Shown here one piece after another: positions 1 through 64,000 of a stretch of 64,000 bases of DNA. Each line of letters starts with the position of its first letter. The stretch's first letter is position 1. Made by a program: the position numbers and the translations under genes. This DNA comes from Gammaproteobacteria bacterium (GTDB lineage: Bacteria > Pseudomonadota > Gammaproteobacteria > Enterobacterales > Psychrobiaceae): assembly GCA_013214945.1 (NCBI GenBank), contig JABSRT010000005.1:1-64000 (forward strand). Direction: 5' to 3'. The notes beneath the pieces were generated by a model that saw only the letters and a list, made by a program, of their open reading frames with translations, was not told the DNA's origin and did not search any database.

Positions 1-260
1 GCGCAAGCATCTGCAATACGACGGCTAGTAATTAATCCTCTTGAATAACCTAGCAGAATAATTTTTAACATCACCTGGGGAGAGTACGCTGCCGCGCCTT
101 TTTTATCGTTAGAATACCACTGGTCAAAACCAGACAGGTCAAGGCGATTATCGACAATATGAGCTAATGCATACTCGAAAGTTCCGGAGACAATTTGCAG
201 GGAGAAATCAATGGGGATAAATTTATTTTGACAAGATAAATCAGGTTTGTAGTTGGCCAT
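1..260 (-). CDS. IS1182-family transposase, N-terminal part (cut by window edge)
   Basis: About 86 codons read leftwards from an ATG at 258-260 and stay open to the window edge. The translation begins MANYKPDLSCQNKFIPIDFS and includes KGAAAYSPQVMLKIILLGYS followed by RGLITSRRIADAC. This is the typical N-terminal domain of IS1182-like (DUF772) transposases, where a 'Y-x-P-x-x-M-L-K' block precedes 'S-R-R-I-A-x-A-C'. The catalytic DDE part would lie outside the window, so it cannot be said whether the element is complete. No terminal inverted repeat was identified with confidence to its right. Family assignment is from remembered motifs. Confidence 0.75.
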   Translation of the reverse strand, partial: MANYKPDLSCQNKFIPIDFSLQIVSGTFEYALAHIVDNRLDLSGFDQWYSNDKKGAAAYSPQVMLKIILLGYSRGLITSRRIADAC

Positions 261-348
261 CTTGTTTCACTCGGGGTGAATAATAACCATTAGATCACAG
301 ACCAGATCGGGGTTCAAGCTTAATATTCATACAAAACCCATAAACTAA

Positions 349-373
349 AAAAGAACGTGAAAACGTTCTTTTT
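349..373. terminator. Hairpin with A/T-tracts on both sides
   Basis: AAAGAACGT, a GAAA loop and ACGTTCTTT form a 9-bp stem, preceded by A-residues and followed by T-residues, so it could stop transcription from either side. It lies between the transposase start and the 3' end of the gene at 510-1319, and may be the terminator of that gene (minus strand). Confidence 0.5.
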
Positions 374-509
374 TGATAAATTCTACAGCCTCAACGCCTC
401 TATAACAGGCGATTTTTTTGTGAAGCATTTTGTGTGATACTGACGCGCAGCGGCAACATAAAATGCGTAGCTAAAATTTGTCCTTGTTTATAGACTTGTT
501 AGCATTCAA

Positions 510-1319
510 TTATTTACGGGCTATGACTTTTTCTACTAAGTACCTTTTTAATATGCCTTTGGCTGACACAACACGTCTAGCATGTAATTCAATTTTTCCG
601 CCATTACCATCACCTTGTGCGTAATGCATTGACCAAGTTAAGCGACGTCTCAAAGATGAACCTGAGCTTTCAGGAATAATAAAAGAGACGGTATGCTCAT
701 AATTATCATCATAAAAACGACCAATACCTGTAATGATATTATATTTTGTAACATTACCAATAATGCCAGTTAGTAACTCATTTTCTGTTTTGATAGATAC
801 ACTTTTCAAAGTGTCACTGTTCATTTTTACCGCTTCACCAACTCTTGGTCTAGCAACAGAAATTGTCATATTATTATCACTGCGAATTGGTCGATGAGCT
901 CGCTCTAAAGCAGACTCTAATGCAACCTCCATATCACCAATAAATGGTTCCACCTTTTCATCAAGCTTTTTAACAAAAGGTGTTTCTGGTTCATAAGCTA
1001 AATCTAATGTTTTTGACCAAGTCCATTTCAATATATCCCAGAAAGCAGCAGCAACAATACTTGCTCCAATAGCCTCTTTGTTATCTATAACCAACGTTAG
1101 AAGTTGCTCATAACTTCCTTTTTGAGGCGGGTTGACGTAAATCTTTACGCCGCTAGCCTTTCCTTTACGTTTTACATCACCATCATTAAGCAAAGCGTGC
1201 GTTGTTATAGCTAGGGCTTGTGCAAACCCTTGAAGAGAAACTGATGCGTCATACATATCTAATCGATGTAAATCGGCATCTCCATTCTGGTAAGAAAGTT
1301 TAATTGTGACTGATTTCAT
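510..1319 (-). CDS. Uncharacterised 269-residue protein
   Basis: An intact ORF of 269 codons starts at an ATG. I do not recognise a function. The N-terminal part (YQNGDADLHRLDMYDASVSL, then QGFAQALAITTHALLNDG and YVNPPQKGSYEQ) resembles a family of bacterial proteins of unknown function seen scattered in variable chromosomal regions (DUF7946-like, from memory). A hydrophobic stretch around residues 83-100 (IGASIVAAAFWDILKWTW) could be a membrane segment or a buried helix. There is no signal peptide. The rest is mixed alpha/beta in character, with a basic C-terminus (RRVVSAKGILKRYLVEKVIARK region). It stands alone between a transposase fragment and a chemoreceptor, and its DNA is visibly more AT-rich than the metabolic genes further right, which suggests transfer. 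Function is unknown. Confidence 0.7.
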   Translation of the reverse strand: MKSVTIKLSYQNGDADLHRLDMYDASVSLQGFAQALAITTHALLNDGDVKRKGKASGVKIYVNPPQKGSYEQLLTLVIDNKEAIGASIVAAAFWDILKWTWSKTLDLAYEPETPFVKKLDEKVEPFIGDMEVALESALERAHRPIRSDNNMTISVARPRVGEAVKMNSDTLKSVSIKTENELLTGIIGNVTKYNIITGIGRFYDDNYEHTVSFIIPESSGSSLRRRLTWSMHYAQGDGNGGKIELHARRVVSAKGILKRYLVEKVIARK

Positions 1320-1455
1320 GCGTCCTCTGCGAAATGTTGATTTTGAATGCTAACATTTATATATCAAGCATGCACATTTACAAATGCATGCCAAATAGTC
1401 ATTTCCAAGTAGAATAGTATTTAAAACAATTAATTACCAGCATTTAGTACAGATA

Positions 1456-1497
1456 CAACCCAATACAAAGTGTGCATGCACACTTTGTATTGGGTTG
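1456..1497. repeat. 42-bp perfect palindrome
   Basis: Two 21-bp arms, CAACCCAATACAAAGTGTGC plus A and its exact reverse complement, meet with no spacer. The palindrome lies in the gap between the 5' end of the gene at 510-1319 and the 3' end of the chemoreceptor gene. No T-tract follows on either strand, so a standard intrinsic terminator is not obvious. It may be a factor-dependent terminator, a protein-binding site, or the scar of a mobile element. Confidence 0.9.
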
Positions 1498-1615
1498 CTT
1501 CGGTAACTTTTTGAAATAACATTAGTTAAAACTAATTAAAGCGTGAAAAATACCTTTAAATCGCCTATTCACGACAATGCGCAACACCAGACAATGCCCT
1601 CAGCAACCCCCAAAA

Positions 1616-3610
1616 TTAAATTTTAAAGTTACTCGCGATTAAATGCAGTTCACTGGCCATTTTTGTCTGTTCGTGCGTCGCAGCAACAACTTGATTAATG
1701 CTCTCCACCGACTCAGTACAACTGGTATCAATATCAGTAATACTGCGACTAATATCACCTGCAACTTCTAATTGCTGTTGTGATGCCAATGCTATTTTGT
1801 CAGACAGTTGCGCAATGTCAGAAATGCTATGTTCAATATTAATCAGCGAATCAGAGACTTTTTCAGATGCGTCAACCACCGATTGAGCTTCGTCTTTGCA
1901 ATGTTTAATTAAGTCAGATGACTCTGTAACATCAGATTGCAGGGTCGAAATTATGGCTTCAATTTCAACCGTTGACGACTGTGTCCGTTGAGCGAGCGAT
2001 CGCACTTCATCAGCTACAACCGCAAAGCCACGCCCTTGTTCACCAGCGCGTGCCGCTTCGATAGCCGCGTTTAACGCCAGTAAATTTGTCTGCTCAGATA
2101 CATTTTTTATTACATCCACCACGCCTGAAATACTGTTACTTGAGTCATGCAGGTTGACCGTTTTTTGCTCTAGCTGCACAATGCGTTGCACTAAGGCGCT
2201 AATTTTCTCATTGGCGTCACTGACCATTTGCGTGCCCTGAGTTGCCAGCGATGCCGCGTTTTGAGACGCTTTAGCCGAGTCTTGCGTATTGGTATTGATT
2301 TCTGCGGAATTGGCCGTCATTTCTTCGATAGCTGCTGCTATTTGCGTGGTTTGGCTGCGTTGCTCGCGTAAATTTACTTCGTTGATATCAATAGTGGCCG
2401 ATATCTGCTCGACAGAAGACGATAACTGTAAACTGCTCGACGAAATGATGTTAACCGCTGACGAAAACTCTGCCATCGTTAAGTTTAACGCATGCGCCAT
2501 CGCGCCAAGTTCATCGTTTGATAATACTTTAGCTCTTGGCGTTAGGTCATTATTCTCCTTAATAATAACTAACGTTTTGGTCAGTTCCTTTATCTGGGTT
2601 AACAACAGATGTGTAATATATATTGCGCCCAGCACAACTAATGCCGTCACAAAAATAGCAGCTAATAGCGAGAACAAAAATGTTGATTGTGCTTTGCTAG
2701 CATGGGATTCAACCCCTGCTAACAGGCTTTCGGATAACTTATTTTCAACTTTTTTCAGTAGATTAATACGTTTTGTGGCTAAGCCAAACCAATGAGAACC
2801 GTCGACCGTGACTTGATGGTTTGGATTAGCTAACAACTTGCCCTGCTCTCGCATTTTTGCTACCTGCCGTGTCGCTGGCGTATCCATTGTTTGGTGATAA
2901 AACGACACTAAATCCTCAGATGAAGATAAAACAAAGGTATTAAAATACACGCTTTGAGCACTCAACAAGCCGTTAAACTTTTCGTAATGGCCCGCGCTAA
3001 ACTTTTTAGCAACAAAGGCATTACTTAAAATAGCGCGTTCAATGCCCGCCTGCTCTTTTCCTTGCAGGAAATTATAATAAGCAAAAGCTTTTGTTTTAAT
3101 TACCGGTTGCTGTGCAATGTTAGCAATGGCAATAGCCATTTCTAACAGCGTACGGTTGGTATTCGTAAAATAGGCCACCGCTTTGTTCGTATTAACATCA
3201 AGCGTTAAAATACGCTGACGAATTTGACCTAAATTTTGTAATTCTTTTCTCACCTTACTCAGTGAGTCTGCGATGTCTTGATCAAATAGTGGTTGGTTTT
3301 GTGTAATGAATAATTGACGTTGCTTTAATGCATCATCGGTTTTCAACTGTTGTGCTTTCAATTCACTTGCAAACTGCTGACCTAATGAACCTAAAAATAC
3401 CGCTGTTGCGCCCCGCTCTTTTTGCAGTTCATGCACTAATCGACTATTAAATATTGAGAGTTCAATATCAGCACCAAGATGCTCCATTGTCTGCATCTGG
3501 GTATAATTTTGATAAATAGAAATGCTTGAATACCACAGGTAAGCGAATAACAAAGGGATAATCAGTAACACGAGTTTATATTGAAGCTTTAAATCTTTAA
3601 TTTTTGGCAT
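1616..3610 (-). CDS. Methyl-accepting chemotaxis protein with NIT sensor domain
   Basis: This is an inner-membrane chemoreceptor that passes a periplasmic signal to CheA/CheW. Reading from an ATG at 3610 (start MPKIKDLKL), which has a GAGAG ribosome site just upstream, gives 664 residues; an upstream in-frame start at 3652 adds 14 residues without hydrophobic character and is less likely. The order of parts is: a short cytoplasmic tail, TM1 (about 12-30), a large periplasmic helical region with [15 protein letters not shown], typical of the nitrate/nitrite-sensing NIT domain, TM2 (about 305-330), HAMP, then a long coiled coil. The signalling tip [20 protein letters not shown] and [19 protein letters not shown] is highly conserved. 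No C-terminal CheR-binding pentapeptide is seen. The real ligand is not known; NIT domains are named for nitrate/nitrite but many members are untested. Confidence 0.92.
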
Positions 3611-3795
3611 AGCACTCTCACGCGGTGGCTTACAGCTAAAATAGACACTCACACGCAGTGATTCATCTATGTATTAAATTGGGTTTCAATTATGCCAAAA
3701 CATATTAACGACAGTGAACTTATCTCACATTTACTTGATATATATCAGGCTAGTGCGAGATAAATGCACAATAAGCAATAAAGAAAGGCTTATAC

Positions 3796-3829
3796 AAAAA
3801 ATGCCAGACAATTTCTTGTCTGGCATTTT
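3796..3829 (-). terminator. Intrinsic terminator of gsk
   Basis: A 13-bp stem (AAAATGCCAGACA / TGTCTGGCATTTT) with loop ATTTCT is followed on the minus strand by a run of T, about 30 bp past the gsk stop codon. Confidence 0.85.
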
Positions 3830-3858
3830 CATTAAAGCAGTTTTAAAAGACCTAAGCC

Positions 3859-5157
3859 TTACTGTTCCCAGTAAGCTTCTTCTAAGCTGTCTTCTTTTTC
3901 AGGTAAGCCTTTAGACAAACGCGGCGAATGCTGATTTAGCATTTCAAAACTCACGCGGTTAGAGTACTTACAAATTTGGGCAAATGACGAATACGCCAAC
4001 GCTGAGCTGGTGTGCTTGCTTGAGGTCGGGAAATACTGCTTATGGTAGTGATTAGCCGCCATGTCATGTAGCAAGGCTGACAATGCGCCGTCTCCTGCGC
4101 CATTGGTATTTTTAATCGAAGCGGGGCCACCCATGTAAGGTTCAATATGAGAAAAAACCATCAGCGGTGACTTACAATCGGCTTTACGCATTGGGCGACT
4201 AAATTCGTACTTGTTAAAGTCACTGATGCTGCCCGTACGCAATGGATGAGTTGTTTCGCGTTTACTGTCTTGCTCGGTAAACCCTGACAGGTATAAACCA
4301 TCAGCGCCCGCAGTTAATAATACTAAGTCTGCGACCTCAAGTGTTTTAACGCTGGCTTTTAACAAATCACTTTCGCCGGTTAGGGTTTCAGCTTCTTCTT
4401 CATTCATCGCCACGACACTAATATGCTTGTCGATAAAGTTTAACCACCACTGGGGATCTTGCGCAATAATTTGCTTGGTACCCAAACTCAGTACCACGGG
4501 TACGTTATTGTCGTTGGCGTATTGAACTGCCGTCATCGTGGCTTGATCCATGGTGTCATCGTCATTAACTCGCATCAGATAAGCGCTAATTACCAACGCC
4601 GAAGACGACTTAACCACATCAATATTAATCGACTCGCTGGTTAGTGCATTTGACAAACCGCTGTTAAACGCAAAAGTACGTTCGCCATCAGCGCAGATTA
4701 ACGTGAAACAACGGCCGATAGGACCGGAGACTGGTTGCAATAAATCCAAGTCAACTTTCGAGCTGGTGTTACACAAGTATTTGTATGCATAACCTTTAGC
4801 ACGAATAGGGTCGCTAATAACGCCAAACAACACACTGCGATCATCGGATAAAACCGAGTAATTGTGCAGGGTATTGCCAATGGTGCCGCCAGCATATTCA
4901 TGGCTAATCAGATCTTTTTCAACCAATTCGTTGTAGATCTTCTCCGCTTCTTTGTCATCAACTAAGCAAGAGGTCCCTTTTATTAAACCAAATTTTTCAA
5001 GAAAAGACTCATCGATTGGCGCTTCTATATCAACCAAGGTTTGATCAATACCACAAATATGGCTTTGAACAGGCTGGAGCTTCAATGTCTCGTTACGCGC
5101 TTTTCGCGTAGCGACAGGAAAGTAATGCTTTAACTTACGTTGACCGGGAAATTTCAT
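3859..5157 (-). CDS. gsk: Inosine-guanosine kinase
   Basis: Phosphorylates inosine and guanosine to IMP and GMP in purine salvage (cytoplasm). The protein is a PfkB/ribokinase-type sugar kinase of 432 residues and matches E. coli Gsk almost throughout: MKFPGQRKLKHYFPV at the start, GIDQTLVDIEAPIDE, GGTIGNTLHNYSVL, the kinase signature NTNGAGDGALSALLHD with the catalytic Asp, and the C-terminal NQHSPRLSKGLPEKEDSLEE. The start at 5157 is chosen because MKFPG is the E. coli start; an ATG two codons upstream is possible. The gene stands alone, with its own terminator on the left. An imperfect inverted repeat lies just upstream of its start. Confidence 0.95.
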   Translation of the reverse strand: MKFPGQRKLKHYFPVATRKARNETLKLQPVQSHICGIDQTLVDIEAPIDESFLEKFGLIKGTSCLVDDKEAEKIYNELVEKDLISHEYAGGTIGNTLHNYSVLSDDRSVLFGVISDPIRAKGYAYKYLCNTSSKVDLDLLQPVSGPIGRCFTLICADGERTFAFNSGLSNALTSESINIDVVKSSSALVISAYLMRVNDDDTMDQATMTAVQYANDNNVPVVLSLGTKQIIAQDPQWWLNFIDKHISVVAMNEEEAETLTGESDLLKASVKTLEVADLVLLTAGADGLYLSGFTEQDSKRETTHPLRTGSISDFNKYEFSRPMRKADCKSPLMVFSHIEPYMGGPASIKNTNGAGDGALSALLHDMAANHYHKQYFPTSSKHTSSALAYSSFAQICKYSNRVSFEMLNQHSPRLSKGLPEKEDSLEEAYWEQ

Positions 5158-5173
5158 TTGCAACCCTAAACAA

Positions 5174-5206
5174 TGGTACAGCGCAATGTCGACAATGCCT
5201 GTACCA
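5174..5206. other. Imperfect inverted repeat upstream of gsk
   Basis: TGGTACAG at 5174-5181 and CTGTACCA at 5199-5206 are perfect inverted copies. The inner part, centred on GTCGAC, is also nearly symmetrical. It lies 17-50 bp before the gsk start, where an operator or leader hairpin could act. It does not look like the PurR consensus. Confidence 0.45.
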
Positions 5207-5317
5207 AATTTACTAGTAGATGAACTATTTTAAACCAAACCCTGCAAACTGCTTATTGCCAAACTGAAATTTTGTGAGTAAGCCCTCTTATCTCACAAAA
5301 TAATTAATTAATAACCA

Positions 5318-6328
5318 TTATTTAAGCGGCCAACCTAACATTTGTTGATCAATAAGCTGCTTTAAAATGGCAACATGGTTTTCCTGATCATTAAGTGCCG
5401 GCACATAAGTGTAACCTTGGCCACCAGCGTGTTGATAAATTTCTTTATTTTCAACCGCAGTTTCTTCAAGCGTTTCTAAACAATCTACCGCAAAGGCCGG
5501 GCAAATAATATCAATATTATTAACGCCAGCGTCGGGTAAATTACGCAAGACACTATCAGTATAAGGGGTTAACCATTGGGCCTTGCCAAAACGAGATTGA
5601 TAACTAATTTTCCACTGGTCAGCATTCAAACCAAGTTCAGTCGCAAGCGCTTCAGCAGTTCGCTGACATTGTGCTTGATAAGGGTCACCCGCATCAACAT
5701 AGCGCTGTGGCATGCCATGAAATGACATCAGCAATAATTGCGACGCAGGGTTACCCGATTGAGCGCGGCTGGCGCGGACATTGTCTGCTAACGCGGTGAT
5801 ATATTCAGATTTGTCGCAATAGTCCATCACCATTCTTATTTCGGGTAAATAGCGAGTTTTAGTTAATACGGCCGCAATTTGGTCATAAACAACCGCGGTA
5901 GTGGTTGCGCTGTATTGCGGAAATAATGGCAGCACGACTATTTTTTTGATCTGCTGGCGCTCAAACTCTGCCAACGCTTTGGCGATGCTTGGCTGACCGT
6001 AACTCATGGCGCTTAGACACAGGATTTGGTCCGGATTACTTAATTGAAAACTCGTGGCCAATTTTTCGGTTATCGCCTCGTTATAATAACGCAATGGCGA
6101 GCCATGTTCGGTCCAAATTTGTTGATACAGTTTAGCGACTTTAGGACTGCGCAATGGCAGAATAAGCCCGTACAACAAGGTACGCCAGGCAATAGCGGGT
6201 AAGTCGATAACACGTTTGTCGGATAAGAATTGGGCCAAATACTTAAAAACGGCACCTGCTGTTGGCTCGCTTGGTGTGCCTAAGTTGACCACTAAGACAC
6301 CAATACGTTGATTATTCTGCTTGTTCAC
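5318..6328 (-). CDS. hemH: Ferrochelatase
   Basis: Inserts ferrous iron into protoporphyrin IX, the last step of protoheme synthesis. The 336 residues are the usual bacterial length. Recognisable blocks are GVLVVNLGTPSEPTAGAVFKYL at the N-terminus, VVLPLFPQYSATTTAVVYDQ, the active-site LLMSFHGMPQRYVDAGDPY with the metal-binding His, SYQSRFGKAQWLTPYTD, and PAFAVDCLETLEETAVENKEI. It probably acts at the inner face of the membrane. It follows adk on the same strand, but a terminator separates the two, so it likely has its own promoter in the 125-bp gap. Adjacent adk-hemH is common in gammaproteobacteria. Confidence 0.96.
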   Translation of the reverse strand: MNKQNNQRIGVLVVNLGTPSEPTAGAVFKYLAQFLSDKRVIDLPAIAWRTLLYGLILPLRSPKVAKLYQQIWTEHGSPLRYYNEAITEKLATSFQLSNPDQILCLSAMSYGQPSIAKALAEFERQQIKKIVVLPLFPQYSATTTAVVYDQIAAVLTKTRYLPEIRMVMDYCDKSEYITALADNVRASRAQSGNPASQLLLMSFHGMPQRYVDAGDPYQAQCQRTAEALATELGLNADQWKISYQSRFGKAQWLTPYTDSVLRNLPDAGVNNIDIICPAFAVDCLETLEETAVENKEIYQHAGGQGYTYVPALNDQENHVAILKQLIDQQMLGWPLK

Positions 6329-6378
6329 ACGACTAAACCCTAAATATATATAGCGTTAGCCTAACATTGGTTCAGGCA

Positions 6379-6403
6379 TAAAAAAAGCCCACAACGTGAG
6401 CTT
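6379..6403 (-). terminator. Intrinsic terminator of adk
   Basis: An 8-bp stem with one mismatch (AAGCCCAC / GTGAGCTT) is followed on the minus strand by a run of at least six T. It lies between the adk stop and the hemH start. Confidence 0.7.
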
Positions 6404-6453
6404 AATCAAGTGATTGTTACTTTAGCAAATAATCACATAAGTTCGATTAAAAA

Positions 6454-7179
<726 letters not shown>

Positions 7180-7220
7180 TTAGACTTTAGCCAGATAGGC
7201 CACTTAAACCAATAAAAACA

Positions 7221-7244
7221 AAAAAGCAGCCGAAGCTGCTTTTT
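7221..7244. terminator. Terminator downstream of the GAPDH gene
   Basis: AAAAAGCAGC, loop CGAA and GCTGCTTTTT form a strong stem with T-runs in both directions. It lies about 50 bp past the stop of the GAPDH gene (minus strand) and upstream of adk. Confidence 0.85.
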
Positions 7245-7292
7245 AAAATATTAGTTGGGCGTAATGAACACCTTACTAATTTTTAGTGACCA

Positions 7293-8726
7293 CTAGTGAC
7301 GCGGTAACGTTGGGTAGTCTTGACCAAGCATGTTACGCATTACGCGCAGCACTTGACAGCTATAACCAAACTCGTTGTCGTACCATACATACAATACACA
7401 ACCGCTATCGCTGGTAATGGTCGCTTGCGAGTCAACAACACCGGCATAACGAGAACCAACCAAATCAGTCGACACCACTTCGTGAGAAGTCGTAAAGTCG
7501 ATTTGATCTTGCAGCTCCGAATGCAACGCCATGTGACTTAAGTAAGCGTTTAACTCTTCAACGTTGGTGCCCTGAGCCAAATTCAGGTTCATGATAGCCA
7601 TTGAAACATTCGGTGTTGGTACACGAATAGCATTACCGGTTAATTTACCAGCAAGCTCAGGCAAGGCTTTAGACACAGCTTTAGCAGCGCCCGTTGACGT
7701 AATAACCATGTTTAATGGGGCACTACGACCACGGCGAGGCGCTGGGTGGTAGTTATCGATTAGGTTTTGATCATTGGTGTATGAGTGAACCGTTTCAATG
7801 TGACCATTAACAATGCCGAACTTGTCATGAATAGCTTTTAGTACTGGCGTAATCGCGTTAGTAGTACAACTTGCTGCACTGACGATTTTAGCATCGCCGA
7901 TCATGTGTTCGTTAACACCGTAAACGATGTTATCGATGTCGCCTTTAGCAGGCGCAGTCAACAATACTTTTGAAGCACCAATCGACTTTAAGTGCTCTGA
8001 CAAACCTTCTTCATCGGTCCACTTACCGGTGTTATCAACAATAAGTGCGTTGTTAATACCGAACTTGGTGTAATCGATAGAGTCAGGCGAGCTAGCATAA
8101 ATAATTTGAATGTAGTTACCATTAGCAATAATGGCATTTTTAGACTCGTCTACTTCAATTGAACCATTAAAAGGTCCATGAATAGAATCGCGACGCAGTA
8201 AGCTGGCGCGTTTTTCTAAATCACCACCGCTGCCACGTACTACAATAGCGCGTAAACGTAAACGGTTAGCAACACCACTACGTTCAATCAGTAAACGTGC
8301 TAACAAACGACCAATTCGACCAAAGCCATATAATACTACATCACGGGGCTCACCCTTATCTTCAACGTCATGAACTTCGGCTAATTCCGTTTTTAGGAAT
8401 TCTTCAACAGCGTCATAGTTATTACCATGAGTATTGTTATATTTAATCGCTAATTTGCCTAAGTCGATGCGCGCATGGGTGATATCCATTTCAGAGATAG
8501 CAAGCAACAATGGGAAAGATTCACGTAAACGCAATTTTTCACCGATATGTTGACGAACATTACGGTGTGCTTTAATAATATCAATGGTGGTAGCTGATAA
8601 TAGAGGACGACCATAAACAGTAATTTCAACGCCCTGTTGACGGAACAGTTTGCCTAAAATCGGTTGCATTGTTTCAGCAAGTTCCTGACGTTCTTGCCAG
8701 CTATTTAAGTACTTATCTTGGTTCAT
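7293..8726 (-). CDS. Glyceraldehyde-3-phosphate dehydrogenase, long form
   Basis: Oxidises glyceraldehyde-3-phosphate to 1,3-bisphosphoglycerate with NAD(P). The core domain (about 130-477) has the nucleotide-binding start VVLYGFGRIGRLLARLL, the catalytic SAASCTTNAITP with Cys near residue 287, the following HIETVHSYTNDQNLIDN, and the C-terminal WYDNEFGYSCQVLRVM. Unlike the usual 330-residue GapA, about 125 extra residues precede the Rossmann fold (MNQDKYLNSWQERQELAETM onwards). Such long GAPDHs are known in Shewanella and Vibrio as second paralogues. The phosphate-binding GRGRSAPLN region has an added 'APRRGRS' motif consistent with the family. It is a single-gene unit with its own terminator, and the hexR-pykA locus is 1.2 kb away. 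Whether it acts in glycolysis or gluconeogenesis cannot be read from the sequence. Confidence 0.93.
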   Translation of the reverse strand: MNQDKYLNSWQERQELAETMQPILGKLFRQQGVEITVYGRPLLSATTIDIIKAHRNVRQHIGEKLRLRESFPLLLAISEMDITHARIDLGKLAIKYNNTHGNNYDAVEEFLKTELAEVHDVEDKGEPRDVVLYGFGRIGRLLARLLIERSGVANRLRLRAIVVRGSGGDLEKRASLLRRDSIHGPFNGSIEVDESKNAIIANGNYIQIIYASSPDSIDYTKFGINNALIVDNTGKWTDEEGLSEHLKSIGASKVLLTAPAKGDIDNIVYGVNEHMIGDAKIVSAASCTTNAITPVLKAIHDKFGIVNGHIETVHSYTNDQNLIDNYHPAPRRGRSAPLNMVITSTGAAKAVSKALPELAGKLTGNAIRVPTPNVSMAIMNLNLAQGTNVEELNAYLSHMALHSELQDQIDFTTSHEVVSTDLVGSRYAGVVDSQATITSDSGCVLYVWYDNEFGYSCQVLRVMRNMLGQDYPTLPRH

Positions 8727-8995
8727 TTATGGCTATCCTTCGTTTGACTAAATTTGAAAAGCATATCAATTTTGAGTTAAAGTAAAATATCACGGAAAAA
8801 CAAAGTAATTTGTCGTTCCAGTGTCAATAAGGCAAGCCAATATTGCGGCCATGTATACATGGTGTAATTGAGCTGCAATGTTGCAAAAACAATGAATATA
8901 TCGCCCTAAAAACGCGGCATATTTTAACGTACTTACCGGGTGAATACTAGCAACTCCCGAGGTAAAACCTCTACTTATTACAATAGGATCTTACA

Positions 8996-9823
8996 TTGAA
9001 ATTGAAAACTACCCTGCTAGCAGCATTTATGGTCTTTGGCTCTTTATTGCTTAGTGGTTGCGGTGACTCACGAGTTACCCTCTATGATATGTGCGAGCAG
9101 CAGCCCAATATTTGCAACGACATTGCATCTGAAGGGTGGTGCAAAACGCAACGGGCTGATCTTATTTCACGCCGCTTTCAGGGTATTATCGCGCCAGACG
9201 ATCAAGACAACCACTATCGTACATTGCTGGCCTGGGGTGACTTTCATCAGTGTATCAATGTTGCATCAAAAATAATGCGCACCACAATTACCGATCGCAC
9301 CTCAGCCAAAACATTAGCCTACTTAACCAGTATTAAAGAGATAGCAAAGTTAGAGCAAGCGACTCGCGCCAGTCAATATCCTCAGTTGTTATATTATCAT
9401 TGGGTCCAAGACGGCAGCCGCACAAAAATTAGAAAACTGCTTAAACTAGACCGTGCTAACAAGCTTGAAACCACCGAGCTGCAGCTGATGATGGCCAGTT
9501 ATTACGCCAAAGTTGATACCAACAAAGAAATAAAAGCGCAATACAACGCCCTAAAATTAGTCACGCCAGCATCAGCATCGCTGATTGATAATCAGTTATA
9601 TGCCAGCTTAGCCACTAACTTTATGCGGCAAAAGAAATACCCACTGGCTTACATTTGGACCCAAATTGCTGAACTTTCCGGTTTAAAAACAGCCAATACC
9701 AACTTATTAAAAAGCCGATTAAACAGTCAATCGGTCGACTTTGATAAAATGACAACAATCGCGAAAACGACTTATGCCTCGATTAATGCTCATGATTTTG
9801 TCTCACCAGAGTCGCAGTATTAG
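8996..9823 (+). CDS. DUF2989-type lipoprotein
   Basis: A predicted lipoprotein of 275 residues. It starts at TTG with TAGGATC a few bases upstream; no in-frame ATG fits the signal peptide better. The signal sequence is MKLKTTLLAAFMVFGSLLLSGC, with lipobox LLSGC and the lipidated Cys near position 22. The mature part begins with MCEQQPNICNDIASEGWCKT, a Cys-containing motif typical of the DUF2989 lipoproteins of Shewanella and Vibrio, then is mostly alpha-helical with TPR-like helix pairs. No enzymatic motif is seen and the function is unknown. It is transcribed divergently from the GAPDH gene and lies upstream of hexR, but the HexR operator in the next gap argues for a separate hexR promoter. 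Confidence 0.8.
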   Translation: MKLKTTLLAAFMVFGSLLLSGCGDSRVTLYDMCEQQPNICNDIASEGWCKTQRADLISRRFQGIIAPDDQDNHYRTLLAWGDFHQCINVASKIMRTTITDRTSAKTLAYLTSIKEIAKLEQATRASQYPQLLYYHWVQDGSRTKIRKLLKLDRANKLETTELQLMMASYYAKVDTNKEIKAQYNALKLVTPASASLIDNQLYASLATNFMRQKKYPLAYIWTQIAELSGLKTANTNLLKSRLNSQSVDFDKMTTIAKTTYASINAHDFVSPESQY

Positions 9824-9853
9824 CTGGAAAAATTATTCTAAATAAAATATTTT

Positions 9854-9868
9854 TGTAATAAAATTACA
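9854..9868. promoter_or_regulatory. HexR operator
   Basis: TGTAATAAAATTACA is a near-perfect palindrome matching the known HexR site of Shewanella and relatives (TGTAAT-N3-ATTACA). It lies 75 bp upstream of hexR, suggesting autoregulation and control of hexR-pykA in response to the Entner-Doudoroff intermediate KDPG. The assignment is based on the remembered consensus. Confidence 0.8.
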
Positions 9869-9943
9869 TAATTTTGTTTATTTACGTGTTTTTTGGCCGT
9901 CAATAAGTAATAATGTCTATTAAAGAACAAATAGGCATTATTG

Positions 9944-10801
9944 ATGAATGTGTTAGAACAAATTACTTTGAACATCGAAAACCTCAGTAAATCTGAACGT
10001 AAAGTTGCAGATGTCATTCGCGACAACCCTAAAACGGCCATTCATTCTAGCATTGCGACGTTAGCAAAAATGGCCAATGTCAGCGAGCCAACCGTCAACC
10101 GCTTTTGTCGTCGGATGGACACCAAAGGTTTTCCTGATTTTAAGCTGCATTTAGCCCAGAGTTTAGCCAACGGTACGCCGTACCTTAGCCGCCACATTGA
10201 TGAGTCAGACAGCGTTGAGGATTACACCAGTAAAATCTACGAAACAACCTTAGCCTGCCTAGCTCAAAGTAGAAAGATGATTGATACCAACGCGATAAAT
10301 CGTGCGGTTGACATTCTTACTCAAGCCAAAAAGATTTCTTTCTTTGGCCTAGGTGCCTCATCGGTGGTTGCACAAGATGCCTTAAATAAATTTTTCCGTT
10401 TTAATGTGCCAGTCCTGAGTTTTCAAGACGCGCTAATGCAGCGGATGAGTTGCGCAAATTCAGCCGAAGGTGATGTCGTGGTGTTAATTTCACACACCGG
10501 ACGAACAAAATCGTTGGTTGAGCTCGCACAAATGGCCAAAGAAAATGACGCGACTGTCATTGCCATTACCGCCTCAGGCTCGCCACTGGCCGAAGCTTGT
10601 CATTTACTGATCAGTTCCGATATTCCTGAAGACACCGATTTATATATGCCAATGAATTCACGCATCGGCCAATTGGTCATTATCGATGTCTTAGCCACGG
10701 GTTTCACTTTACGCCGTGGTACTAAATTTAGAGTTAATTTACAAAAAGTTACCCAAGGCGTCAGAGATTCACGCTTTAATAAACCGATTGATGAACAATA
10801 A
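9944..10801 (+). CDS. hexR: RpiR-family regulator HexR
   Basis: Transcription factor of central carbon metabolism that releases DNA on binding 2-keto-3-deoxy-6-phosphogluconate. The product has 285 residues: an N-terminal HTH_6 domain (about 1-77, with IATLAKMANVSEPTVNRFCRRM as the recognition part) and a SIS sugar-phosphate isomerase-like domain (about 125-255, with FFGLGASSVVAQDALNKFFR and SHTGRTKSLVELAQMAKEN). The ATG at 9944 is preferred to the TTG one codon earlier. It lies 66 bp from pykA on the same strand, an arrangement conserved in many gammaproteobacteria. The HexR palindrome in front supports the identification. Confidence 0.94.
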   Translation: MNVLEQITLNIENLSKSERKVADVIRDNPKTAIHSSIATLAKMANVSEPTVNRFCRRMDTKGFPDFKLHLAQSLANGTPYLSRHIDESDSVEDYTSKIYETTLACLAQSRKMIDTNAINRAVDILTQAKKISFFGLGASSVVAQDALNKFFRFNVPVLSFQDALMQRMSCANSAEGDVVVLISHTGRTKSLVELAQMAKENDATVIAITASGSPLAEACHLLISSDIPEDTDLYMPMNSRIGQLVIIDVLATGFTLRRGTKFRVNLQKVTQGVRDSRFNKPIDEQ

Positions 10802-10867
10802 ACTGTAACAAAACAATTCTAGTATTAACCGATGACAAACATCAGCAACGAAGGATGGACCTAAGCA

Positions 10868-12319
10868 ATGTCGACAAATGAAATGTATCGCCGTACAAAA
10901 ATTCTCACCACTCTTGGACCTGCCACGGATACGCCTGAAATTTTAGAACAACTGATTTTGGCTGGCGCCAACGTTGTGCGCCTTAACTTCTCACATGGTA
11001 GCGCTAGCGATCACATTGCTCGTGCCGAAATGGTGCGCAGTGTCGCTAAAAAACTTAATACTTATGTTGGGATCTTAGGAGACCTGCAAGGACCTAAAAT
11101 TCGGGTCGCTCGTTTTAAAGATTCAAAAATTGTACTTAGCAATGGCGCGCCATTCATTTTAGATGCCGAGCTAGACAAAGATTCTGGCGACCTTGAGCGC
11201 GTTGGCATTGATTATAAAGAACTGCCGAATGACGTGTTCGTTGGCGATGTGTTATTGCTTGACGATGGCCGCATTCAGTTGCAAGTAACTGCAATTAAAG
11301 GCAGCGAAGTGCATACCAGCGTATTAATCGGTGGGGTGCTATCGAACAATAAAGGCATTAACAAGCAAGGCGGCGGATTAACAGCCGCGGCGTTAACAGA
11401 AAAAGACAAAAAAGATATTTTAACCGCTGCAGAAATTGGCGTTGATTATCTGGCCGTATCATTTCCACGCAATGGCGACGAAATGCGTTATGCCCGTAAC
11501 TTGGCCGAGAAAGCAGGTTTAACCACTAAATTAGTGGCTAAAATTGAGCGCGCTGAAGTAGTCGCTACCGACGAAGCACTTGATGATGTAATCCTTGCCT
11601 CTGACGCTGTTATGGTTGCTCGTGGTGATTTGGGCGTTGAAATTGGTGATGCTGAATTAGTCGCGGTACAAAAGAAAATTATTCAACGCAGCCGTACTTA
11701 CAACCGCATCGTTATTACTGCGACCCAAATGATGGAGTCGATGATCGTTAGCCCAATGCCAACGCGTGCCGAAGTAATGGATGTTGCTAACGCCGTACTT
11801 GATGGTACTGATGCTGTGATGCTGTCAGCCGAAACCGCCGCTGGTGATTTCCCGGTTGAAACAGTTAAAGCGATGGCTAATGTTTGTTTAGGCGCTGAAA
11901 AGCACCCTTCTATTTACACGTCGCGTCACCGCGTACAGGAAGAGTTCACGACCATTGAAGAAACTGTTGCATTAGCAACCATGTATGCGGCTAATCACCT
12001 TAAAGGTATTAAAGCAATTGTTGCATTAAGTGAGTCGGGTAAAACGCCTCAGCTAATGTCACGTATTAGTTCACGACTGCCAATTTATTGCTTGTCTCGT
12101 CATCAATCTTGTCTTAACGCTAGCACGTTATATCGCGGCGTTTACTCTGTGTACTTTGACAGTACTAAGGTCAGCAATGATCAATTAGCATTGTCGGCGT
12201 TAGCTGAGCTTAAAATACAGGGCCATGTTCAAGAAGGTGATATGGTGTTGTTTACTTACGGCGATGTGATGGAAACTGTTGGCGGCACCAATACTTGTAA
12301 AGTATTGACCGTAAAATAA
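10868..12319 (+). CDS. pykA: Pyruvate kinase
   Basis: Converts phosphoenolpyruvate + ADP to pyruvate + ATP. The 483 residues match the PykA (type II) form of E. coli rather than Pyk[49 protein letters not shown], the K-containing [15 protein letters not shown] active-site strand, [37 protein letters not shown] and [16 protein letters not shown]. The C-terminal regulatory domain (about 350-483) is complete. A GAAGGA ribosome site lies about 12 bases before the ATG. A strong terminator follows. It is probably co-transcribed with hexR and under HexR control. Confidence 0.97.
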
Positions 12320-12348
12320 CGGTTCGTCAGTCACTGTCATAACGTTTA

Positions 12349-12378
12349 AAAAGCGCCAAGTTTACTTGGCGCTTTTTT
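12349..12378 (+). terminator. Intrinsic terminator of pykA
   Basis: AAAAGCGCCAAG, loop TTTA and CTTGGCGCTTTTTT give a 12-bp stem with a T-run, 30 bp past pykA. The A-run on the other side could also serve iadA from the opposite strand. Confidence 0.9.
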
Positions 12379-12410
12379 GATTTGCTTCATCTAATACCAG
12401 TTTCAGCCCG

Positions 12411-13580
12411 TTACTCAAACGTCCCCTTGATGCACATTTCATAATCTCGCTTGTGCCAACGACCAAGTGCCATTACATCACAAATATTATCGTGCTCGTC
12501 TAGCACAACCAAATCAGCATCATAGCCAACCTTTAAACGCCCTTTATTGTTTAAACGCAGTAAATCAGCAACATTTGAAGTAAAGACAGGCAACACAGTG
12601 TCTAACGGCAGGCCTTGCCCCAGCAATTGCTTTAATGTGTCGGCAAGCATCTGAGCTCGCCCAATATCCATGCTGGTCAAACAACCCCCTAAGTCAAAGT
12701 TAGGTAAGCAGCCACCGCCATCAGAACTTATCGTTATATGGTCAAGGGGTAAATGACGCTCATGTGCCAAAGTGATAGCCTGCGCCGCCGACCAACCCGA
12801 CTGACAAAATGGAGCGGGGAAAGCCGTGATATCAATGTAGCAACCTTGGCCGAGCAATTGGCAAGCACTCTCGAACAGTGCCTTATTACGATTAACATGG
12901 GTCGGATTAAAAGTTCGCGCTGGCAACTCAGTTTCTTTAAGTGCCCGCTCAATTAGAGCCAGTTTGCGATCGCCATCGCCAAGATGAAAATGAATAACCC
13001 CCGCTTTACCTGTCATCAACCCCGCGACATGCGCTTCACTGGCTAGACGGATCACTTCGTCAAATGTTGGCTGGCTAGAGCGGTGATCGCTAATTGCAAA
13101 TTCGCCAATACCGATCACCGGATCTAGATAGGTAATATCTGCTTTTGCACTGCCGGTTAGCGTGGTCAGTGGATAATGATAACCACCGGTCCAGCAATAG
13201 GCACTCATGCCCTCTTCTCGCAAGGCATAAGCCCGTGCCACCAAATTGCCAATGCTTCGGGTTAAATCGTCGGTACCTAATAAACCGACCACGGTAGTAA
13301 TACCGGCGCCGGTAAACTCACTGATTGGCACTGGTGGTACCTGAGTTGCAAAACCAGCTTCGCCACCACCTCCCGTAATATGCGCATGACTGTCAATAAA
13401 ACCTGGCAGCAGTCGCTTGCCTTGCAGATCAACAGCTAGCGATGAAATCTGTGGTGGCAGCGCCCACGGCTCATCGCTTATCGCGACAATTTTTCCTCCA
13501 GCAATCAGTAAATTTTTAAGCCCTAAATGCTCAGGGGCATAAAGATTAGCATTGGTGATACTGATGATAGGCTGATTCAT
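12411..13580 (-). CDS. iadA: Isoaspartyl dipeptidase
   Basis: Cleaves beta-aspartyl dipeptides that arise from breakdown of proteins with isoaspartate damage. It is a 389-residue amidohydrolase with a two-zinc centre. Motifs seen: LLPGFIDSHAHITGGGGEAG (metal His-x-His and the substrate loop), TTVVGLLGTDDLTR, the region that normally holds the bridging carboxylated Lys, GVIHFHLGDGDRK, FNPTHVNRNKALFE, the catalytic Asp in ISSDGGGCLPNFD, and a closing KGTFE as in E. coli IadA. It lies convergent to pykA and forms a single-gene unit. No exporter gene is next to it. Confidence 0.93.
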   Translation of the reverse strand: MNQPIISITNANLYAPEHLGLKNLLIAGGKIVAISDEPWALPPQISSLAVDLQGKRLLPGFIDSHAHITGGGGEAGFATQVPPVPISEFTGAGITTVVGLLGTDDLTRSIGNLVARAYALREEGMSAYCWTGGYHYPLTTLTGSAKADITYLDPVIGIGEFAISDHRSSQPTFDEVIRLASEAHVAGLMTGKAGVIHFHLGDGDRKLALIERALKETELPARTFNPTHVNRNKALFESACQLLGQGCYIDITAFPAPFCQSGWSAAQAITLAHERHLPLDHITISSDGGGCLPNFDLGGCLTSMDIGRAQMLADTLKQLLGQGLPLDTVLPVFTSNVADLLRLNNKGRLKVGYDADLVVLDEHDNICDVMALGRWHKRDYEMCIKGTFE

Positions 13581-13719
13581 AAAGGTTAGTGTTTTCCATT
13601 TAAGTGGATGAGTATTAAAGGAACATAGTGATGCTCACTAGACTATAGCGATTTTAGCCGTGCTGCGCTAGCGGTATGAACCACTGATTATAGATTGTCT
13701 TGTGGCTGGGAATTGGACA

Positions 13720-13757
13720 AAAAAATACCGCTCAGTAAGTTACTGAGCGGCATTTTT
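13720..13757 (-). terminator. Terminator of the pheS-pheT-ihfA operon
   Basis: CCGCTCAGTA, loop AGT and TACTGAGCGG form a 10-bp GC-rich stem flanked by A-rich and T-rich runs. It lies about 75 bp downstream of ihfA on the minus strand. Confidence 0.85.
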
Positions 13758-13830
13758 GATTAAGTATTTATTGAGCTGGCTGACCCGTCTGCGCAGCTTA
13801 AAAAGCTAACACAATATCAACCACAATAAT

Positions 13831-14127
13831 TTACTTTGTTGCTTCTAATAGCTCAACACGGGCCTTTAATTTCTGGCCCGCTTTGAAGGTAACAACCCGA
13901 CGAGCGACGATTGGAATATCTTCGCCTGTCTTTGGGTTACGCCCTGGACGTTCAGCTTTATCACGAAGATCAAAGTTACCAAATCCTGATAGCTTGATCT
14001 GCTCTCCTTGCTCAAGACAACCACGTAATTCCTCAAAAAACAGTTCAACCATCTCCTTGGCTTCTTTTTTGCTAAAATCCAATTTTTCAAATAGGTGTTC
14101 TGCCATTTCGGCTTTAGTTAGTGCCAT
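13831..14127 (-). CDS. ihfA: Integration host factor subunit alpha
   Basis: DNA-bending protein that works as a heterodimer with IhfB in recombination, replication and transcription. The 98 residues follow E. coli Ihf[17 protein letters not shown] at the start, [20 protein letters not shown], the beta-arm motif [20 protein letters not shown] with the intercalating Pro, and a [11 protein letters not shown]-terminal helix. It lies two bases after the pheT stop, so it is translated from the pheST transcript, the usual gammaproteobacterial arrangement. Confidence 0.97.
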
Positions 14128-14129
14128 TA

Positions 14130-16517
14130 CTAGTCTCTTAGTTTTGCGCCAAATGAATCAGCAGCTGCAGAAATTGCTTTGTCTACTAGCTGTGATATCT
14201 CTTTTTCTTCTAATGTTTGTTTCGTGTCTTGCAAAGTTAAGGCTATTGCTAAGCTCTTAAAGCCGGGCTCAACACCTTTACCTTGGTAAACATCGAATAA
14301 ATTAACCGCAACCAATTGTTGCTCATTAATGCCTTTAATAGCGTTAATAACATCATTAGCGTTCACTGATTCTGCAACGACTAGTGCGATATCGCGTCGG
14401 TTAGCCGGGAATTTAGACAGGCCAACTGATTCTGGTAATTTACGTGCTAATAGCGATGCCTGAGTCAATTCAAACACTATAGTACGGCCGTTTAAGCCAA
14501 GTGCTTTCTCAAACTGCGGGTGAATCGCCCCAATGTAACCAACTGATTCACCGTTACGGAAAATTTCAGCTGACTGGCCTGGGTGTAACGCGCTTAAATC
14601 GGTTTTTCTAAACTCAAAACTTGCACTGTCGAACGTCAGTTCAAGTAATGCTTCAACGTCACCTTTAAGGTCAAAGAAATCAACGCCACGGTTGTCGATA
14701 TCCCAATGCTCATCACTGATGTTACCGGCAATAACGCCTGCAATCATCGGCTGTTGCATTACACCGTGTTCGCTGTCTTTGTTTGGATAAAAACGCAAAC
14801 CAGTTTCAAATAAACGTACCCGTGGTTGCTGACGTTTTTGGTTGTGGCTTACTGCCTGTAAAAGGCCGGTCCACAAACTAACGCGCATCACTGACATGTC
14901 GATTGAAATAGGGTGCGGTAATATTTTACCTTCGAGTTGTGGAAACAACAGGCTTTGGACCTTCGGATCAACGAAGCTATAAGTTATAGCTTCGTTAAAA
15001 CCACGACCAACTAACACCTGACGCAAATCTCTTGGGCTTAACTGTGCTTCGTTATGCTTAGTCATTGCCAATGTCGCCACTGGTGACACATTAGGAATGT
15101 TGTTGTAACCGTAAACGCGCGCCAGTTCTTCAATCAAGTCTGCTTCAATGCTGATATCGAAACGGTATAGCGGTGCCTTACAAGACCAACCTTGTTCAGT
15201 ACCGCTAATTTCAACACCTAACAGACTTAAGATAGCCGCAACGTCTTCGTCACTAATCTTAATTCCTAATACTCGTTCTATCCGGCTGCGACGTAATTCA
15301 ATCGTCGCTTGCTGTGGTAAATCTTCACTTGATACGGCTTCAACAATTGGGCCAGCTGCGCCGCCCACAATTTCAAGTAACAAGTTAGTTGCACGTTCCA
15401 TTGCTACAAATTGCAGCTCAGGATCAACGCCACGCTCATAACGATGTGACGCATCAGTATGCAGACCATAACTACGCGCTTTACCAGCAATAGCTAATGG
15501 TGCAAAGAATGCACTTTCAAGAAAGATATCTTGAGTTTTATCAGTAACACCACTGTCTTTGCCACCGAAGATGCCAGCAATAGCCAATGCTTTATTGTCG
15601 TCGCTAATCACTAAGGTTTGCGATGACAATTTAACTTCTTTACCGTCAAGCAAGGTTAACTTTTCGTTATCGCTTGCTAAACGTACGTCAATTGCGCCAT
15701 CGATAGCCGCTAAATCAAACGCGTGCATCGGGTGACCTAGTTCAAGCAACACATAATTGGTGACATCAACCACCGGATCAATAGAGCGAGTACCACAACG
15801 ACGTAACTTTTCAACCATCCACAGCGGTGTTGCTGCTTCAAGGTTAATTCCTTTAATCACACGGCCTAAATAACGCGGACAAGCTGTTGGTGCGCTAACG
15901 TTAATCGCCAGTTTGTCTTCGATGGTTACTGGGGCCGGTGTAATTTCTAACTCGGTCGTTTCCATGCGGTTAAGCACAGCAACTTCACGGGCAACTCCTT
16001 TGATACCTAGACAATCAGCACGGTTAGCCGTTAAGTCAACCTCGATTGTTACATCATCAAGCGATAAATATTCGCGTAAATCTGTACCAACCGGCGCATC
16101 AAGAGGAAGTTCCATGATGCCTTCAGCGTCATCGCTCATGCCAAGTTCGCTAAACGAACATAACATGCCAAATGATGGTTCACCGCGTAACTTGGCTTTC
16201 TTAATTTTAAAATCACCAGGTAACACAGCACCCACTTGAGCAACAGCAACTTTAATGCCTAAACGACAGTTAGATGCACCACAAACAATATCGATAAGCT
16301 CTTCGGCGCCAACATTGATCTTAGTGACGCGTAATTTGTCGGCATTAGGATGCTGACCACACTCAACGACTTCACCAACAACAACTTTACTAAACTGTGC
16401 GGCAACCGGCGCGATATCGTCTACTTCTAGTCCAGCCATAGTCAGCTGCTCAGAAAGTTGTTCGGTAGTTATGGCTGGGTTAACCCATTCGCGGAGCCAT
16501 GATTCACTAAATTTCAT
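14130..16517 (-). CDS. pheT: Phenylalanyl-tRNA synthetase beta subunit
   Basis: Beta chain of the alpha2-beta2 enzyme that charges tRNA-Phe; it carries the editing site that removes mis-charged tyrosine. The 795 residues are the full usual length: an N-terminal EMAP/OB tRNA-binding domain (about 40-150, [15 protein letters not shown] and [20 protein letters not shown]), B3/B4 editing domain (about 210-385), B5 domain, a synthetase-like core ([13 protein letters not shown] and [20 protein letters not shown]) and the C-terminal FDX-ACB anticodon-binding domain (about 700-795, [15 protein letters not shown]). It lies 11 bases after pheS and 2 bases before ihfA. Confidence 0.97.
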
Positions 16518-16528
16518 TCTAACTTGCC

Positions 16529-17545
<1,017 letters not shown>

Positions 17546-17740
17546 TCATTAATTAATTGAATGACAAAGGGCGATAATTTTACGTGATAGTCCAACTAAT
17601 TACTAGGCGTAACTGCCTATAATTGGGTGTTTTACGTGGCATTGGTCAAATATAAACATATTTATTCGTTAGCTATTCCAGCAAGTTGGGAATTATTCTC
17701 TGCCAAAGTTCAACTGGTCAAACCCCTAACAACCGTCCAT

Positions 17741-18354
17741 TTATTGATCAAAACTATGCAGTACTAATTTTCCAATGGTTAAATTATCGCGTATTTTTTG
17801 ATGCACACACGCGACTTATTGATAGTGATATTGGCTATCAATCACCGGTTGAAGTCGCCCCGTTGCAAAGTAACTCAGAAATTGTTGACTAAATTGACTG
17901 ATTAATTCACTTTTATAGTGGTTGCTTCTGTTACGTAACGTTGAGCCAACAAGGGTTAAGGGTTAAGCCAAGACTTTGGAAAAGTCAAACGTATCACCAT
18001 AACGGCCACCGAGCATCGCTAAGTTAACCAGCACAGCGTCAGTCGCGGCAGCGTTAATGTTTTGGCTTAGGTAATTACCGCCAATAAAATCAACAATAAT
18101 ATCAACGCCATAACCTTATCCCCTACTTGAAACTGACTGCCCGGCGGCGCACTAAGCACCGAGCCTGCCACTTCAAGACCAATAATGTCACTTGCTCCGG
18201 CAGGGGGCGGATAGTGACCGTCCAATTGCAACAAGTTAGCACGGTTAATGCCACTGGCTTGTGTGGCGATTAACACTTCGTTGCTGTTTGGCTGCAAATC
18301 ATGTGACTGAGCTAGCACTAGCTGCTGCGATTGATTGTCGCTTAAGTATCTCAT
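17741..18354 (-). pseudogene. Decayed NAD(P)H:quinone oxidoreductase (zinc-type alcohol dehydrogenase superfamily)
   Basis: The remains of a PIG3-like quinone oxidoreductase can be followed along the minus strand. An intact N-terminus starts at 18354 (MRYLSDNQSQQLVLAQS, then GINRANLLQLDGHYPPPAGA and IGLEVAGSVL) and reads to GDKVMA. There it jumps, with a frame change, to the nucleotide-binding region GYGVDIIVDFIGGNYLSQNI, so roughly 110 residues are missing. A stop follows at 17965-17963 (after FDFSKVLA), but the same frame continues LTLVGSTLRNRSNHYKSELI, hits a second stop at 17818-17816, and ends with HQKIRDNLTIGKLVLHSFDQ and TAA at 17743-17741. One internal deletion and two nonsense changes make it non-functional. 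A short plus-strand ORF at 17686-17892 is only the complement of this remnant. Confidence 0.88.
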
Positions 18355-18469
18355 TGGCTTTCTCGATGAGTTGGTTCGATTAGGTTGGCTAAATTGCTTT
18401 TTTGTTAAAAAATATAGCGTTGCTCGATTAAGGTAAAACACCGGTTTGGCAGCATTAAATAACTATCTA

Positions 18470-18760
18470 TTAAGCGACCGTGAAATCATCAGGTATCGCC
18501 ATCGATACCGTGGTAACCGTTAAATTGTCGACTCGCGCTTGCGCCGGCCCTTGCTTTAAAAACTCAGTCAATTGTTGCAATGTTAGCTCGGTGCCAACCG
18601 CAAAGACCTCAACGGTGCCATCGGTCAAGTTTTTAGCGTAACCGCTAATATTAAGTTGCTGCGCCAATTGCATGGTCGATTGCCTGAACCAGACCCCCTG
18701 AACCTTGCCGCTGACTAAAAACAGCCGTTGAATTAATTGATTATGTGGTGGTTTGATCAT
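18470..18760 (-). CDS. yccX: Acylphosphatase
   Basis: Small cytoplasmic enzyme that hydrolyses acyl phosphates such as acetyl- or carbamoyl-phosphate. It has 96 residues with both active-site motifs: GKVQGVWFRQST, holding the phosphate loop and catalytic Arg, and GYAKNLTDGTVEVFAVG, holding the catalytic Asn. It lies divergently from rlmI, which neighbours yccX in E. coli as well. The residues after the core are slightly extended (SMAIPDDFTVA). Confidence 0.93.
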   Translation of the reverse strand: MIKPPHNQLIQRLFLVSGKVQGVWFRQSTMQLAQQLNISGYAKNLTDGTVEVFAVGTELTLQQLTEFLKQGPAQARVDNLTVTTVSMAIPDDFTVA

Positions 18761-19038
18761 GATAAATAGTTAACGTCTCGTTAATCCTAAGCGATTTTGA
18801 TAGCATAAAACATAACATAGGTTTTTGGTGCGAAGTTAGCCTTATTCACGGTGGTATATCTTCGGGTATTCGTTTTTTAAACGGGCCTATTTCAACTCAA
18901 TGGCTAATCGAGCGCTTTAGATCGCAAAACCATCATCAACGCCCGCCAGTTTGGCGTATTTAACGATAATCTGTTGCCTAAGTCTGGCTGAAACCGTACA
19001 CTCACGCTTTTATTTGTTCCGTTGATTTGAGTACTCCT
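18761..19038. other. Gene-free stretch between yccX and rlmI
   Basis: About 280 bp without a supported gene. One frame stays open for some 45 codons (18845-18960) but lacks a start and any recognisable motif. It presumably carries the divergent promoters of yccX and rlmI; I could not pick them out with confidence. Confidence 0.4.
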
Positions 19039-20229
19039 ATGCAAGCTACTGTGATTTTAAAGCCCGGCCGTGAAAAAGCCTTAAAACGTCGTCATCCTTG
19101 GATTTTTTCTATGGCGATTAAGAAAGTAAATGGTCAAGCTGAGCTCGGGGCCACAGTAGACATCCTTGACAGTCAAGGCAACTGGCTTGCTCGAGGTGCT
19201 TATTCACCTGAGTCACAAATTCGAGTGCGCGTTTGGACCTTCGACGAAAATGAATTTATTGATCAAGAGTTTTTCGTTAAACGGATCACCGCAGCTTATC
19301 AAGCACGCAAGGCGTTAATCGCGGCGCAAGATCTGACCGGTTTTAGGTTAGTCGCTGCCGAGTCTGATTATTTGCCAGGCATCACCATTGACCACTTTGA
19401 CCAGACCTTGGTTTGTCAATTACTGAGTGCTGGCGCCGAACATCATCGTGCATCAATTATTGGTGCGTTAGAGCAAGTATTCCCTGAGCATAATATCTAC
19501 GATCGTTCAGATGTCGAAGTACGCAAAAAAGAAGGCTTAACCCCTATTTCTGGCCCAATCAAGGGTGAACTTGGTGATGATTTAACGATTATTAAAGAAA
19601 ATGGTCATCAAATTTTGGTCGACATTAAAGCGGGCCACAAAACCGGTTTTTACCTTGATCAGCGTGATAACCGCGCTATTGCTGGCGATTATTGCAAAGA
19701 CAAAACCGTGTTAAATTGTTTTAGTTACACTGGCACTTTTGGTATTTACGCCTTAGCTAATGGCGCTAAGCATTTTACCAATGTCGATTTATCGCAAGGT
19801 GCGCTAGATATTGCCAAACAAAATATTGAGCTAAATAATTTAGACATGAGCAAGGTCGACTTTGTTAAAGCCGATGTGTTTAAGTTATTGCGCCGTTACC
19901 GCGAGGAAGGTAAAACCTTTGATGTGATTATTCTTGATCCGCCTAAATTTGCCGATAACAAAGCCCAACTAAACGGTGCGTGTCGTGGTTATAAAGATAT
20001 CAATATGGTTGCCATGCAATTGCTTAACCCGGGTGGCACTTTGCTGACTTATTCGTGTTCTGGTTTAATGCCTGCCGATTTGTTTCAAAAAGTGGTTGCG
20101 GATGCCGCGTTAGATGCCGGCCGTGACGCCCAAATTATCGCGCGTTTATCGCAAGCATCTGATCACCCGATTGCCAGTACCTTCCCTGAAGGTTTCTACT
20201 TAAAAGGTCTAGCGCTAACAATTAGATAG
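19039..20229 (+). CDS. rlmI: 23S rRNA (cytosine-1962-C5)-methyltransferase
   Basis: Methylates C1962 of 23S rRNA using S-adenosylmethionine. The protein matches E. coli RlmI from end to end: a PUA RNA-binding domain (about 1-75, [20 protein letters not shown] and [20 protein letters not shown]), a central region with [14 protein letters not shown] and a Rossmann methyltransferase domain (about 190-396) with [44 protein letters not shown] and the catalytic Cys region [10 protein letters not shown]. The ATG at 19039 aligns with the E. coli start; a TTG four codons earlier is a less likely alternative. It is apparently a single-gene unit, 50 bp before ycbZ. Confidence 0.95.
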
Positions 20230-20279
20230 CGTACACTCGAATCAACACTTAACATTTAGTAAATGATGGAAAATCAGCT

Positions 20280-22385
20280 TTGAAAACAGTCCAAAAACTA
20301 GCGCCAATCCAGCTCGGCTTTAATAGCATACGTGCTCAAGAGCTGTTATCGCAATCCCAGTCCATTGACTCTCAAGGGTTAGCGACCGGACAGCACCGAG
20401 CCCAAAATGCGTTTAAGCTGTTTTCAAAGTCACAATGTCAGGGTCAGAACCTGTTTCTGTTAAGTTATCCGACGATTGATACTAAAGGCTTAATCAAAGA
20501 ACTGATCACCAGCCACCCACACAGCGATAATGTGGTGTTTGATTTAGTTTACGTTGAAGATCTCAATAACCCACGCCGACCAATTTGTCTGCAATTGCCG
20601 AAAGGTCAAGGGCTCAAGTTTTCACGTTTGGTCAGTTCATGGCTAAAACGTAATGACAAGGCGCCTGCGTTAGCGGCTAACAAATTAGCAGAAATTGGCA
20701 ATGTAAAACCTGACAGTGTAGAGCCTAACAGTGCAGCACCTGTCGATGCAGAGCAGCCCAGCAGCGACAGCGCAGTAACTGTCATTGGGCGTTATACCCA
20801 GAGCATTGATCATCTATTAAAAGTGTTTAAACGCTTACCTAAAGTCGTCAGTTATTTAACTGATTTGGCGAAACGTTTAGACCGAGGCGCCCTGTTGAGC
20901 CATCCGGTGTTGGCCAATAGTTTTGTCGCCCACAATGATAATCAACCGTTACCGATTATTTACTGTGATAATCCGAACAGCATTAAGTTGTTCGGCGATA
21001 TTGCCGTAGTGACCGAGCAAGGTTCGACCGTGGCCAATCACCACTTGTTACAACCGGGCCTACTCCATCGGGCCAACGGCGGTATTATTGTATTGCCAGC
21101 GGAACGATTATTAGAAGCGCCAGAGCTATGGTTTGAATTAAAGTCGGCGCTGCTCGATCAACAAATAAAGTGGATTAGTGCTAACGCTTGGCTTGATCCA
21201 GAGCCTGTCGATTTAAAGCTGCAAATCATCTTGGTCGGCGACTCGCTGTCATACAAATTGTTCCTTGAACTTGATCCTGACATTATGCAGTTGTTCCCAT
21301 TAATTGCCGAAGTTAATCACCAGATAGACATTGAGCAAGATCAAGGTCTGTTAGATTACGCCGGTTATTTACAGAACTTAGCACGACGGGCTAATTGCCA
21401 TGATTTATCCATTGCGGCGATTGTTCGCTTAATGGAACTGTCATCAACCATGGTCGAGCATCAACACAAGTTTTCGTTAGACAGCGTGATTTTCACCCAG
21501 TTAATCCAGCAAGCGCAAACGCATATCGATGATGGGACACAAACTGAACGCAAACACATTGAAACCGCGATTAACGATTATAACAGCCGTAAAGACCGGA
21601 TCGCTTGTTATAGTTTTGACGCCATCAAACAACAACAATTAATCATTGAAACGCAAGGCAAAAAAGTTGGCCAAATCAATGGCTTGTCAGTGCTCGAGAC
21701 AGACCTAGATGCCTTTGGTGAACCATCACGGATAACCGCGGCGGTCTATGTTGGTGACGGTGATGTTGACGATGTCGAGCGTAAAGTCGACTTAGCCGGT
21801 AATATTCATGCTAAAGGCGTGGCTATTTTAACCTCTTATTTACACCAGAAGTTTGCGCTCGAGGAAGAAATCCCGTTGTCGGCTAACCTCGTATTCGAGC
21901 AGTCTTACCAAGGCATTGATGGTGACAGTGCGGCATTAGCGAGTTTAATCTGTTTATTGTCCGCATTTTCGAAACAACCACTATTGCAAGGCATTGCATT
22001 AACGGGCGCTATCGATCAGTTCGGTAATGTTTTAGCCGTTGGCGGCATTAATGAAAAGATTGATGGCTATTTTAAGACCTGTGCCCTTAATCCGCTCGAC
22101 GGCAACCAAGGCGTAATTATTCCGGCCAGCAATTGCTTTAATCTTAATTTAGGTCAGCCAGTTATTGATGCTGTCGCTGCTGGCAATTTCACTATTTATC
22201 CCATTGATCACGTAGATCAAGCGATCCAGTTGTGTTTTGAATTGCCTGCTGGCGTATTAGATAAAAACGACAATTTTGACCCGAAATCATTGTATGGATT
22301 AATTCAGCAGCGCATTGAACAAATTCATAATCCTGACCTTGGTGAGCATTCTTGGTTTGAAAAAGTTAAAAATTGGTTAAATTAA
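20280..22385 (+). CDS. ycbZ: Lon-like ATP-independent/degenerate-AAA protease (YcbZ/LonH)
   Basis: A 701-residue Lon-family protein. The C-terminal third (about 490-690) is a clear Lon proteolytic domain: QINGLSVLETDLDAFGEPSR, the catalytic Ser in QGIDGDSAALASLICLLSAF, the Lys in GAIDQFGNVLAVGGINEKID, and QGVIIPASN. Upstream is an AAA-like module with LHRANGGIIVLPAERLLEAP but no clear Walker A, as expected for YcbZ. Residues 130-170 are a low-complexity linker (PDSVEPNSAAPVDAEQPSSD), which makes it longer than E. coli YcbZ (586). The start is TTG with TGGAAA in front; the ATG pair at 20263 leads at once to a stop. ycbZ-fabA adjacency is the same as in E. coli. Substrates are not known. Confidence 0.9.
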   Translation: MKTVQKLAPIQLGFNSIRAQELLSQSQSIDSQGLATGQHRAQNAFKLFSKSQCQGQNLFLLSYPTIDTKGLIKELITSHPHSDNVVFDLVYVEDLNNPRRPICLQLPKGQGLKFSRLVSSWLKRNDKAPALAANKLAEIGNVKPDSVEPNSAAPVDAEQPSSDSAVTVIGRYTQSIDHLLKVFKRLPKVVSYLTDLAKRLDRGALLSHPVLANSFVAHNDNQPLPIIYCDNPNSIKLFGDIAVVTEQGSTVANHHLLQPGLLHRANGGIIVLPAERLLEAPELWFELKSALLDQQIKWISANAWLDPEPVDLKLQIILVGDSLSYKLFLELDPDIMQLFPLIAEVNHQIDIEQDQGLLDYAGYLQNLARRANCHDLSIAAIVRLMELSSTMVEHQHKFSLDSVIFTQLIQQAQTHIDDGTQTERKHIETAINDYNSRKDRIACYSFDAIKQQQLIIETQGKKVGQINGLSVLETDLDAFGEPSRITAAVYVGDGDVDDVERKVDLAGNIHAKGVAILTSYLHQKFALEEEIPLSANLVFEQSYQGIDGDSAALASLICLLSAFSKQPLLQGIALTGAIDQFGNVLAVGGINEKIDGYFKTCALNPLDGNQGVIIPASNCFNLNLGQPVIDAVAAGNFTIYPIDHVDQAIQLCFELPAGVLDKNDNFDPKSLYGLIQQRIEQIHNPDLGEHSWFEKVKNWLN

Positions 22386-22506
22386 GTCGATAAAAGAGAC
22401 AAATCGTCGCATTTAATTAATAATAAGACTTTTAGTAAGCTCATCGGAGTTGTTTGGCGTACAACTGTTCGCTAACCTATCCGAAATTTTAATAATGGTC
22501 GATACA

Positions 22507-23022
22507 ATGTCTAAACAATCTAGTTTTTCAAAAGAAGATTTACAAGCAAGCAGCCGTGGCGAATTGTTCGGACCGGGTAACCCACAGCTACCCGCAGATA
22601 ACATGTTAATGATGGATCGCATTATCAGCATGACTGAAGATGGCGGTGAATTTGGTAAAGGCCAAATTATTGCTGAATTAGATATTAATGCTGATTTATG
22701 GTTTTTTGATTGTCACTTTAAAGGTGATCCGGTGATGCCGGGCTGTCTTGGTCTTGATGCAATGTGGCAACTAGTCGGTTTCTATCTTGGTTGGGTCGGC
22801 GGCAAGGGACGTGGCCGTGCGCTGGGTGTGGGTGAAGTTAAGTTTACTGGCCAGGTCCTGCCTGACGCTAAAAAGGTCACTTACAAAATCAGCATGAAGC
22901 GCGTTATCAATCGCCGTTTGGTGATGGGTGTCGCTGATGCGGTAATGGAAGTGGATGGTCGTGTGATCTACACCGCTAAAGATTTAAAAGTTGGCTTATT
23001 TACTGATACTACGGCTTTTTAA
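22507..23022 (+). CDS. fabA: 3-hydroxydecanoyl-ACP dehydratase/isomerase
   Basis: Dehydrates 3-hydroxyacyl-ACP and isomerises trans-2- to cis-3-decenoyl-ACP, the branch point of unsaturated fatty acid synthesis. It has 171 residues, close to E. coli FabA (172). The hot-dog fold motif [20 protein letters not shown] holds the catalytic His at residue 70 and the Asp in [35 protein letters not shown] and [13 protein letters not shown] at the end are conserved. The start [12 protein letters not shown] at 22507 gives the family length; an ATG at 22495 is possible. In E. coli rmf follows fabA; here a terminator and the PHA cluster follow and no rmf is seen. Confidence 0.96.
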
Positions 23023-23040
23023 GCTCGGTTCAACATCTCC

Positions 23041-23070
23041 AAAAATGGCGCTTAGGCGTCATTTTTTTTT
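23041..23070 (+). terminator. Intrinsic terminator of fabA
   Basis: AATGGCGC / GGCGTCATT form a stem with one mismatch, loop TTA, followed by nine to ten T. It lies 20 bp past the fabA stop. Confidence 0.8.
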
Positions 23071-23342
23071 GAGATAAATTCAACTAAGCTCAGCTCAGTC
23101 ATTATCATAGCAATCTCTGTAATTTAGTGATCACATGTGCTTGATAAAGCCCATTTAGTCAGCGTTGCCCTCACGCCTAATCGCTAGTTATTACTCGTTA
23201 AAGTACTCATGCATTGCCCCTAATGTCACCCCTATATCGAACCCCATGTCGAATCAATTGCGTACCTTGCCTAAATTAATTATCTCCTGATACAACAAGA
23301 ATATAAATTTAAGGTAATTGGTATTATCTGATAATAAAATCA
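23071..23342. other. Gene-free stretch between fabA and the PHA cluster
   Basis: About 270 bp with no credible ORF, RNA gene or repeat. The recognised promoter of the phasin gene lies at its right end. Confidence 0.4.
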
Positions 23343-23371
23343 TTGACATGATTAAAAAATAGTCATAAGTT
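23343..23371 (+). promoter_or_regulatory. Candidate promoter of the phasin-phaC unit
   Basis: A perfect TTGACA at 23343-23348 is followed, after 17 bp, by TAAGTT as a weak -10. The start point would fall close to the PhaR-like site at 23381. Confidence 0.5.
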
Positions 23372-23380
23372 AACCTCCTA

Positions 23381-23395
23381 TGTTGCAACGCAGCA
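23381..23395. promoter_or_regulatory. PhaR-type operator, copy 1
   Basis: TGTTGCAACGCAGCA fits the pattern TGTTGC-N3-GCARCA shared by the other three sites of this cluster. It lies just downstream of the candidate promoter of the first phasin gene, where a bound repressor would block initiation. Assignment to PhaR is by context and by similarity to TGC-N3/4-GCA sites known for PhaR of other proteobacteria. Confidence 0.6.
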
Positions 23396-23444
23396 ATTGC
23401 CCCGTATATCGAGTAGCCGAGATAATTTTAAATAAGGATATGTC

Positions 23445-24188
23445 ATGACCGCAGCTAAAACGACTTCGAACCAGCCATTTTTAGATCCACTTTCACAGAT
23501 GAGTGAGATAACTCAAACCCTATTTACCGATATCTTAAATAGCCAAAGTCAATTATTTTTAAATTCGATTGAACAAGCTTCTGCTCAGTCGGGTGAATTA
23601 TTTAGCGCTGGTGATCCCCAAACAATTTTTGAATTACAACAAAGTAATATGCGCGATTATCAACAACAACTAAGTCAATATTCGACGGCTATTACTGACT
23701 GTTTTGCTAAAGCCCAAAGTAATTATCAAAATACCTTCACCAGTTCGTTACTTGCTACTAGCTTATTCGAGCAACCAACACCCCAGACCCACACTGCCGA
23801 AGATGTCAGCCCGGCCCAACAGCCAAGCACAACTAAAGCGCCCGCTAAAGCAGCAAGTAAAAAAACTGCAGCGACTAAACCTGCAGTAAGCAAACCTGTA
23901 GTAACTAAAGCAACAGCGGCTAAAGCTGTTAGCAAGCAAACTGCGGTAAAGGAAGTCGTTAAAGCAGAAAGTTCTGTCAAAACAAGTGCACCGGTCCCAA
24001 GTAAAGCGACCGACACTAAAACCCAAGTCGCTAAGCCAGTCACTGAAAAATCAGCTAGCACAACCCCGGCTGCTGTTGTTGCTAAAACACAGCCGAGCGT
24101 GAATGCTAAAGCGAACACCGCAACGGTAAAAAAATCGAAGCCAGTGACCAGCGAACCGACTAAAAGTTCTACGACTAAAATCAATTAA
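23445..24188 (+). CDS. Phasin-like protein with long basic Ala/Lys/Thr tail (PhaF-like)
   Basis: A 247-residue protein that probably coats PHA granules. Residues 1-105 look like a phasin_2 helical domain (FLDPLSQMSEITQTLFTDIL, NSQSQLFLNSIEQASAQSG and QQSNMRDYQQQLSQYSTAIT). From about 115 the sequence is almost only Ala, Lys, Thr, Ser, Pro and Val in repeats such as TKAPAKAASKKTAATKPAVS, resembling the histone H1-like tail of PhaF, which in Pseudomonas binds DNA and helps share granules at division. An AAGGAT ribosome site lies 7 bases before the ATG. It is first gene of a unit leading to phaC. The basic tail makes exact homology hard to prove; the DNA-binding role is inference. Confidence 0.75.
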   Translation: MTAAKTTSNQPFLDPLSQMSEITQTLFTDILNSQSQLFLNSIEQASAQSGELFSAGDPQTIFELQQSNMRDYQQQLSQYSTAITDCFAKAQSNYQNTFTSSLLATSLFEQPTPQTHTAEDVSPAQQPSTTKAPAKAASKKTAATKPAVSKPVVTKATAAKAVSKQTAVKEVVKAESSVKTSAPVPSKATDTKTQVAKPVTEKSASTTPAAVVAKTQPSVNAKANTATVKKSKPVTSEPTKSSTTKIN

Positions 24189-24200
24189 TAGCGAGCAGCA

Positions 24201-24305
24201 ATGCGTAAACTAAGTGATGATGAGCCCCATCGTATTAAGATTAATCAATCACCCAAAGTCGCTAAAATGATCAAGAATATTAAGCTGATGAAACCATTGG
24301 TTTAA
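24201..24305 (+). CDS. Possible 34-residue basic protein
   Basis: A short ORF starts at ATG 12 bases after the phasin stop and ends 66 bases before phaC. The product begins MRKLSDDEPHRIKINQS and ends MIKNIKLMKPLV; it has seven Lys and two Arg, no membrane segment. A GCGAG stretch upstream may serve as ribosome site. Its tight place in the phasin-phaC unit and even codon use favour a real gene, but I know no family for it and it may be chance. Conservation in relatives would decide. Confidence 0.4.
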   Translation: MRKLSDDEPHRIKINQSPKVAKMIKNIKLMKPLV

Positions 24306-24371
24306 TATTATGCAAGTCACTTATCTCAAGGTAAGTGGCTTTGTGACATTAAATACACGGAGTAAGTAGTA

Positions 24372-26090
24372 ATGGATGATAACGCCACCAATCAAGAATT
24401 TTTAACTTTTATCAATAACGAAACAAATAAAATGCTCGCTAGCCTGTCATCAGAGCAATCACAACAAGCTTTTAGCCAATTTAATCAACAGTGGATGGCG
24501 CTTTCTCAGCAGCATTTATCTGATCCGGCCGCATGGCTCAATAATGTAGTCGAATTTCAGCAGCAACAAATGAACCTATGGAATCAATTGCTATCCCAGC
24601 AAAGCCAGCAATCGACGCCATTAGCAGAGCCGCCTGCTTTGCAAAATATTCAAAACCAGATCTTTGACTACATTAAAAAATCTTATGTCATGACATCTAA
24701 CATTTTGGCTGATGCCGCCAGTAAATCAGGCTTAGAAGATCATGAACAAGCGCAGTTAGATTTCTTTATTAGCCAATACTCAGATGCAATGTCTCCTGAT
24801 AATTTTGCCTTAACCAACCCCGAAGTTATTCAAGAAGCGATTGATACCAATGGTCAAAGCTTAGTTAATGGTTTAAAAAACTTGGTTGAAGACGTCGAAA
24901 AAGGACGGATCAGCATGACCGATGAAAGCGCCTTTACCTTAGGAGAAAACATCGCAGTGACCCAAGGAGCAGTTGTTTATGAAAATGAATTATTTCAACT
25001 GTTGCACTTTAAACCCCAAGGTAAAAATGTTCACCAAAAGCCAACGTTAATTATTCCTCCATGCATTAATAAATATTACATCCTGGATTTACAGCCTCAC
25101 AATTCGTTTGTAAATTATTGTGTTAATCAGGATCAAAATACCTTTTTAATTTCGTGGGCTAATCCGACTAAAGAGCAAGGCAATATCCATTGGGACGATT
25201 ATATTGAACAAGGGGTGATTAATGCGGTTAATATCGTAAAAAGCATCAGTGATAGCAAAGACATTAATGCGGTAGCTTGGTGTGTTGGCGGCACTTTACT
25301 CGCTACTGCGCTCGGCGTGCTGGCTAATCGTAAGGATAAATCGATTAATAGTGCGACCTTCTTAACTACCATGCTCGATTTTAAAGATCCTGGTGAAATA
25401 TCAGTCTTTATCGATAAAGCACAAATAGACAAGTTGTTAGCAGAAGCTAAAGCTGACGGCGTATTTAGTGGCCGTAAATTAGCCACCGCGTTTAATTTAC
25501 TGCGTTCGCGCGATCTTATTTGGTCTTATGTGATAAACAATTATCTTAAAGGTAAGCAACCTACCCCATTTGATATTTTATATTGGAATGGTGATTCAAC
25601 TAACTTGCCTTATGAAATGTATCAGTTTTACATTACCGAAATGTACCTGAACAATAAATTGTGTCAAAAAGATCAGTTGACGGTTTGTAACGAACCTATT
25701 GATCTCTCGAAAATTGATATTCCGTGTTATTTCCTCTCGACCATTGGTGATCATATTGCGCCATGGAAAAGCACGTTTGCCGGCACTGAGTTAATGAGCG
25801 GTAATATTGAGTTTGTGTTAGGCGCCAGCGGTCATGTTGCAGGTGTTATCAACCCAGTATCGCGTAATCGTCGCCATTTCTGGACCAATGGCACCTTAGG
25901 TCAAGGTGCCGACCAATGGCTAGAGTCTGCGACTAAGCAAGACGGTTCTTGGTGGAGCCACTGGGATGCATGGATCAAACCTCAGGCTGGTAAAAAAGTA
26001 GCTGCACCGGGCTATGGCAGCAGCGACTACCCCGAAATAGAACCGGCACCAGGGCGTTATGTAAAAGTAAAACTTGATGACATGACCTAA
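24372..26090 (+). CDS. phaC: Poly(3-hydroxyalkanoate) synthase, class I
   Basis: Polymerises (R)-3-hydroxyacyl-CoA into PHA at the granule surface. The 572 residues agree with class I PhaC. An N-terminal region rich in Gln (about 1-100, SQQSQQSTPLAEPPALQ) is followed by the PhaC N domain and an alpha/beta-hydrolase core. PPCINKYYILDLQPHNSFVN and FLISWANPTKEQGNIHWDDY are signature blocks. The lipase-like box AWCVGGTLLA places the catalytic Cys near residue 304; the Asp lies in STIGDHIAPWKSTF and the His in GASGHVAGVINPVS. The gene follows the phasin and the small ORF on the same strand; no phaA or phaB for monomer supply lies nearby, so monomers must come from genes elsewhere. Two hairpins end the unit. 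Confidence 0.95.
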   Translation: MDDNATNQEFLTFINNETNKMLASLSSEQSQQAFSQFNQQWMALSQQHLSDPAAWLNNVVEFQQQQMNLWNQLLSQQSQQSTPLAEPPALQNIQNQIFDYIKKSYVMTSNILADAASKSGLEDHEQAQLDFFISQYSDAMSPDNFALTNPEVIQEAIDTNGQSLVNGLKNLVEDVEKGRISMTDESAFTLGENIAVTQGAVVYENELFQLLHFKPQGKNVHQKPTLIIPPCINKYYILDLQPHNSFVNYCVNQDQNTFLISWANPTKEQGNIHWDDYIEQGVINAVNIVKSISDSKDINAVAWCVGGTLLATALGVLANRKDKSINSATFLTTMLDFKDPGEISVFIDKAQIDKLLAEAKADGVFSGRKLATAFNLLRSRDLIWSYVINNYLKGKQPTPFDILYWNGDSTNLPYEMYQFYITEMYLNNKLCQKDQLTVCNEPIDLSKIDIPCYFLSTIGDHIAPWKSTFAGTELMSGNIEFVLGASGHVAGVINPVSRNRRHFWTNGTLGQGADQWLESATKQDGSWWSHWDAWIKPQAGKKVAAPGYGSSDYPEIEPAPGRYVKVKLDDMT

Positions 26091-26123
26091 CCAGCGAGAT
26101 ATTTATCTCAGCCAGTAATATCT

Positions 26124-26159
26124 TGTTATAGCGATGTTATTCCTAACATCGCTATAACA
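26124..26159 (+). terminator. 16-bp perfect hairpin after phaC
   Basis: TGTTATAGCGATGTTA and its exact inverse flank a TTCC loop, followed by GCTTTT. It starts 34 bases past phaC. The T-run is short, so it may act as an mRNA 3' stabiliser with the true terminator just after it. Confidence 0.65.
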
Positions 26160-26168
26160 GCTTTTAAG

Positions 26169-26199
26169 AAGCCGGTTTGCACTCCAAGCCGGCTTTTTT
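26169..26199 (+). terminator. Intrinsic terminator of the phaC unit
   Basis: AAGCCGGTTTG, loop CACTC and CAAGCCGGCTT pair over about 11 bp (one G-U) and are followed by TTTTTT. Confidence 0.85.
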
Positions 26200-26245
26200 G
26201 TGCACATCATTTGGTGTTTTTCATCTCACACTTAACCATGGTCTT

Positions 26246-26450
26246 ATACCAATTTTATTAAAGATATGATCTTGTTGTGCGCAGGGGGAATCAGCAAGAA
26301 CAAGGCGCTCGAATGACCAATAGCGGGCTATTGGGATTGAGAGGTACGCAGTTGTCTACAGGACGTAGATAAGGGGCGCGAGCAGGACGCGGTAGCCTTA
26401 TTGTTGATTTAAACTAGCACAAGTGGTCAATTATTAAATGCAATTAGTAT
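26246..26450. repeat. About 205-bp intergenic repeat-like element
   Basis: The stretch begins ATACCAATTTTATTAAAGAT and ends with AATTATTAAATGCAATTAGTAT, an imperfect inverted copy, so it looks like a small non-coding element with terminal inverted repeats. Its inside holds the 18-bp palindrome CCAATAGCGGGCTATTGG and a GC-rich part (about 26276-26400) unlike the AT-rich flanks. No ORF. Such 'ATACCAA...' elements occur in many copies in marine Alteromonadales genomes (from memory); only a genome search can prove copy number. Confidence 0.5.
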
Positions 26451-26525
26451 TATTAATCGTTTGTTTTCTAGGTACGTTACTGAGCTCAGATTTTTCAACT
26501 TGTCCTAGGGCTACACACTAAGCAC

Positions 26526-26559
26526 AAAAAAGCGGGGGCATATTATGCTCCCGCTTTTT
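26526..26559. terminator. Bidirectional terminator
   Basis: AAAAAGCGGGGGCA, loop TATTA and TGCTCCCGCTTTTT give a 14-bp stem with one G-T pair and T-runs in both directions. On the minus strand it would end phaZ, about 100 bp past its stop. Confidence 0.8.
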
Positions 26560-26572
26560 GACTAAACTACTT

Positions 26573-26638
26573 ACTTAAACAAATACTTAAACAAATACTT
26601 AAACAAATACTTAAACAAATACTTAAACAAATACTTAA
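26573..26638. repeat. 12-bp tandem repeat, five copies
   Basis: The unit ACTTAAACAAAT is repeated five times without error from 26573 to 26632, followed by a partial sixth copy. It lies between the phaZ stop codon and its terminator. It does not code. Perfect copies point to recent slippage. Confidence 0.9.
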
Positions 26639-26658
26639 CTAACGTTTTAACTAAGGTA

Positions 26659-27876
26659 TTAACTATGATCTTGTATAAATTTCTTGATCATCGGTCCAAT
26701 CTCTTGCCTAAAGCGACGACCGTTAAAGATACCGTAATGGCCAACATCAGATTGCGTATGATGATGTTTTTTATCTGCTGGGATAGCACTTAATATTTGA
26801 TGCGCGGCCTGGGTTTGGCCATCTCCAGTAATATCATCATGTTCACCTTCAATAGTGAGCAACGCCACTTTAGTTACTGCGGTGCTATCAACCAGCTTGC
26901 CGAGATATGTCATTTCGCCTTTCGGTAAATTATGTTCAATAAAAACATGCTTAACCGTATCGAGATAAAATTTCTCGGGCATGTCCATTACCGCAAGATA
27001 TTCATTATAAAAGCGGCGGTGATTTTCAGCACTATCGCCATCGCCTTTGATTAAGTCACCAAAAAAGGAGAAGTGTTTATTGATATGGCTATCGAGATTC
27101 ATACTCATGAAACCACTCAATTGAATAAAGCCAGGATAAACCCGCTGACCAGCGCCGGCAAACTTGTCAGGCACGGTGCAAATCACATTTTTTTCAAACC
27201 ATGCAAGCTCTTTGTCGACCGCGTAGTTATTAACTTCGGTAGGACTAACACGGGTATCAACTGGGCCGCCAAGCAATGAGATTGATTTAGGCTGATAACT
27301 GACATTTTGCTGTGCCATCACCGAGGTTGCGACAATAGTCGGCACTGTCGGCTGACACACGGCAATAATATGGAAGTCGTCGCCTAAAAACTGGCAAAAC
27401 TCCATCACATAAGTAATATAATCGTCGAATGAGAAGTCACCATCACTTAATGGCACATCACGAGCGTTGATCCAACTCGTAATGTAGACATCGTGATCAC
27501 TTATAAAATGCTCAACCGTGCCACGTAACAGGGTTGAATAATGGCCCGATAACGGCGCAATAAGCAGCACCTTAGGATGATCATAATTTCCGTTTCGTTT
27601 AAAATTAATTAAATTACAATAAGGTTTGGCTACTGCTATCTCTTCTTTAATCGCAATTTTGTTGCCATCGATATCGGCGAAATCAATATTAAATTCTGGT
27701 TGGCCGTATTCACCGGTATGGCGCTCAACGAGCTCAGCAGCAGCTGCAACCGTTTTACCAGCAAAGCTGTAGTTTAACGGTGACCATGGTTGATTACACA
27801 TCGATTTTAACTGTTTCATCCACACATTAAGCGGTGAAATAGCAGCTGTATAGTTTTGCTGCATTTGATATAACAT
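26659..27876 (-). CDS. phaZ: Intracellular PHA depolymerase
   Basis: Mobilises stored PHA to hydroxyacids. The product of 405 residues begins MLYQMQQNYTAAISPLNVWM, like PhaZ1 of Ralstonia (MLYQ...), so the start at 27876 is preferred over the upstream in-frame codon at 27897. Shared blocks: PKVLLIAPLSGHYSTLLRGT, VYITSWINARDVPLSDGDFS, the nucleophile Cys in IIAVCQPTVPTIVA (about residue 175), GGPVDTRVSPTEVNNYA, RVYPGFIQLSGFMSMNLDSH and the His in SDVGHYGIFNGRRFRQEI. Ribosome site TGAGGAT lies upstream. It is transcribed towards phaC and divergently from phaR, with a PhaR-like site 112 bp upstream. Its 3' side carries a tandem repeat. Confidence 0.94.
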   Translation of the reverse strand: MLYQMQQNYTAAISPLNVWMKQLKSMCNQPWSPLNYSFAGKTVAAAAELVERHTGEYGQPEFNIDFADIDGNKIAIKEEIAVAKPYCNLINFKRNGNYDHPKVLLIAPLSGHYSTLLRGTVEHFISDHDVYITSWINARDVPLSDGDFSFDDYITYVMEFCQFLGDDFHIIAVCQPTVPTIVATSVMAQQNVSYQPKSISLLGGPVDTRVSPTEVNNYAVDKELAWFEKNVICTVPDKFAGAGQRVYPGFIQLSGFMSMNLDSHINKHFSFFGDLIKGDGDSAENHRRFYNEYLAVMDMPEKFYLDTVKHVFIEHNLPKGEMTYLGKLVDSTAVTKVALLTIEGEHDDITGDGQTQAAHQILSAIPADKKHHHTQSDVGHYGIFNGRRFRQEIGPMIKKFIQDHS

Positions 27877-28181
27877 TTTAACATCCTCAACAATCAATTG
27901 GCCATAGTCTTACACTGGGCACAAAACGCGCTGCTAATGATAGAGAGCCAACTACCGGATACAAGTTAATCACAAGCATAACAAAATTGTGCAGCGCAAC
28001 ATAGATTGATATTACACGTTTAAACGCCCAAAAATCAATCAATAATCTAATCTTATTAATTTCCCGCGAGAAAAGTGAGCAGTTTCAATGGCTAAATTGT
28101 ATTAAACATCGCCAATTACATTGGTATTTTGACCATTGGAAGGTAAACTGGGCGTTACTGAGTAAAAAAGAGATAATAGCT
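27877..28181. other. Divergent control region between phaZ and phaR
   Basis: 305 bp without a gene; holds one PhaR-type site. A GAGAGCC/GGCTCTC-like symmetry was not found. No clear -10/-35 pair could be assigned with confidence in either direction. Confidence 0.5.
27987..28001. promoter_or_regulatory. PhaR-type operator, copy 2
   Basis: TTGTGCAGCGCAACA keeps the core TGC-AGC-GCA of the other copies and one full GCAACA half-site. It lies in the divergent gap and could serve phaZ, phaR or both. Confidence 0.55.
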
Positions 28182-28655
28182 ATGTCAGAGTTGAGGATTA
28201 TTAAGAAATATCCTAATCGACGTTTGTACGACACAGAACAAAGCAAATACATTACCTTAACCAAAGTTAAAGAGTTGGTGATCCAAGGCTGTAAGTTCAA
28301 AGTGATCGACTCAAATAGTGCTGAAGACTTAACCCGCGCGATTTTATTACAAATTATTATGGAAGAAGAGTCTCAGGGTAAGCCTATCTTTAGTGAAAAC
28401 TCGCTAGCCCATCTCATTCGTTTTTATGGTGGTAACGCCCAAAACGTATTTGGCCAATACTTAGAAGAAAGCTTAAGTGCCTTTAGCGGCCAGCAAGATG
28501 CCTTTTCGTCAGCGACACAAGTACCAATCAATAATATTGCCGAGATGGCGCAGCAAAACCTCAAGATGTGGAGCAATATGCAAACTGCATTTTTTAAACC
28601 CGGCCCCACCGACGACAAAGATAAAGAAGAAGAAGAAGACGACCACAATAAATAG
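28182..28655 (+). CDS. phaR: PHA synthesis repressor PhaR
   Basis: Repressor of phasin genes that also binds the PHA granule, so that phasin is made only when polymer is present. The N-terminal 60 residues form the PHB/PHA-accumulation DNA-binding domain: IIKKYPNRRLYDTEQSKYIT and LTKVKELVIQGCKFKVIDSN. Then follows the PHB_acc domain (DLTRAILLQIIMEEESQGKP, IFSENSLAHLIRFYGG, FGQYLEESL). The C-terminus is very acidic (DDKDKEEEEDDHNK). 157 residues is a normal short form. It is followed by phaP; operators around the phaP promoter fit its role. Confidence 0.95.
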   Translation: MSELRIIKKYPNRRLYDTEQSKYITLTKVKELVIQGCKFKVIDSNSAEDLTRAILLQIIMEEESQGKPIFSENSLAHLIRFYGGNAQNVFGQYLEESLSAFSGQQDAFSSATQVPINNIAEMAQQNLKMWSNMQTAFFKPGPTDDKDKEEEEDDHNK

Positions 28656-28703
28656 TTAAAATTTCGGTCATACCTGAGAGAAAGTAAGTTAATCCTAAAA
28701 TTG

Positions 28704-28714
28704 GTGCAGCGCAC
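28704..28714. promoter_or_regulatory. PhaR-type operator, copy 3
   Basis: GTGCAGCGCAC repeats the TGC-AGC-GCA core and lies 12 bp upstream of the -35 of the phaP promoter. Confidence 0.5.
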
Positions 28715-28725
28715 AAAAAAAAGAG

Positions 28726-28754
28726 TTGACTATAAATCAACCAGCCCATACACT
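28726..28754 (+). promoter_or_regulatory. Promoter of phaP
   Basis: TTGACT at 28726-28731 and TACACT at 28749-28754 are spaced by 17 bp. PhaR-type sites lie on both sides, the downstream one at the expected start point. Confidence 0.65.
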
Positions 28755-28762
28755 GGGTCTAA

Positions 28763-28777
28763 TGTTGCAGCGCAACA
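28763..28777. promoter_or_regulatory. PhaR-type operator, copy 4 (best copy)
   Basis: TGTTGCAGCGCAACA has perfect TGTTGC/GCAACA arms around AGC. It lies 9 bp after the -10 of phaP, where repressor binding would block transcription. Confidence 0.7.
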
Positions 28778-28815
28778 ATAATATTAACCACTTTCTAAAC
28801 CCTAAGGAAATTACA

Positions 28816-29157
28816 ATGACTGATTTTAACGCACAACTTCAAAAGATGTTTCAGCCTTCAACTCAACTACTAACAGCAAATGCTAAAGTACTTGAAACAG
28901 CACTGGCTCAACAAAGCAGTTTAGTAAGCCAGTTTATTGCTAGTTCTTTAGATTTTAACAAGCAATTGTTAGAGCAAAAAGACTTAGCAAATGTTCAGAG
29001 CTTATCTGAGAAATTTGGTAAAAGCGTAACTGAGCAGGTAACGTCTTCTAATAAAGAAATCGTTGCTGCTATTAGTGCTGCGAACGAACAGTCTTCAAAA
29101 ATTATCAAAGAATTAGTTGAAACTTCTCAGCAATCTTTTGCTCAAGCAGCAAAATAA
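28816..29157 (+). CDS. phaP: Phasin family protein
   Basis: Small amphipathic granule-coating protein. The ATG at 28816 has AAGGAAAT in front and starts MTDFNAQLQKMFQPSTQLLT; the reading frame is open further upstream, but that part contains the promoter and operator. The 113 residues are helical, with Phasin_2 features: Leu/Ala heptads, KVLETALAQQSSLVSQFIAS, LDFNKQLLEQKDLANVQSLS and EIVAAISAANEQSSKIIKEL, ending in FAQAAK. It lacks the basic tail of the phasin upstream of phaC, so the cell has two distinct phasins. Regulated by PhaR by inference. Confidence 0.88.
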   Translation: MTDFNAQLQKMFQPSTQLLTANAKVLETALAQQSSLVSQFIASSLDFNKQLLEQKDLANVQSLSEKFGKSVTEQVTSSNKEIVAAISAANEQSSKIIKELVETSQQSFAQAAK

Positions 29158-29201
29158 TTAGCTGATGCGTCTGATAGCAGTTAACAGAGGCATTCAATAC
29201 T

Positions 29202-29247
29202 AATAGGGCTAGATAGCGTAATAACTATTTAGCCCTATTCTTTTATT
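29202..29247 (+). terminator. Intrinsic terminator of phaP
   Basis: AATAGGGCTAGATAG and CTATTTAGCCCTATT pair over 15 bp with one mismatch; CTTTTATTTT follows. It lies 45 bp past the phaP stop. Confidence 0.85.
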
Positions 29248-29428
29248 TTCAGTATCATCACACTTAAGCCTTAGCTACGCGACAGATACCACTAACCTTG
29301 CAGTAACCAAACAACCATTCTAGTAACCCGTTTTCCCCTGAGCATAATCCGCCCCTAACAAAATTTACAAATAGAGCTTTACATCTAGTGTTTTCAGGTT
29401 TTTTTCGTTATATTTAACCCTTTAGTTA

Positions 29429-30082
29429 ATGGTGAATAATAACGTGTTTGAACTGTTAGATTTGAGCTTAGTGGTTAACTGGCTCAGCTTATTTGGCATT
29501 GCGGTTTTTGCGATATCTGGTGCTCTCGATGCCGCGAGAAAGAATATGGATATCCTAGGATTTATGCTAATCGGCACAGTTACCGGCCTTGGTGGTGGCA
29601 CCACTCGTGATGTGCTGCTAGGACAATTACCGATGTATTGGGTGCAAGATGCTACCTATGTCGGACTGTGTTTAATTGCATCAGCGATGACCTATTACAT
29701 TGTCCCTAAATTAGCTTCTCGGACCAAAACACTGATCTGGATGGATGCCATTGGGCTATCGCTTTTTTGTGTCACAGGGGCTCAAATAGCCGTTCAGCAA
29801 GGTGCTGCGCCACTAATTTGTGTCTGTCTTGGGGTTATTACCGCTACATTTGGCGGTATTTTCAGGGATATTATTTGCGGTTATGACTTGGTACTAAGTC
29901 AGCGCGAACTCTATGTCACCAATGCCGTAGTGGGTGCGACGGTTTATTTGGGCTTACATTGGCTTAATGTTAGCGAGAATGTCGCGGTGATCGGCGGAGT
30001 ATTAGCGGCTTTCAGCCTGCGCAGCGCCGCGATAATATGGGGCTGGTCAATGCCAGGTTACAACTCTCCCGACAACAAATAA
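29429..30082 (+). CDS. TRIC-family cation channel-like membrane protein (UPF0126)
   Basis: Inner-membrane protein of 217 residues with about seven hydrophobic helices. It carries the duplicated signature of the bacterial TRIC/UPF0126 (YicG/YadS) family: AISGALDAARKNMDILGFML then GTVTGLGGGTTRDVLLGQLP in the first repeat, and GVITATFGGIFRDIICG in the second. Bacterial relatives form homotrimeric monovalent-cation channels; the physiological role in bacteria is not settled. It is a single-gene unit on the plus strand and converges with the DUF501 gene. An ATG preceded by TTTAGTTA has no strong ribosome site. Confidence 0.9.
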   Translation: MVNNNVFELLDLSLVVNWLSLFGIAVFAISGALDAARKNMDILGFMLIGTVTGLGGGTTRDVLLGQLPMYWVQDATYVGLCLIASAMTYYIVPKLASRTKTLIWMDAIGLSLFCVTGAQIAVQQGAAPLICVCLGVITATFGGIFRDIICGYDLVLSQRELYVTNAVVGATVYLGLHWLNVSENVAVIGGVLAAFSLRSAAIIWGWSMPGYNSPDNK

Positions 30083-30121
30083 ATATTGAATGCGGTGCTG
30101 ATGTCTGGCACCGCAGAGCCG

Positions 30122-30640
30122 TTAAATTTCGATTTTAAGCGTGTTTAGCTCGAATTCTTGATCCATCAATTGGCCAATCACGTTATCACCACATAAATGA
30201 TGGGCATACTGCATGTGTAAGCAACGTACTTTGTCCCATTGCGAAATACCACCAATACCATACTGATCAAATAACTTAATAAAACCAAGCGCCTCAAGAC
30301 GTTGACGGTCACTTGGTTCCATGGCTTGCCAGCGATCAGCAACGTATTGTTGATGATTACGATAAAAAGCCTGTCGCAGCTCTTCGTCTTGCATGATCCG
30401 CTCTTCAATCATTTTGGTCCAGCCTGACGTTTCAATTTCTGCGATCGCTTTGTGTAAATCTTTAGAACATAGCCAAAACATGGTTGGGAATGGTTTGTCA
30501 TTCACTAACGAACGGGTTTGCAATACAGTCGGAATGCCTGCAGGTGTTTGAGCCGCAATTTTGACAATGCCACGAGGCTCGCGCCCAAGTTGACGACGGA
30601 TGATTTCAAGTTGCTGCTCGGTGAGTTGACAATTAGCCAT
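30122..30640 (-). CDS. DUF501-family protein
   Basis: A 172-residue cytoplasmic protein. The segment LEIIRRQLGREPRGIVKIAA, PTVLQTRSLVNDKPFPTMFW, LCSKDLHKAIAEIETSGW, and GIGGISQWDKVRCLHMQYAH is typical of DUF501, a conserved family of unknown function. His/Cys residues in the last block (RCLHMQYAHHLCGD) could bind a metal; this is a guess. It is read convergently with the TRIC gene and divergently from the DUF3087 gene. Confidence 0.85.
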   Translation of the reverse strand: MANCQLTEQQLEIIRRQLGREPRGIVKIAAQTPAGIPTVLQTRSLVNDKPFPTMFWLCSKDLHKAIAEIETSGWTKMIEERIMQDEELRQAFYRNHQQYVADRWQAMEPSDRQRLEALGFIKLFDQYGIGGISQWDKVRCLHMQYAHHLCGDNVIGQLMDQEFELNTLKIEI

Positions 30641-30767
30641 AATCGGATCACTTCATAATAAAAAGCGGCGAGTATACGCCACTCGACCGAATAAATTAAC
30701 CTGTTTTATCCTAAAATTTGGCTTAAATGTGATAAAGTGCGCCGTCCATCATTTGATAATAGCGCTC

Positions 30768-31274
30768 ATGAAACTTCGTACTATAAATAAAACTCGTTAC
30801 CGTAAAAACTTAAACTTATTGCTAGTCGCCGTCGTTGGCGCTTTTATGCTGATCGCGTTACTAATATCGACCTTGTTAATTGCGTTAATAGGCAGCCAAT
30901 TTGACGATAATTTTAGTTTAAACGTCGCTGGCGTAATTATCGGTGGTTTGACTATTTTGGCACTACTAAATCACTTTAAACACCACCCACTAATGACCGA
31001 AATATATTATGTGTGGTTGTTAAAGCAGCAGCTTAATTATATTAATCGTAAAATAACCAAAATAGAACAGCAAGTGCAGCAACACAATCCAGACGCCATG
31101 GTATCGCTCAATTTCTACTATCAGGGATCAATGCAATTGTGGCAGCTCGATGACAATACCATCACCATCGATTCACTCAAGCGTAAAATAGCCCAATTGG
31201 ACCAAGTATTAACTGACTGTAATGTTAGCGTCAGCACCGATGACTACCAGCAAAGCATGTTAGCGCAATTTTGA
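30768..31274 (+). CDS. DUF3087-like membrane protein
   Basis: 168 residues from an ATG at 30768 (MKLRTINKTRYRKNLNLLL). Two transmembrane helices lie at about 16-42 and 52-72, then a cytoplasmic part with coiled-coil tendency (LLKQQLNYINRKITKIEQQV). It resembles DUF3087 proteins of Shewanella and relatives, whose function is unknown. The upstream in-frame codons from 30729 lack a ribosome site. Confidence 0.75.
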   Translation: MKLRTINKTRYRKNLNLLLVAVVGAFMLIALLISTLLIALIGSQFDDNFSLNVAGVIIGGLTILALLNHFKHHPLMTEIYYVWLLKQQLNYINRKITKIEQQVQQHNPDAMVSLNFYYQGSMQLWQLDDNTITIDSLKRKIAQLDQVLTDCNVSVSTDDYQQSMLAQF

Positions 31275-31291
31275 TTGCGCCAAGTGCGCTT

Positions 31292-31453
31292 ATACCAACC
31301 TAGCAAAGTACCTGATCATTTTTAATGGTCTAAATAGATGATGACTGCGTTATTTCTTTTCTATGGAGAATAACTACATACGTAAAGAAATGCCTTGTCC
31401 TAATCAATTTATACTCATAAAAAAGTAGACCACTTACTTACCTAGATTGGTAT
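31292..31453. repeat. MITE-like element, 162 bp
   Basis: The ends ATACCAACCTAG (31292-31303) and CTAGATTGGTAT (31442-31453) are inverted repeats with one mismatch. No ORF inside; the interior is AT-rich and contains the partly inverted words TTATTTCTTTTC and GTAAAGAAAT. The outer ATACCAA is the same as at the start of the element at 26246, which suggests two members of a related class. Confidence 0.6.
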
Positions 31454-31525
31454 TAATTTAGGTTTACTTAACAACTGCCTATGATAGGTTATAGCTTCAC
31501 TAATAATAAGTCATAGGGAAAACTG

Positions 31526-31921
31526 ATGAATTTCGAAAAGCTATTAAGCAACTTTGATATGGGCGTTTGTGTCGATCAGCAGCAACGTGAAGCCTTAGTT
31601 GATTTGGTTATTCTGTTTGTTGAAATTGACGGCATCGTTGACCAACGAGAAATGCAATATACTCAAAACTGGCTTGAGTCATTAATATGGACTTCGACTC
31701 AGTCACCAGCAGATTACCTTAAAGAGATTAGCGTAAAATGCCAAACCGCGATAGCGAACAACCAAGTTGAAGACTTTATTCGCCATCGTGCCAGTCATAT
31801 CATTGATCCAAAAGCGCAACACGAAGCCGTGAAACTGGCCGAGGGTGTGGCACTGGCTGATGAAGAGTTAGCTGATGTTGAAGAGCAAGCGCTGACCTTT
31901 TTAAAAAGCTGTTTTTATTAA
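31526..31921 (+). CDS. TerB-like small helical protein
   Basis: 131 residues, acidic and all-helical. The pattern ALVDLVILFVEIDGIVDQRE followed by MQYTQNWLESL and later KLAEGVALADEELADVEEQA is like the TerB fold (tellurite-resistance/co-chaperone-like), where the acidic 'E/D-x-D-G' loops bind metal. No ter genes are adjacent. The ATG has AGGGAAAAC upstream. Function not known. Confidence 0.65.
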   Translation: MNFEKLLSNFDMGVCVDQQQREALVDLVILFVEIDGIVDQREMQYTQNWLESLIWTSTQSPADYLKEISVKCQTAIANNQVEDFIRHRASHIIDPKAQHEAVKLAEGVALADEELADVEEQALTFLKSCFY

Positions 31922-32123
31922 AATCAATGTGAGGGGCGACATTTCGCCCTGAACGCTGCAATTTTGATCGCAAACAAGCATAGCGCTTTGATCTGTTAGC
32001 TATTCCAGAAAGTTTCAACCATTTCCCGTCAAACTGACTTTGCCACTAATCGGCTGTATGTTCTAGGCTAAAAAAGGAGTAATATTAACGTAATATTCGA
32101 CATTTAATAATTAGGTAAATACT

Positions 32124-32747
32124 TTGCAAGCACTGTCGTCGTTACAACAACAGCAACTCAATAGCTGGCTTCTTGAAAAATCACCAAACGGCACGTTAAG
32201 TTTAACCGCTGTTAAAGGGTATCTCTTTGCCGTTATCGCATCCCCTGATCCAATCGAAGTCAGTCAGTGGTTAAGCACGATATTTAATCACAATACCGAC
32301 ACCCTTCCGGATGAAATAACCCTAAGTTTAGCGACTTTATACAACGAAATTAGCGATCAAATGTTTGATAGCGGTATTTCCTTGCCCGACCATATTGAAT
32401 ATTCAGACTTGGCCCAAGCCAACTTTTTAGCCGGTCATCCATTGCATGAATGGAGTTTAGGGTTTGCTTGTGGGCTTAACTTTTATTCGCAAAAACTATT
32501 AGAATCGGCTGAGCTTTCGTCAGAATTATTAGAAAGTTTTTCGCTCGCGATTATGGCGCTAACCTTCTTTGCTGATCATGAAAATGCCGACGCTGTGGTC
32601 TCGAGTCAACAGCAGAGCACGATCGACGAGTTTGCGCCGCTCATGTATCAGCTAATCAACGATTTGGTGCCAGAATATGCCCAACTGGTTGAGCAAGTAG
32701 CATTAAGCTCGGGTCTGTATGACGAAGCGGAAGACGATTGGAACTAG
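32124..32747 (+). CDS. YecA/UPF0149-family protein
   Basis: 207 residues, acidic. TLSLTAVKGYLFAVIASPDP at the N-terminus, ANFLAGHPLHEWSLGFACGL in the middle and the overall length fit the UPF0149/YecA family. The C-terminal SEC-C zinc motif that some YecA proteins carry is absent. The start is TTG with AATTAGG upstream; no ATG is available before the conserved part. Function unknown. Confidence 0.8.
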   Translation: MQALSSLQQQQLNSWLLEKSPNGTLSLTAVKGYLFAVIASPDPIEVSQWLSTIFNHNTDTLPDEITLSLATLYNEISDQMFDSGISLPDHIEYSDLAQANFLAGHPLHEWSLGFACGLNFYSQKLLESAELSSELLESFSLAIMALTFFADHENADAVVSSQQQSTIDEFAPLMYQLINDLVPEYAQLVEQVALSSGLYDEAEDDWN

Positions 32748-32815
32748 TCTTACTCTTAACCAAGGTAACTCGGCTCGGCTAAAATAAGATGAAATGAAAT
32801 AGTATCATTTTATGA

Positions 32816-32853
32816 CGCAGCGAACATGCATTGAAATTGGCATGTTCGCTGCG
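32816..32853. other. 14-bp perfect hairpin between convergent genes
   Basis: CGCAGCGAACATGC and its exact inverse are separated by ATTGAAATTG. It lies between the ends of the YecA-like gene and the gene at 32893. No T-run follows in either direction, so it may be a Rho-dependent or stabilising structure. Confidence 0.65.
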
Positions 32854-32892
32854 CATTGGCAAGTTACTCTCGTATTATTCGCTAGCTACACG

Positions 32893-33357
32893 TTACGGCG
32901 GATTAGCAACCACAATATCCTGGTAGCCATAGTGCGGCATGCCGTCTTGCAGCCACGACACCGCCAAGCGCCATGTCATCATGTGCGAGCCACATCGTGC
33001 GACAATGGTTTTTGCCAGATAACTATTACCGGCCTCTTGCTTACTGAAGATAACCGGTATTTTCCCCATATACATCGATACACCAGCTAACTGGGCGGTA
33101 ATCTCTGTGACGGGTTGCTTAAATTCAAGCGAGATATCTAATAAACGCTCAGCGTAAAGCTCGTCGGGTAAAACCAGCGTGACTTTATCGCCATATAACG
33201 ACAATGGACAACCAGGGAACACATCACATGAACTGGCGATGATTGCAGTTTCGGCTTCTTGCTCGGTTGCAGTCGGCGTGTGAGAGTGGGTATGTGCCGC
33301 CACCGAACTCGCCATTAAAAACCAACCAGTAAAAATTAGGGGGAGTATTTTTTTCAT
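32893..33357 (-). CDS. Secreted His/Met/Cys-containing protein next to the cbb3 genes
   Basis: 154 residues with an N-terminal signal peptide (MKKILPLIFTGWFLMASSVA, cleavage after AAA/AH likely), so periplasmic. The mature protein starts HTHSHTPTATEQ, then has SSCDVFPGCPLSLYGDKVTL, VSMYMGKIPVIFSK and ARCGSHMMTWRLAVSW. Paired Cys, His and Met residues would suit copper or another soft metal. I cannot name the family. It is transcribed divergently from ccoN with the FNR box in the shared 308-bp gap, so it may be co-regulated with the cbb3 oxidase and help in its copper supply; this is inference. Confidence 0.65.
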   Translation of the reverse strand: MKKILPLIFTGWFLMASSVAAHTHSHTPTATEQEAETAIIASSCDVFPGCPLSLYGDKVTLVLPDELYAERLLDISLEFKQPVTEITAQLAGVSMYMGKIPVIFSKQEAGNSYLAKTIVARCGSHMMTWRLAVSWLQDGMPHYGYQDIVVANPP

Positions 33358-33492
33358 CGCAACGATTTTTTATTTAAGTTAGCCCATTGTAGCCTAGTTT
33401 TAATTTTATTCTTATTAAATGGTTTATTAATTGGTCATTACACAATGTTTTTTTTAATTATTTAACAAAATGACATTTATCAAATTTCAACT

Positions 33493-33506
33493 TTGATCCA
33501 AATCAA
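33493..33506. promoter_or_regulatory. FNR box of ccoN
   Basis: TTGATCCAAATCAA matches the FNR consensus TTGAT-N4-ATCAA in all ten positions. A -10 like TATGAT lies at 33530-33535; the box centre is then about 41.5 bp from the start point, the class II activator position. FNR itself is encoded 7.5 kb downstream. Confidence 0.88.
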
Positions 33507-33665
33507 GCTACAATAGCGCCCTATTATCGTATGATAATGGCGCTATGATTCTTAGCTTCAAAAAAATGAATCAGGCACTGGGTCTGTTCAGTAATACTGA
33601 ACAGGTATTTACTAGCCATTTATGGCTAGGTTTAACAAGCAAATGTAAGCAATGGAAGCCTGAAG

Positions 33666-35087
33666 ATGACTCACACAAGTCCATCAAGTGCTGATTATAA
33701 CTACACTGTTGTTCGCCAATTCGCAATTGCCACGGTACTTTTGGGCATATTTGGCATGGCAGTCGGTGTATTAATAGCATCACAGTTATACTGGCCACAA
33801 TTAAATTTCGATACACCCTGGCTAACCTTTAGCCGTTTACGACCGCTTCATACTAACGCCGTTATTTTCGGTTTTGGTACAAGCGCCCTTTTTGCAACGT
33901 CTTATTATGTTGTCCAACGTACCTGTCAAACTAGGTTATTTAGCGACAAGCTCGCTAGCTTCACCTTTTATGGTTGGATGGCTGTTATTGTCTGTGCCGT
34001 AATCTCTTTGCCACTGGGTTATACCTCGTCAAAAGAATACGCTGAATTAGAATGGCCAATTGATATTCTAATCACCATTGTGTGGGTTAGTTATGCGATA
34101 AACTTCTTCGGGACATTAATGATCCGTAAAACCTCACATATCTATGTGGCTAACTGGTTTTATGGTGCGTTCATTTTAGTGGTTGCTGTTTTACACATCG
34201 TTAACAGTGCTGCGATTCCTGTTGATTGGATGAAATCTTATTCTGCATACGGCGGCGCGACAGATGCTATCGTTCAGTGGTGGTATGGTCACAATGCCGT
34301 AGGTTTCCTACTGACAGCTGGCTTCCTAGGTATGATGTATTACTTCGTTCCTAAACAAGCTGAACGTCCTGTTTACTCTTACCGTTTGTCGATTGTTCAC
34401 TTTTGGGCATTGATTGCATTGTACATTTGGGCCGGTTCTCACCACCTTCATTACACTGCATTACCAGACTGGACTCAAACAGTCGGCATGGTTATGTCGA
34501 TTATCCTGTTTGCGCCTTCTTGGGGTGGCATGATTAACGGGATAATGACCTTATCTGGTGCTTGGCATAAATTAAGAACAGATCCTATCTTACGTTTCTT
34601 GATCGTTTCACTATCGTTCTACGGTATGTCAACGTTCGAAGGCCCGATGATGGCTATTAAAACCGTCAACGCCTTATCACACTACACTGACTGGACTATC
34701 GGTCACGTACACTCTGGTGCACTTGGTTGGGTAGCGATGGTTTCTGTTGGTGCGTTATATCACATGATCCCGCGTCTATGGGGCAAAACCGATATGTACA
34801 GCACTAAGCTGATTAACACCCATTTCTGGTTGGCAACAATTGGTACGGTATTATACATAGTTGCAATGTGGATCTCTGGTGTAATGCAAGGGTTGATGTG
34901 GAGTGCGGTTAACGCCGACGGTACCCTTACTTATAGCTTCGTTGAAAGTTTACAGGCGTCAAAACCTTTCTACTTAATGCGTGCCATTGGTGGTGCATTC
35001 TTCTTAGCAGGTATGTTTATCATGGCCTATAACGTCTTTAAAACAGTGACTGCATCTGATGCAAGAACTGATTTTAACCAAGCGTAG
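33666..35087 (+). CDS. ccoN: Cytochrome cbb3 oxidase subunit I
   Basis: Catalytic heme-copper subunit of the high-affinity oxygen reductase in the inner membrane. 473 residues with about 12 transmembrane helices. Conserved His ligands: [20 protein letters not shown] (low-spin heme), [20 protein letters not shown] (Cu-B, with the Tyr in the following helix [12 protein letters not shown] region), [15 protein letters not shown] (Cu-B His pair) and [15 protein letters not shown] (high-spin and low-spin heme). First gene of ccoNOQP, under an FNR box. Followed 12 bp later by ccoO. Confidence 0.97.
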
Positions 35088-35099
35088 GAGAGTTAAGCA

Positions 35100-35714
35100 A
35101 TGTTTAAAAAATTCAATCACGAACTTGTTGAAAAAAATGCTGGTCTTCTGGGTCTATTAGCTATTGTTGCCATTAGTTTTGGTACGTTAGTTGAAATCAC
35201 ACCACAGCTATTTTTGTCAGAAACCAATACGCCGATGAAAAATATGAAGCCCTATACTGCCCTGCAGTTTGAAGGCCGTGATATTTACATTCGCGAAGGT
35301 TGTGTGCAATGTCACTCACAAATGATCCGTCCGTTCCGTCACGAAACTGAACGTTATGGTCATTACTCATTAGCGGGTGAGTCGGTATGGGATCACCCAT
35401 TCTTATGGGGTTCTAAGCGTACTGGTCCTGATTTGGCTCGTGTTGGTGGTCGTTATAGCGACGCATGGCACGTAGCGCATCTTAATGATCCGCGCGCTGT
35501 AGTGCCAGAGTCGAATATGCCGGGCTTCCCTTGGTTAGAAACAACCGTATTAGACGGTGAACTAACCGAGAAAAAGCTAACGATATTCCGTGACTATTTC
35601 GACGTTCCATACACCGATGCTGATCTTGCAGGTGCTAAAGATGCTGTTAAAGGCAAAACTGAGCTTCAAGCGCTTATTGCGTACCTTCAGTCACTTGGCA
35701 CCCACTTAAAATAG
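35100..35714 (+). CDS. ccoO: Cytochrome cbb3 oxidase subunit II (monoheme c)
   Basis: Membrane-anchored cytochrome c subunit passing electrons to CcoN. 204 residues: one N-terminal membrane helix (about 17-38, [19 protein letters not shown]), heme-binding [20 protein letters not shown] with CxxCH near residue 66, and the Met-ligand region [47 protein letters not shown] is a classic CcoO block. RBS GGAGAG precedes the ATG. Confidence 0.97.
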
Positions 35715-35722
35715 GATTTGCT

Positions 35723-35902
35723 ATGGATTACGCTACATTTCGAGGCTTAGTTACAGTGGGAATGCTGGTTTTGTTTATCGGTATTTATAGCTGGGCTTAT
35801 AGCTCTCGCCGTAAGAAAGCGTTTGATGAAGCAGCAAACTACGTGTTTGCTGACGAGCAAGTTGACAACATAGCTAAAAAATCAGGAGAAGAGTCCAAAT
35901 GA
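35723..35902 (+). CDS. ccoQ: Cytochrome cbb3 oxidase subunit CcoQ (IV)
   Basis: A 59-residue membrane protein: MDYATFRGLVTVGMLVLFIG begins a single helix (about 8-27) followed by the basic SSRRKKAFDEAANYVFADEQ. This is the standard CcoQ pattern. It lies 8 bases after ccoO, and its stop codon overlaps the ccoP start (ATGA). It likely stabilises the oxidase complex. Confidence 0.93.
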   Translation: MDYATFRGLVTVGMLVLFIGIYSWAYSSRRKKAFDEAANYVFADEQVDNIAKKSGEESK

Positions 35903-36849
35903 GTAACTTCTGGAGTGCATGGATTATCGGTGGCGCCCTAATCGTTATCTTTGGCTGTGCGTATATCTTACGCATGGTTATCGTTGATACGATGGGTGAG
36001 GAAGGCAAAGAAATGCCTCATACCTTCGATGGCATTATCGAAATGAACAACCCACTTCCAAAGTGGTGGACATACATGTTTGCAATCTCAATTGTATGGG
36101 GCTTGGGTTACCTAGCACTATACGGTGTTGCAAATTATGAAGGTCCTTGGCAATGGAAAAGCGCGAATAAAGAAATTTATTCACTTGCTGATTCTAGAGC
36201 CGCTGTCATCGCCTCAAAAGAAAAAGGCGCATATGTTCAATATGACATGGAAATAACCATGGCTAAAGAACGTTATGACCCAATCTTTGCAGCCTATGCT
36301 GCTAAGCCTATCGACGAGCTAGCGAAAGATCCTGAAGCAATTAAAGTAGGTCAACGCCTATTTATTCAAAATTGTTCTCAGTGTCACGGCAGTGATGCCC
36401 GTGGTCAGCGTGGTTTCCCTAACCTAACTGATAACGATTGGTTGCACGGCGGCAGTGTTGACAAGATCAAAGAAACTATCATGCATGGGCGTAACAGCAC
36501 AGCGATGGCATCTTGGTCTGCGGCACTTGGCGGCGAACAAGGCGTTAAAGAAGTTGTTGCTTATGTTCGTAGTTTAGGTGGTCGTAAAGTTAACGCCAAA
36601 GACGCGACGGCAGGTAAAGCTAAGTTTGGTATTTGTGCCGGTTGTCACGGTGTTGATGGTACTGGTTCTTACGCCATGGGCGCACCTAACTTAACCGATA
36701 ACATCTGGTTATATGGTGGCTCTGAGCGCGCAATTACTGATTCGGTTACTAATGGTCGAATTGGCATGATGCCAGCTTGGAAAGATATTCTTGGTCATGA
36801 TAAAGTTCACGTAATCTCTGCTTACGTTTATAGCTTATCAAATAAATAA
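35899..36849 (+). CDS. ccoP: Cytochrome cbb3 oxidase subunit III (diheme c)
   Basis: Electron-entry subunit with two c-type hemes. 316 residues: two N-terminal hydrophobic segments (about 8-27 and 55-77, PKWWTYMFAISIVWGLGYLA), then two cytochrome c domains with CSQCHG (about 164-169) and CAGCHG (about 249-254). Both hemes have downstream Met ligands (HGRNSTAMASWSAAL and NGRIGMMPAWKDIL). Ends the ccoNOQP operon, with a terminator right after. Confidence 0.96.
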   Translation: MSNFWSAWIIGGALIVIFGCAYILRMVIVDTMGEEGKEMPHTFDGIIEMNNPLPKWWTYMFAISIVWGLGYLALYGVANYEGPWQWKSANKEIYSLADSRAAVIASKEKGAYVQYDMEITMAKERYDPIFAAYAAKPIDELAKDPEAIKVGQRLFIQNCSQCHGSDARGQRGFPNLTDNDWLHGGSVDKIKETIMHGRNSTAMASWSAALGGEQGVKEVVAYVRSLGGRKVNAKDATAGKAKFGICAGCHGVDGTGSYAMGAPNLTDNIWLYGGSERAITDSVTNGRIGMMPAWKDILGHDKVHVISAYVYSLSNK

Positions 36850-36866
36850 CCAACGTAAATCTTACA

Positions 36867-36896
36867 AAAAGGCTCCGCTGATGCGGAGCCTTTTAT
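36867..36896 (+). terminator. Intrinsic terminator of ccoNOQP
   Basis: AAAAGGCTCCGC, loop TGAT and GCGGAGCCTTTT form a 12-bp stem; T-run follows. It lies 20 bp past ccoP. Confidence 0.9.
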
Positions 36897-37061
36897 ATTG
36901 GCGCAACAAAATAGCTAAATCATCACTGGCAACCATCAATAGTCATCACCTATTGGTCGCCTTATCTCAAACTGTTAGTCACAAAAGTTTATTGTAGTTA
37001 AGCTTGCTGCTTATACCTTGCTTGTTGATTTAACTGGAATAAATTTATTTTTGGAGTTGTT

Positions 37062-37559
37062 GTGGAAAAAACTATTGAACCTTGGTACAAACAATTTTGG
37101 CCTTGGGTACTCATTTTCTTGCCGCTGTCTGCTGTTACCGCCAGTGTCACCACCTTATTTATTGCAATCGACAATAAGCCCGACATGGTGGTTGAAGATT
37201 ATTATAAAAAAGGCAAAGCGATTAATGTCGATTTAACCCGACTTGATAACGCGTTTCGCTTGGCATTAAAGTTCAGACTAACCGTTAATGCTGACACCTT
37301 GGTATTAGAACAAACCTTTGGCGAGCCACAGCAAAGCGCGCTGCGTTTGCACTTTATTCATCGTACTCAAAAAGCCAAAGATTTTGACATGTTAATTACC
37401 GCCGATGCCAACAGTGTCTACCGAGCTGATATTCCGAGTGAAGTTAACGGCAAATGGACCATTCAGCTTGAATCATTTGATGGTGAGTGGCGCATTCAAA
37501 CCGTTGATATGTTCCCGTCTAAGTTTGCTACCCTGCTCGACTCTTTCGATCGTAATTAA
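37062..37559 (+). CDS. ccoH: FixH/CcoH-family cbb3 assembly protein
   Basis: Membrane protein that aids assembly of the cbb3 oxidase. 165 residues from a GTG with TTGGAG 6 bases upstream. One N-terminal helix (about 12-36, FWPWVLIFLPLSAVTASVTT) then the FixH signature NKPDMVVEDYYKKGKAINVD and a periplasmic beta-rich domain ending WTIQLESFDGEWRIQTVDMF. The stop overlaps the ccoI start (TAATG), so translation is probably coupled. Confidence 0.92.
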   Translation: MEKTIEPWYKQFWPWVLIFLPLSAVTASVTTLFIAIDNKPDMVVEDYYKKGKAINVDLTRLDNAFRLALKFRLTVNADTLVLEQTFGEPQQSALRLHFIHRTQKAKDFDMLITADANSVYRADIPSEVNGKWTIQLESFDGEWRIQTVDMFPSKFATLLDSFDRN

Positions 37560-39997
37560 TGATGTCGTCTCAGACTCTGTCGTCGCAATCTAGTTCGTCA
37601 CAAAATTTGACTGAACAAGATTGCTACCACTGCGGTGAGCCCGTAACGCCAGCACTTGAATTAACCGTCGAAATAGATCAACAAACACGCCTCATGTGTT
37701 GTCATGGCTGTCAAGCCGTGGCCCAGTCGATAGTTGATAACGGGTTAGTCAGTTACTACCGCTTACGCAGTGAAAAAGGCACTCAAGCCAAGGATCTGGT
37801 GCCAGAGCAACTGAGTGAACTTTATAGTTATGACATTAAGGAATTGCAGCAAGAGTTTGTTGATGTCCATAGTGATCATAACGAAATTACCTTAACGGTC
37901 GAAAATGTTAGCTGCGCCGCCTGTGCGTGGTTAATCGAGCGCCAGCTCGCTCAATTACCTGGACTGTTGCAAAGCAACGTCAATACCACCACTTCACGTT
38001 TAAGTGTCAGCTGGGACGATCAACAGTTAAAGCTGTCGACCATTCTATTTGAAGTGGCCAAAGTGGGTTATAAAGCTTACCCGTTTCAGGTTGACAGTGC
38101 CGAATTACACGAAGTAGCCACCGCGAATGCCTATTTAAGAAAAATGGTCATCGCTGGGCTCGCCACCATGCAAGTAATGATGTTTGCGATGGCCGTATAT
38201 TTTGATGTGTTAGGCAGCTTAAGCGTCGGTTTTACCAATTATTTTCGTTGGATCAGCTTAATCATTGTTACACCCGTGGTCTGTTATTGCGCGCTCCCCT
38301 TTTATCGCAACGCGCTTAGTGCGCTAGCTGCCCGCCGGCTAAATATGGATGTGCCAGTATCATTGGCAATATTATTGGCTTTTGGCGCCAGTGTGATCGC
38401 GACAATCAACAAAAGCGGCGAAGTGTACTTTGAGTCCGTTTCAATGTTTGCATTTTTTCTACTGTTAGGGCGTTTTATTGAGCAACGCGCCAAGAAAAAA
38501 GCCTCACAAACCAGCAGTAATTTATTTAAATTAATTCCGAGCACTGCATTGCAGCTGGTCGACGGTCAAACACAAACCGTGCCTGCACGTTTGCTGCAGC
38601 CCGGTGATATCATTTTGGCCAAACCCGGACAAGTTATTGCCGCTGACGGGATCATTATTAGTGGCACCTCTCAAACTTCAGAAGCAATTCTCACGGGTGA
38701 ATCGATGCCAGTGGCTAAAACTGTCGGCGATACCGTTTTTGCTAGCAGTGAAAATATTGAGAGTCCGTTAACCATCGAGGTTAGCTGCGGCGCTAGCGAA
38801 CGCTTAATTTCACAGATTATCAAGCTGCAAGAGCAAGCAGCGCAAACCAAGCCTAAACTGGCTTCACTGGCCGACTCACTTGCCCAATATGTGGTGCTGG
38901 CGATCCTTGTATTAGCGGGTTTAACCTATATAGGCTGGTCTTTGGCCGGTTCTGATCAAGCATTTTGGATAGCATTAGCCGTGCTGGTTGCGACCTGCCC
39001 TTGTGCATTATCGTTAGCAACACCCTCGGCTTATACCTGCGCCTCAGCGACTATCAGCCGGCAGGCTATTTTGCTTCGCTCGGGCGATGCCTTTGATGCA
39101 TTAACCCAGGTTAATCATGTCTGCTTTGATAAAACAGGTACCCTGACCACCGGCGAATTTACCATCAACGCAGTCGATTCAGCATTGGACCAACAGCACG
39201 TTTTAGCCCTATGTGCCGCCCTAGAGGCTAATTCGCAGCACCCTATTGCAACCGCTTTTAGCGAACATTTTGATCAGAGCTATCTGGCCACTCAATGTAG
39301 TGCGAAATCAGGTGGCGGCATCAGTGGCACCATTAATGGCCAAAACTACCTGCTTGGCAGTGCTCAATATGCCGGTGTTAAGCCCATCGAGCAGTCGGAT
39401 GACCACAGCGTCGTTATTTACCTTAGCTGCGATGGCCAACTAGTCGCAAGCGTGCGCTTAAGCGACCAAATCCGCCCGCAAAGTAAAGCGTTAATCGAGT
39501 ATTTAACGGCTCGTGGCATCACCACTACCCTGTTAACCGGCGACAATTCAATGCATGGTGATTTTGTGGCCAACGTGCTTAAAATCGACCATTTAGTTAA
39601 AGGCCAAACGCCCGAGCAAAAACTAGCCTACCTTAGCGAACAACAACAAAACGGCGCCATTGTCGCGATGTTTGGCGACGGGGTTAATGATGCGCCGGTG
39701 CTTGCTGGCGCGCACCTGTCATTTGCCATGGGCACCGGGGCCGATATTGCGAAATCAAGCGCTGATATTGTATTATTACACGATGATTTAGCCAAAGTCG
39801 CTATTGCGATTGGCCTAGCGCATCGGGTCAAACGTATTATTAAGCAAAATTTTGGTTGGGCAATTGGTTACAACTTAATTGCGGTGCCTTTTGCAATCGT
39901 TGGCCTGTTACCTCCTTATTTGGCAGCACTTGGCATGTCACTGAGTTCAGTGATAGTAGTCACTAACTCGCTTCGATTATTAAAAGGCAAAAAATGA
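37559..39997 (+). CDS. ccoI: Copper-transporting P1B-type ATPase for cbb3 assembly
   Basis: Exports copper from the cytoplasm for the Cu-B centre of the oxidase. 812 residues. A Cys-rich N-terminal metal-binding part (CYHCGEP near 22 and MCCHGCQAVA near 46) precedes an HMA domain with VSCAACAWLIE (near 118). Eight membrane helices surround: the TGES actuator loop (EAILTGESMPVAK), the metal site CPC near 479-481 (VATCPCALSLATPSA), phosphorylation DKTGTLTTGEF with Asp near 523, HP motif NSQHPIATAF and GDGVNDAPVLAGA. The second metal region IGYNLIAVPFA matches CopA2/FixI pumps. The last four bases overlap ccoS. Confidence 0.96.
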   Translation: MMSSQTLSSQSSSSQNLTEQDCYHCGEPVTPALELTVEIDQQTRLMCCHGCQAVAQSIVDNGLVSYYRLRSEKGTQAKDLVPEQLSELYSYDIKELQQEFVDVHSDHNEITLTVENVSCAACAWLIERQLAQLPGLLQSNVNTTTSRLSVSWDDQQLKLSTILFEVAKVGYKAYPFQVDSAELHEVATANAYLRKMVIAGLATMQVMMFAMAVYFDVLGSLSVGFTNYFRWISLIIVTPVVCYCALPFYRNALSALAARRLNMDVPVSLAILLAFGASVIATINKSGEVYFESVSMFAFFLLLGRFIEQRAKKKASQTSSNLFKLIPSTALQLVDGQTQTVPARLLQPGDIILAKPGQVIAADGIIISGTSQTSEAILTGESMPVAKTVGDTVFASSENIESPLTIEVSCGASERLISQIIKLQEQAAQTKPKLASLADSLAQYVVLAILVLAGLTYIGWSLAGSDQAFWIALAVLVATCPCALSLATPSAYTCASATISRQAILLRSGDAFDALTQVNHVCFDKTGTLTTGEFTINAVDSALDQQHVLALCAALEANSQHPIATAFSEHFDQSYLATQCSAKSGGGISGTINGQNYLLGSAQYAGVKPIEQSDDHSVVIYLSCDGQLVASVRLSDQIRPQSKALIEYLTARGITTTLLTGDNSMHGDFVANVLKIDHLVKGQTPEQKLAYLSEQQQNGAIVAMFGDGVNDAPVLAGAHLSFAMGTGADIAKSSADIVLLHDDLAKVAIAIGLAHRVKRIIKQNFGWAIGYNLIAVPFAIVGLLPPYLAALGMSLSSVIVVTNSLRLLKGKK

Positions 39998-40239
39998 ATA
40001 TCTTGTTACTGTTAATCCCGATGGCCTTAATTATTATTGCAGTGGCAATTTGGTTTTTCTTTTGGGCGATAAAAAGTCAGCAGTTTGATGATCTTGACCG
40101 TCAAGGTGCCAATATTTTATTTGATGATGATCAACCGCAACGTTGGCCGGCTAAAGTGACGGCCAACGTTGCCACAAAAAATAGCAACGATACGTCGGTA
40201 AACCAGAGTGTGAAAACCAACGACACAGACCACAAGTAA
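39994..40239 (+). CDS. ccoS: CcoS cbb3 maturation protein
   Basis: Small membrane protein needed for heme/copper insertion in the cbb3 oxidase. 81 residues: one N-terminal helix (MNILLLLIPMALIIIAVAIW) followed by the CcoS signature FFWAIKSQQFDDLDRQGANI and LFDDDQ. The tail after residue 50 is Asn/Thr/Lys-rich and not conserved in my memory of the family. The ATG overlaps the ccoI stop (ATGA). Confidence 0.93.
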   Translation: MNILLLLIPMALIIIAVAIWFFFWAIKSQQFDDLDRQGANILFDDDQPQRWPAKVTANVATKNSNDTSVNQSVKTNDTDHK

Positions 40240-40241
40240 CC

Positions 40242-40922
40242 ATGGCTGGTTATGATTTTTTTGCCGCTCTGGTGGTCGGTTTCTTAGGCGGTGGTCATTG
40301 CTTAAGCATGTGTGGCGGTATTGTCGGGGTGTTCTCAGCAAACATCCCAATTCATCATCGCATTAACCTGCGATTTAAACTGCCCTATCTGTTAAGTTAT
40401 AACTGCGGCCGAATTTTAAGTTATTGTACAGCAGGCGCTTTAATCGGTTTTAGCGTCCAATTTTTTGCCTTAAAATCACATGTTATCTTGCAGCTAATGC
40501 AATTAGCCGCAGGCACCATGTTAGTGTTGCTGGGGCTGTACATCGGACGCTGGTTTAATGGCCTGACTAAGGTTGAATTAATTGGTAAACGCGGCTGGCA
40601 GTTTATCTCGCCCTGGGCTAAACATTTTATTCCGTTTAAGCACCCTTTTGCCGCATTGCCTTTTGGCATGATTTGGGGTTGGTTACCCTGCGGCCTGGTT
40701 TACAGCACGCTGACTTGGGCTGCTGCCAGTGCTAGTCCAACCGCTGGGGCTTTGATTATGCTCGGGTTTGGTTTAGGTACCTTGCCAGCCATGTTAGCTA
40801 TCGGGGTATTCTCGCAACAATTAGCCAGCCTACTTAATCACCGCCTATTTCGCAGCGTGGGTGCGCTCGTAATAATTATTTACGGCTTAAAGATGATCTA
40901 TTCTACTGCACTACTGATTTAG
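40242..40922 (+). CDS. TauE/SafE-like membrane protein linked to cbb3 assembly
   Basis: 226 residues, about six hydrophobic helices. FLGGGHCLSMCGGIVGVFSA near the N-terminus holds the paired Cys of the COG2836 family ('sulfite exporter TauE/SafE', also related to DsbD-like transport proteins). PFGMIWGWLPCGLVYSTLTW carries a third Cys. Genes of this type regularly follow ccoS in Shewanella and Vibrio; a role in copper or redox handling for the oxidase is likely but unproved. It starts 2 bases after ccoS and ends before fnr. Confidence 0.88.
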   Translation: MAGYDFFAALVVGFLGGGHCLSMCGGIVGVFSANIPIHHRINLRFKLPYLLSYNCGRILSYCTAGALIGFSVQFFALKSHVILQLMQLAAGTMLVLLGLYIGRWFNGLTKVELIGKRGWQFISPWAKHFIPFKHPFAALPFGMIWGWLPCGLVYSTLTWAAASASPTAGALIMLGFGLGTLPAMLAIGVFSQQLASLLNHRLFRSVGALVIIIYGLKMIYSTALLI

Positions 40923-40998
40923 CCTTTGATCTGGTTCAGATTAAATTTTAATGTTAATATCGGTTTTATACACGTAAAATGACGGATTATTCAGATAA

Positions 40999-41730
40999 AT
41001 GAGCTCAAAACCCTGCCACGGAACCAATTCAATTCATTGCCAAAGCTGTAGTATGGCGGATTTGTGCATTCCTTTTAGCCTCAATGATACGGAAATGGGT
41101 CAATTAGACAATATCATCGAGCGCAAAAAACCAATTCAAAAAGGTGATTTGGTCTGTAGTGCTGGCCAAGAATTGCAATCTCTATTTGCTATCCGTTCTG
41201 GCAGCTTTAAAAGCTATACCTTGTCAGCCGATGGTCATGAACAAGTTACTTCATTTAATTTATCCGGTGATATTATTGGCTTTGACAGCATAGGCCGCAA
41301 GCAGCATCAAAGCTTCTCGATTGCGCTAGAAACCTCAATGATTTGTGAAATCCCTTATGACACGATTGATTCATTATCGGGTCGGATGCCAAGATTACGC
41401 CAACAAATGATGCGCTTAATGAGTGATGAAATCCTCAATGACCAAACCATGTTGCTGTTATTAAGTAAACGTAGCGCCGAAGAGCGTTTAGCGACCTTTT
41501 TGCACAGTTTAGGCCAGCGTCAAGGTGAGCGAGGTTTTTCTTCTAAAGAATTCCGCTTAACCATGACCCGAGGCGACATTGGTAATTACCTTGGTTTAAC
41601 CGTTGAAACGATTTCTCGTTTACTGGGTCGTTTTCAAAAGAGCGATATTATTTCAGTGCAAGGTAAATACATTACCATCTTAGATCAGCTGGCACTCGAA
41701 CAAGCCAGCGGCAGTAAAGCGTCTGTCTAA
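40999..41730 (+). CDS. fnr: Oxygen-sensing regulator FNR (EtrA)
   Basis: Global activator/repressor for low-oxygen growth, using a [4Fe-4S] cluster. 243 residues. Cluster cysteines are present: [11 protein letters not shown] (14, 17, 23) and the distant Cys at about 116 ([11 protein letters not shown]). A cyclic-nucleotide-like sensor fold leads to the dimer helix and the [23 protein letters not shown] with ETISR in the recognition helix, as in E. coli FNR. It is placed downstream of the cco genes and upstream of uspE. A weak half FNR-like site (TTGATCTGGTTCAG) lies in the short gap before it, possibly for autoregulation. Confidence 0.96.
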
Positions 41731-41752
41731 GCTGTTTTTATCATTTATCTTT

Positions 41753-41779
41753 AAGCCCATCTCCTGATGGGCTTTTTTA
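41753..41779 (+). terminator. Intrinsic terminator of fnr
   Basis: AAGCCCATC, loop TCCT and GATGGGCTT, then TTTTT; 22 bp past fnr. Confidence 0.88.
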
Positions 41780-41920
41780 TGGACTATAGTAACTAATAAC
41801 GAATGTATAGCGCTTGTTTTTAAGGCTAATTCTTGATATAAACTAAAGTAGGATCTAGTTGTATTATTTCTTAACTCTGTGATTTAACAGCCGATTAATC
41901 AATAACATAAGTAGTGAATT

Positions 41921-42844
41921 ATGATGGAATATAAAAATATATTAGTCGTGGTCGACCCAACGACCGAACATCAACCCAGTCTTGACCGTGCCGCCTACCT
42001 AGCACGCAGTTACGGGGCAAAAATCTCTCTTATTTTATGTATTTACGATCTCTCGTACGAAATGACTTCTATGCTTTCCGCTGATGAACGAGAAGCAATG
42101 CGCCAAGGGGTTATCGGCCAGCAACAAACTTGGGTAGATCAATTAATTGAAAAGTATAGCGACCTAACAATTGAAAGTACTGTTACGTGGCACAACCGTC
42201 CATTTGAAGCGATTATTAGTCATGTTTTCGAGCATGATGTTGATCTTTTAGTTAAATCAACCCATAACCACGGCAAAATAAAGTCGGTGATATTCACGCC
42301 TACCGATTGGCACTTATTGCGAAAATCACCCTGTGACGTTTTATTGGTTAAGGAGCATGCTTGGCCCGAAGGTGGCATCATCTTGACCGCCGTTAACGCG
42401 ATTAGTGAAGATGAAGCCCATATTGATCTTAATAATAAGGTGATTCAACATGCGACGGACATTGCAAAGGTAGTCTCGGGTAACGTAAAACTGGTTAATG
42501 GTTATCCTGGCACTCCGGTTAATATTGCAATAGAAATTCCAGAATTTAATCTCAATGAATACAACAGCTCAGTGCGTAAACTGCACCTTGAGGCCATGGA
42601 AAAAATCGCCCTAAAATTTGGCCTAGATAAAAGCAATTGCATTACCGAAGAAGGTTTAGCCGAAGATGTTATTCCAGCTATCGCGCAAGAGCTCGATGTT
42701 GAATTACTCATCATTGGCACTATCGGTCGTACTGGCCTGTCAGCAGCGTTTATCGGCAATACTGCTGAGCATGTTATCGACCAATTACACTGCGATTTAT
42801 TGGCGGTTAAACCAGCAGGTTTTATATCACCGCTGCAACCATAA
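41921..42844 (+). CDS. uspE: Universal stress protein E
   Basis: Tandem Usp-domain protein involved in stress tolerance and cell aggregation/motility in E. coli. 307 residues: domain 1 about 3-145 and domain 2 about 155-300. Conserved with E. coli UspE: YDLSYEMTSMLSADEREAMR, QGVIGQQQTWVDQLIEKY, VTWHNRPFEAIISHV, IFTPTDWHLLRKSPCDVLLV and IIGTIGRTGLSAAFIGNTAE. fnr-uspE adjacency is the same in E. coli. Two consecutive ATG codons make the start uncertain by one residue. Confidence 0.95.
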   Translation: MMEYKNILVVVDPTTEHQPSLDRAAYLARSYGAKISLILCIYDLSYEMTSMLSADEREAMRQGVIGQQQTWVDQLIEKYSDLTIESTVTWHNRPFEAIISHVFEHDVDLLVKSTHNHGKIKSVIFTPTDWHLLRKSPCDVLLVKEHAWPEGGIILTAVNAISEDEAHIDLNNKVIQHATDIAKVVSGNVKLVNGYPGTPVNIAIEIPEFNLNEYNSSVRKLHLEAMEKIALKFGLDKSNCITEEGLAEDVIPAIAQELDVELLIIGTIGRTGLSAAFIGNTAEHVIDQLHCDLLAVKPAGFISPLQP

Positions 42845-43220
42845 AACACCCTGTCGTTGTATTAGCACAGAGTCGCCCCAAAGGCGGCCTTTGCTGGTGC
42901 AGTTAATTATTATTTAATGGCAAAACGAAATAATCGTATAATTATCAATAGTGAAACTGTGGATTACGCTTGATTTTGATCAGAAATAATAGTCGTTAAA
43001 TCTAATTCCATAAATTCATTCTTCAATAATTCACAATTATTCGGTCAAAAACCGTCCAGGTCAATTACCACCATAAATTACGCGCTTTAATTGTACTTTA
43101 ACGACACTAATTAGTTATATCATTTTAAGACATTGCTAAATCCATTTTTTTAACCGTTAATAGATGATGCAGTCTGCTAACAAATCTCGCTGCATGATAA
43201 TAATAACGAGGAACGTTACT
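42845..43220. other. Gene-free stretch upstream of the BCCT transporter
   Basis: About 375 bp. It holds an FNR-like site at 42970 and no credible ORF or RNA gene. No terminator of uspE with a T-run was seen; GCCCCAAAGGCGGC near 42872 is too weak. Confidence 0.4.
42970..42983. promoter_or_regulatory. FNR-type site upstream of the BCCT transporter
   Basis: TTGATTTTGATCAG matches TTGAT-N4-ATCAA in nine of ten positions. It lies 238 bp before the ATG. The -10 is not clear (CATAAA near 43009). It could also bind the second Crp/Fnr protein of the window. Confidence 0.55.
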
Positions 43221-44831
43221 ATGAATGATGGTAAAGAAAAAGAAACAGAAACAAAATACCGGATTGGACAAGATAATATTACCCCCTTTGGTTTAGATAT
43301 TCACAACCCTGTGTTTTTTATCTCAGGGATATCAGTGGTCGCATTTGTCCTTTTATCGTTAATGTTTAAAGAGCAAGCCGCTGAGTTTTTTGGTTGGCTG
43401 CGACCTGCTATCACCAGCACTTTTGACTGGTTCTTTTTACTCTCCGCCAATATTTTCGTACTATTTTGTGTCATTTTGGTGGTAACACCACTGGGTAAGG
43501 TCCGCTTAGGTGGCAAGGATGCGAAGCCCGAATTTGGCTATATCGGCTGGTTCTCGATGTTGTTCGCCGCAGGCATGGGCATCGGCCTAATGTTTTTCGG
43601 CGTTTCAGAGCCAATGTCACATTTTAGCTCTTCAATGGGCGGAATTGCACTAGACGCGACCACAGGTCTTAGAACCGATTGGGCCCCACTTGGCGCAGCC
43701 ATCGGCGACCAAGAGGCAGCACGAGATCTGGCAATGGCAGCGACAATTTTCCACTGGGGATTACACCCGTGGGCAATTTACGCGGTGGTTGGGCTGGCCC
43801 TGGCCTTTTTCACTTATAATCGTAAGTTGCCGCTGACGTTGCGTTCAGCATTTTATCCATTACTGGGAGAGAAAGTCTGGGGATTTTGGGGCCACGTAAT
43901 AGATATTCTAGCCGTATTTGCAACCTTATTTGGCTTGACCACTTCCTTAGGGTTTGGCACCACTCAGGCGCTTTCTGGCTTTAACTTTTTGTTTGGCTGG
44001 GGCACGGGCTCATTTGCCACGGTGTTATTGATCGCTGTGATTACCTCTATTGCTATTTGCTCGGTGGTACGTGGTTTAGATGGTGGGGTTAAGCTGCTAT
44101 CTGAACTCAATATGGGTCTGGCACTGGTATTACTTACTTTTATCATTGTGATGGGCCCGACTGGAGATATCCTCAATACTATTTTCAGCGGTGGCTTAAG
44201 CTATGTCCAATCAGTCATCCCGCTGTCGATGCCCTTTGGCCGAGAAGATGCTAACTTTTCTCAAGGCTGGACTTCATTTTACTGGGCTTGGTGGATTTCT
44301 TGGTCTCCATTTGTCGGAATGTTCATCGCTAGAGTATCAAAGGGTCGTACCGTGCGTGAATTTATCCTCTGTGTTGTATTAGTACCTACCCTATTAGGCA
44401 TCGTTTGGATGGGCGCGTTTGGCGGCACCGCAATTTCACAAGTGATCGCAGACAGCAGCGCTCCGGTTGCAAGTGCAGCCCAAGAGTTGAAATTGTTCGT
44501 GATGGTCCAGGACTTTCCATTGTCGAGCTTACTTTCACTGATCGGCATAGTGTTAGTGTTGGTATTTTTTATCACGTCATCTGACTCTGGTTCACTGGTC
44601 ATAGATTCTATTACTGCCGGTGGCAAAGAAAACGCACCTGTTTCTCAAAAAGTCTTTTGGTGCTCATTTGAAGGTATCGTAGCCATTGTCTTGCTGTTAG
44701 TCGGTGGCTCTGAAGCACTGGGCGCGTTACAGGCAATGGCCGTTTCCACTGGCTTGCCCTTTACTGTGGTACTGCTAGCGTTATGCGTTAGTTTGTATAT
44801 GGGCTTAAAAAGCGAAATTAGTAAGGAATAG
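43221..44831 (+). CDS. BCCT-family betaine/choline/carnitine transporter
   Basis: Secondary transporter for trimethylammonium compounds. The ATG at 43221 has GAGGAAC upstream and gives 536 residues; the open frame to 43164 is not needed. About 12 helices. Family signatures: [43 protein letters not shown] with the Trp-rich substrate box, [18 protein letters not shown], and [27 protein letters not shown]. The GMGIGL motif without the 'GMGVGL/ GANIGL' variants of exchangers fits a sodium- or proton-coupled uptake system. Substrate cannot be fixed. No bet genes lie nearby. Confidence 0.92.
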
Positions 44832-44840
44832 GTTATATAT

Positions 44841-44876
44841 GCTGTGACTTAAATCCCATCGGTTTTAAGTCACAGC
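44841..44876. other. 13-bp perfect hairpin after the transporter gene
   Basis: GCTGTGACTTAAA and its exact inverse are separated by ten bases. It starts 10 bp past the stop codon. No T-run; probably an mRNA 3' structure that acts with the terminator at 44911. Confidence 0.7.
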
Positions 44877-44910
44877 TGCCAGAACAAAAAATACTATGTT
44901 GTGAGCATCA

Positions 44911-44937
44911 GGTCGCCTATAATGGCGGCCTTTTTTA
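44911..44937 (+). terminator. Intrinsic terminator before ttcA
   Basis: GGTCGCC, loop TATAAT and GGCGGCC form a 7-bp GC-rich stem (one T-G) followed by TTTTTT. Confidence 0.8.
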
Positions 44938-44959
44938 TCGTAGTAAGATCGAGAATTTC

Positions 44960-45850
44960 ATGGACCAACAATTGTCTGAGCAAGATAAAGTCAAGCTAAA
45001 GAAAATAGAGCGTAAACTCACCCGCAACGTCGGCAAAGCCATTAGTGATTTTGCGATGATTGAAGATGGCGATAAAGTCATGGTCTGTTTATCAGGTGGC
45101 AAAGACAGCTATGCGATGCTTGATATCCTGTTAACCATGAAAAAACGCGCGCCAATCCACTTCGACATTATTGCGGTTAATTTAGACCAAAAACAACCGG
45201 GTTTTCCAGAGCATATCTTACCTGCTTACCTTGAATCTATCGGAGTGGAATACCTGATTGTCGAAGAAGATACGTATTCGATAGTTATCGATAAAATTGC
45301 GCCGGGCAAAACTACTTGCTCGTTATGCTCAAGAATGCGTCGTGGTATCTTATATCGCACTGCTAAAGAGATTGGCGCCACCAAAATTGCCTTAGGCCAT
45401 CACCGTGATGACATGTTAGAAACCTTATTTCTAAATATGTTTTACGGCGGTAAAATTAAGTCGATGCCTGCAAAATTATGCAGTGATAATGGCGAGCACA
45501 TTGTGATTAGGCCCCTCGCCTACTGTGTCGAAGCTGATTTAGTCACCTTTTCAGCGCTTAAAAAATTCCCGATCATTCCGTGTAATCTTTGTGGTTCTCA
45601 AGACAATTTACAGCGCCAAGCGATTAAAGGCATGTTGCAAGACTGGAACAGCAAATTCCCTGGCCGCTTAGAGTCAATGTTCACCGCGATGCAAAATATC
45701 ACGCCGAGTCATTTAGCCGATCACAAATTGCATGACTTTAAAAATATCGCCACCGGCACGGCCAGCAGTGAAGGCGATCAAGCATTTGACCAGCCAGAGA
45801 TTAAACCCGCACCTACGGCTACTGATATCGAGTTTATCGAACTTAGCTAA
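44960..45850 (+). CDS. ttcA: tRNA 2-thiocytidine synthetase TtcA
   Basis: Thiolates C32 of certain tRNAs, ATP-dependent, with an Fe-S cluster. 296 residues. PP-loop motif [14 protein letters not shown] (about 50-63), cysteine pairs [19 protein letters not shown] and [14 protein letters not shown] that hold the cluster, and [20 protein letters not shown]. The ribosome site is weak (GATCGAG). In E. coli ttcA also lies close to the fnr-uspE region. A group II intron sits just beyond its 3' end. Confidence 0.96.
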
Positions 45851-45908
45851 CGTATCAGCCTAGTGCAAATATCGAGTAGGGTGAGGCTTTCGCCTCATCC
45901 CTCTCACA

Positions 45909-45939
45909 GAACCGTACGTACGGACCTCGTATACGGCTC
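45909..45939 (-). ncRNA. Group II intron domain V
   Basis: On the minus strand GAGCCGTA pairs with TACGGTTC (8 bp with a G-U), a two-base CG bulge follows, and TACG/CGTA closes a short terminal loop. This is the catalytic core hairpin of the ribozyme, starting with GAGCCGTA as usual. A second hairpin, GATGAGGC-GAAA-GCCTCAC, just downstream is domain VI. Confidence 0.85.
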
Positions 45940-45958
45940 ATGTATTCTTCACATATCA

Positions 45959-47236
45959 CTAATTTCTTAAATAGATTGGTGAGACAAGCCATCCTGTTAC
46001 AACGTCTTCTGGCGAAAATAAACCAAGCGTTATAAACCAGCTATTTGGCATTGAAAAACTTGATAACGGGCTATTTGAATTTCGCCATGAGTTCATCTTG
46101 ATGAACTTAAATGGCGGTTTATGATGCAACTGCTTTAGTCGTCGATGTAGCCTTGACGGCTTTTTCCACAGCTTCAGCTGTATCGCCCGTAATCGTCTTC
46201 TTATCCATCCGGCTAGCTCTTTTAGCTTTCGCTGGCAATTCGCAATACTAAAATAATTAACAAAACCACGAACTACTGGATTTAGTCGTTTTATGACCTC
46301 TTCCAAGTTGATGCCACCATTGCGTTTGGTTAACTGCTTAACTTTCTGTTTAAAGCCTTTGAGCTTCGAGGCTTGTATCCGAGTATATCGGCTACCTATT
46401 TCAACCCCCAAGAATTTAACACCATCAACACTATGTGCGATGTGAGTTTTCTTCTGATTGACTGTTAACTTCAAGTCTTGCTCTAGTATTTGGGTCGCTT
46501 TAGCCAACGCATTCATTGCCGCTTGCTCGCTACTGCATAAAATCAAAATATCATCAGCATATCTCACTATTCGGTGATTTCGCTTCTTCATCTCTTGATC
46601 GAACGCATCAAGGTAAATATTAGCCAACAAGGGACTAATCACGCCACCTTGCGGACTCCCTTTTTCGCTCACTTCCCACTGTTCACCGACCATGACTCCG
46701 CTTTTCAAAAACTGACTAATCAGCTTCAAAATACTGCCATCTATCACCCGGCGTCTGACACTCTTGATGATTAACTCATGGTCGAGTAAGTCAAAACACT
46801 TCGATAAATCCATATCGACCACCCATTGGCGTTGATATTCTCTTATAAACATCGTCGCTTTACTGATGGCGTCATGACAACTTCGTTTCGGTCTGTGCCC
46901 ATAGCTCGATGGGTGAAAATCTGGATCGAAGAGAGGCTGGAGAATGTTCAGTAATGCTTGTTGAACTATCCGGTCTCTCACTGCGGGGATACCTAACAAC
47001 CTGACACCACCATCGTCTTTAGGTATTTCTACCCGCCGAACTGGTTGTGCTCGATATTGCTTGGTTTGCAGTTCAAGTTGCAGTTGTTTCAGGTTTATTG
47101 CTAGATTTTCGGCGAACGCACCTATGGACTGCCCATCTATTCCGGCTGCTCCGTTGGCGCGCTTTACCTTGTTAAATCCAACATATAGCTTGTTGAGATT
47201 AAGCAACTCACTATACAAGCTGTAATAAATCGTCAT
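45959..47236 (-). CDS. ltrA: Group II intron reverse transcriptase/maturase
   Basis: Multifunctional protein for splicing and retrohoming of the intron that encodes it. 425 residues: RT0-RT7 with RVEIPKDDGGVRLLGIPAVR, SSYGHRPKRSCHDAI, FDLLDHELIIKSVRRR, GSPQGGVISPLLANIYLDAF, catalytic RYADDILILCSSEQAA and VKFLGVEIGSRYTRI; then the X/maturase (GIIM) domain with LNPVVRGFVNYFSIANCQRK and LAGWIRRRLRAIQLKLWKKP. No HNH endonuclease follows, as in class C maturases, so insertion probably uses single-stranded or replication-fork DNA. The frame is intact and the element may be active. Confidence 0.95.
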   Translation of the reverse strand: MTIYYSLYSELLNLNKLYVGFNKVKRANGAAGIDGQSIGAFAENLAINLKQLQLELQTKQYRAQPVRRVEIPKDDGGVRLLGIPAVRDRIVQQALLNILQPLFDPDFHPSSYGHRPKRSCHDAISKATMFIREYQRQWVVDMDLSKCFDLLDHELIIKSVRRRVIDGSILKLISQFLKSGVMVGEQWEVSEKGSPQGGVISPLLANIYLDAFDQEMKKRNHRIVRYADDILILCSSEQAAMNALAKATQILEQDLKLTVNQKKTHIAHSVDGVKFLGVEIGSRYTRIQASKLKGFKQKVKQLTKRNGGINLEEVIKRLNPVVRGFVNYFSIANCQRKLKELAGWIRRRLRAIQLKLWKKPSRLHRRLKQLHHKPPFKFIKMNSWRNSNSPLSSFSMPNSWFITLGLFSPEDVVTGWLVSPIYLRN

Positions 47237-47972
47237 TAAACTGCCTTTGCTTGCGGTATGTCCACTCGTTTCATTGTCGTCATCGTGGGATTATTTCACT
47301 AAGTCATTAGGCGTTCTAGTCAATTGACAATCTACCTAAATAATCTCAACTACTCCCATGTTCAGCCCTCAACTCTCAGCATCCACATTCCTGCTTGGCC
47401 GTCGCTTATGGCTTATTCCCGTCGGAATACTTTTGAACCTACAACGTCAACTTAACGCTTTTCATACGCTTAAAGAATACTTCACCCCTTCGCAATTAAT
47501 TAACGTTTTTGGCGCAAACTAATTCCATCAAACACATTGCTGATGGTCGGCTTGGTTTTACCCTCCACACCATTACTGGCTTTCATCGGCCTAGCCTTGC
47601 TCACTACTACGGGTTCATCTGCCACCTCACACCAACATGAGTCTCGGATCACTCCTTGAACTGATGCTTCCAGCGTATGGCTGGAACTGATGTCAGGCTT
47701 CCCCAGTTAATGCACTGGCTCCCTATTAGATATTCCACCCTCAAACACGCCATTGGTCTGACTAAGTATTGGGCTTCGCGCTATTTTGGACGCTTACCCA
47801 CCAATGCCGCCGAAACAGGTTACGGTTAGTTGTGTACATCTAATTTCCTATGACTTCCTTCAGACCCCACCGTTAGCCAGTGACGCCCTTGTCATTCAGA
47901 TTATCTTCCCCTTAGTCAGGGTGACTCCGCTTTCTTTCAAGCGGACGGGTTTGCCAGCTTTGCTGGGCAAAC

Positions 47973-48004
47973 AAAAAAGGCGATGCCCATTGGGCATCGC
48001 CTTT
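47973..48004 (-). terminator. Terminator of argH and intron insertion point
   Basis: On the minus strand AAAGGCGATGCCC and GGGCATCGCC TTTTTT form a strong stem with T-run, 18 bp past the argH stop. The intron starts immediately after the last T. Confidence 0.92.
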
Positions 48005-48022
48005 CTATTGTAAAACTAGAGC

Positions 48023-49957
48023 CTAATTAAGTGCAAACGCCATTGCCACTTCATCACACTCAAGTTTATCAGGGCAACCTTGACAGTCTTGAACCACATT
48101 GTCAGGCAATGAGTCGCGGGCGACTTCGCTAAAACCTAACTTAGTGAACATCTCAGGCACATGAGTAAATACAATCACTCGTTCAAATCCTAACTCACTC
48201 GCCCGAGCAACCATATGGTCGATTAACGCCTTGCCTTGACCATAACCCTGGCTATCAACATTAATACCCAAAGAGCGAATTTCAGCTAAACCAGTACCGT
48301 AAATATATAACGACGCACAGCCAACAACTTGTTCTTGTTCATTTTCGGCGACCGAGAAATCTAAAATACTATTAACGATATCAAATCGATCGCGCGGCAA
48401 ACACTCACCAGCCTCCGACCAAGCTTTAATCATCGTCTCAATCGCATCAACATCTGACAACCTGGCATGGCGTACATTCATTAACTGCGCTTTACTGGCA
48501 TTTAAGCGTTGCTGCATTGTGCCCATGGCATGCTGGACTTGGCCATCGGCCGTACCGCCGACCACTGCCGGTGAAGTGAATTCTTCGCTGATCACATTAC
48601 GACGATCAAGAGCCGACATCACACTCGCCAATGATGTGCCACCAAGCACCTCACGTTTAGCCAAACATGCATCAATGGTTAAATGCTGGTAAACATCGGC
48701 TTCAATCACCGCTGAAAACTCTTTGAGTTGCTCTAAGGTAAAATCTTCTAATGGTAACTGCTTGGCAATTGCAGCGACGACTACTTCACCGACAATATGG
48801 TGCGCCTCTCTAAACGGAATATCTTTAGATACTAGATAATCAGCTAATTCAGTTGAATTGGCATAACCTTGCTGAGCAGCAGCTAACATTGTTGCTTTAT
48901 TCGTTTGCAAGCCTTCTAGCACTAACGCAGCCATTGCTAAACAATCGCCCCAGTTATCAAGTGCATCAAACAGGCCTTCTTTGTCTTCTTGCATGTCTTT
49001 GTTATACGCTAATGGCAATGCCTTAAGTGTCATCATCATGCCGCTTAAAGCACCAAAAACTCGGCCAGTTTTACCGCGTATTAGCTCCAAGGCATCAGGG
49101 TTTTTCTTCTGGGGCATCAGCGATGATCCAGAGGTAACATTGTCAGCTAATTCAATAAAACCAGCTTCACCCGAGTTATAGAAAATTAAATCTTCTGCCA
49201 TACGCGACAAGTGCATCATTGAAATGCTGGCATCGGCTAACAGCTCAACCACATGATCACGATCAGATACTGAATCTAGACTGTTTTGAGTTGCACGTTT
49301 AAATCCCAAATCACGAGCCAATGCATGGCGATCGATTGGGTAAGCCGTACCGGCTAATGCACCAGAACCTAATGGGCACCGATCAAGACGCTCAGCGGTA
49401 TCACGCATTCTGCTCAAGTCACGATCAAACATTTCAACATAGGCTAAACACCAATGGCCAAAGCTAATCGGCTGGGCGCGTTGCAAGTGAGTATACCCTG
49501 GCATCACAGTGCCTTGCTCACGAACAGCCAGATCAAGCAGCGCTTGCTGCAGTTTAACCAACAACTCTGATAACTCAACAGCTTGCTCTTTGCACCACAG
49601 TTTTAAATCAGTCGCGACCTGATCATTACGGCTACGGCCAGTATGGAGTTTTTTGCCCAAATCACCGACCTTGGCAATTAATTGGATTTCAACCCAACTA
49701 TGAATATCTTCGGCATCACTTTGCAAAATCTGTTTAGGATCTTTAACAACCGCTTCACCAAGCTCGTTAAGCGCCGCTTCTATACGTTGCTGCTCATCAG
49801 CCGTTAATACGTTTACTTGCTGTAATGCTCGAGACCAACTAATTGAGCCAATAATATCTTGTTTAGCCAACCGGTAATCGAATCTTAAAGAATCGTTAAA
49901 AGATTTAAATCTCTCGTCTGCCGCTTGCGAAAACCGTCCGCCCCATAGTGCTGCCAT
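48023..49957 (-). CDS. argH: Argininosuccinate lyase fused to N-acetyltransferase, ArgH(A)
   Basis: Last enzyme of arginine synthesis joined to an acetyltransferase that can make N-acetylglutamate, the first step. 644 residues. Residues 1-460 are Arg[61 protein letters not shown], and the fumarase-superfamily signature [20 protein letters not shown]. After a linker, about 485-644 are a GNAT domain: [20 protein letters not shown], acyl-CoA loop [20 protein letters not shown], and [17 protein letters not shown]. Such fusions are documented in Moritella, Vibrio and relatives and can complement argA. Ends the argCBFH operon. Confidence 0.95.
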
Positions 49958-50053
49958 TGTTATTCCTCACGTATTACTATTTTATTTCATATTGCAACGC
50001 GCGAACCCGCGCTGCAACTATTAATTTATCTGGTGTTGGCGTTAATGCCAGCG

Positions 50054-50971
50054 CTAGTCGGCTAATAATGTAATAAGCACTGCGTTTTGCGCGTGCATTC
50101 TATTTTCAGCCTGTAATAAAACTAACGAATTAGTACCATCAAATACTTGCTGCGTCACTTCTTGCCCAATATGAGCCGGCTGACAATGCATAAAATATTC
50201 AACATTAAGGGTTGCCATCAACGCTTCATTAATCTGATAAGGCGCGAATTTAGCGGCAATATCTTGATAGTCAACATCATCGCCCATTGAAATCCAGGTA
50301 TCAGTGTAAATAGCTTGTGCCCCTTTGGCATCAGCGATATCGGTTGAAAGCAGCAATGAGCCGCCGTGCTGCTGTGCTAGCTGTTGTGTATCTTGCACCA
50401 CTTTACCGTCGGGGAAATGGCCTTCAGGACAAATAACCACCATCTGTGCGCCAACTAATGCGGCGGCGATCATTAGCGAATGCGTTACATTGTTACCATC
50501 GCCAACATACACTAATTTAACCTGACTTAAATCATCAAACTTTTCCGCTAACGCTAAAAAATCGGCCAACGCCTGACACGGATGATACATATCGCTTAAC
50601 GAGTTAATCACTGGCACGCTACCAAACTCAGCCAGCCCTTCAACCGTGCTATGGCTGAACGTTCTGGCGACAATACCGTCGGCCCAACATGATATGTTTT
50701 TTGCAAAATCGGCGATTGACTCACGCACGCCAACCGCACCATTATTTTGATCTAAATAGACCGAGTGACCACCAAGCTTGGCAATGCCAATATCAAAACT
50801 AACGCGAGTACGCAGCGACGGTTTTTCGTATAACGTCACTAAACTTTTTCCGGCCAGCGCTTGACTGTAATTAGCTGGGTTAGTTTTTACCTGTTTAGCC
50901 AATTCGATCAACGCTAGAAATTGTTGTTGGCTTAAATCTTTTAAGGTTAAAAAGTGCTGTAATTTTTCCAT
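50054..50971 (-). CDS. argF: Ornithine carbamoyltransferase
   Basis: Joins carbamoyl phosphate and ornithine to citrulline. 305 residues. Carbamoyl-phosphate site EKPSLRTRVSFDIGIAKLGG (S-x-R-T-R with Leu in the variable position), YHPCQALADFLALAEKFD, VYVGDGNNVTHSLMIAAALV, and the Cys-Leu-Pro type loop here read as MHCQPAHIGQEV, with Gln in place of the usual Leu. Ends RMHAQNAVLITLLAD. Gene order and close spacing (19 bp from argB, about 95 bp to argH) show operon membership. Confidence 0.94.
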   Translation of the reverse strand: MEKLQHFLTLKDLSQQQFLALIELAKQVKTNPANYSQALAGKSLVTLYEKPSLRTRVSFDIGIAKLGGHSVYLDQNNGAVGVRESIADFAKNISCWADGIVARTFSHSTVEGLAEFGSVPVINSLSDMYHPCQALADFLALAEKFDDLSQVKLVYVGDGNNVTHSLMIAAALVGAQMVVICPEGHFPDGKVVQDTQQLAQQHGGSLLLSTDIADAKGAQAIYTDTWISMGDDVDYQDIAAKFAPYQINEALMATLNVEYFMHCQPAHIGQEVTQQVFDGTNSLVLLQAENRMHAQNAVLITLLAD

Positions 50972-50989
50972 ATCCGTATCTTCTCTTTG

Positions 50990-51775
50990 CTAAAGCGTAG
51001 TGGCGGTAATTGTAGTGCCACAAGGGCTGCCATCAATAAGGGCTAATAATTGCTGCGGTGTTTTCCAGCTCGCAATCACGATCGAATCATTTAACTGCTG
51101 GGCGGTTGCAAAGGCAGCATCTACTTTAACTTTCATGCCACCGAGAATCACCCCTTGCTCAACCAGCACTTGCGCTTGCGCCTGATTAAGACTCGTAATT
51201 AATTGTTTGTCACCATCTAATACTCCAGGTACATCTGACAACAAAATAAGTTTAGCGTGCAATAAGTGGGCAATGACTTGCGCTGCTTGATCGGCATTAA
51301 CATTAAGCAATTGTCCACTGGCGTCGCTCGCAATTGAACTGATAATCACCAGATAGTTTTTAGCCATTAAGGTGGTTAGTAAGGTATCAGCTAAGGGCGT
51401 ACATTGGCCGACCTGACCGAATTTTTGATCAATTTGTTGAGCTACCACCATGTCACCGTCGGCTAAACTCAAACCAACTGCATTTAACTGATTTACTTTC
51501 GCCGTCGCCACCAGTTTTTTGTTGGCCGCGCCAGCCAATGCACCCGTGACCAGTTCAATCTGTGAGGCTGGCGTTACCCGCAAACCTTCTATTTTTTGAC
51601 TGACCATATTGGCCTGCTCAAGCCATTGCTCAACCAAACAGCCGCCACCATGAACCAGTACAACCTGAATTCCGCTGGCCATAATTTTAGCTATCACGGC
51701 AAAAAGCTCGGCTTGCGCCACTGGTGACTCCAATAAAGCACCACCAACTTTTAATACTAAAGGTTGCTTTGCCAT
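50990..51775 (-). CDS. argB: N-acetylglutamate kinase
   Basis: Phosphorylates N-acetylglutamate in the second step of arginine synthesis. The start at 51775 ([20 protein letters not shown]) overlaps the argC stop by one base, suggesting coupled translation; the in-frame extension to 51808 lies inside argC. 261 residues. Amino-acid kinase motifs: VLKVGGALL, VVLVHGGGCLVEQWL, VNADQAAQVIAHLLHAKLIL and LSDVPGVLDGDKQL, plus GGMKVKVDAAFATAQQ near the end. The short length matches the arginine-insensitive enterobacterial type. Confidence 0.95.
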   Translation of the reverse strand: MAKQPLVLKVGGALLESPVAQAELFAVIAKIMASGIQVVLVHGGGCLVEQWLEQANMVSQKIEGLRVTPASQIELVTGALAGAANKKLVATAKVNQLNAVGLSLADGDMVVAQQIDQKFGQVGQCTPLADTLLTTLMAKNYLVIISSIASDASGQLLNVNADQAAQVIAHLLHAKLILLSDVPGVLDGDKQLITSLNQAQAQVLVEQGVILGGMKVKVDAAFATAQQLNDSIVIASWKTPQQLLALIDGSPCGTTITATTL

Positions 51776-52773
51776 TATGCCTCCAAGCCAAAATGAATCA
51801 TGATGCATTGCAGACCTTGAGCTGCGGCACCTTTGAGTAAATTATCAATCGCCGAGACCACCACTAAATGCCCACTATCGGGATCAAGCTTCCAGCCAAT
51901 ATCACAAAATGGCGTGCCCGCAACTTGGTCGATTTTAGGCCACTGTGGCTCGCGCATTCTCACCATAGGTTTATCATCATAAACCTGATATGCATTTTTG
52001 ACCGCTTCTAGATCAACTTCAGGCTTAACCTTAACCGTAATTGTCGCCAAGATTCCCCGTTTGAAATTACCTAGATGTGGAGTAAAGATCACCGGACAAC
52101 CTAGCTGAGTGGTTATTTCCGGTTGATGACGATGGCCCAATACACCATAAGGGGTCAAGCTGACCTCACAAAAGCTATTAACCATCGACGCTTTACGCCC
52201 CGCTCCAGTCACGCCGCTCACCGCATTGATCACAGGCCACTGATTTGAGTCGAGTAATCCAGCTTCAAATAATGGTTTAAGCGCTAATAAAGAAGCTGTT
52301 GGATAACAGCCTGGCACCGCAATCATCTTGCTGGCTTTAATTTGCTCACTATTCCATTCTGCTAGGCCATATACCGCCTGAGTTAGTAACTCAGGGTGCT
52401 GATGTTCAAATCCATAATATTGTGAAATATAGCTAGCATCGCTAAAACGATAAGCACCAGACAAATCAAAAACACTTAAACCCGCTTGGTGAAATTGCTG
52501 CGCCAACTGATGACTAACTTCATGACTGGTCGCCAACACGACAGCGTCACATTGCGTACTGATCTCACTAATAGCTTGCGGACTCAAACCTTGCAATTGA
52601 TAATCAAATAACCCTGAAAATTGTGGATAAAGTTCACACAGCCACTTATCTTTATCCTCACTACCTTGCGAAACATACAAACCGGTAACTTTAATTTTTG
52701 TCTGGGCATCAAGCAATTGGCACATTTGAGCACCCGTATAACCGCTGGCACCAATAATGGCAATATTAATCAT
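51775..52773 (-). CDS. argC: N-acetyl-gamma-glutamyl-phosphate reductase
   Basis: NADPH-dependent reduction in arginine synthesis, third step. 332 residues from the ATG at 52773 ([20 protein letters not shown]), chosen because AAGTGA lies 9 bases before it; an ATG three codons upstream is close behind. NAD-fold GASGYTG at the start, catalytic Cys in [20 protein letters not shown] (about 155), [20 protein letters not shown] and [12 protein letters not shown] with the substrate His. First gene of argCBFH; its promoter overlaps an inverted repeat. Confidence 0.95.
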
Positions 52774-52948
52774 AGAATTCATTCACTTAATTTATTTAAT
52801 AAAGAGTTTTGGCCGATAATAGAATGGCCGACGGTTGATAACTTATCGGCTATCGTCGTCGCGAGGGTGTTGCATGATATGATGAAATAACTTGAATCAT
52901 TGGTCGTGTGCTAATCTTAAAAGGTAAGGCACAATGGCCAGATACCTA

Positions 52949-52977
52949 AATATAACCACATATGGGTATTTATGCAA
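52949..52977 (-). promoter_or_regulatory. Promoter of argCBFH(A)
   Basis: On the minus strand TTGCAT (52977-52972) and TATATT (52954-52949) are 17 bp apart. The -35 lies within the left arm of the inverted repeat 52965-52995. The leader to argC would be about 165 nt. Confidence 0.55.
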
Positions 52978-52995
52978 CATTATTGCATAAATACC
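52965..52995. promoter_or_regulatory. Inverted repeat between argC and the divergent gene (ArgR-like?)
   Basis: GGTATTTATGCAA and its exact inverse TTGCATAAATACC are separated by CATTA. Its place over the argC -35 suggests an operator. The arms share ATTTATGCA with known arginine-operator half-sites, but the TGAAT/ATTCA core of the ARG box is not perfect here, so binding by ArgR is a proposal. It ends 27 bp before the divergent gene. Confidence 0.55.
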
Positions 52996-53021
52996 TGAAA
53001 TCTATTATTGGTACTCTATTT

Positions 53022-53837
53022 ATGAACAAAAATATCCTGATTATTGGTAGTGGCTGGCTCGGTTGGCCACTGGCGCAATACTTAACGCTTGCAGGGCATC
53101 AAGTAACAGCGACCACAACCTGCGATAAAAAAGTTATTCGGCTCGGCGGCACCACGCCAGCATTAATAAAGTTAAACGCCAACGATCCACACTTAACAGG
53201 GCGAATATCAGCCCTTCCAACCTTCGATATCATGATTATTGTTGTGCCGCCACAGCGCCAGCAGGCTGATTATTTATATCAACTGCAACAATTAGTTAAA
53301 CTAGCCGACGCTAATAATATCAGCCATATTTTATTCATTAGTTCGACCGGTGTTTATGGTCAACAATCTGGAATAGTGACAGAATCAACAGCCACGGTAC
53401 CTACCTCAGACTCAGCACAGGCGATGGCCGACTTTGAGCAAGCCTTATTAATCAAAGGATCCGGTTGTCACAGCGTATTACGACTTGCTGGACTATTTGG
53501 CCCAGGGCGCCATCCAGGCAAGTTTTTGGCAGGGAAGGTCGATATCAGTAATCCTGAGGCAGTAGTTAACATGATCCATCAACAAGATTGCATTGGCTTA
53601 ATCGAGCAAATTATTATGCAAAATAGCTGGGGCAGAATCCATCTTGGCTGCGCGCCAAGCCACCCAACCCGCCGTGAATTTCATCAGCAAGGTGCCAGTC
53701 AACTGGCATTAACAGTACCGCAATTTGTGGCGAAAGGTGGCGAGCAAAGCAAGTTAGTTGACGGCGCGATAACGGCTAACAAACTTGGTTACCGCTATAA
53801 CCACCCGGATTTAATGGACTGGTTTAAGCAGCAATAG
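53022..53837 (+). CDS. NAD(P)-dependent epimerase/dehydratase-like protein
   Basis: 271 residues from the ATG at 53022. Rossmann start MNKNILIIGSGWLGWPLAQY with G-x-G-W-L-G instead of the classical G-x-x-G-x-x-G, then ILFISSTGVYGQQSGIVTES, where the STGVYG strand and Tyr replace the SDR 'YxxxK' pattern in the manner of YeeZ-type proteins. RLAGLFGPGRHPGKFLAG and VNMIHQQDCIGLIEQII fit the extended-SDR family. Substrate unknown. Read divergently from argC. The upstream part of the frame (from 52962) covers the inverted repeat and is not coding. Confidence 0.82.
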   Translation: MNKNILIIGSGWLGWPLAQYLTLAGHQVTATTTCDKKVIRLGGTTPALIKLNANDPHLTGRISALPTFDIMIIVVPPQRQQADYLYQLQQLVKLADANNISHILFISSTGVYGQQSGIVTESTATVPTSDSAQAMADFEQALLIKGSGCHSVLRLAGLFGPGRHPGKFLAGKVDISNPEAVVNMIHQQDCIGLIEQIIMQNSWGRIHLGCAPSHPTRREFHQQGASQLALTVPQFVAKGGEQSKLVDGAITANKLGYRYNHPDLMDWFKQQ

Positions 53838-53925
53838 CCCTTTGCCCGCAGGAGCCCTTAGCGAACAAGAGCCTTTAGCAAGCAAGAGTCCTTAACCAGA
53901 GAAGCTCTTTAAACAGAAAGTGTTA
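53836..53925. repeat. Degenerate 17-18-bp tandem repeat
   Basis: Directly after the stop codon come variants of GAGCCYTTAGCRARCAA: GAGCCCTTAGCGAACAA, GAGCCTTTAGCAAGCAA, GAGTCCTTAACCAGAGAA and a worn fourth copy GCTCTTTAAACAGAAA; a further AGAACCTTTAGCGG lies near 53935. Age and divergence indicate an old tandem array. Confidence 0.6.
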
Positions 53926-53959
53926 TTAACTAGCCAGAACCTTTAGCGGTCATGGGGCC

Positions 53960-54892
<933 letters not shown>

Positions 54893-54906
54893 CTAGAAAA
54901 AACAGA

Positions 54907-54930
54907 AGACGTATAGACGTCTAGATAGCC
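54907..54930. promoter_or_regulatory. MetJ operator (met boxes) of metF
   Basis: Two adjacent 8-bp units AGACGTAT and AGACGTCT match the met box AGACGTCT in 7/8 and 8/8 positions; a third, AGATAGCC, matches 4/8. They start 24 bp upstream of the metF start. Confidence 0.85.
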
Positions 54931-54961
54931 AAATATTAACCTAATTTAAATTTGAGTCAAC

Positions 54962-55001
54962 AAAAAAGCCGAAATTAAACACAATGTTTAATTTCGGCTT
55001 T
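54962..55001 (-). terminator. Intrinsic terminator of gppA
   Basis: AAAGCCGAAATTAAAC, loop ACAAT and GTTTAATTTCGGCTTT form a perfect 16-bp stem; on the minus strand T-residues follow. About 30 bp past gppA. Confidence 0.92.
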
Positions 55002-55034
55002 AGAACGGCGAACCAAATAACATACCGCGAGCAA

Positions 55035-56522
55035 TTAGTTTATAACTAAGGCCATCTCAACGAGCTCGTTGTCTGCTATTTCTTGGCGTAAATCAGCCAC
55101 TAATAAAGGCGACGATTGCGCCAGATCTTGGTTTAAATTAATTTGCAGCTTGGCATTAACCACGCTTAAACCAATGTCTTTAACACGGCCTCCTTGATAA
55201 CGACCGCTGATAATAACCGCCAGTCGCAATAATGTGGCCAAACGCGCAGCTTGCTCTAATGGCAGCCAAGTTTGCTGCGACAAGTAGCCATCATTGATTG
55301 GATTTTTGTAATTTGCAATTAACGCACTCACTAATGACTTTTTACCGCTACAGAAACCCGTCATCGGACTGTGGTTTATCAGATAATGACCGTGGCAGTT
55401 GGCCTTGGCGTAATTAATACTGACACCCACTTCATGTAACATCGCACTGCATTGTAATAGCGCGTTGCCGTCATGACGCGTTACCTGCCAGTAAGGCTCG
55501 ACTTGAGTTGCGAGGTTAGCTACAACTTTAACCACGTGATCAGCCTGTTTTTGATCAACCAAAAACTGCTGTTGCAGCTTAGTCGCAGTCGCCAACTTTA
55601 AATCTTTAACCTGCTGCTGACCAAGTAATTGGGCAATGACCCCTTCCCGTAACGCGCCGCCAGATGCCTGCATCGATTTTAAATCGAGCTGACGAAACAG
55701 GCTGATCAGAATAGCTAGACCACTGGCAAAAACAGGCTGGCGCTCAACGCTAAGTCCGACCAAGCTTAACGATGCTAGGTCTTCGCACGCAATGGTTTGA
55801 GTCATGAGCAGTTCTAATTTCTCGAGGGTAATTAACTCATTTAAGCCTTGGGCACTTAAAACCTCTTGCACCGCCTGCACTGAGCCTGAAGCGCCCAATG
55901 AAAGCTGCCATTGGTGTGCGAGATAGTCTGGTAAAACGGGTGCTAAGACATAGTTAGCACCCGCTATGGCTTGCTCAAAGTTGTATTGAGATAACTTACC
56001 ATCACTAAAATAGCGATCAAGCCAAGTAACACAACCCATATTTAAGCTGTTTAATACTATCGGTGAGAATTGCTGACCCAGAATCAATTCGGTACTGGCA
56101 CCGCCAATATCAACAATCAGGCGTTTTCCTTCGCCACCACTAGTCACTGCCATGCCGTGGTAAATAAGCTCAGCTTCATGTTCGCCGCTAATAATATTGA
56201 TTGGTAAACCAAGGATCTGCTGACCACGCTGACAAAATTGCTCTGCATTGGTCGCCAAGCGTAATGTAGCAGTCGCGACCACTTTAATTTGAGTCATTGG
56301 GATATGAGTTAATCGCTCAGCAAACAATGCCAAACATTGCCAGCCTCGCTCCATCGCCACTAATTCGAGGTGGTTATCTTGATCGAGCCCTGCTGCTAGC
56401 CGAACCTTGCGCTTAACTTTAGTGATAACGCGTGGTGTGCCAGCAATATCTTGCACCACCAACATATGAAAACTATTTGATCCTAAATCTACAATGGCAA
56501 AAAGGTTATCTGACGACGCCAA
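55035..56522 (-). CDS. gppA: pppGpp phosphohydrolase / exopolyphosphatase family protein
   Basis: Converts pppGpp to ppGpp and can act on polyphosphate. The start TTG at 56522 has a strong AAGGAG 7 bases upstream, giving 495 residues beginning (M)ASSDNLFAIVDLGSNSFHML; the longer frame begins with TTG at 56546 but would place this ribosome site inside the gene. Ppx/GppA motifs: FAIVDLGSNSFHMLV, KVRLAAGL, ISGEHEAELIYHGM, LIVDIGGASTELIL and MQASGGALREGVIAQLL. The C-terminal HD-like domain (about 310-495) is present, as in GppA of E. coli. Adjacent to rhlB as in E. coli. Confidence 0.93.
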   Translation of the reverse strand: MASSDNLFAIVDLGSNSFHMLVVQDIAGTPRVITKVKRKVRLAAGLDQDNHLELVAMERGWQCLALFAERLTHIPMTQIKVVATATLRLATNAEQFCQRGQQILGLPINIISGEHEAELIYHGMAVTSGGEGKRLIVDIGGASTELILGQQFSPIVLNSLNMGCVTWLDRYFSDGKLSQYNFEQAIAGANYVLAPVLPDYLAHQWQLSLGASGSVQAVQEVLSAQGLNELITLEKLELLMTQTIACEDLASLSLVGLSVERQPVFASGLAILISLFRQLDLKSMQASGGALREGVIAQLLGQQQVKDLKLATATKLQQQFLVDQKQADHVVKVVANLATQVEPYWQVTRHDGNALLQCSAMLHEVGVSINYAKANCHGHYLINHSPMTGFCSGKKSLVSALIANYKNPINDGYLSQQTWLPLEQAARLATLLRLAVIISGRYQGGRVKDIGLSVVNAKLQINLNQDLAQSSPLLVADLRQEIADNELVEMALVIN

Positions 56523-56597
56523 AGAGCACTCCTTAATTTTACACAACGACTGCAGGATCTAACGTCGAGCAAACAGATGTTTGCTCGGCAGATTCAA

Positions 56598-57902
56598 TTA
56601 TGAAGCTTGGCGCCCGCGATGGTGATCACGCTTATGTTGATCTCTTGGGCCTTTATGGCGTTTATTAAAGCTTGAGCCAGCACCATCTTTACGTGGTGGT
56701 CGCTGCTGTTTCTTTGGCGGCTTAATATCTGTTAGCAATGAGTCTTGCTCATAATTGCTAACAGGAATTTGGTGCGCAATATATTCTTCAATCGCGGGTA
56801 AATTAAGGGCAAACTGTTCACAAGCAAAGCTAATAGATAAACCTGATGCACCGGCTCTGCCTGTTCGACCAATACGATGAACATAATCTTGCGCATCGTC
56901 TGGCAAATCGAAGTTAAAGACGTGAGTCACATTAGCAATGTGCAAACCACGCGCCGCGACATCAGTCGCCACTAAAATATCGAGTTCACCACAGGTAAAT
57001 TGTTCTAAAATCTTAAGCCGCTTCTTCTGTGGCACATCGCCAGTTAGCAAGCCAACCCGATGACCATCGGCCGCTAAATAACCCCAAACTTCTTCACAAC
57101 GATATTTCATGTTAGAAAAAACAATCGCTTTATCAGGCCATTCTTCTTCCATTAAAGTCAGCAACAGTGGAATTTTGTCTTCATTAGACGGGTAGAATAT
57201 TTCTTCGCTGATATTAGCTGAGGTTTTTTGCTCAGGTTCAATTTCAATATGGACCGGATCGCTCATGTTGTCATAAGCAAGCTCTCGCACCTTATAAGAT
57301 AAGGTCGCAGAAAATAACATATTTAAACGTTCAGACGCTTCTGGCATCCGGCGGAATATATATCGGATATCCTTAATAAAGCCTAAATCAAACATCCGAT
57401 CGGCTTCATCTAATACCGCAACCTGAACATGGCGTAAATCAATCACACCTTTCTTCATGAAATCAATTAAGCGCCCAGTGGTAGCCACCACAATATCAGC
57501 ACCAGCTTCGATTTCTGCAATTTGCTTGTCATAAGCATCGCCGCCATAAACTAAGGCTAATTTCAGGCCAGTGGCCTCAGCTAGTGGCATCGCATCTTTA
57601 TGGATTTGAATCGCCAACTCTCGCGTTGGCGCCATAATAACCGCACGGACTTGATTCGGCTTTTTTGCCTCTGGCGCTGGAGTTTTTAAAAGATGGTTAA
57701 AGGTTGCAACCAGAAAAGCTAAGGTTTTTCCGGTGCCTGTTTGCGCCTGCCCAGCAATATCCTTACCCTGCAACAGAACAGGTAAGCTCTGAGCTTGAAT
57801 TGGCGTACACTGAGTATAGCCAACTGATTGTAAGGCGCTTTTTAACGAGTCAGCCAGATCAAACTGCTCAAATTTAGTATCTGTTAAGTGAGTATTTTTC
57901 AT
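56598..57902 (-). CDS. rhlB: DEAD-box RNA helicase RhlB
   Basis: RNA helicase of the degradosome. 434 residues: Q motif [20 protein letters not shown], Walker [31 protein letters not shown] (LFSATLSYK), [10 protein letters not shown] and [10 protein letters not shown]. The C-terminal tail (about 385-434) is basic: [20 protein letters not shown] ends in GRQAS, typical of RhlB. Divergent from trxA, as in E. coli, and next to gppA. Confidence 0.96.
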
Positions 57903-58062
57903 CCCGTTAGCATATCAGGTCTTGTAACAAAGAACACAGCCTGATTGCGTTATATCGATTAAAATTAAATTTAGGGGTTGAACATTCGCTGAGTAGCCCT
58001 CATATTGCCATATATCAAGAGGATCATTTCCTCTGCTTAAATATAATTCCACGGAGAAAACC

Positions 58063-58389
58063 ATGAGCAACACAATTATTCAGCTTTCAGACAGTAGCTT
58101 TGAACAAGATGTATTAAAATCTGAACTTCCTGTTCTTGTTGACTTCTGGGCTGAGTGGTGCGGACCTTGTAAAATGATTGCGCCAATTCTTGATGAAGTA
58201 GCTCAAGATTTCGCTGATAAGCTAGTTATTGGCAAGCTTAATGTTGACCAAAACTCAGATACTGCACCAAAATACGGTATTCGCGGTATCCCAACTTTAC
58301 TGTTATTCAAAGACGGTAACGTTGCAGCGACTAAAGTAGGCGCATTATCAAAAACTCAGCTAATTGAGTTTATTGAAGCAAATATCTAA
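58063..58389 (+). CDS. trxA: Thioredoxin 1
   Basis: Cytoplasmic disulfide reductase. 108 residues with [20 protein letters not shown]; active-site Cys at 33 and 36. [20 protein letters not shown] with the cis-Pro is conserved. ACGGAGAAA ribosome site. Followed by rho, as in many gammaproteobacteria. Confidence 0.97.
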
Positions 58390-58403
58390 TCTCGACCACA
58401 GAT

Positions 58404-58438
58404 AAAGGCATGTTTAATTAAAAATATGCCTTTATTGC
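58404..58438 (+). terminator. Possible terminator of trxA
   Basis: AAAGGCAT and ATGCCTTT pair across a 14-base AT-rich loop, followed by TTTATT. Moderate. Confidence 0.55.
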
Positions 58439-58573
58439 TTTACCCCGCCTGCTATTGGTGATAATTTGTTGGGCGATATATACTTCGACCATGCCAAACG
58501 ATTTCTTGTTTGACACTTCACTTACTCATTATTTTAATAAGTCAAAGCGACTTTTTACAAAGACCCTTCAAAT

Positions 58574-59842
58574 ATGAATTTAACCGAACTAAAGCAAAAG
58601 ACAATGTCTGAGCTTTTCGAAATTGCTGCATCGAAAGGACTAGATCATTTAGCCCGTGCCCGTAAACAAGATGTTCTTTTTGCTATTTTAAAAGCACACG
58701 CTAAAAGCGGAGAAGACATCTTCGGCGACGGCGTTTTAGAAATTCTTCAAGACGGCTTCGGCTTTTTACGTAGTGCCGACGCATCTTACTTGGCTGGCCC
58801 GGATGATATTTATGTTTCACCAAGCCAAATTCGCCGCTTTAGCATGCGTACTGGTGATACTATCGCTGGTAAAATCCGTCCACCTAAAGACGGTGAACGT
58901 TATTTTGCGCTGTTAAAAGTTCGTGAAGTTAACTTTGATACGCCAGAAAACTCGCGTAACAAAATCTTATTTGAAAACTTAACCGCTATTCACCCAACTG
59001 AACGTTTTCGTTTAGAACGTGGTAACGGCAGTACCGAAGATTTAACTGCCCGAATCATTGATTTGTCGGCACCAATCGGTAAAGGTCAACGTGGTTTGAT
59101 TGTGGCGCCGCCAAAAGCTGGTAAAACAATGTTGCTGCAAAGCATCGCCCAGTCAATTGCGACCAACAATCCAGAAGCACACCTAATGGTATTGCTAATT
59201 GATGAGCGTCCGGAAGAAGTAACGGAAATGCGTCGTCTGGTTAAAGGCGAAGTTATCGCTTCAACCTTCGATGAACCAGCAAGTCGCCACGTGCAAGTTG
59301 CTGAAATGGTTATCGAAAAAGCCAAAAGCATCGTTGAGCACAAGAAAGATGTTGTCATCTTACTTGACTCTATTACTCGTCTAGCACGTGCTTATAACAC
59401 CGTTATTCCATCATCTGGTAAAGTACTTACCGGTGGTGTTGACGCCAATGCATTACACCGTCCAAAGCGTTTCTTTGGTGCGGCTCGTAACATTGAAGAA
59501 GGTGGCAGCTTAACCATTATCGCTACTGCGCTAGTTGATACCGGCTCAAAAATGGATGAAGTTATCTATGAAGAGTTTAAAGGCACCGGTAACATGGAAC
59601 TGCACTTAAGCCGTAAGATTGCAGAACGTCGCGTTTACCCAGCTATCGACATTACCCGCTCTGGTACTCGTCGTGAAGAGTTATTAACTAAGGCTGACGA
59701 ACTGCAAAAGAATTGGATTATTCGTAAGATAGTTCACCCAATGGGTGAAGTTGAAGCGGCTGAATTTATCATTGACCGTTTGGCAATGACCAAGACTAAT
59801 GACGAGTTCTTTAAGTCAATGAAGAGCCCAAAATCTAAGTAA
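58574..59842 (+). CDS. rho: Transcription termination factor Rho
   Basis: Hexameric RNA helicase that ends transcription. 422 residues, essentially the E. coli sequence: Rho_N domain ([20 protein letters not shown]), RNA-binding cold-shock domain (about 50-125, [29 protein letters not shown]), P-loop [12 protein letters not shown] with Lys near 184, Walker B ([15 protein letters not shown]), the Q-loop ([20 protein letters not shown]) and the R-loop region. No insert of the kind seen in other phyla. The 180 bp before it may hold the autoregulatory leader; no leader peptide was recognised. Confidence 0.98.
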
Positions 59843-59872
59843 CTGCTTATTGCACTTTACTGAGATTGAATT

Positions 59873-59898
59873 AAGCCAGCGTTTACGCTGGCTTTTTT
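59873..59898 (+). terminator. Intrinsic terminator of rho
   Basis: AAGCCAGCG, loop TTTA and CGCTGGCTT then TTTT; 30 bp past rho. The last bases reach the stop codon of the next gene on the other strand. Confidence 0.9.
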
Positions 59899-60592
59899 AG
59901 CGCTGGAATATCTCGAGCGTTAATTCTACCTCAGCGCATAATGCCGCCTTATCGAGAAAAATGATGTAATCACCCTGCTCTTCGATAAAACCCTGAACCT
60001 TAAATTTACCTAAAATCCGTGAGAATGTTTCAGGGGTAATGTTTAACTGACTCGCCAACACCCGCTTCGGCCCTTGCAACTGCACTCTATCTTGCCCGAC
60101 ATCTTGCATTTGATATAAATGCCCAAGATGCAACACCAAGCGCTGACTGGCGTTAATAAAGGTTAGCTTGTCGACATTATTGACTAACGAGAAAATTTTA
60201 GTGCTCATAAAGCCCAGTAATTGACAGGCGAGCTTCGGTGAGCTTTCAACAATACCTAACAAAGTCTCGCGCTTCACCACGAGCAACTCGCTAGCGACCT
60301 CAGCTTGAGCATTCATCGGATAATGAGGTGAGGGTAAAAACATCGCCATTTCGGCAATCCAGCCTCCGGCAGCAAACAAATGGAAAATCTTTTCATCACC
60401 GCCGGCAGTCACTCTAAATAACTTAATTTGACCGGAATTGACCAAATAAAAATTATCGGCAGGATCATCTTTACTAAACAATGTTTGGTTAGCAACCAAG
60501 TGAATAGTTTTGGCATGTGCTAATAATTGTAAGCGCTGTTGCTCATCGAACAGACTCAATAAATTGCGCGCACCTTTAAATGAATGCAACAT
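59897..60592 (-). CDS. Crp/Fnr-family regulator without FNR cysteines
   Basis: 231 residues from an ATG at 60592 with GAGG upstream (TTG at 60604 is the longer alternative). A cNMP-binding fold (FSKDDPADNFYLVNSGQIKL, FHLFAAGGWIAEMAMFL) is followed by a C-terminal HTH (about 165-215, GPKRVLASQLNITPETFSRI LGKFKVQGFI). The N-terminal FNR cysteine cluster is absent. The recognition helix ITPETFSRILGKF differs from FNR (E-x-x-S-R is preserved). DNR/ANR-like nitrogen-oxide regulators have similar layout. The target is unknown. Placed between rho and hutI. Confidence 0.88.
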   Translation of the reverse strand: MLHSFKGARNLLSLFDEQQRLQLLAHAKTIHLVANQTLFSKDDPADNFYLVNSGQIKLFRVTAGGDEKIFHLFAAGGWIAEMAMFLPSPHYPMNAQAEVASELLVVKRETLLGIVESSPKLACQLLGFMSTKIFSLVNNVDKLTFINASQRLVLHLGHLYQMQDVGQDRVQLQGPKRVLASQLNITPETFSRILGKFKVQGFIEEQGDYIIFLDKAALCAEVELTLEIFQR

Positions 60593-60705
60593 CGTAAACC
60601 TCAAGTTAACCAGCTATTTACAGCTATATTAGCCGAAAACAGCCAGCACAGCGACCACTTAGTAATAATAAAATGTTCTATATTAAGCCCTTGTAAAAGC
60701 TAGAA

Positions 60706-61941
60706 TTACTGACGAATAAGTTCGCCTTTTTTTACCACCTGCAAACAAGGATTAACCCCATATTGATACGACAACTCGGCTGGATGAGTAATATCCCACA
60801 TCACAAAGTCAGCCTGCATGCCAACCGCTAACCGACCAACTTTATCACTAATGCCTAGTGCTTTTGCCGCATTAAGCGTCACACCTGCCAACGCTTCGTA
60901 AGGAGTCATTCGAAACAAAGTGCACGCCATATTTAACATCAATTGCAGTGAACAAATCGGCGATGATCCGGGATTAGTATCGGTGGCGATCGCCATCGGC
61001 ACTTGGTATTTTCGCAATAATTCAAACGGTGGCTGCTGGGTTTCACGCAAAAAATAATAGGCACCAGGCAATACTACCGCCACGGTACCAGCCGCGGCGA
61101 TCGCTTGCACACCCGCCTCGTCAAGGTATTCAATATGATCGACCGACAATGCCTTAAAACCTGCCGCTAATGCCGCACCGCCAAGATTAGACAGTTGCTC
61201 GCTATGCAGCTTAACCGGTAAATTATGTTTTTGGGCCGCTTCAAAAACGCGTTTAGTTTGCGCCAGATTAAAGCCGACAGATTCACAAAAAACATCAACT
61301 GCATCGGCAAGGTTTTCGCTAACAACCCGCTCGATCATTTCGCCACAGACTAAATCAATATAACCATCGCTATTATCTTTATATTCAGGCGGCAACGCAT
61401 GGGCGCCAAGAAAAGTTGTTGTTATTTCAACGGGGTGGTGCTCACCTAGCATCCGGGCAATTTCAAGCATTTTAACTTCTGTTTCGGTATCTAAGCCATA
61501 ACCTGATTTTATTTCGACCGTGGTAACACCTTCCGCCATTAAGGCGTTTAATCTATTTTTGGCACTGACATATAAGGTTTCACGATCGGCAGCTCGGGTC
61601 GCTTTAACGGTTGAAATAATGCCGCCGCCAGCAGCAGCAATCTCTTGATAGCTTGCCCCTTCAAGGCGCATTTCAAACTCTTTAGCACGGTTACCGCCGT
61701 ACACAATGTGACTGTGGCAATCGATTAGGCCAGGGGTTATCCATCCGCCCTTGCCCTGATATAATGGGGTGGCCAGAACATCAAACTCAGGCAGCTCACT
61801 GCGCGGACCAAGCCAAGCAATTTTTCCATCTTTGATCAGCAAAGCGCCATTCTCAATAATGCCGTAATCGGTTTCGTTAATCGTCGCCAAATTAACATCA
61901 AGCCAGACGCTATCGTATTCTTCTTTAAAAATTACTGACAT
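60706..61941 (-). CDS. hutI: Imidazolonepropionase
   Basis: Third step of histidine breakdown: imidazolone propionate to formiminoglutamate. 411 residues from ATG 61941 with GAGAG upstream. Metal-dependent amidohydrolase: [20 protein letters not shown] (metal His-x-His), [67 protein letters not shown] and [20 protein letters not shown] with the metal Asp. Transcribed divergently from hutC-hutU across the HutC palindrome. Confidence 0.96.
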
Positions 61942-61995
61942 CAAACAGCTCTCATTGGGTTAATGGCAAGTTATAGCAAAATAATACCTTGCAGC

Positions 61996-62011
61996 ACTTG
62001 TATATACAAGT
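61996..62011. promoter_or_regulatory. HutC operator
   Basis: ACTTGTATATACAAGT is a perfect 16-bp palindrome with the CTTGTATATACAAG core of known HutC sites. It lies between hutI and hutC so can repress both. Confidence 0.88.
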
Positions 62012-62062
62012 TGAATGTGACATTTTATAAAGCATCAAGTATAACCGAATCATTAAGCGATT

Positions 62063-62779
62063 ATGAGCATTGCAAAGTTCGAACAAATAAAACAGTATAT
62101 CTGCCGTCAGGTTGAAACCTCCGCCTGGCCAGAAAACTCTAAAGTGCCCTCTGAAAATGCGCTAGCCCAACAATTTGACTGCAGCCGGATGACCGCTCGC
62201 CGCGCGCTAACTGAGTTATGTGAAGCAAGTGTTTTAGTACGAAGCCAAGGGCGAGGCACCTTTGTTGCGACCTTAAAATCACAATCTTCTGCGCTTGAAA
62301 TAAAGAATATCAGTGACGAAATCCGCCAACGCGGCCATCATTATTCCGTCAAGGTGCTGCTAGTCGAGCAGCGAATAGCCGATCAAGAATTAGCGATCAC
62401 CCTAGGTATCGAGCCACAAAGCCCGGTCTATTTCTCGTCGCTAATCCACTTAGAAAATGACAGTCCAGTGCAGCTAGAGCACCGCTATGTTAACCCGGCA
62501 CTAGTGCCTAATTATCTGGCCAGCGACTTCACCCAATTTACCCCGCACGAGTTACTGAGCATGGCTGCGCCATTGACCGAAGCCGAGCATATTATTGAAG
62601 CGACGATGCCAGACGCCACTGTAATTGCGCATCTCGACTTGGCCGAGCATGAGCCCTGCTTAGAAATAAAACGTCGTACATTCAGCTCCAAAGGCGTGGT
62701 TAGCTTTGCCCGCTTAATTCATCCCAGCAGTCGCTTTAGATTAGGCGGCCGCTTTAATGTTGCTAATCCCCCTAAATAA
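62063..62779 (+). CDS. hutC: Histidine utilisation repressor HutC
   Basis: GntR/HutC-family repressor relieved by urocanate. 238 residues: wHTH (about 1-70) with [20 protein letters not shown] and [22 protein letters not shown], then a UTRA domain (about 90-235) with [20 protein letters not shown] and [20 protein letters not shown]. It lies 17 bp before hutU on the same strand. Confidence 0.96.
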
Positions 62780-62796
62780 ACCGAGGATCGCCCGTA

Positions 62797-64000
62797 ATGA
62801 CTACTGATAATCGCATTGATAATAGCCGCGTCATCCACGCGCCAACTGGTACTACTTTAAGCTGTAAAAGCTGGTTAACCGAGGCGCCAATGCGCATGTT
62901 AATGAATAATCTCGATCCGATGGTGGCCGAACACCCACAATCGCTAGTCGTTTACGGCGGCATTGGCCGGGCTGCACGCGATTGGGCCAGTTATGACAAA
63001 ATAATCGAGACCCTGCAGCGGCTTGAAGACGATGAAACGCTATTAGTACAATCAGGTAAGCCGGTAGGCGTATTCAAAACTCACAGCAACGCGCCTCGAG
63101 TATTAATTGCCAACTCTAATCTGGTGCCGAACTGGGCCAACTGGGAACATTTTAACGAATTAGACCGTAAAGGGCTGATGATGTACGGCCAAATGACCGC
63201 CGGTTCTTGGATTTACATTGGTTCGCAAGGCATCGTTCAAGGCACTTACGAAACCTTCGTCGAAATGGCCCGTCAGCACTTCGACGGCAACGCCAAAGGC
63301 AAATGGATTTTAACCGGTGGCCTTGGCGGCATGGGTGGTGCACAGCCACTAGCAGCAACGATGGCAGGTTATTGTATGTTAGCGGTCGATGTTGATGAAA
63401 CCCGGATTGATTACCGCATTGAAACCGGTTATGTCGACAAGAAAGCCACTAGCCTCAAACAAGCCTTAGCCTTAATTAATCAAGCGGTCGAGCAAGGTCA
63501 AGCTATCTCAGTCGGTTTACTTGGCAATGCCGCCGATATTTATAGCGAACTGGTGGCACAAAATATTACCCCTGATGCCGTAACCGATCAAACCAGTGCT
63601 CACGACCCACTTAATGGTTACCTGCCTCAGGGCTGGACTATGGAATACGCCGCGCAGCAGCGTAAGTTAGACGAAGCTGGCGTTGTTAAAGCCGCTAAAG
63701 CATCGATGGCGGTTCAGGTGACGGCAATGCTAGCAATGCAAAAACGCGGCGCGCCGACCGTTGATTATGGCAACAACATTCGTCAAATGGCCTATGAAGC
63801 TGGCGAACTTAATGCGTTTGATTTCCCCGGATTTGTACCTGCTTATGTTCGACCATTATTCTGCGAAGGCATCGGACCATTCCGCTGGGTTGCTTTGTCT
63901 GGCGACCCAGAAGATATTTACAAAACGGATCAAAAAGTTAAAGAGCTAATTCCTGATAATCCACACCTACATAACTGGCTCGATATGGCTCGCGAGCGCA
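62797..64000 (+). CDS. hutU: Urocanate hydratase (5' part; continues past window)
   Basis: Second step of histidine breakdown. The ATG at 62797 has CCGAGGAT upstream; about 401 codons stay open to the window end, so the frame is not closed here. [40 protein letters not shown], the NAD+-binding [40 protein letters not shown] and [20 protein letters not shown] are typical of HutU. The active-site Cys (about 410 in relatives) lies beyond the edge. Confidence 0.95.

Follow-up and report, generated by a model that had tools for sequence, protein, structure and literature searches.

Four copies of a known PhaR recognition signal, here called O1 to O4, lie at predicted promoters of the PHA genes in the window, the whole 64-kb stretch of DNA that we analysed. 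They are very probably operators of the PhaR protein encoded among them, which would repress phasin1-phaC, phaZ and phaP until polymer forms. Since the four copies are found at the switches of these genes, one polymer-sensing repressor probably controls the making, coating and breakdown of the PHA granules, as an earlier note on this DNA had suggested and similarly to what is known from more intensively studied bacteria. The synthesis, coat and breakdown genes carry predicted operators, supported by the match to published motifs, the promoter positions and the recurrence in relatives. We computed the identity of the sites, their rarity, their promoter-like position and their recurrence, and judge the result to be a well-supported, ordinary prediction of a known regulon type.

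The PHA-region genes in the window are fabA, phasin1, phaC, phaZ on the opposite strand, phaR and phaP. Gene identities are based on Pfam and NCBIfam models above cut-off, with the exception of phaP, which has Pfam support only and no NCBIfam match. The features are as follows, with bit scores of the sites from the weight matrix described below.

23343..23371, + strand: putative sigma70 promoter of phasin1-phaC, TTGACA-17 nt-TAAGTT, found by eye, with a weak -10 box
23381..23395, no strand: O1, candidate PhaR operator, TGTTGCAACGCAGCA, 19.95 bits, 9 nt past the phasin1-phaC -10 box
23445..24188, + strand: phasin1, a Phasin_2 domain and then a long Ala/Lys/Thr-rich tail (PF09361 3.1e-10, TIGR01841 1.3e-7)
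24372..26090, + strand: phaC, class I PHA synthase (TIGR01838 1.8e-197)
26124..26198, + strand: two strong hairpins, the second with a terminal T run, likely the phasin1-phaC terminator (-44 kcal/mol, z -9.55)
26659..27876, - strand: phaZ, intracellular PHA depolymerase (PF06850 8.2e-87, TIGR01849 1.2e-161)
27987..28001, no strand: O2, candidate PhaR operator of phaZ, TTGTGCAGCGCAACA, 19.89 bits, 7 nt past the phaZ -10 box
28009..28038, - strand: putative phaZ promoter, TTGATT-18 nt-TAATAT, found by eye and conserved in the alignment
28182..28655, + strand: phaR, PHA-responsive repressor (PF07879 2.1e-29, PF05233 4.7e-13, TIGR01848 147 bits)
28702..28716, no strand: O3, candidate PhaR operator, TGGTGCAGCGCACAA, 23.27 bits, ending 9 nt short of the phaP -35 box
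28726..28754, + strand: phaP promoter, TTGACT-17 nt-TACACT, from the promoter scan (9/12 matches) and conserved in the alignment
28763..28777, no strand: O4, candidate PhaR operator, TGTTGCAGCGCAACA, 21.44 bits, 8 nt past the phaP -10 box
28816..29157, + strand: phaP, small phasin (PF09361 1.1e-9)

The phaZ profile scores were computed on the longer ORF 26659-27897, with the ATG read at 27876, and the phaP ATG at 28816 is conserved as the start in two orthologues. That PhaR is encoded among the sites, at 28182-28655, held on closer reading: the DNA-binding domain PHB_acc_N and the PHB_acc domain are both present above their curated cut-offs, the 147 bits for TIGR01848 compare with a cut-off of 109.45 bits, and the gene sits inside the PHA cluster with the phasin and synthase genes. 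A sequence search for solved-structure relatives of PhaR found none, the matches being four designed repeat proteins at E 0.04 or worse. The C-terminal end of PhaR is a strongly acidic tail (DDKDKEEEEDDHNK).

The four sites were reread at 23381, 27987, 28702 and 28763, where the earlier note had placed them, O3 having been quoted there as its inner 11 bases. O4 has perfect palindromic arms. An exact core, TGCAGCGCA, is common to three of the sites, as had been observed, and has no further copies in the 64-kb window; at least three copies also occur in 13 of 100 shuffles, so on its own the common core carries little weight. A loose test, allowing up to three mismatches in the 15-mer, gave seven matches in the window, a count that includes O4 again on its other strand; seven were reached by 3 of 100 shuffles, which is mildly unusual.

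Clearer separation came from the genome scan that the earlier note had proposed, run with the palindromic 15-mer TKNTGCRNYGCANMA, which was drawn up with the S. meliloti consensus known and the R. eutropha motif not yet known. It occurs at seven places in the 4,699,491-base genome against three for the backward pattern, and four of the seven are O1 to O4, within 5.4 kb, which makes the palindromic pattern highly unusual. Under uniform placement the chance of at least four of seven copies in 5435 bases is 6e-11, for an interval chosen after the fact. Two of the other three places are inside ORFs, at C3:70293 (15.2 bits) and C8:31216 (15.1), and the third, C13:78293 (16.9 bits), is outside the ORFs listed and, by eye, near a lipoprotein-like gene.

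The weight matrix is based on 16 S. meliloti sites whose PhaR binding is rated 'Efficient' in Table 3 of PMC12542648. It takes no site from the window; only the background base composition was set near that of the window. O3, O4, O1 and O2 hold ranks one to four in the 64-kb window, with 23.3 to 19.9 bits, and the next-best place reaches 14.7 bits. Markov random sequence gave 5 places with at least 19.89 bits in 15 Mb, which amounts to about 1.6 per 4.70 Mb. The matrix score alone is no proof, because strong places are also found inside genes elsewhere, one of them, the coding place C10:37452, with 21.5 bits and thus level with O4. O1 to O4 are all intergenic if phaP begins at ATG 28816; mechanically called ORFs that begin with TTG or GTG extend over O3 and O4.

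Other search patterns were tried and set aside. The loose TTGCNNNGCAA is too common to be informative (271 places against 89 backwards), and TGTTGCNNNGCAACA with one mismatch finds 36 places against 22 backwards and misses O2 and O3. The S. meliloti IUPAC consensus is weak genome-wide, with 56 places against 34 backwards, and finds two of the four sites (O3 and O4). Fifty of its 56 places were listed and 25 of those scored, picked by eye mostly for TGC...GCA cores; among these 25, the places with at least 18.6 bits besides O3 and O4 are C10:37452, C3:55240 and C6:168279, all inside long ORFs. For monomer supply, nothing above 13.1 bits was found in the first 8 kb of the contig with the best acetoacetyl-CoA reductase candidate (C20:1651); for the next two candidates by score, scores over 10 kb each did not exceed 10.3 and 14.9 bits.

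The sites also agree with the motif deduced for R. eutropha (Cupriavidus necator), YTKNTGCRNYGCANMAR (PMC12849132). O1 to O4 match its inner 15 bases with zero mismatches; with the two outer bases included, O1, O2, O3 and O4 have 1, 2, 0 and 1 mismatches by eye, where up to three were allowed in the R. eutropha motif study (PMC12849132). The Rhodobacter sphaeroides PhaR motif, quoted as CTGCNNNGCAG in PMC12542648, has its half sites three bases apart like the sites here, whose arms are mostly TTGC/GTGC as against CTGC.

The promoter scan listed the phaP promoter only, the phasin1 and phaZ promoters being absent from its list, and it gave 17 promoter-like sites overall against 18.3 in shuffles. 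Because the scan is no richer than shuffles, the case for the promoters rests on conservation. At the phasin1 promoter the TTGACA is perfect and the -10 box poor; in the alignment TTGACW-N17-TAAATN is alike in the congeners G005 and G002 and weaker in G003. TTGATN-N18-TANNAT is found at phaZ in five of five aligned sequences, the window counted in, and TTGACT-N17-TANANT at phaP in three of three (the window and two orthologues). O1, O2 and O4 lie 7-9 nt past the -10 box, at expected transcription starts, as the earlier note suggested for the best copies; these starts would fall near 23378-23381 (phasin1), 28003-28000 (phaZ, - strand) and 28761-28763 (phaP). O3 is placed directly before the phaP -35 box. 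The same arrangement, with an operator at the expected start, thus recurs at three promoters, of phasin1-phaC, phaZ and phaP, and suits repression by blocking RNA polymerase. At phaP the operators form a pair around TTGACT-N17-TACACT, O3 before the -35 box and O4 at the expected start.

The sites recur in relatives. An O1 counterpart is present in all three relatives aligned, the O2 site accompanies the phaZ promoter in five of five aligned sequences (window included), an O3 counterpart is found in G005 and G003, and the O4 site in three of three aligned sequences. Three congeners, G005, G002 and G003, have sites ahead of their phasin1, phaZ and a phasin gene. In G005 the full set of four is found (a single site at phasin1 and at phaZ, two at phaP), and G002 has one each at phasin1, whose Phasin_2 score of 22.0 bits is below the 24.9 cut-off, at phaZ and at the phasin beside phaR. 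G003 has sites before phasin1 and phaZ, and its phaP orthologue, on a different contig of the draft, has two sites. Another pair in G002 (L116, 4315-4403) lies at a Phasin_2 protein on a contig other than that of phaR, and this phasin is likely a regulon member outside the PHA cluster. The spacing of paired sites at phasin promoters is 61 bases in G000, 66 in G005, 66 in G003 and 68 in G002. G006 has a different gene order and stands outside the alignments; its first site has phaC on one side and on the other a divergent protein whose Phasin_2 match, at 21.7 bits, stays below the cut-off, and its second precedes a phasin and then phaZ.

On a wider scale, 21 of 27 phaR loci, from 26 different contigs (L031 and L038 being one and the same), have at least one TKNTGCRNYGCANMA match and none has the backward pattern; the match is missing from the other six. 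Among the loci that come from other named genomes, seven were looked at in more detail (L039, L040, L041, L043, L046, L054 and L058), and in the four run against Pfam (L040, L041, L054 and L058) a phasin directly follows the site. L041 additionally has an exact TKNTGCRNYGCANMA at 4051-4065, flanked by phaE, which encodes a class III synthase subunit (PHA_synth_III_E), and a thiolase gene; in that locus the class III synthase and the supply of monomer may be under PhaR control as well. PhaR was found in 31 of the 295 genomes of the order. We examined 25 phaR loci, from the 26 order genomes with PhaR outside the genus, and seven have a site of at least 17 bits within 1.5 kb, against 0 of 25 backwards; in the remaining loci the phasin may be encoded at another place or the motif may be a different one. 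Within the genus, phaR and phaC occur together in five of nine genomes. In the other four (G001, G004, G007 and G008, two of them only about 80% complete) no phaR and no class I phaC turned up, so the PHA genes may be gained and lost together. Counting the motif over whole genomes fails to separate those with PhaR from those without: genus members with PhaR have 7, 8, 8, 11 and 11 copies of TKNTGCRNYGCANMA, those without it 4, 5, 8 and 11, and the pattern is present once or more in 286 of the 295 genomes in the order.

The mechanism that we propose takes binding, repression, polymer sensing and release from homologues; polymer binding by PhaR and its resulting release from DNA are stated for these in PMC12542648 and PMC12849132. 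Without polymer, PhaR on O1, O2 and O4 would block RNA polymerase at phasin1-phaC, phaZ and phaP; a second contact at O3, ahead of the phaP -35 box, would make repression of phaP tighter. With the onset of PHA formation PhaR would move from the DNA to the nascent granule, and the coat, synthase and depolymerase genes would be derepressed together. Control of the synthase would need transcription from the phasin1 promoter to continue through phaC. No + strand terminator between phasin1 and phaC appears in the terminator scan, which is weak evidence because the scan also missed the hairpins after phaC (26124..26198), as stable as which none of 200 shuffles was. A moderate hairpin lies between the two genes, at about 24314-24341 (z -2.25, 6 of 200 shuffles as stable) and a strong double hairpin with a T run follows phaC, so phasin1 and phaC are likely co-transcribed.

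The layout of O3 and O4 is that of the R. eutropha phaP1 site pair, where footprints placed one site directly upstream of the -35 box and one around the start (PMC12849132). Unlike in the R. eutropha phaP1 system, phaZ and the phasin-phaC unit also carry candidate operators here and none is assignable to phaR. For S. meliloti PhaR (AniA), efficient in vitro binding at a phaZ site (Table 3) and repression of the depolymerase are stated in PMC12542648. Since that phaZ site is efficiently bound, depolymerase control is already known elsewhere. The S. meliloti regulon shares with the predicted one the core, the paired sites at phasins and the phaZ site; it reaches EPS and central metabolism, whereas here exact TKNTGCRNYGCANMA occurs at promoters only in the PHA cluster, plus one weaker intergenic place. 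Together this suggests that one motif is kept across alpha-, beta- and gammaproteobacteria, with the phaP layout as in R. eutropha. Our search, mostly outside the subscription literature, found no published PhaR regulon for this group, and the present sites supply, at the level of single bases, candidates for the operators, promoters and targets of PhaR in an alteromonad-like group of gammaproteobacteria. They also make testable whether PhaR controls synthase and depolymerase together or the coat protein only.

Of the site in the phaZ-phaR gap, the presence and the zero-mismatch sequence stand; its use by phaR does not follow, as nothing supports phaR control and O2 is best read as a phaZ operator. 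The gap that holds O2 is divergent, with phaR starting 180 nt away from the site and phaZ 110 nt away, and binding of PhaR at its own promoter region is reported for C. necator and P. denitrificans in PMC12542648, which also describes such a self-operator as present in some species and probably not conserved. It is nevertheless unlikely that O2 serves phaR, instead of or besides phaZ: the counterpart is 41 nt (L032) and 52 nt (L033, where phaZ is two overlapping ORFs in that draft) from phaZ and more than 1 kb from phaR in both, and O2 is 7 nt past a phaZ-strand -10 box that recurs in five of five aligned sequences. With no operator assignable to phaR found in the window, the data do not support phaR autoregulation. 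Somewhat less likely again is that PhaR acts partly as an activator or that O3 is an activating site, as in R. eutropha, where PhaR activates phaP3 (PMC12849132); the activating sites described there are clearly upstream of the promoter, whereas O1, O2 and O4 are at the expected start.

The motif alone cannot name its protein, and the pattern has similar whole-genome counts in genomes that lack PhaR, as would be expected if another palindrome-binding regulator read the sites and the nearby PhaR were a coincidence. We consider this very improbable, given that the sites are identical with PhaR sites tested in other species, are located at PHA promoters and recur at phasins on contigs other than that of phaR. 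Hardly credible are chance palindromes in AT-rich intergenic DNA, for which the mild enrichment in loose matching could be cited: four of seven genomic copies fall in 5.4 kb, the same four rank highest by an independent matrix, and they are conserved at the same promoters in relatives, where by chance none would be kept. Repression by PhaR of the genes next to the sites is the reading that we keep. A more far-reaching version is tentative and, on balance, rather doubtful: that PhaR represses the synthase (via the phasin1-phaC operator) and the depolymerase, and not itself, forming an all-or-none, high-turnover storage switch. If true, the first polymer would remove PhaR and lead to more synthase, a positive feedback, with simultaneous induction of the depolymerase. 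Such a switch would differ from the R. eutropha circuit, which is described as centred on the phasin.

Some further observations concern the cluster itself. The tail of phasin1, in which Ala, Lys and Thr abound, is about 140 residues long; we take it to resemble histone-like tails, and it could tether granules to DNA. Between phasin1 and phaC lies a small ORF of 34 residues (24201-24305, MRKLSDDEPHRIK...), for which the phasin1-phaC gaps in L032 and L031, about 59 and 68 bases, are too short. Immediately downstream of phaZ, at 26572-26638, TACTTAAACAAA is repeated in tandem, with 5.6 perfect copies. A dispersed repeat of about 206 bases (26245-26450), between phaC and phaZ, occurs at at least 36 genome places at E 1e-3 or better, with 40 of 55 candidates scored; its best other copy is 95% identical over the full length, and it could be a non-autonomous or REP-like element.
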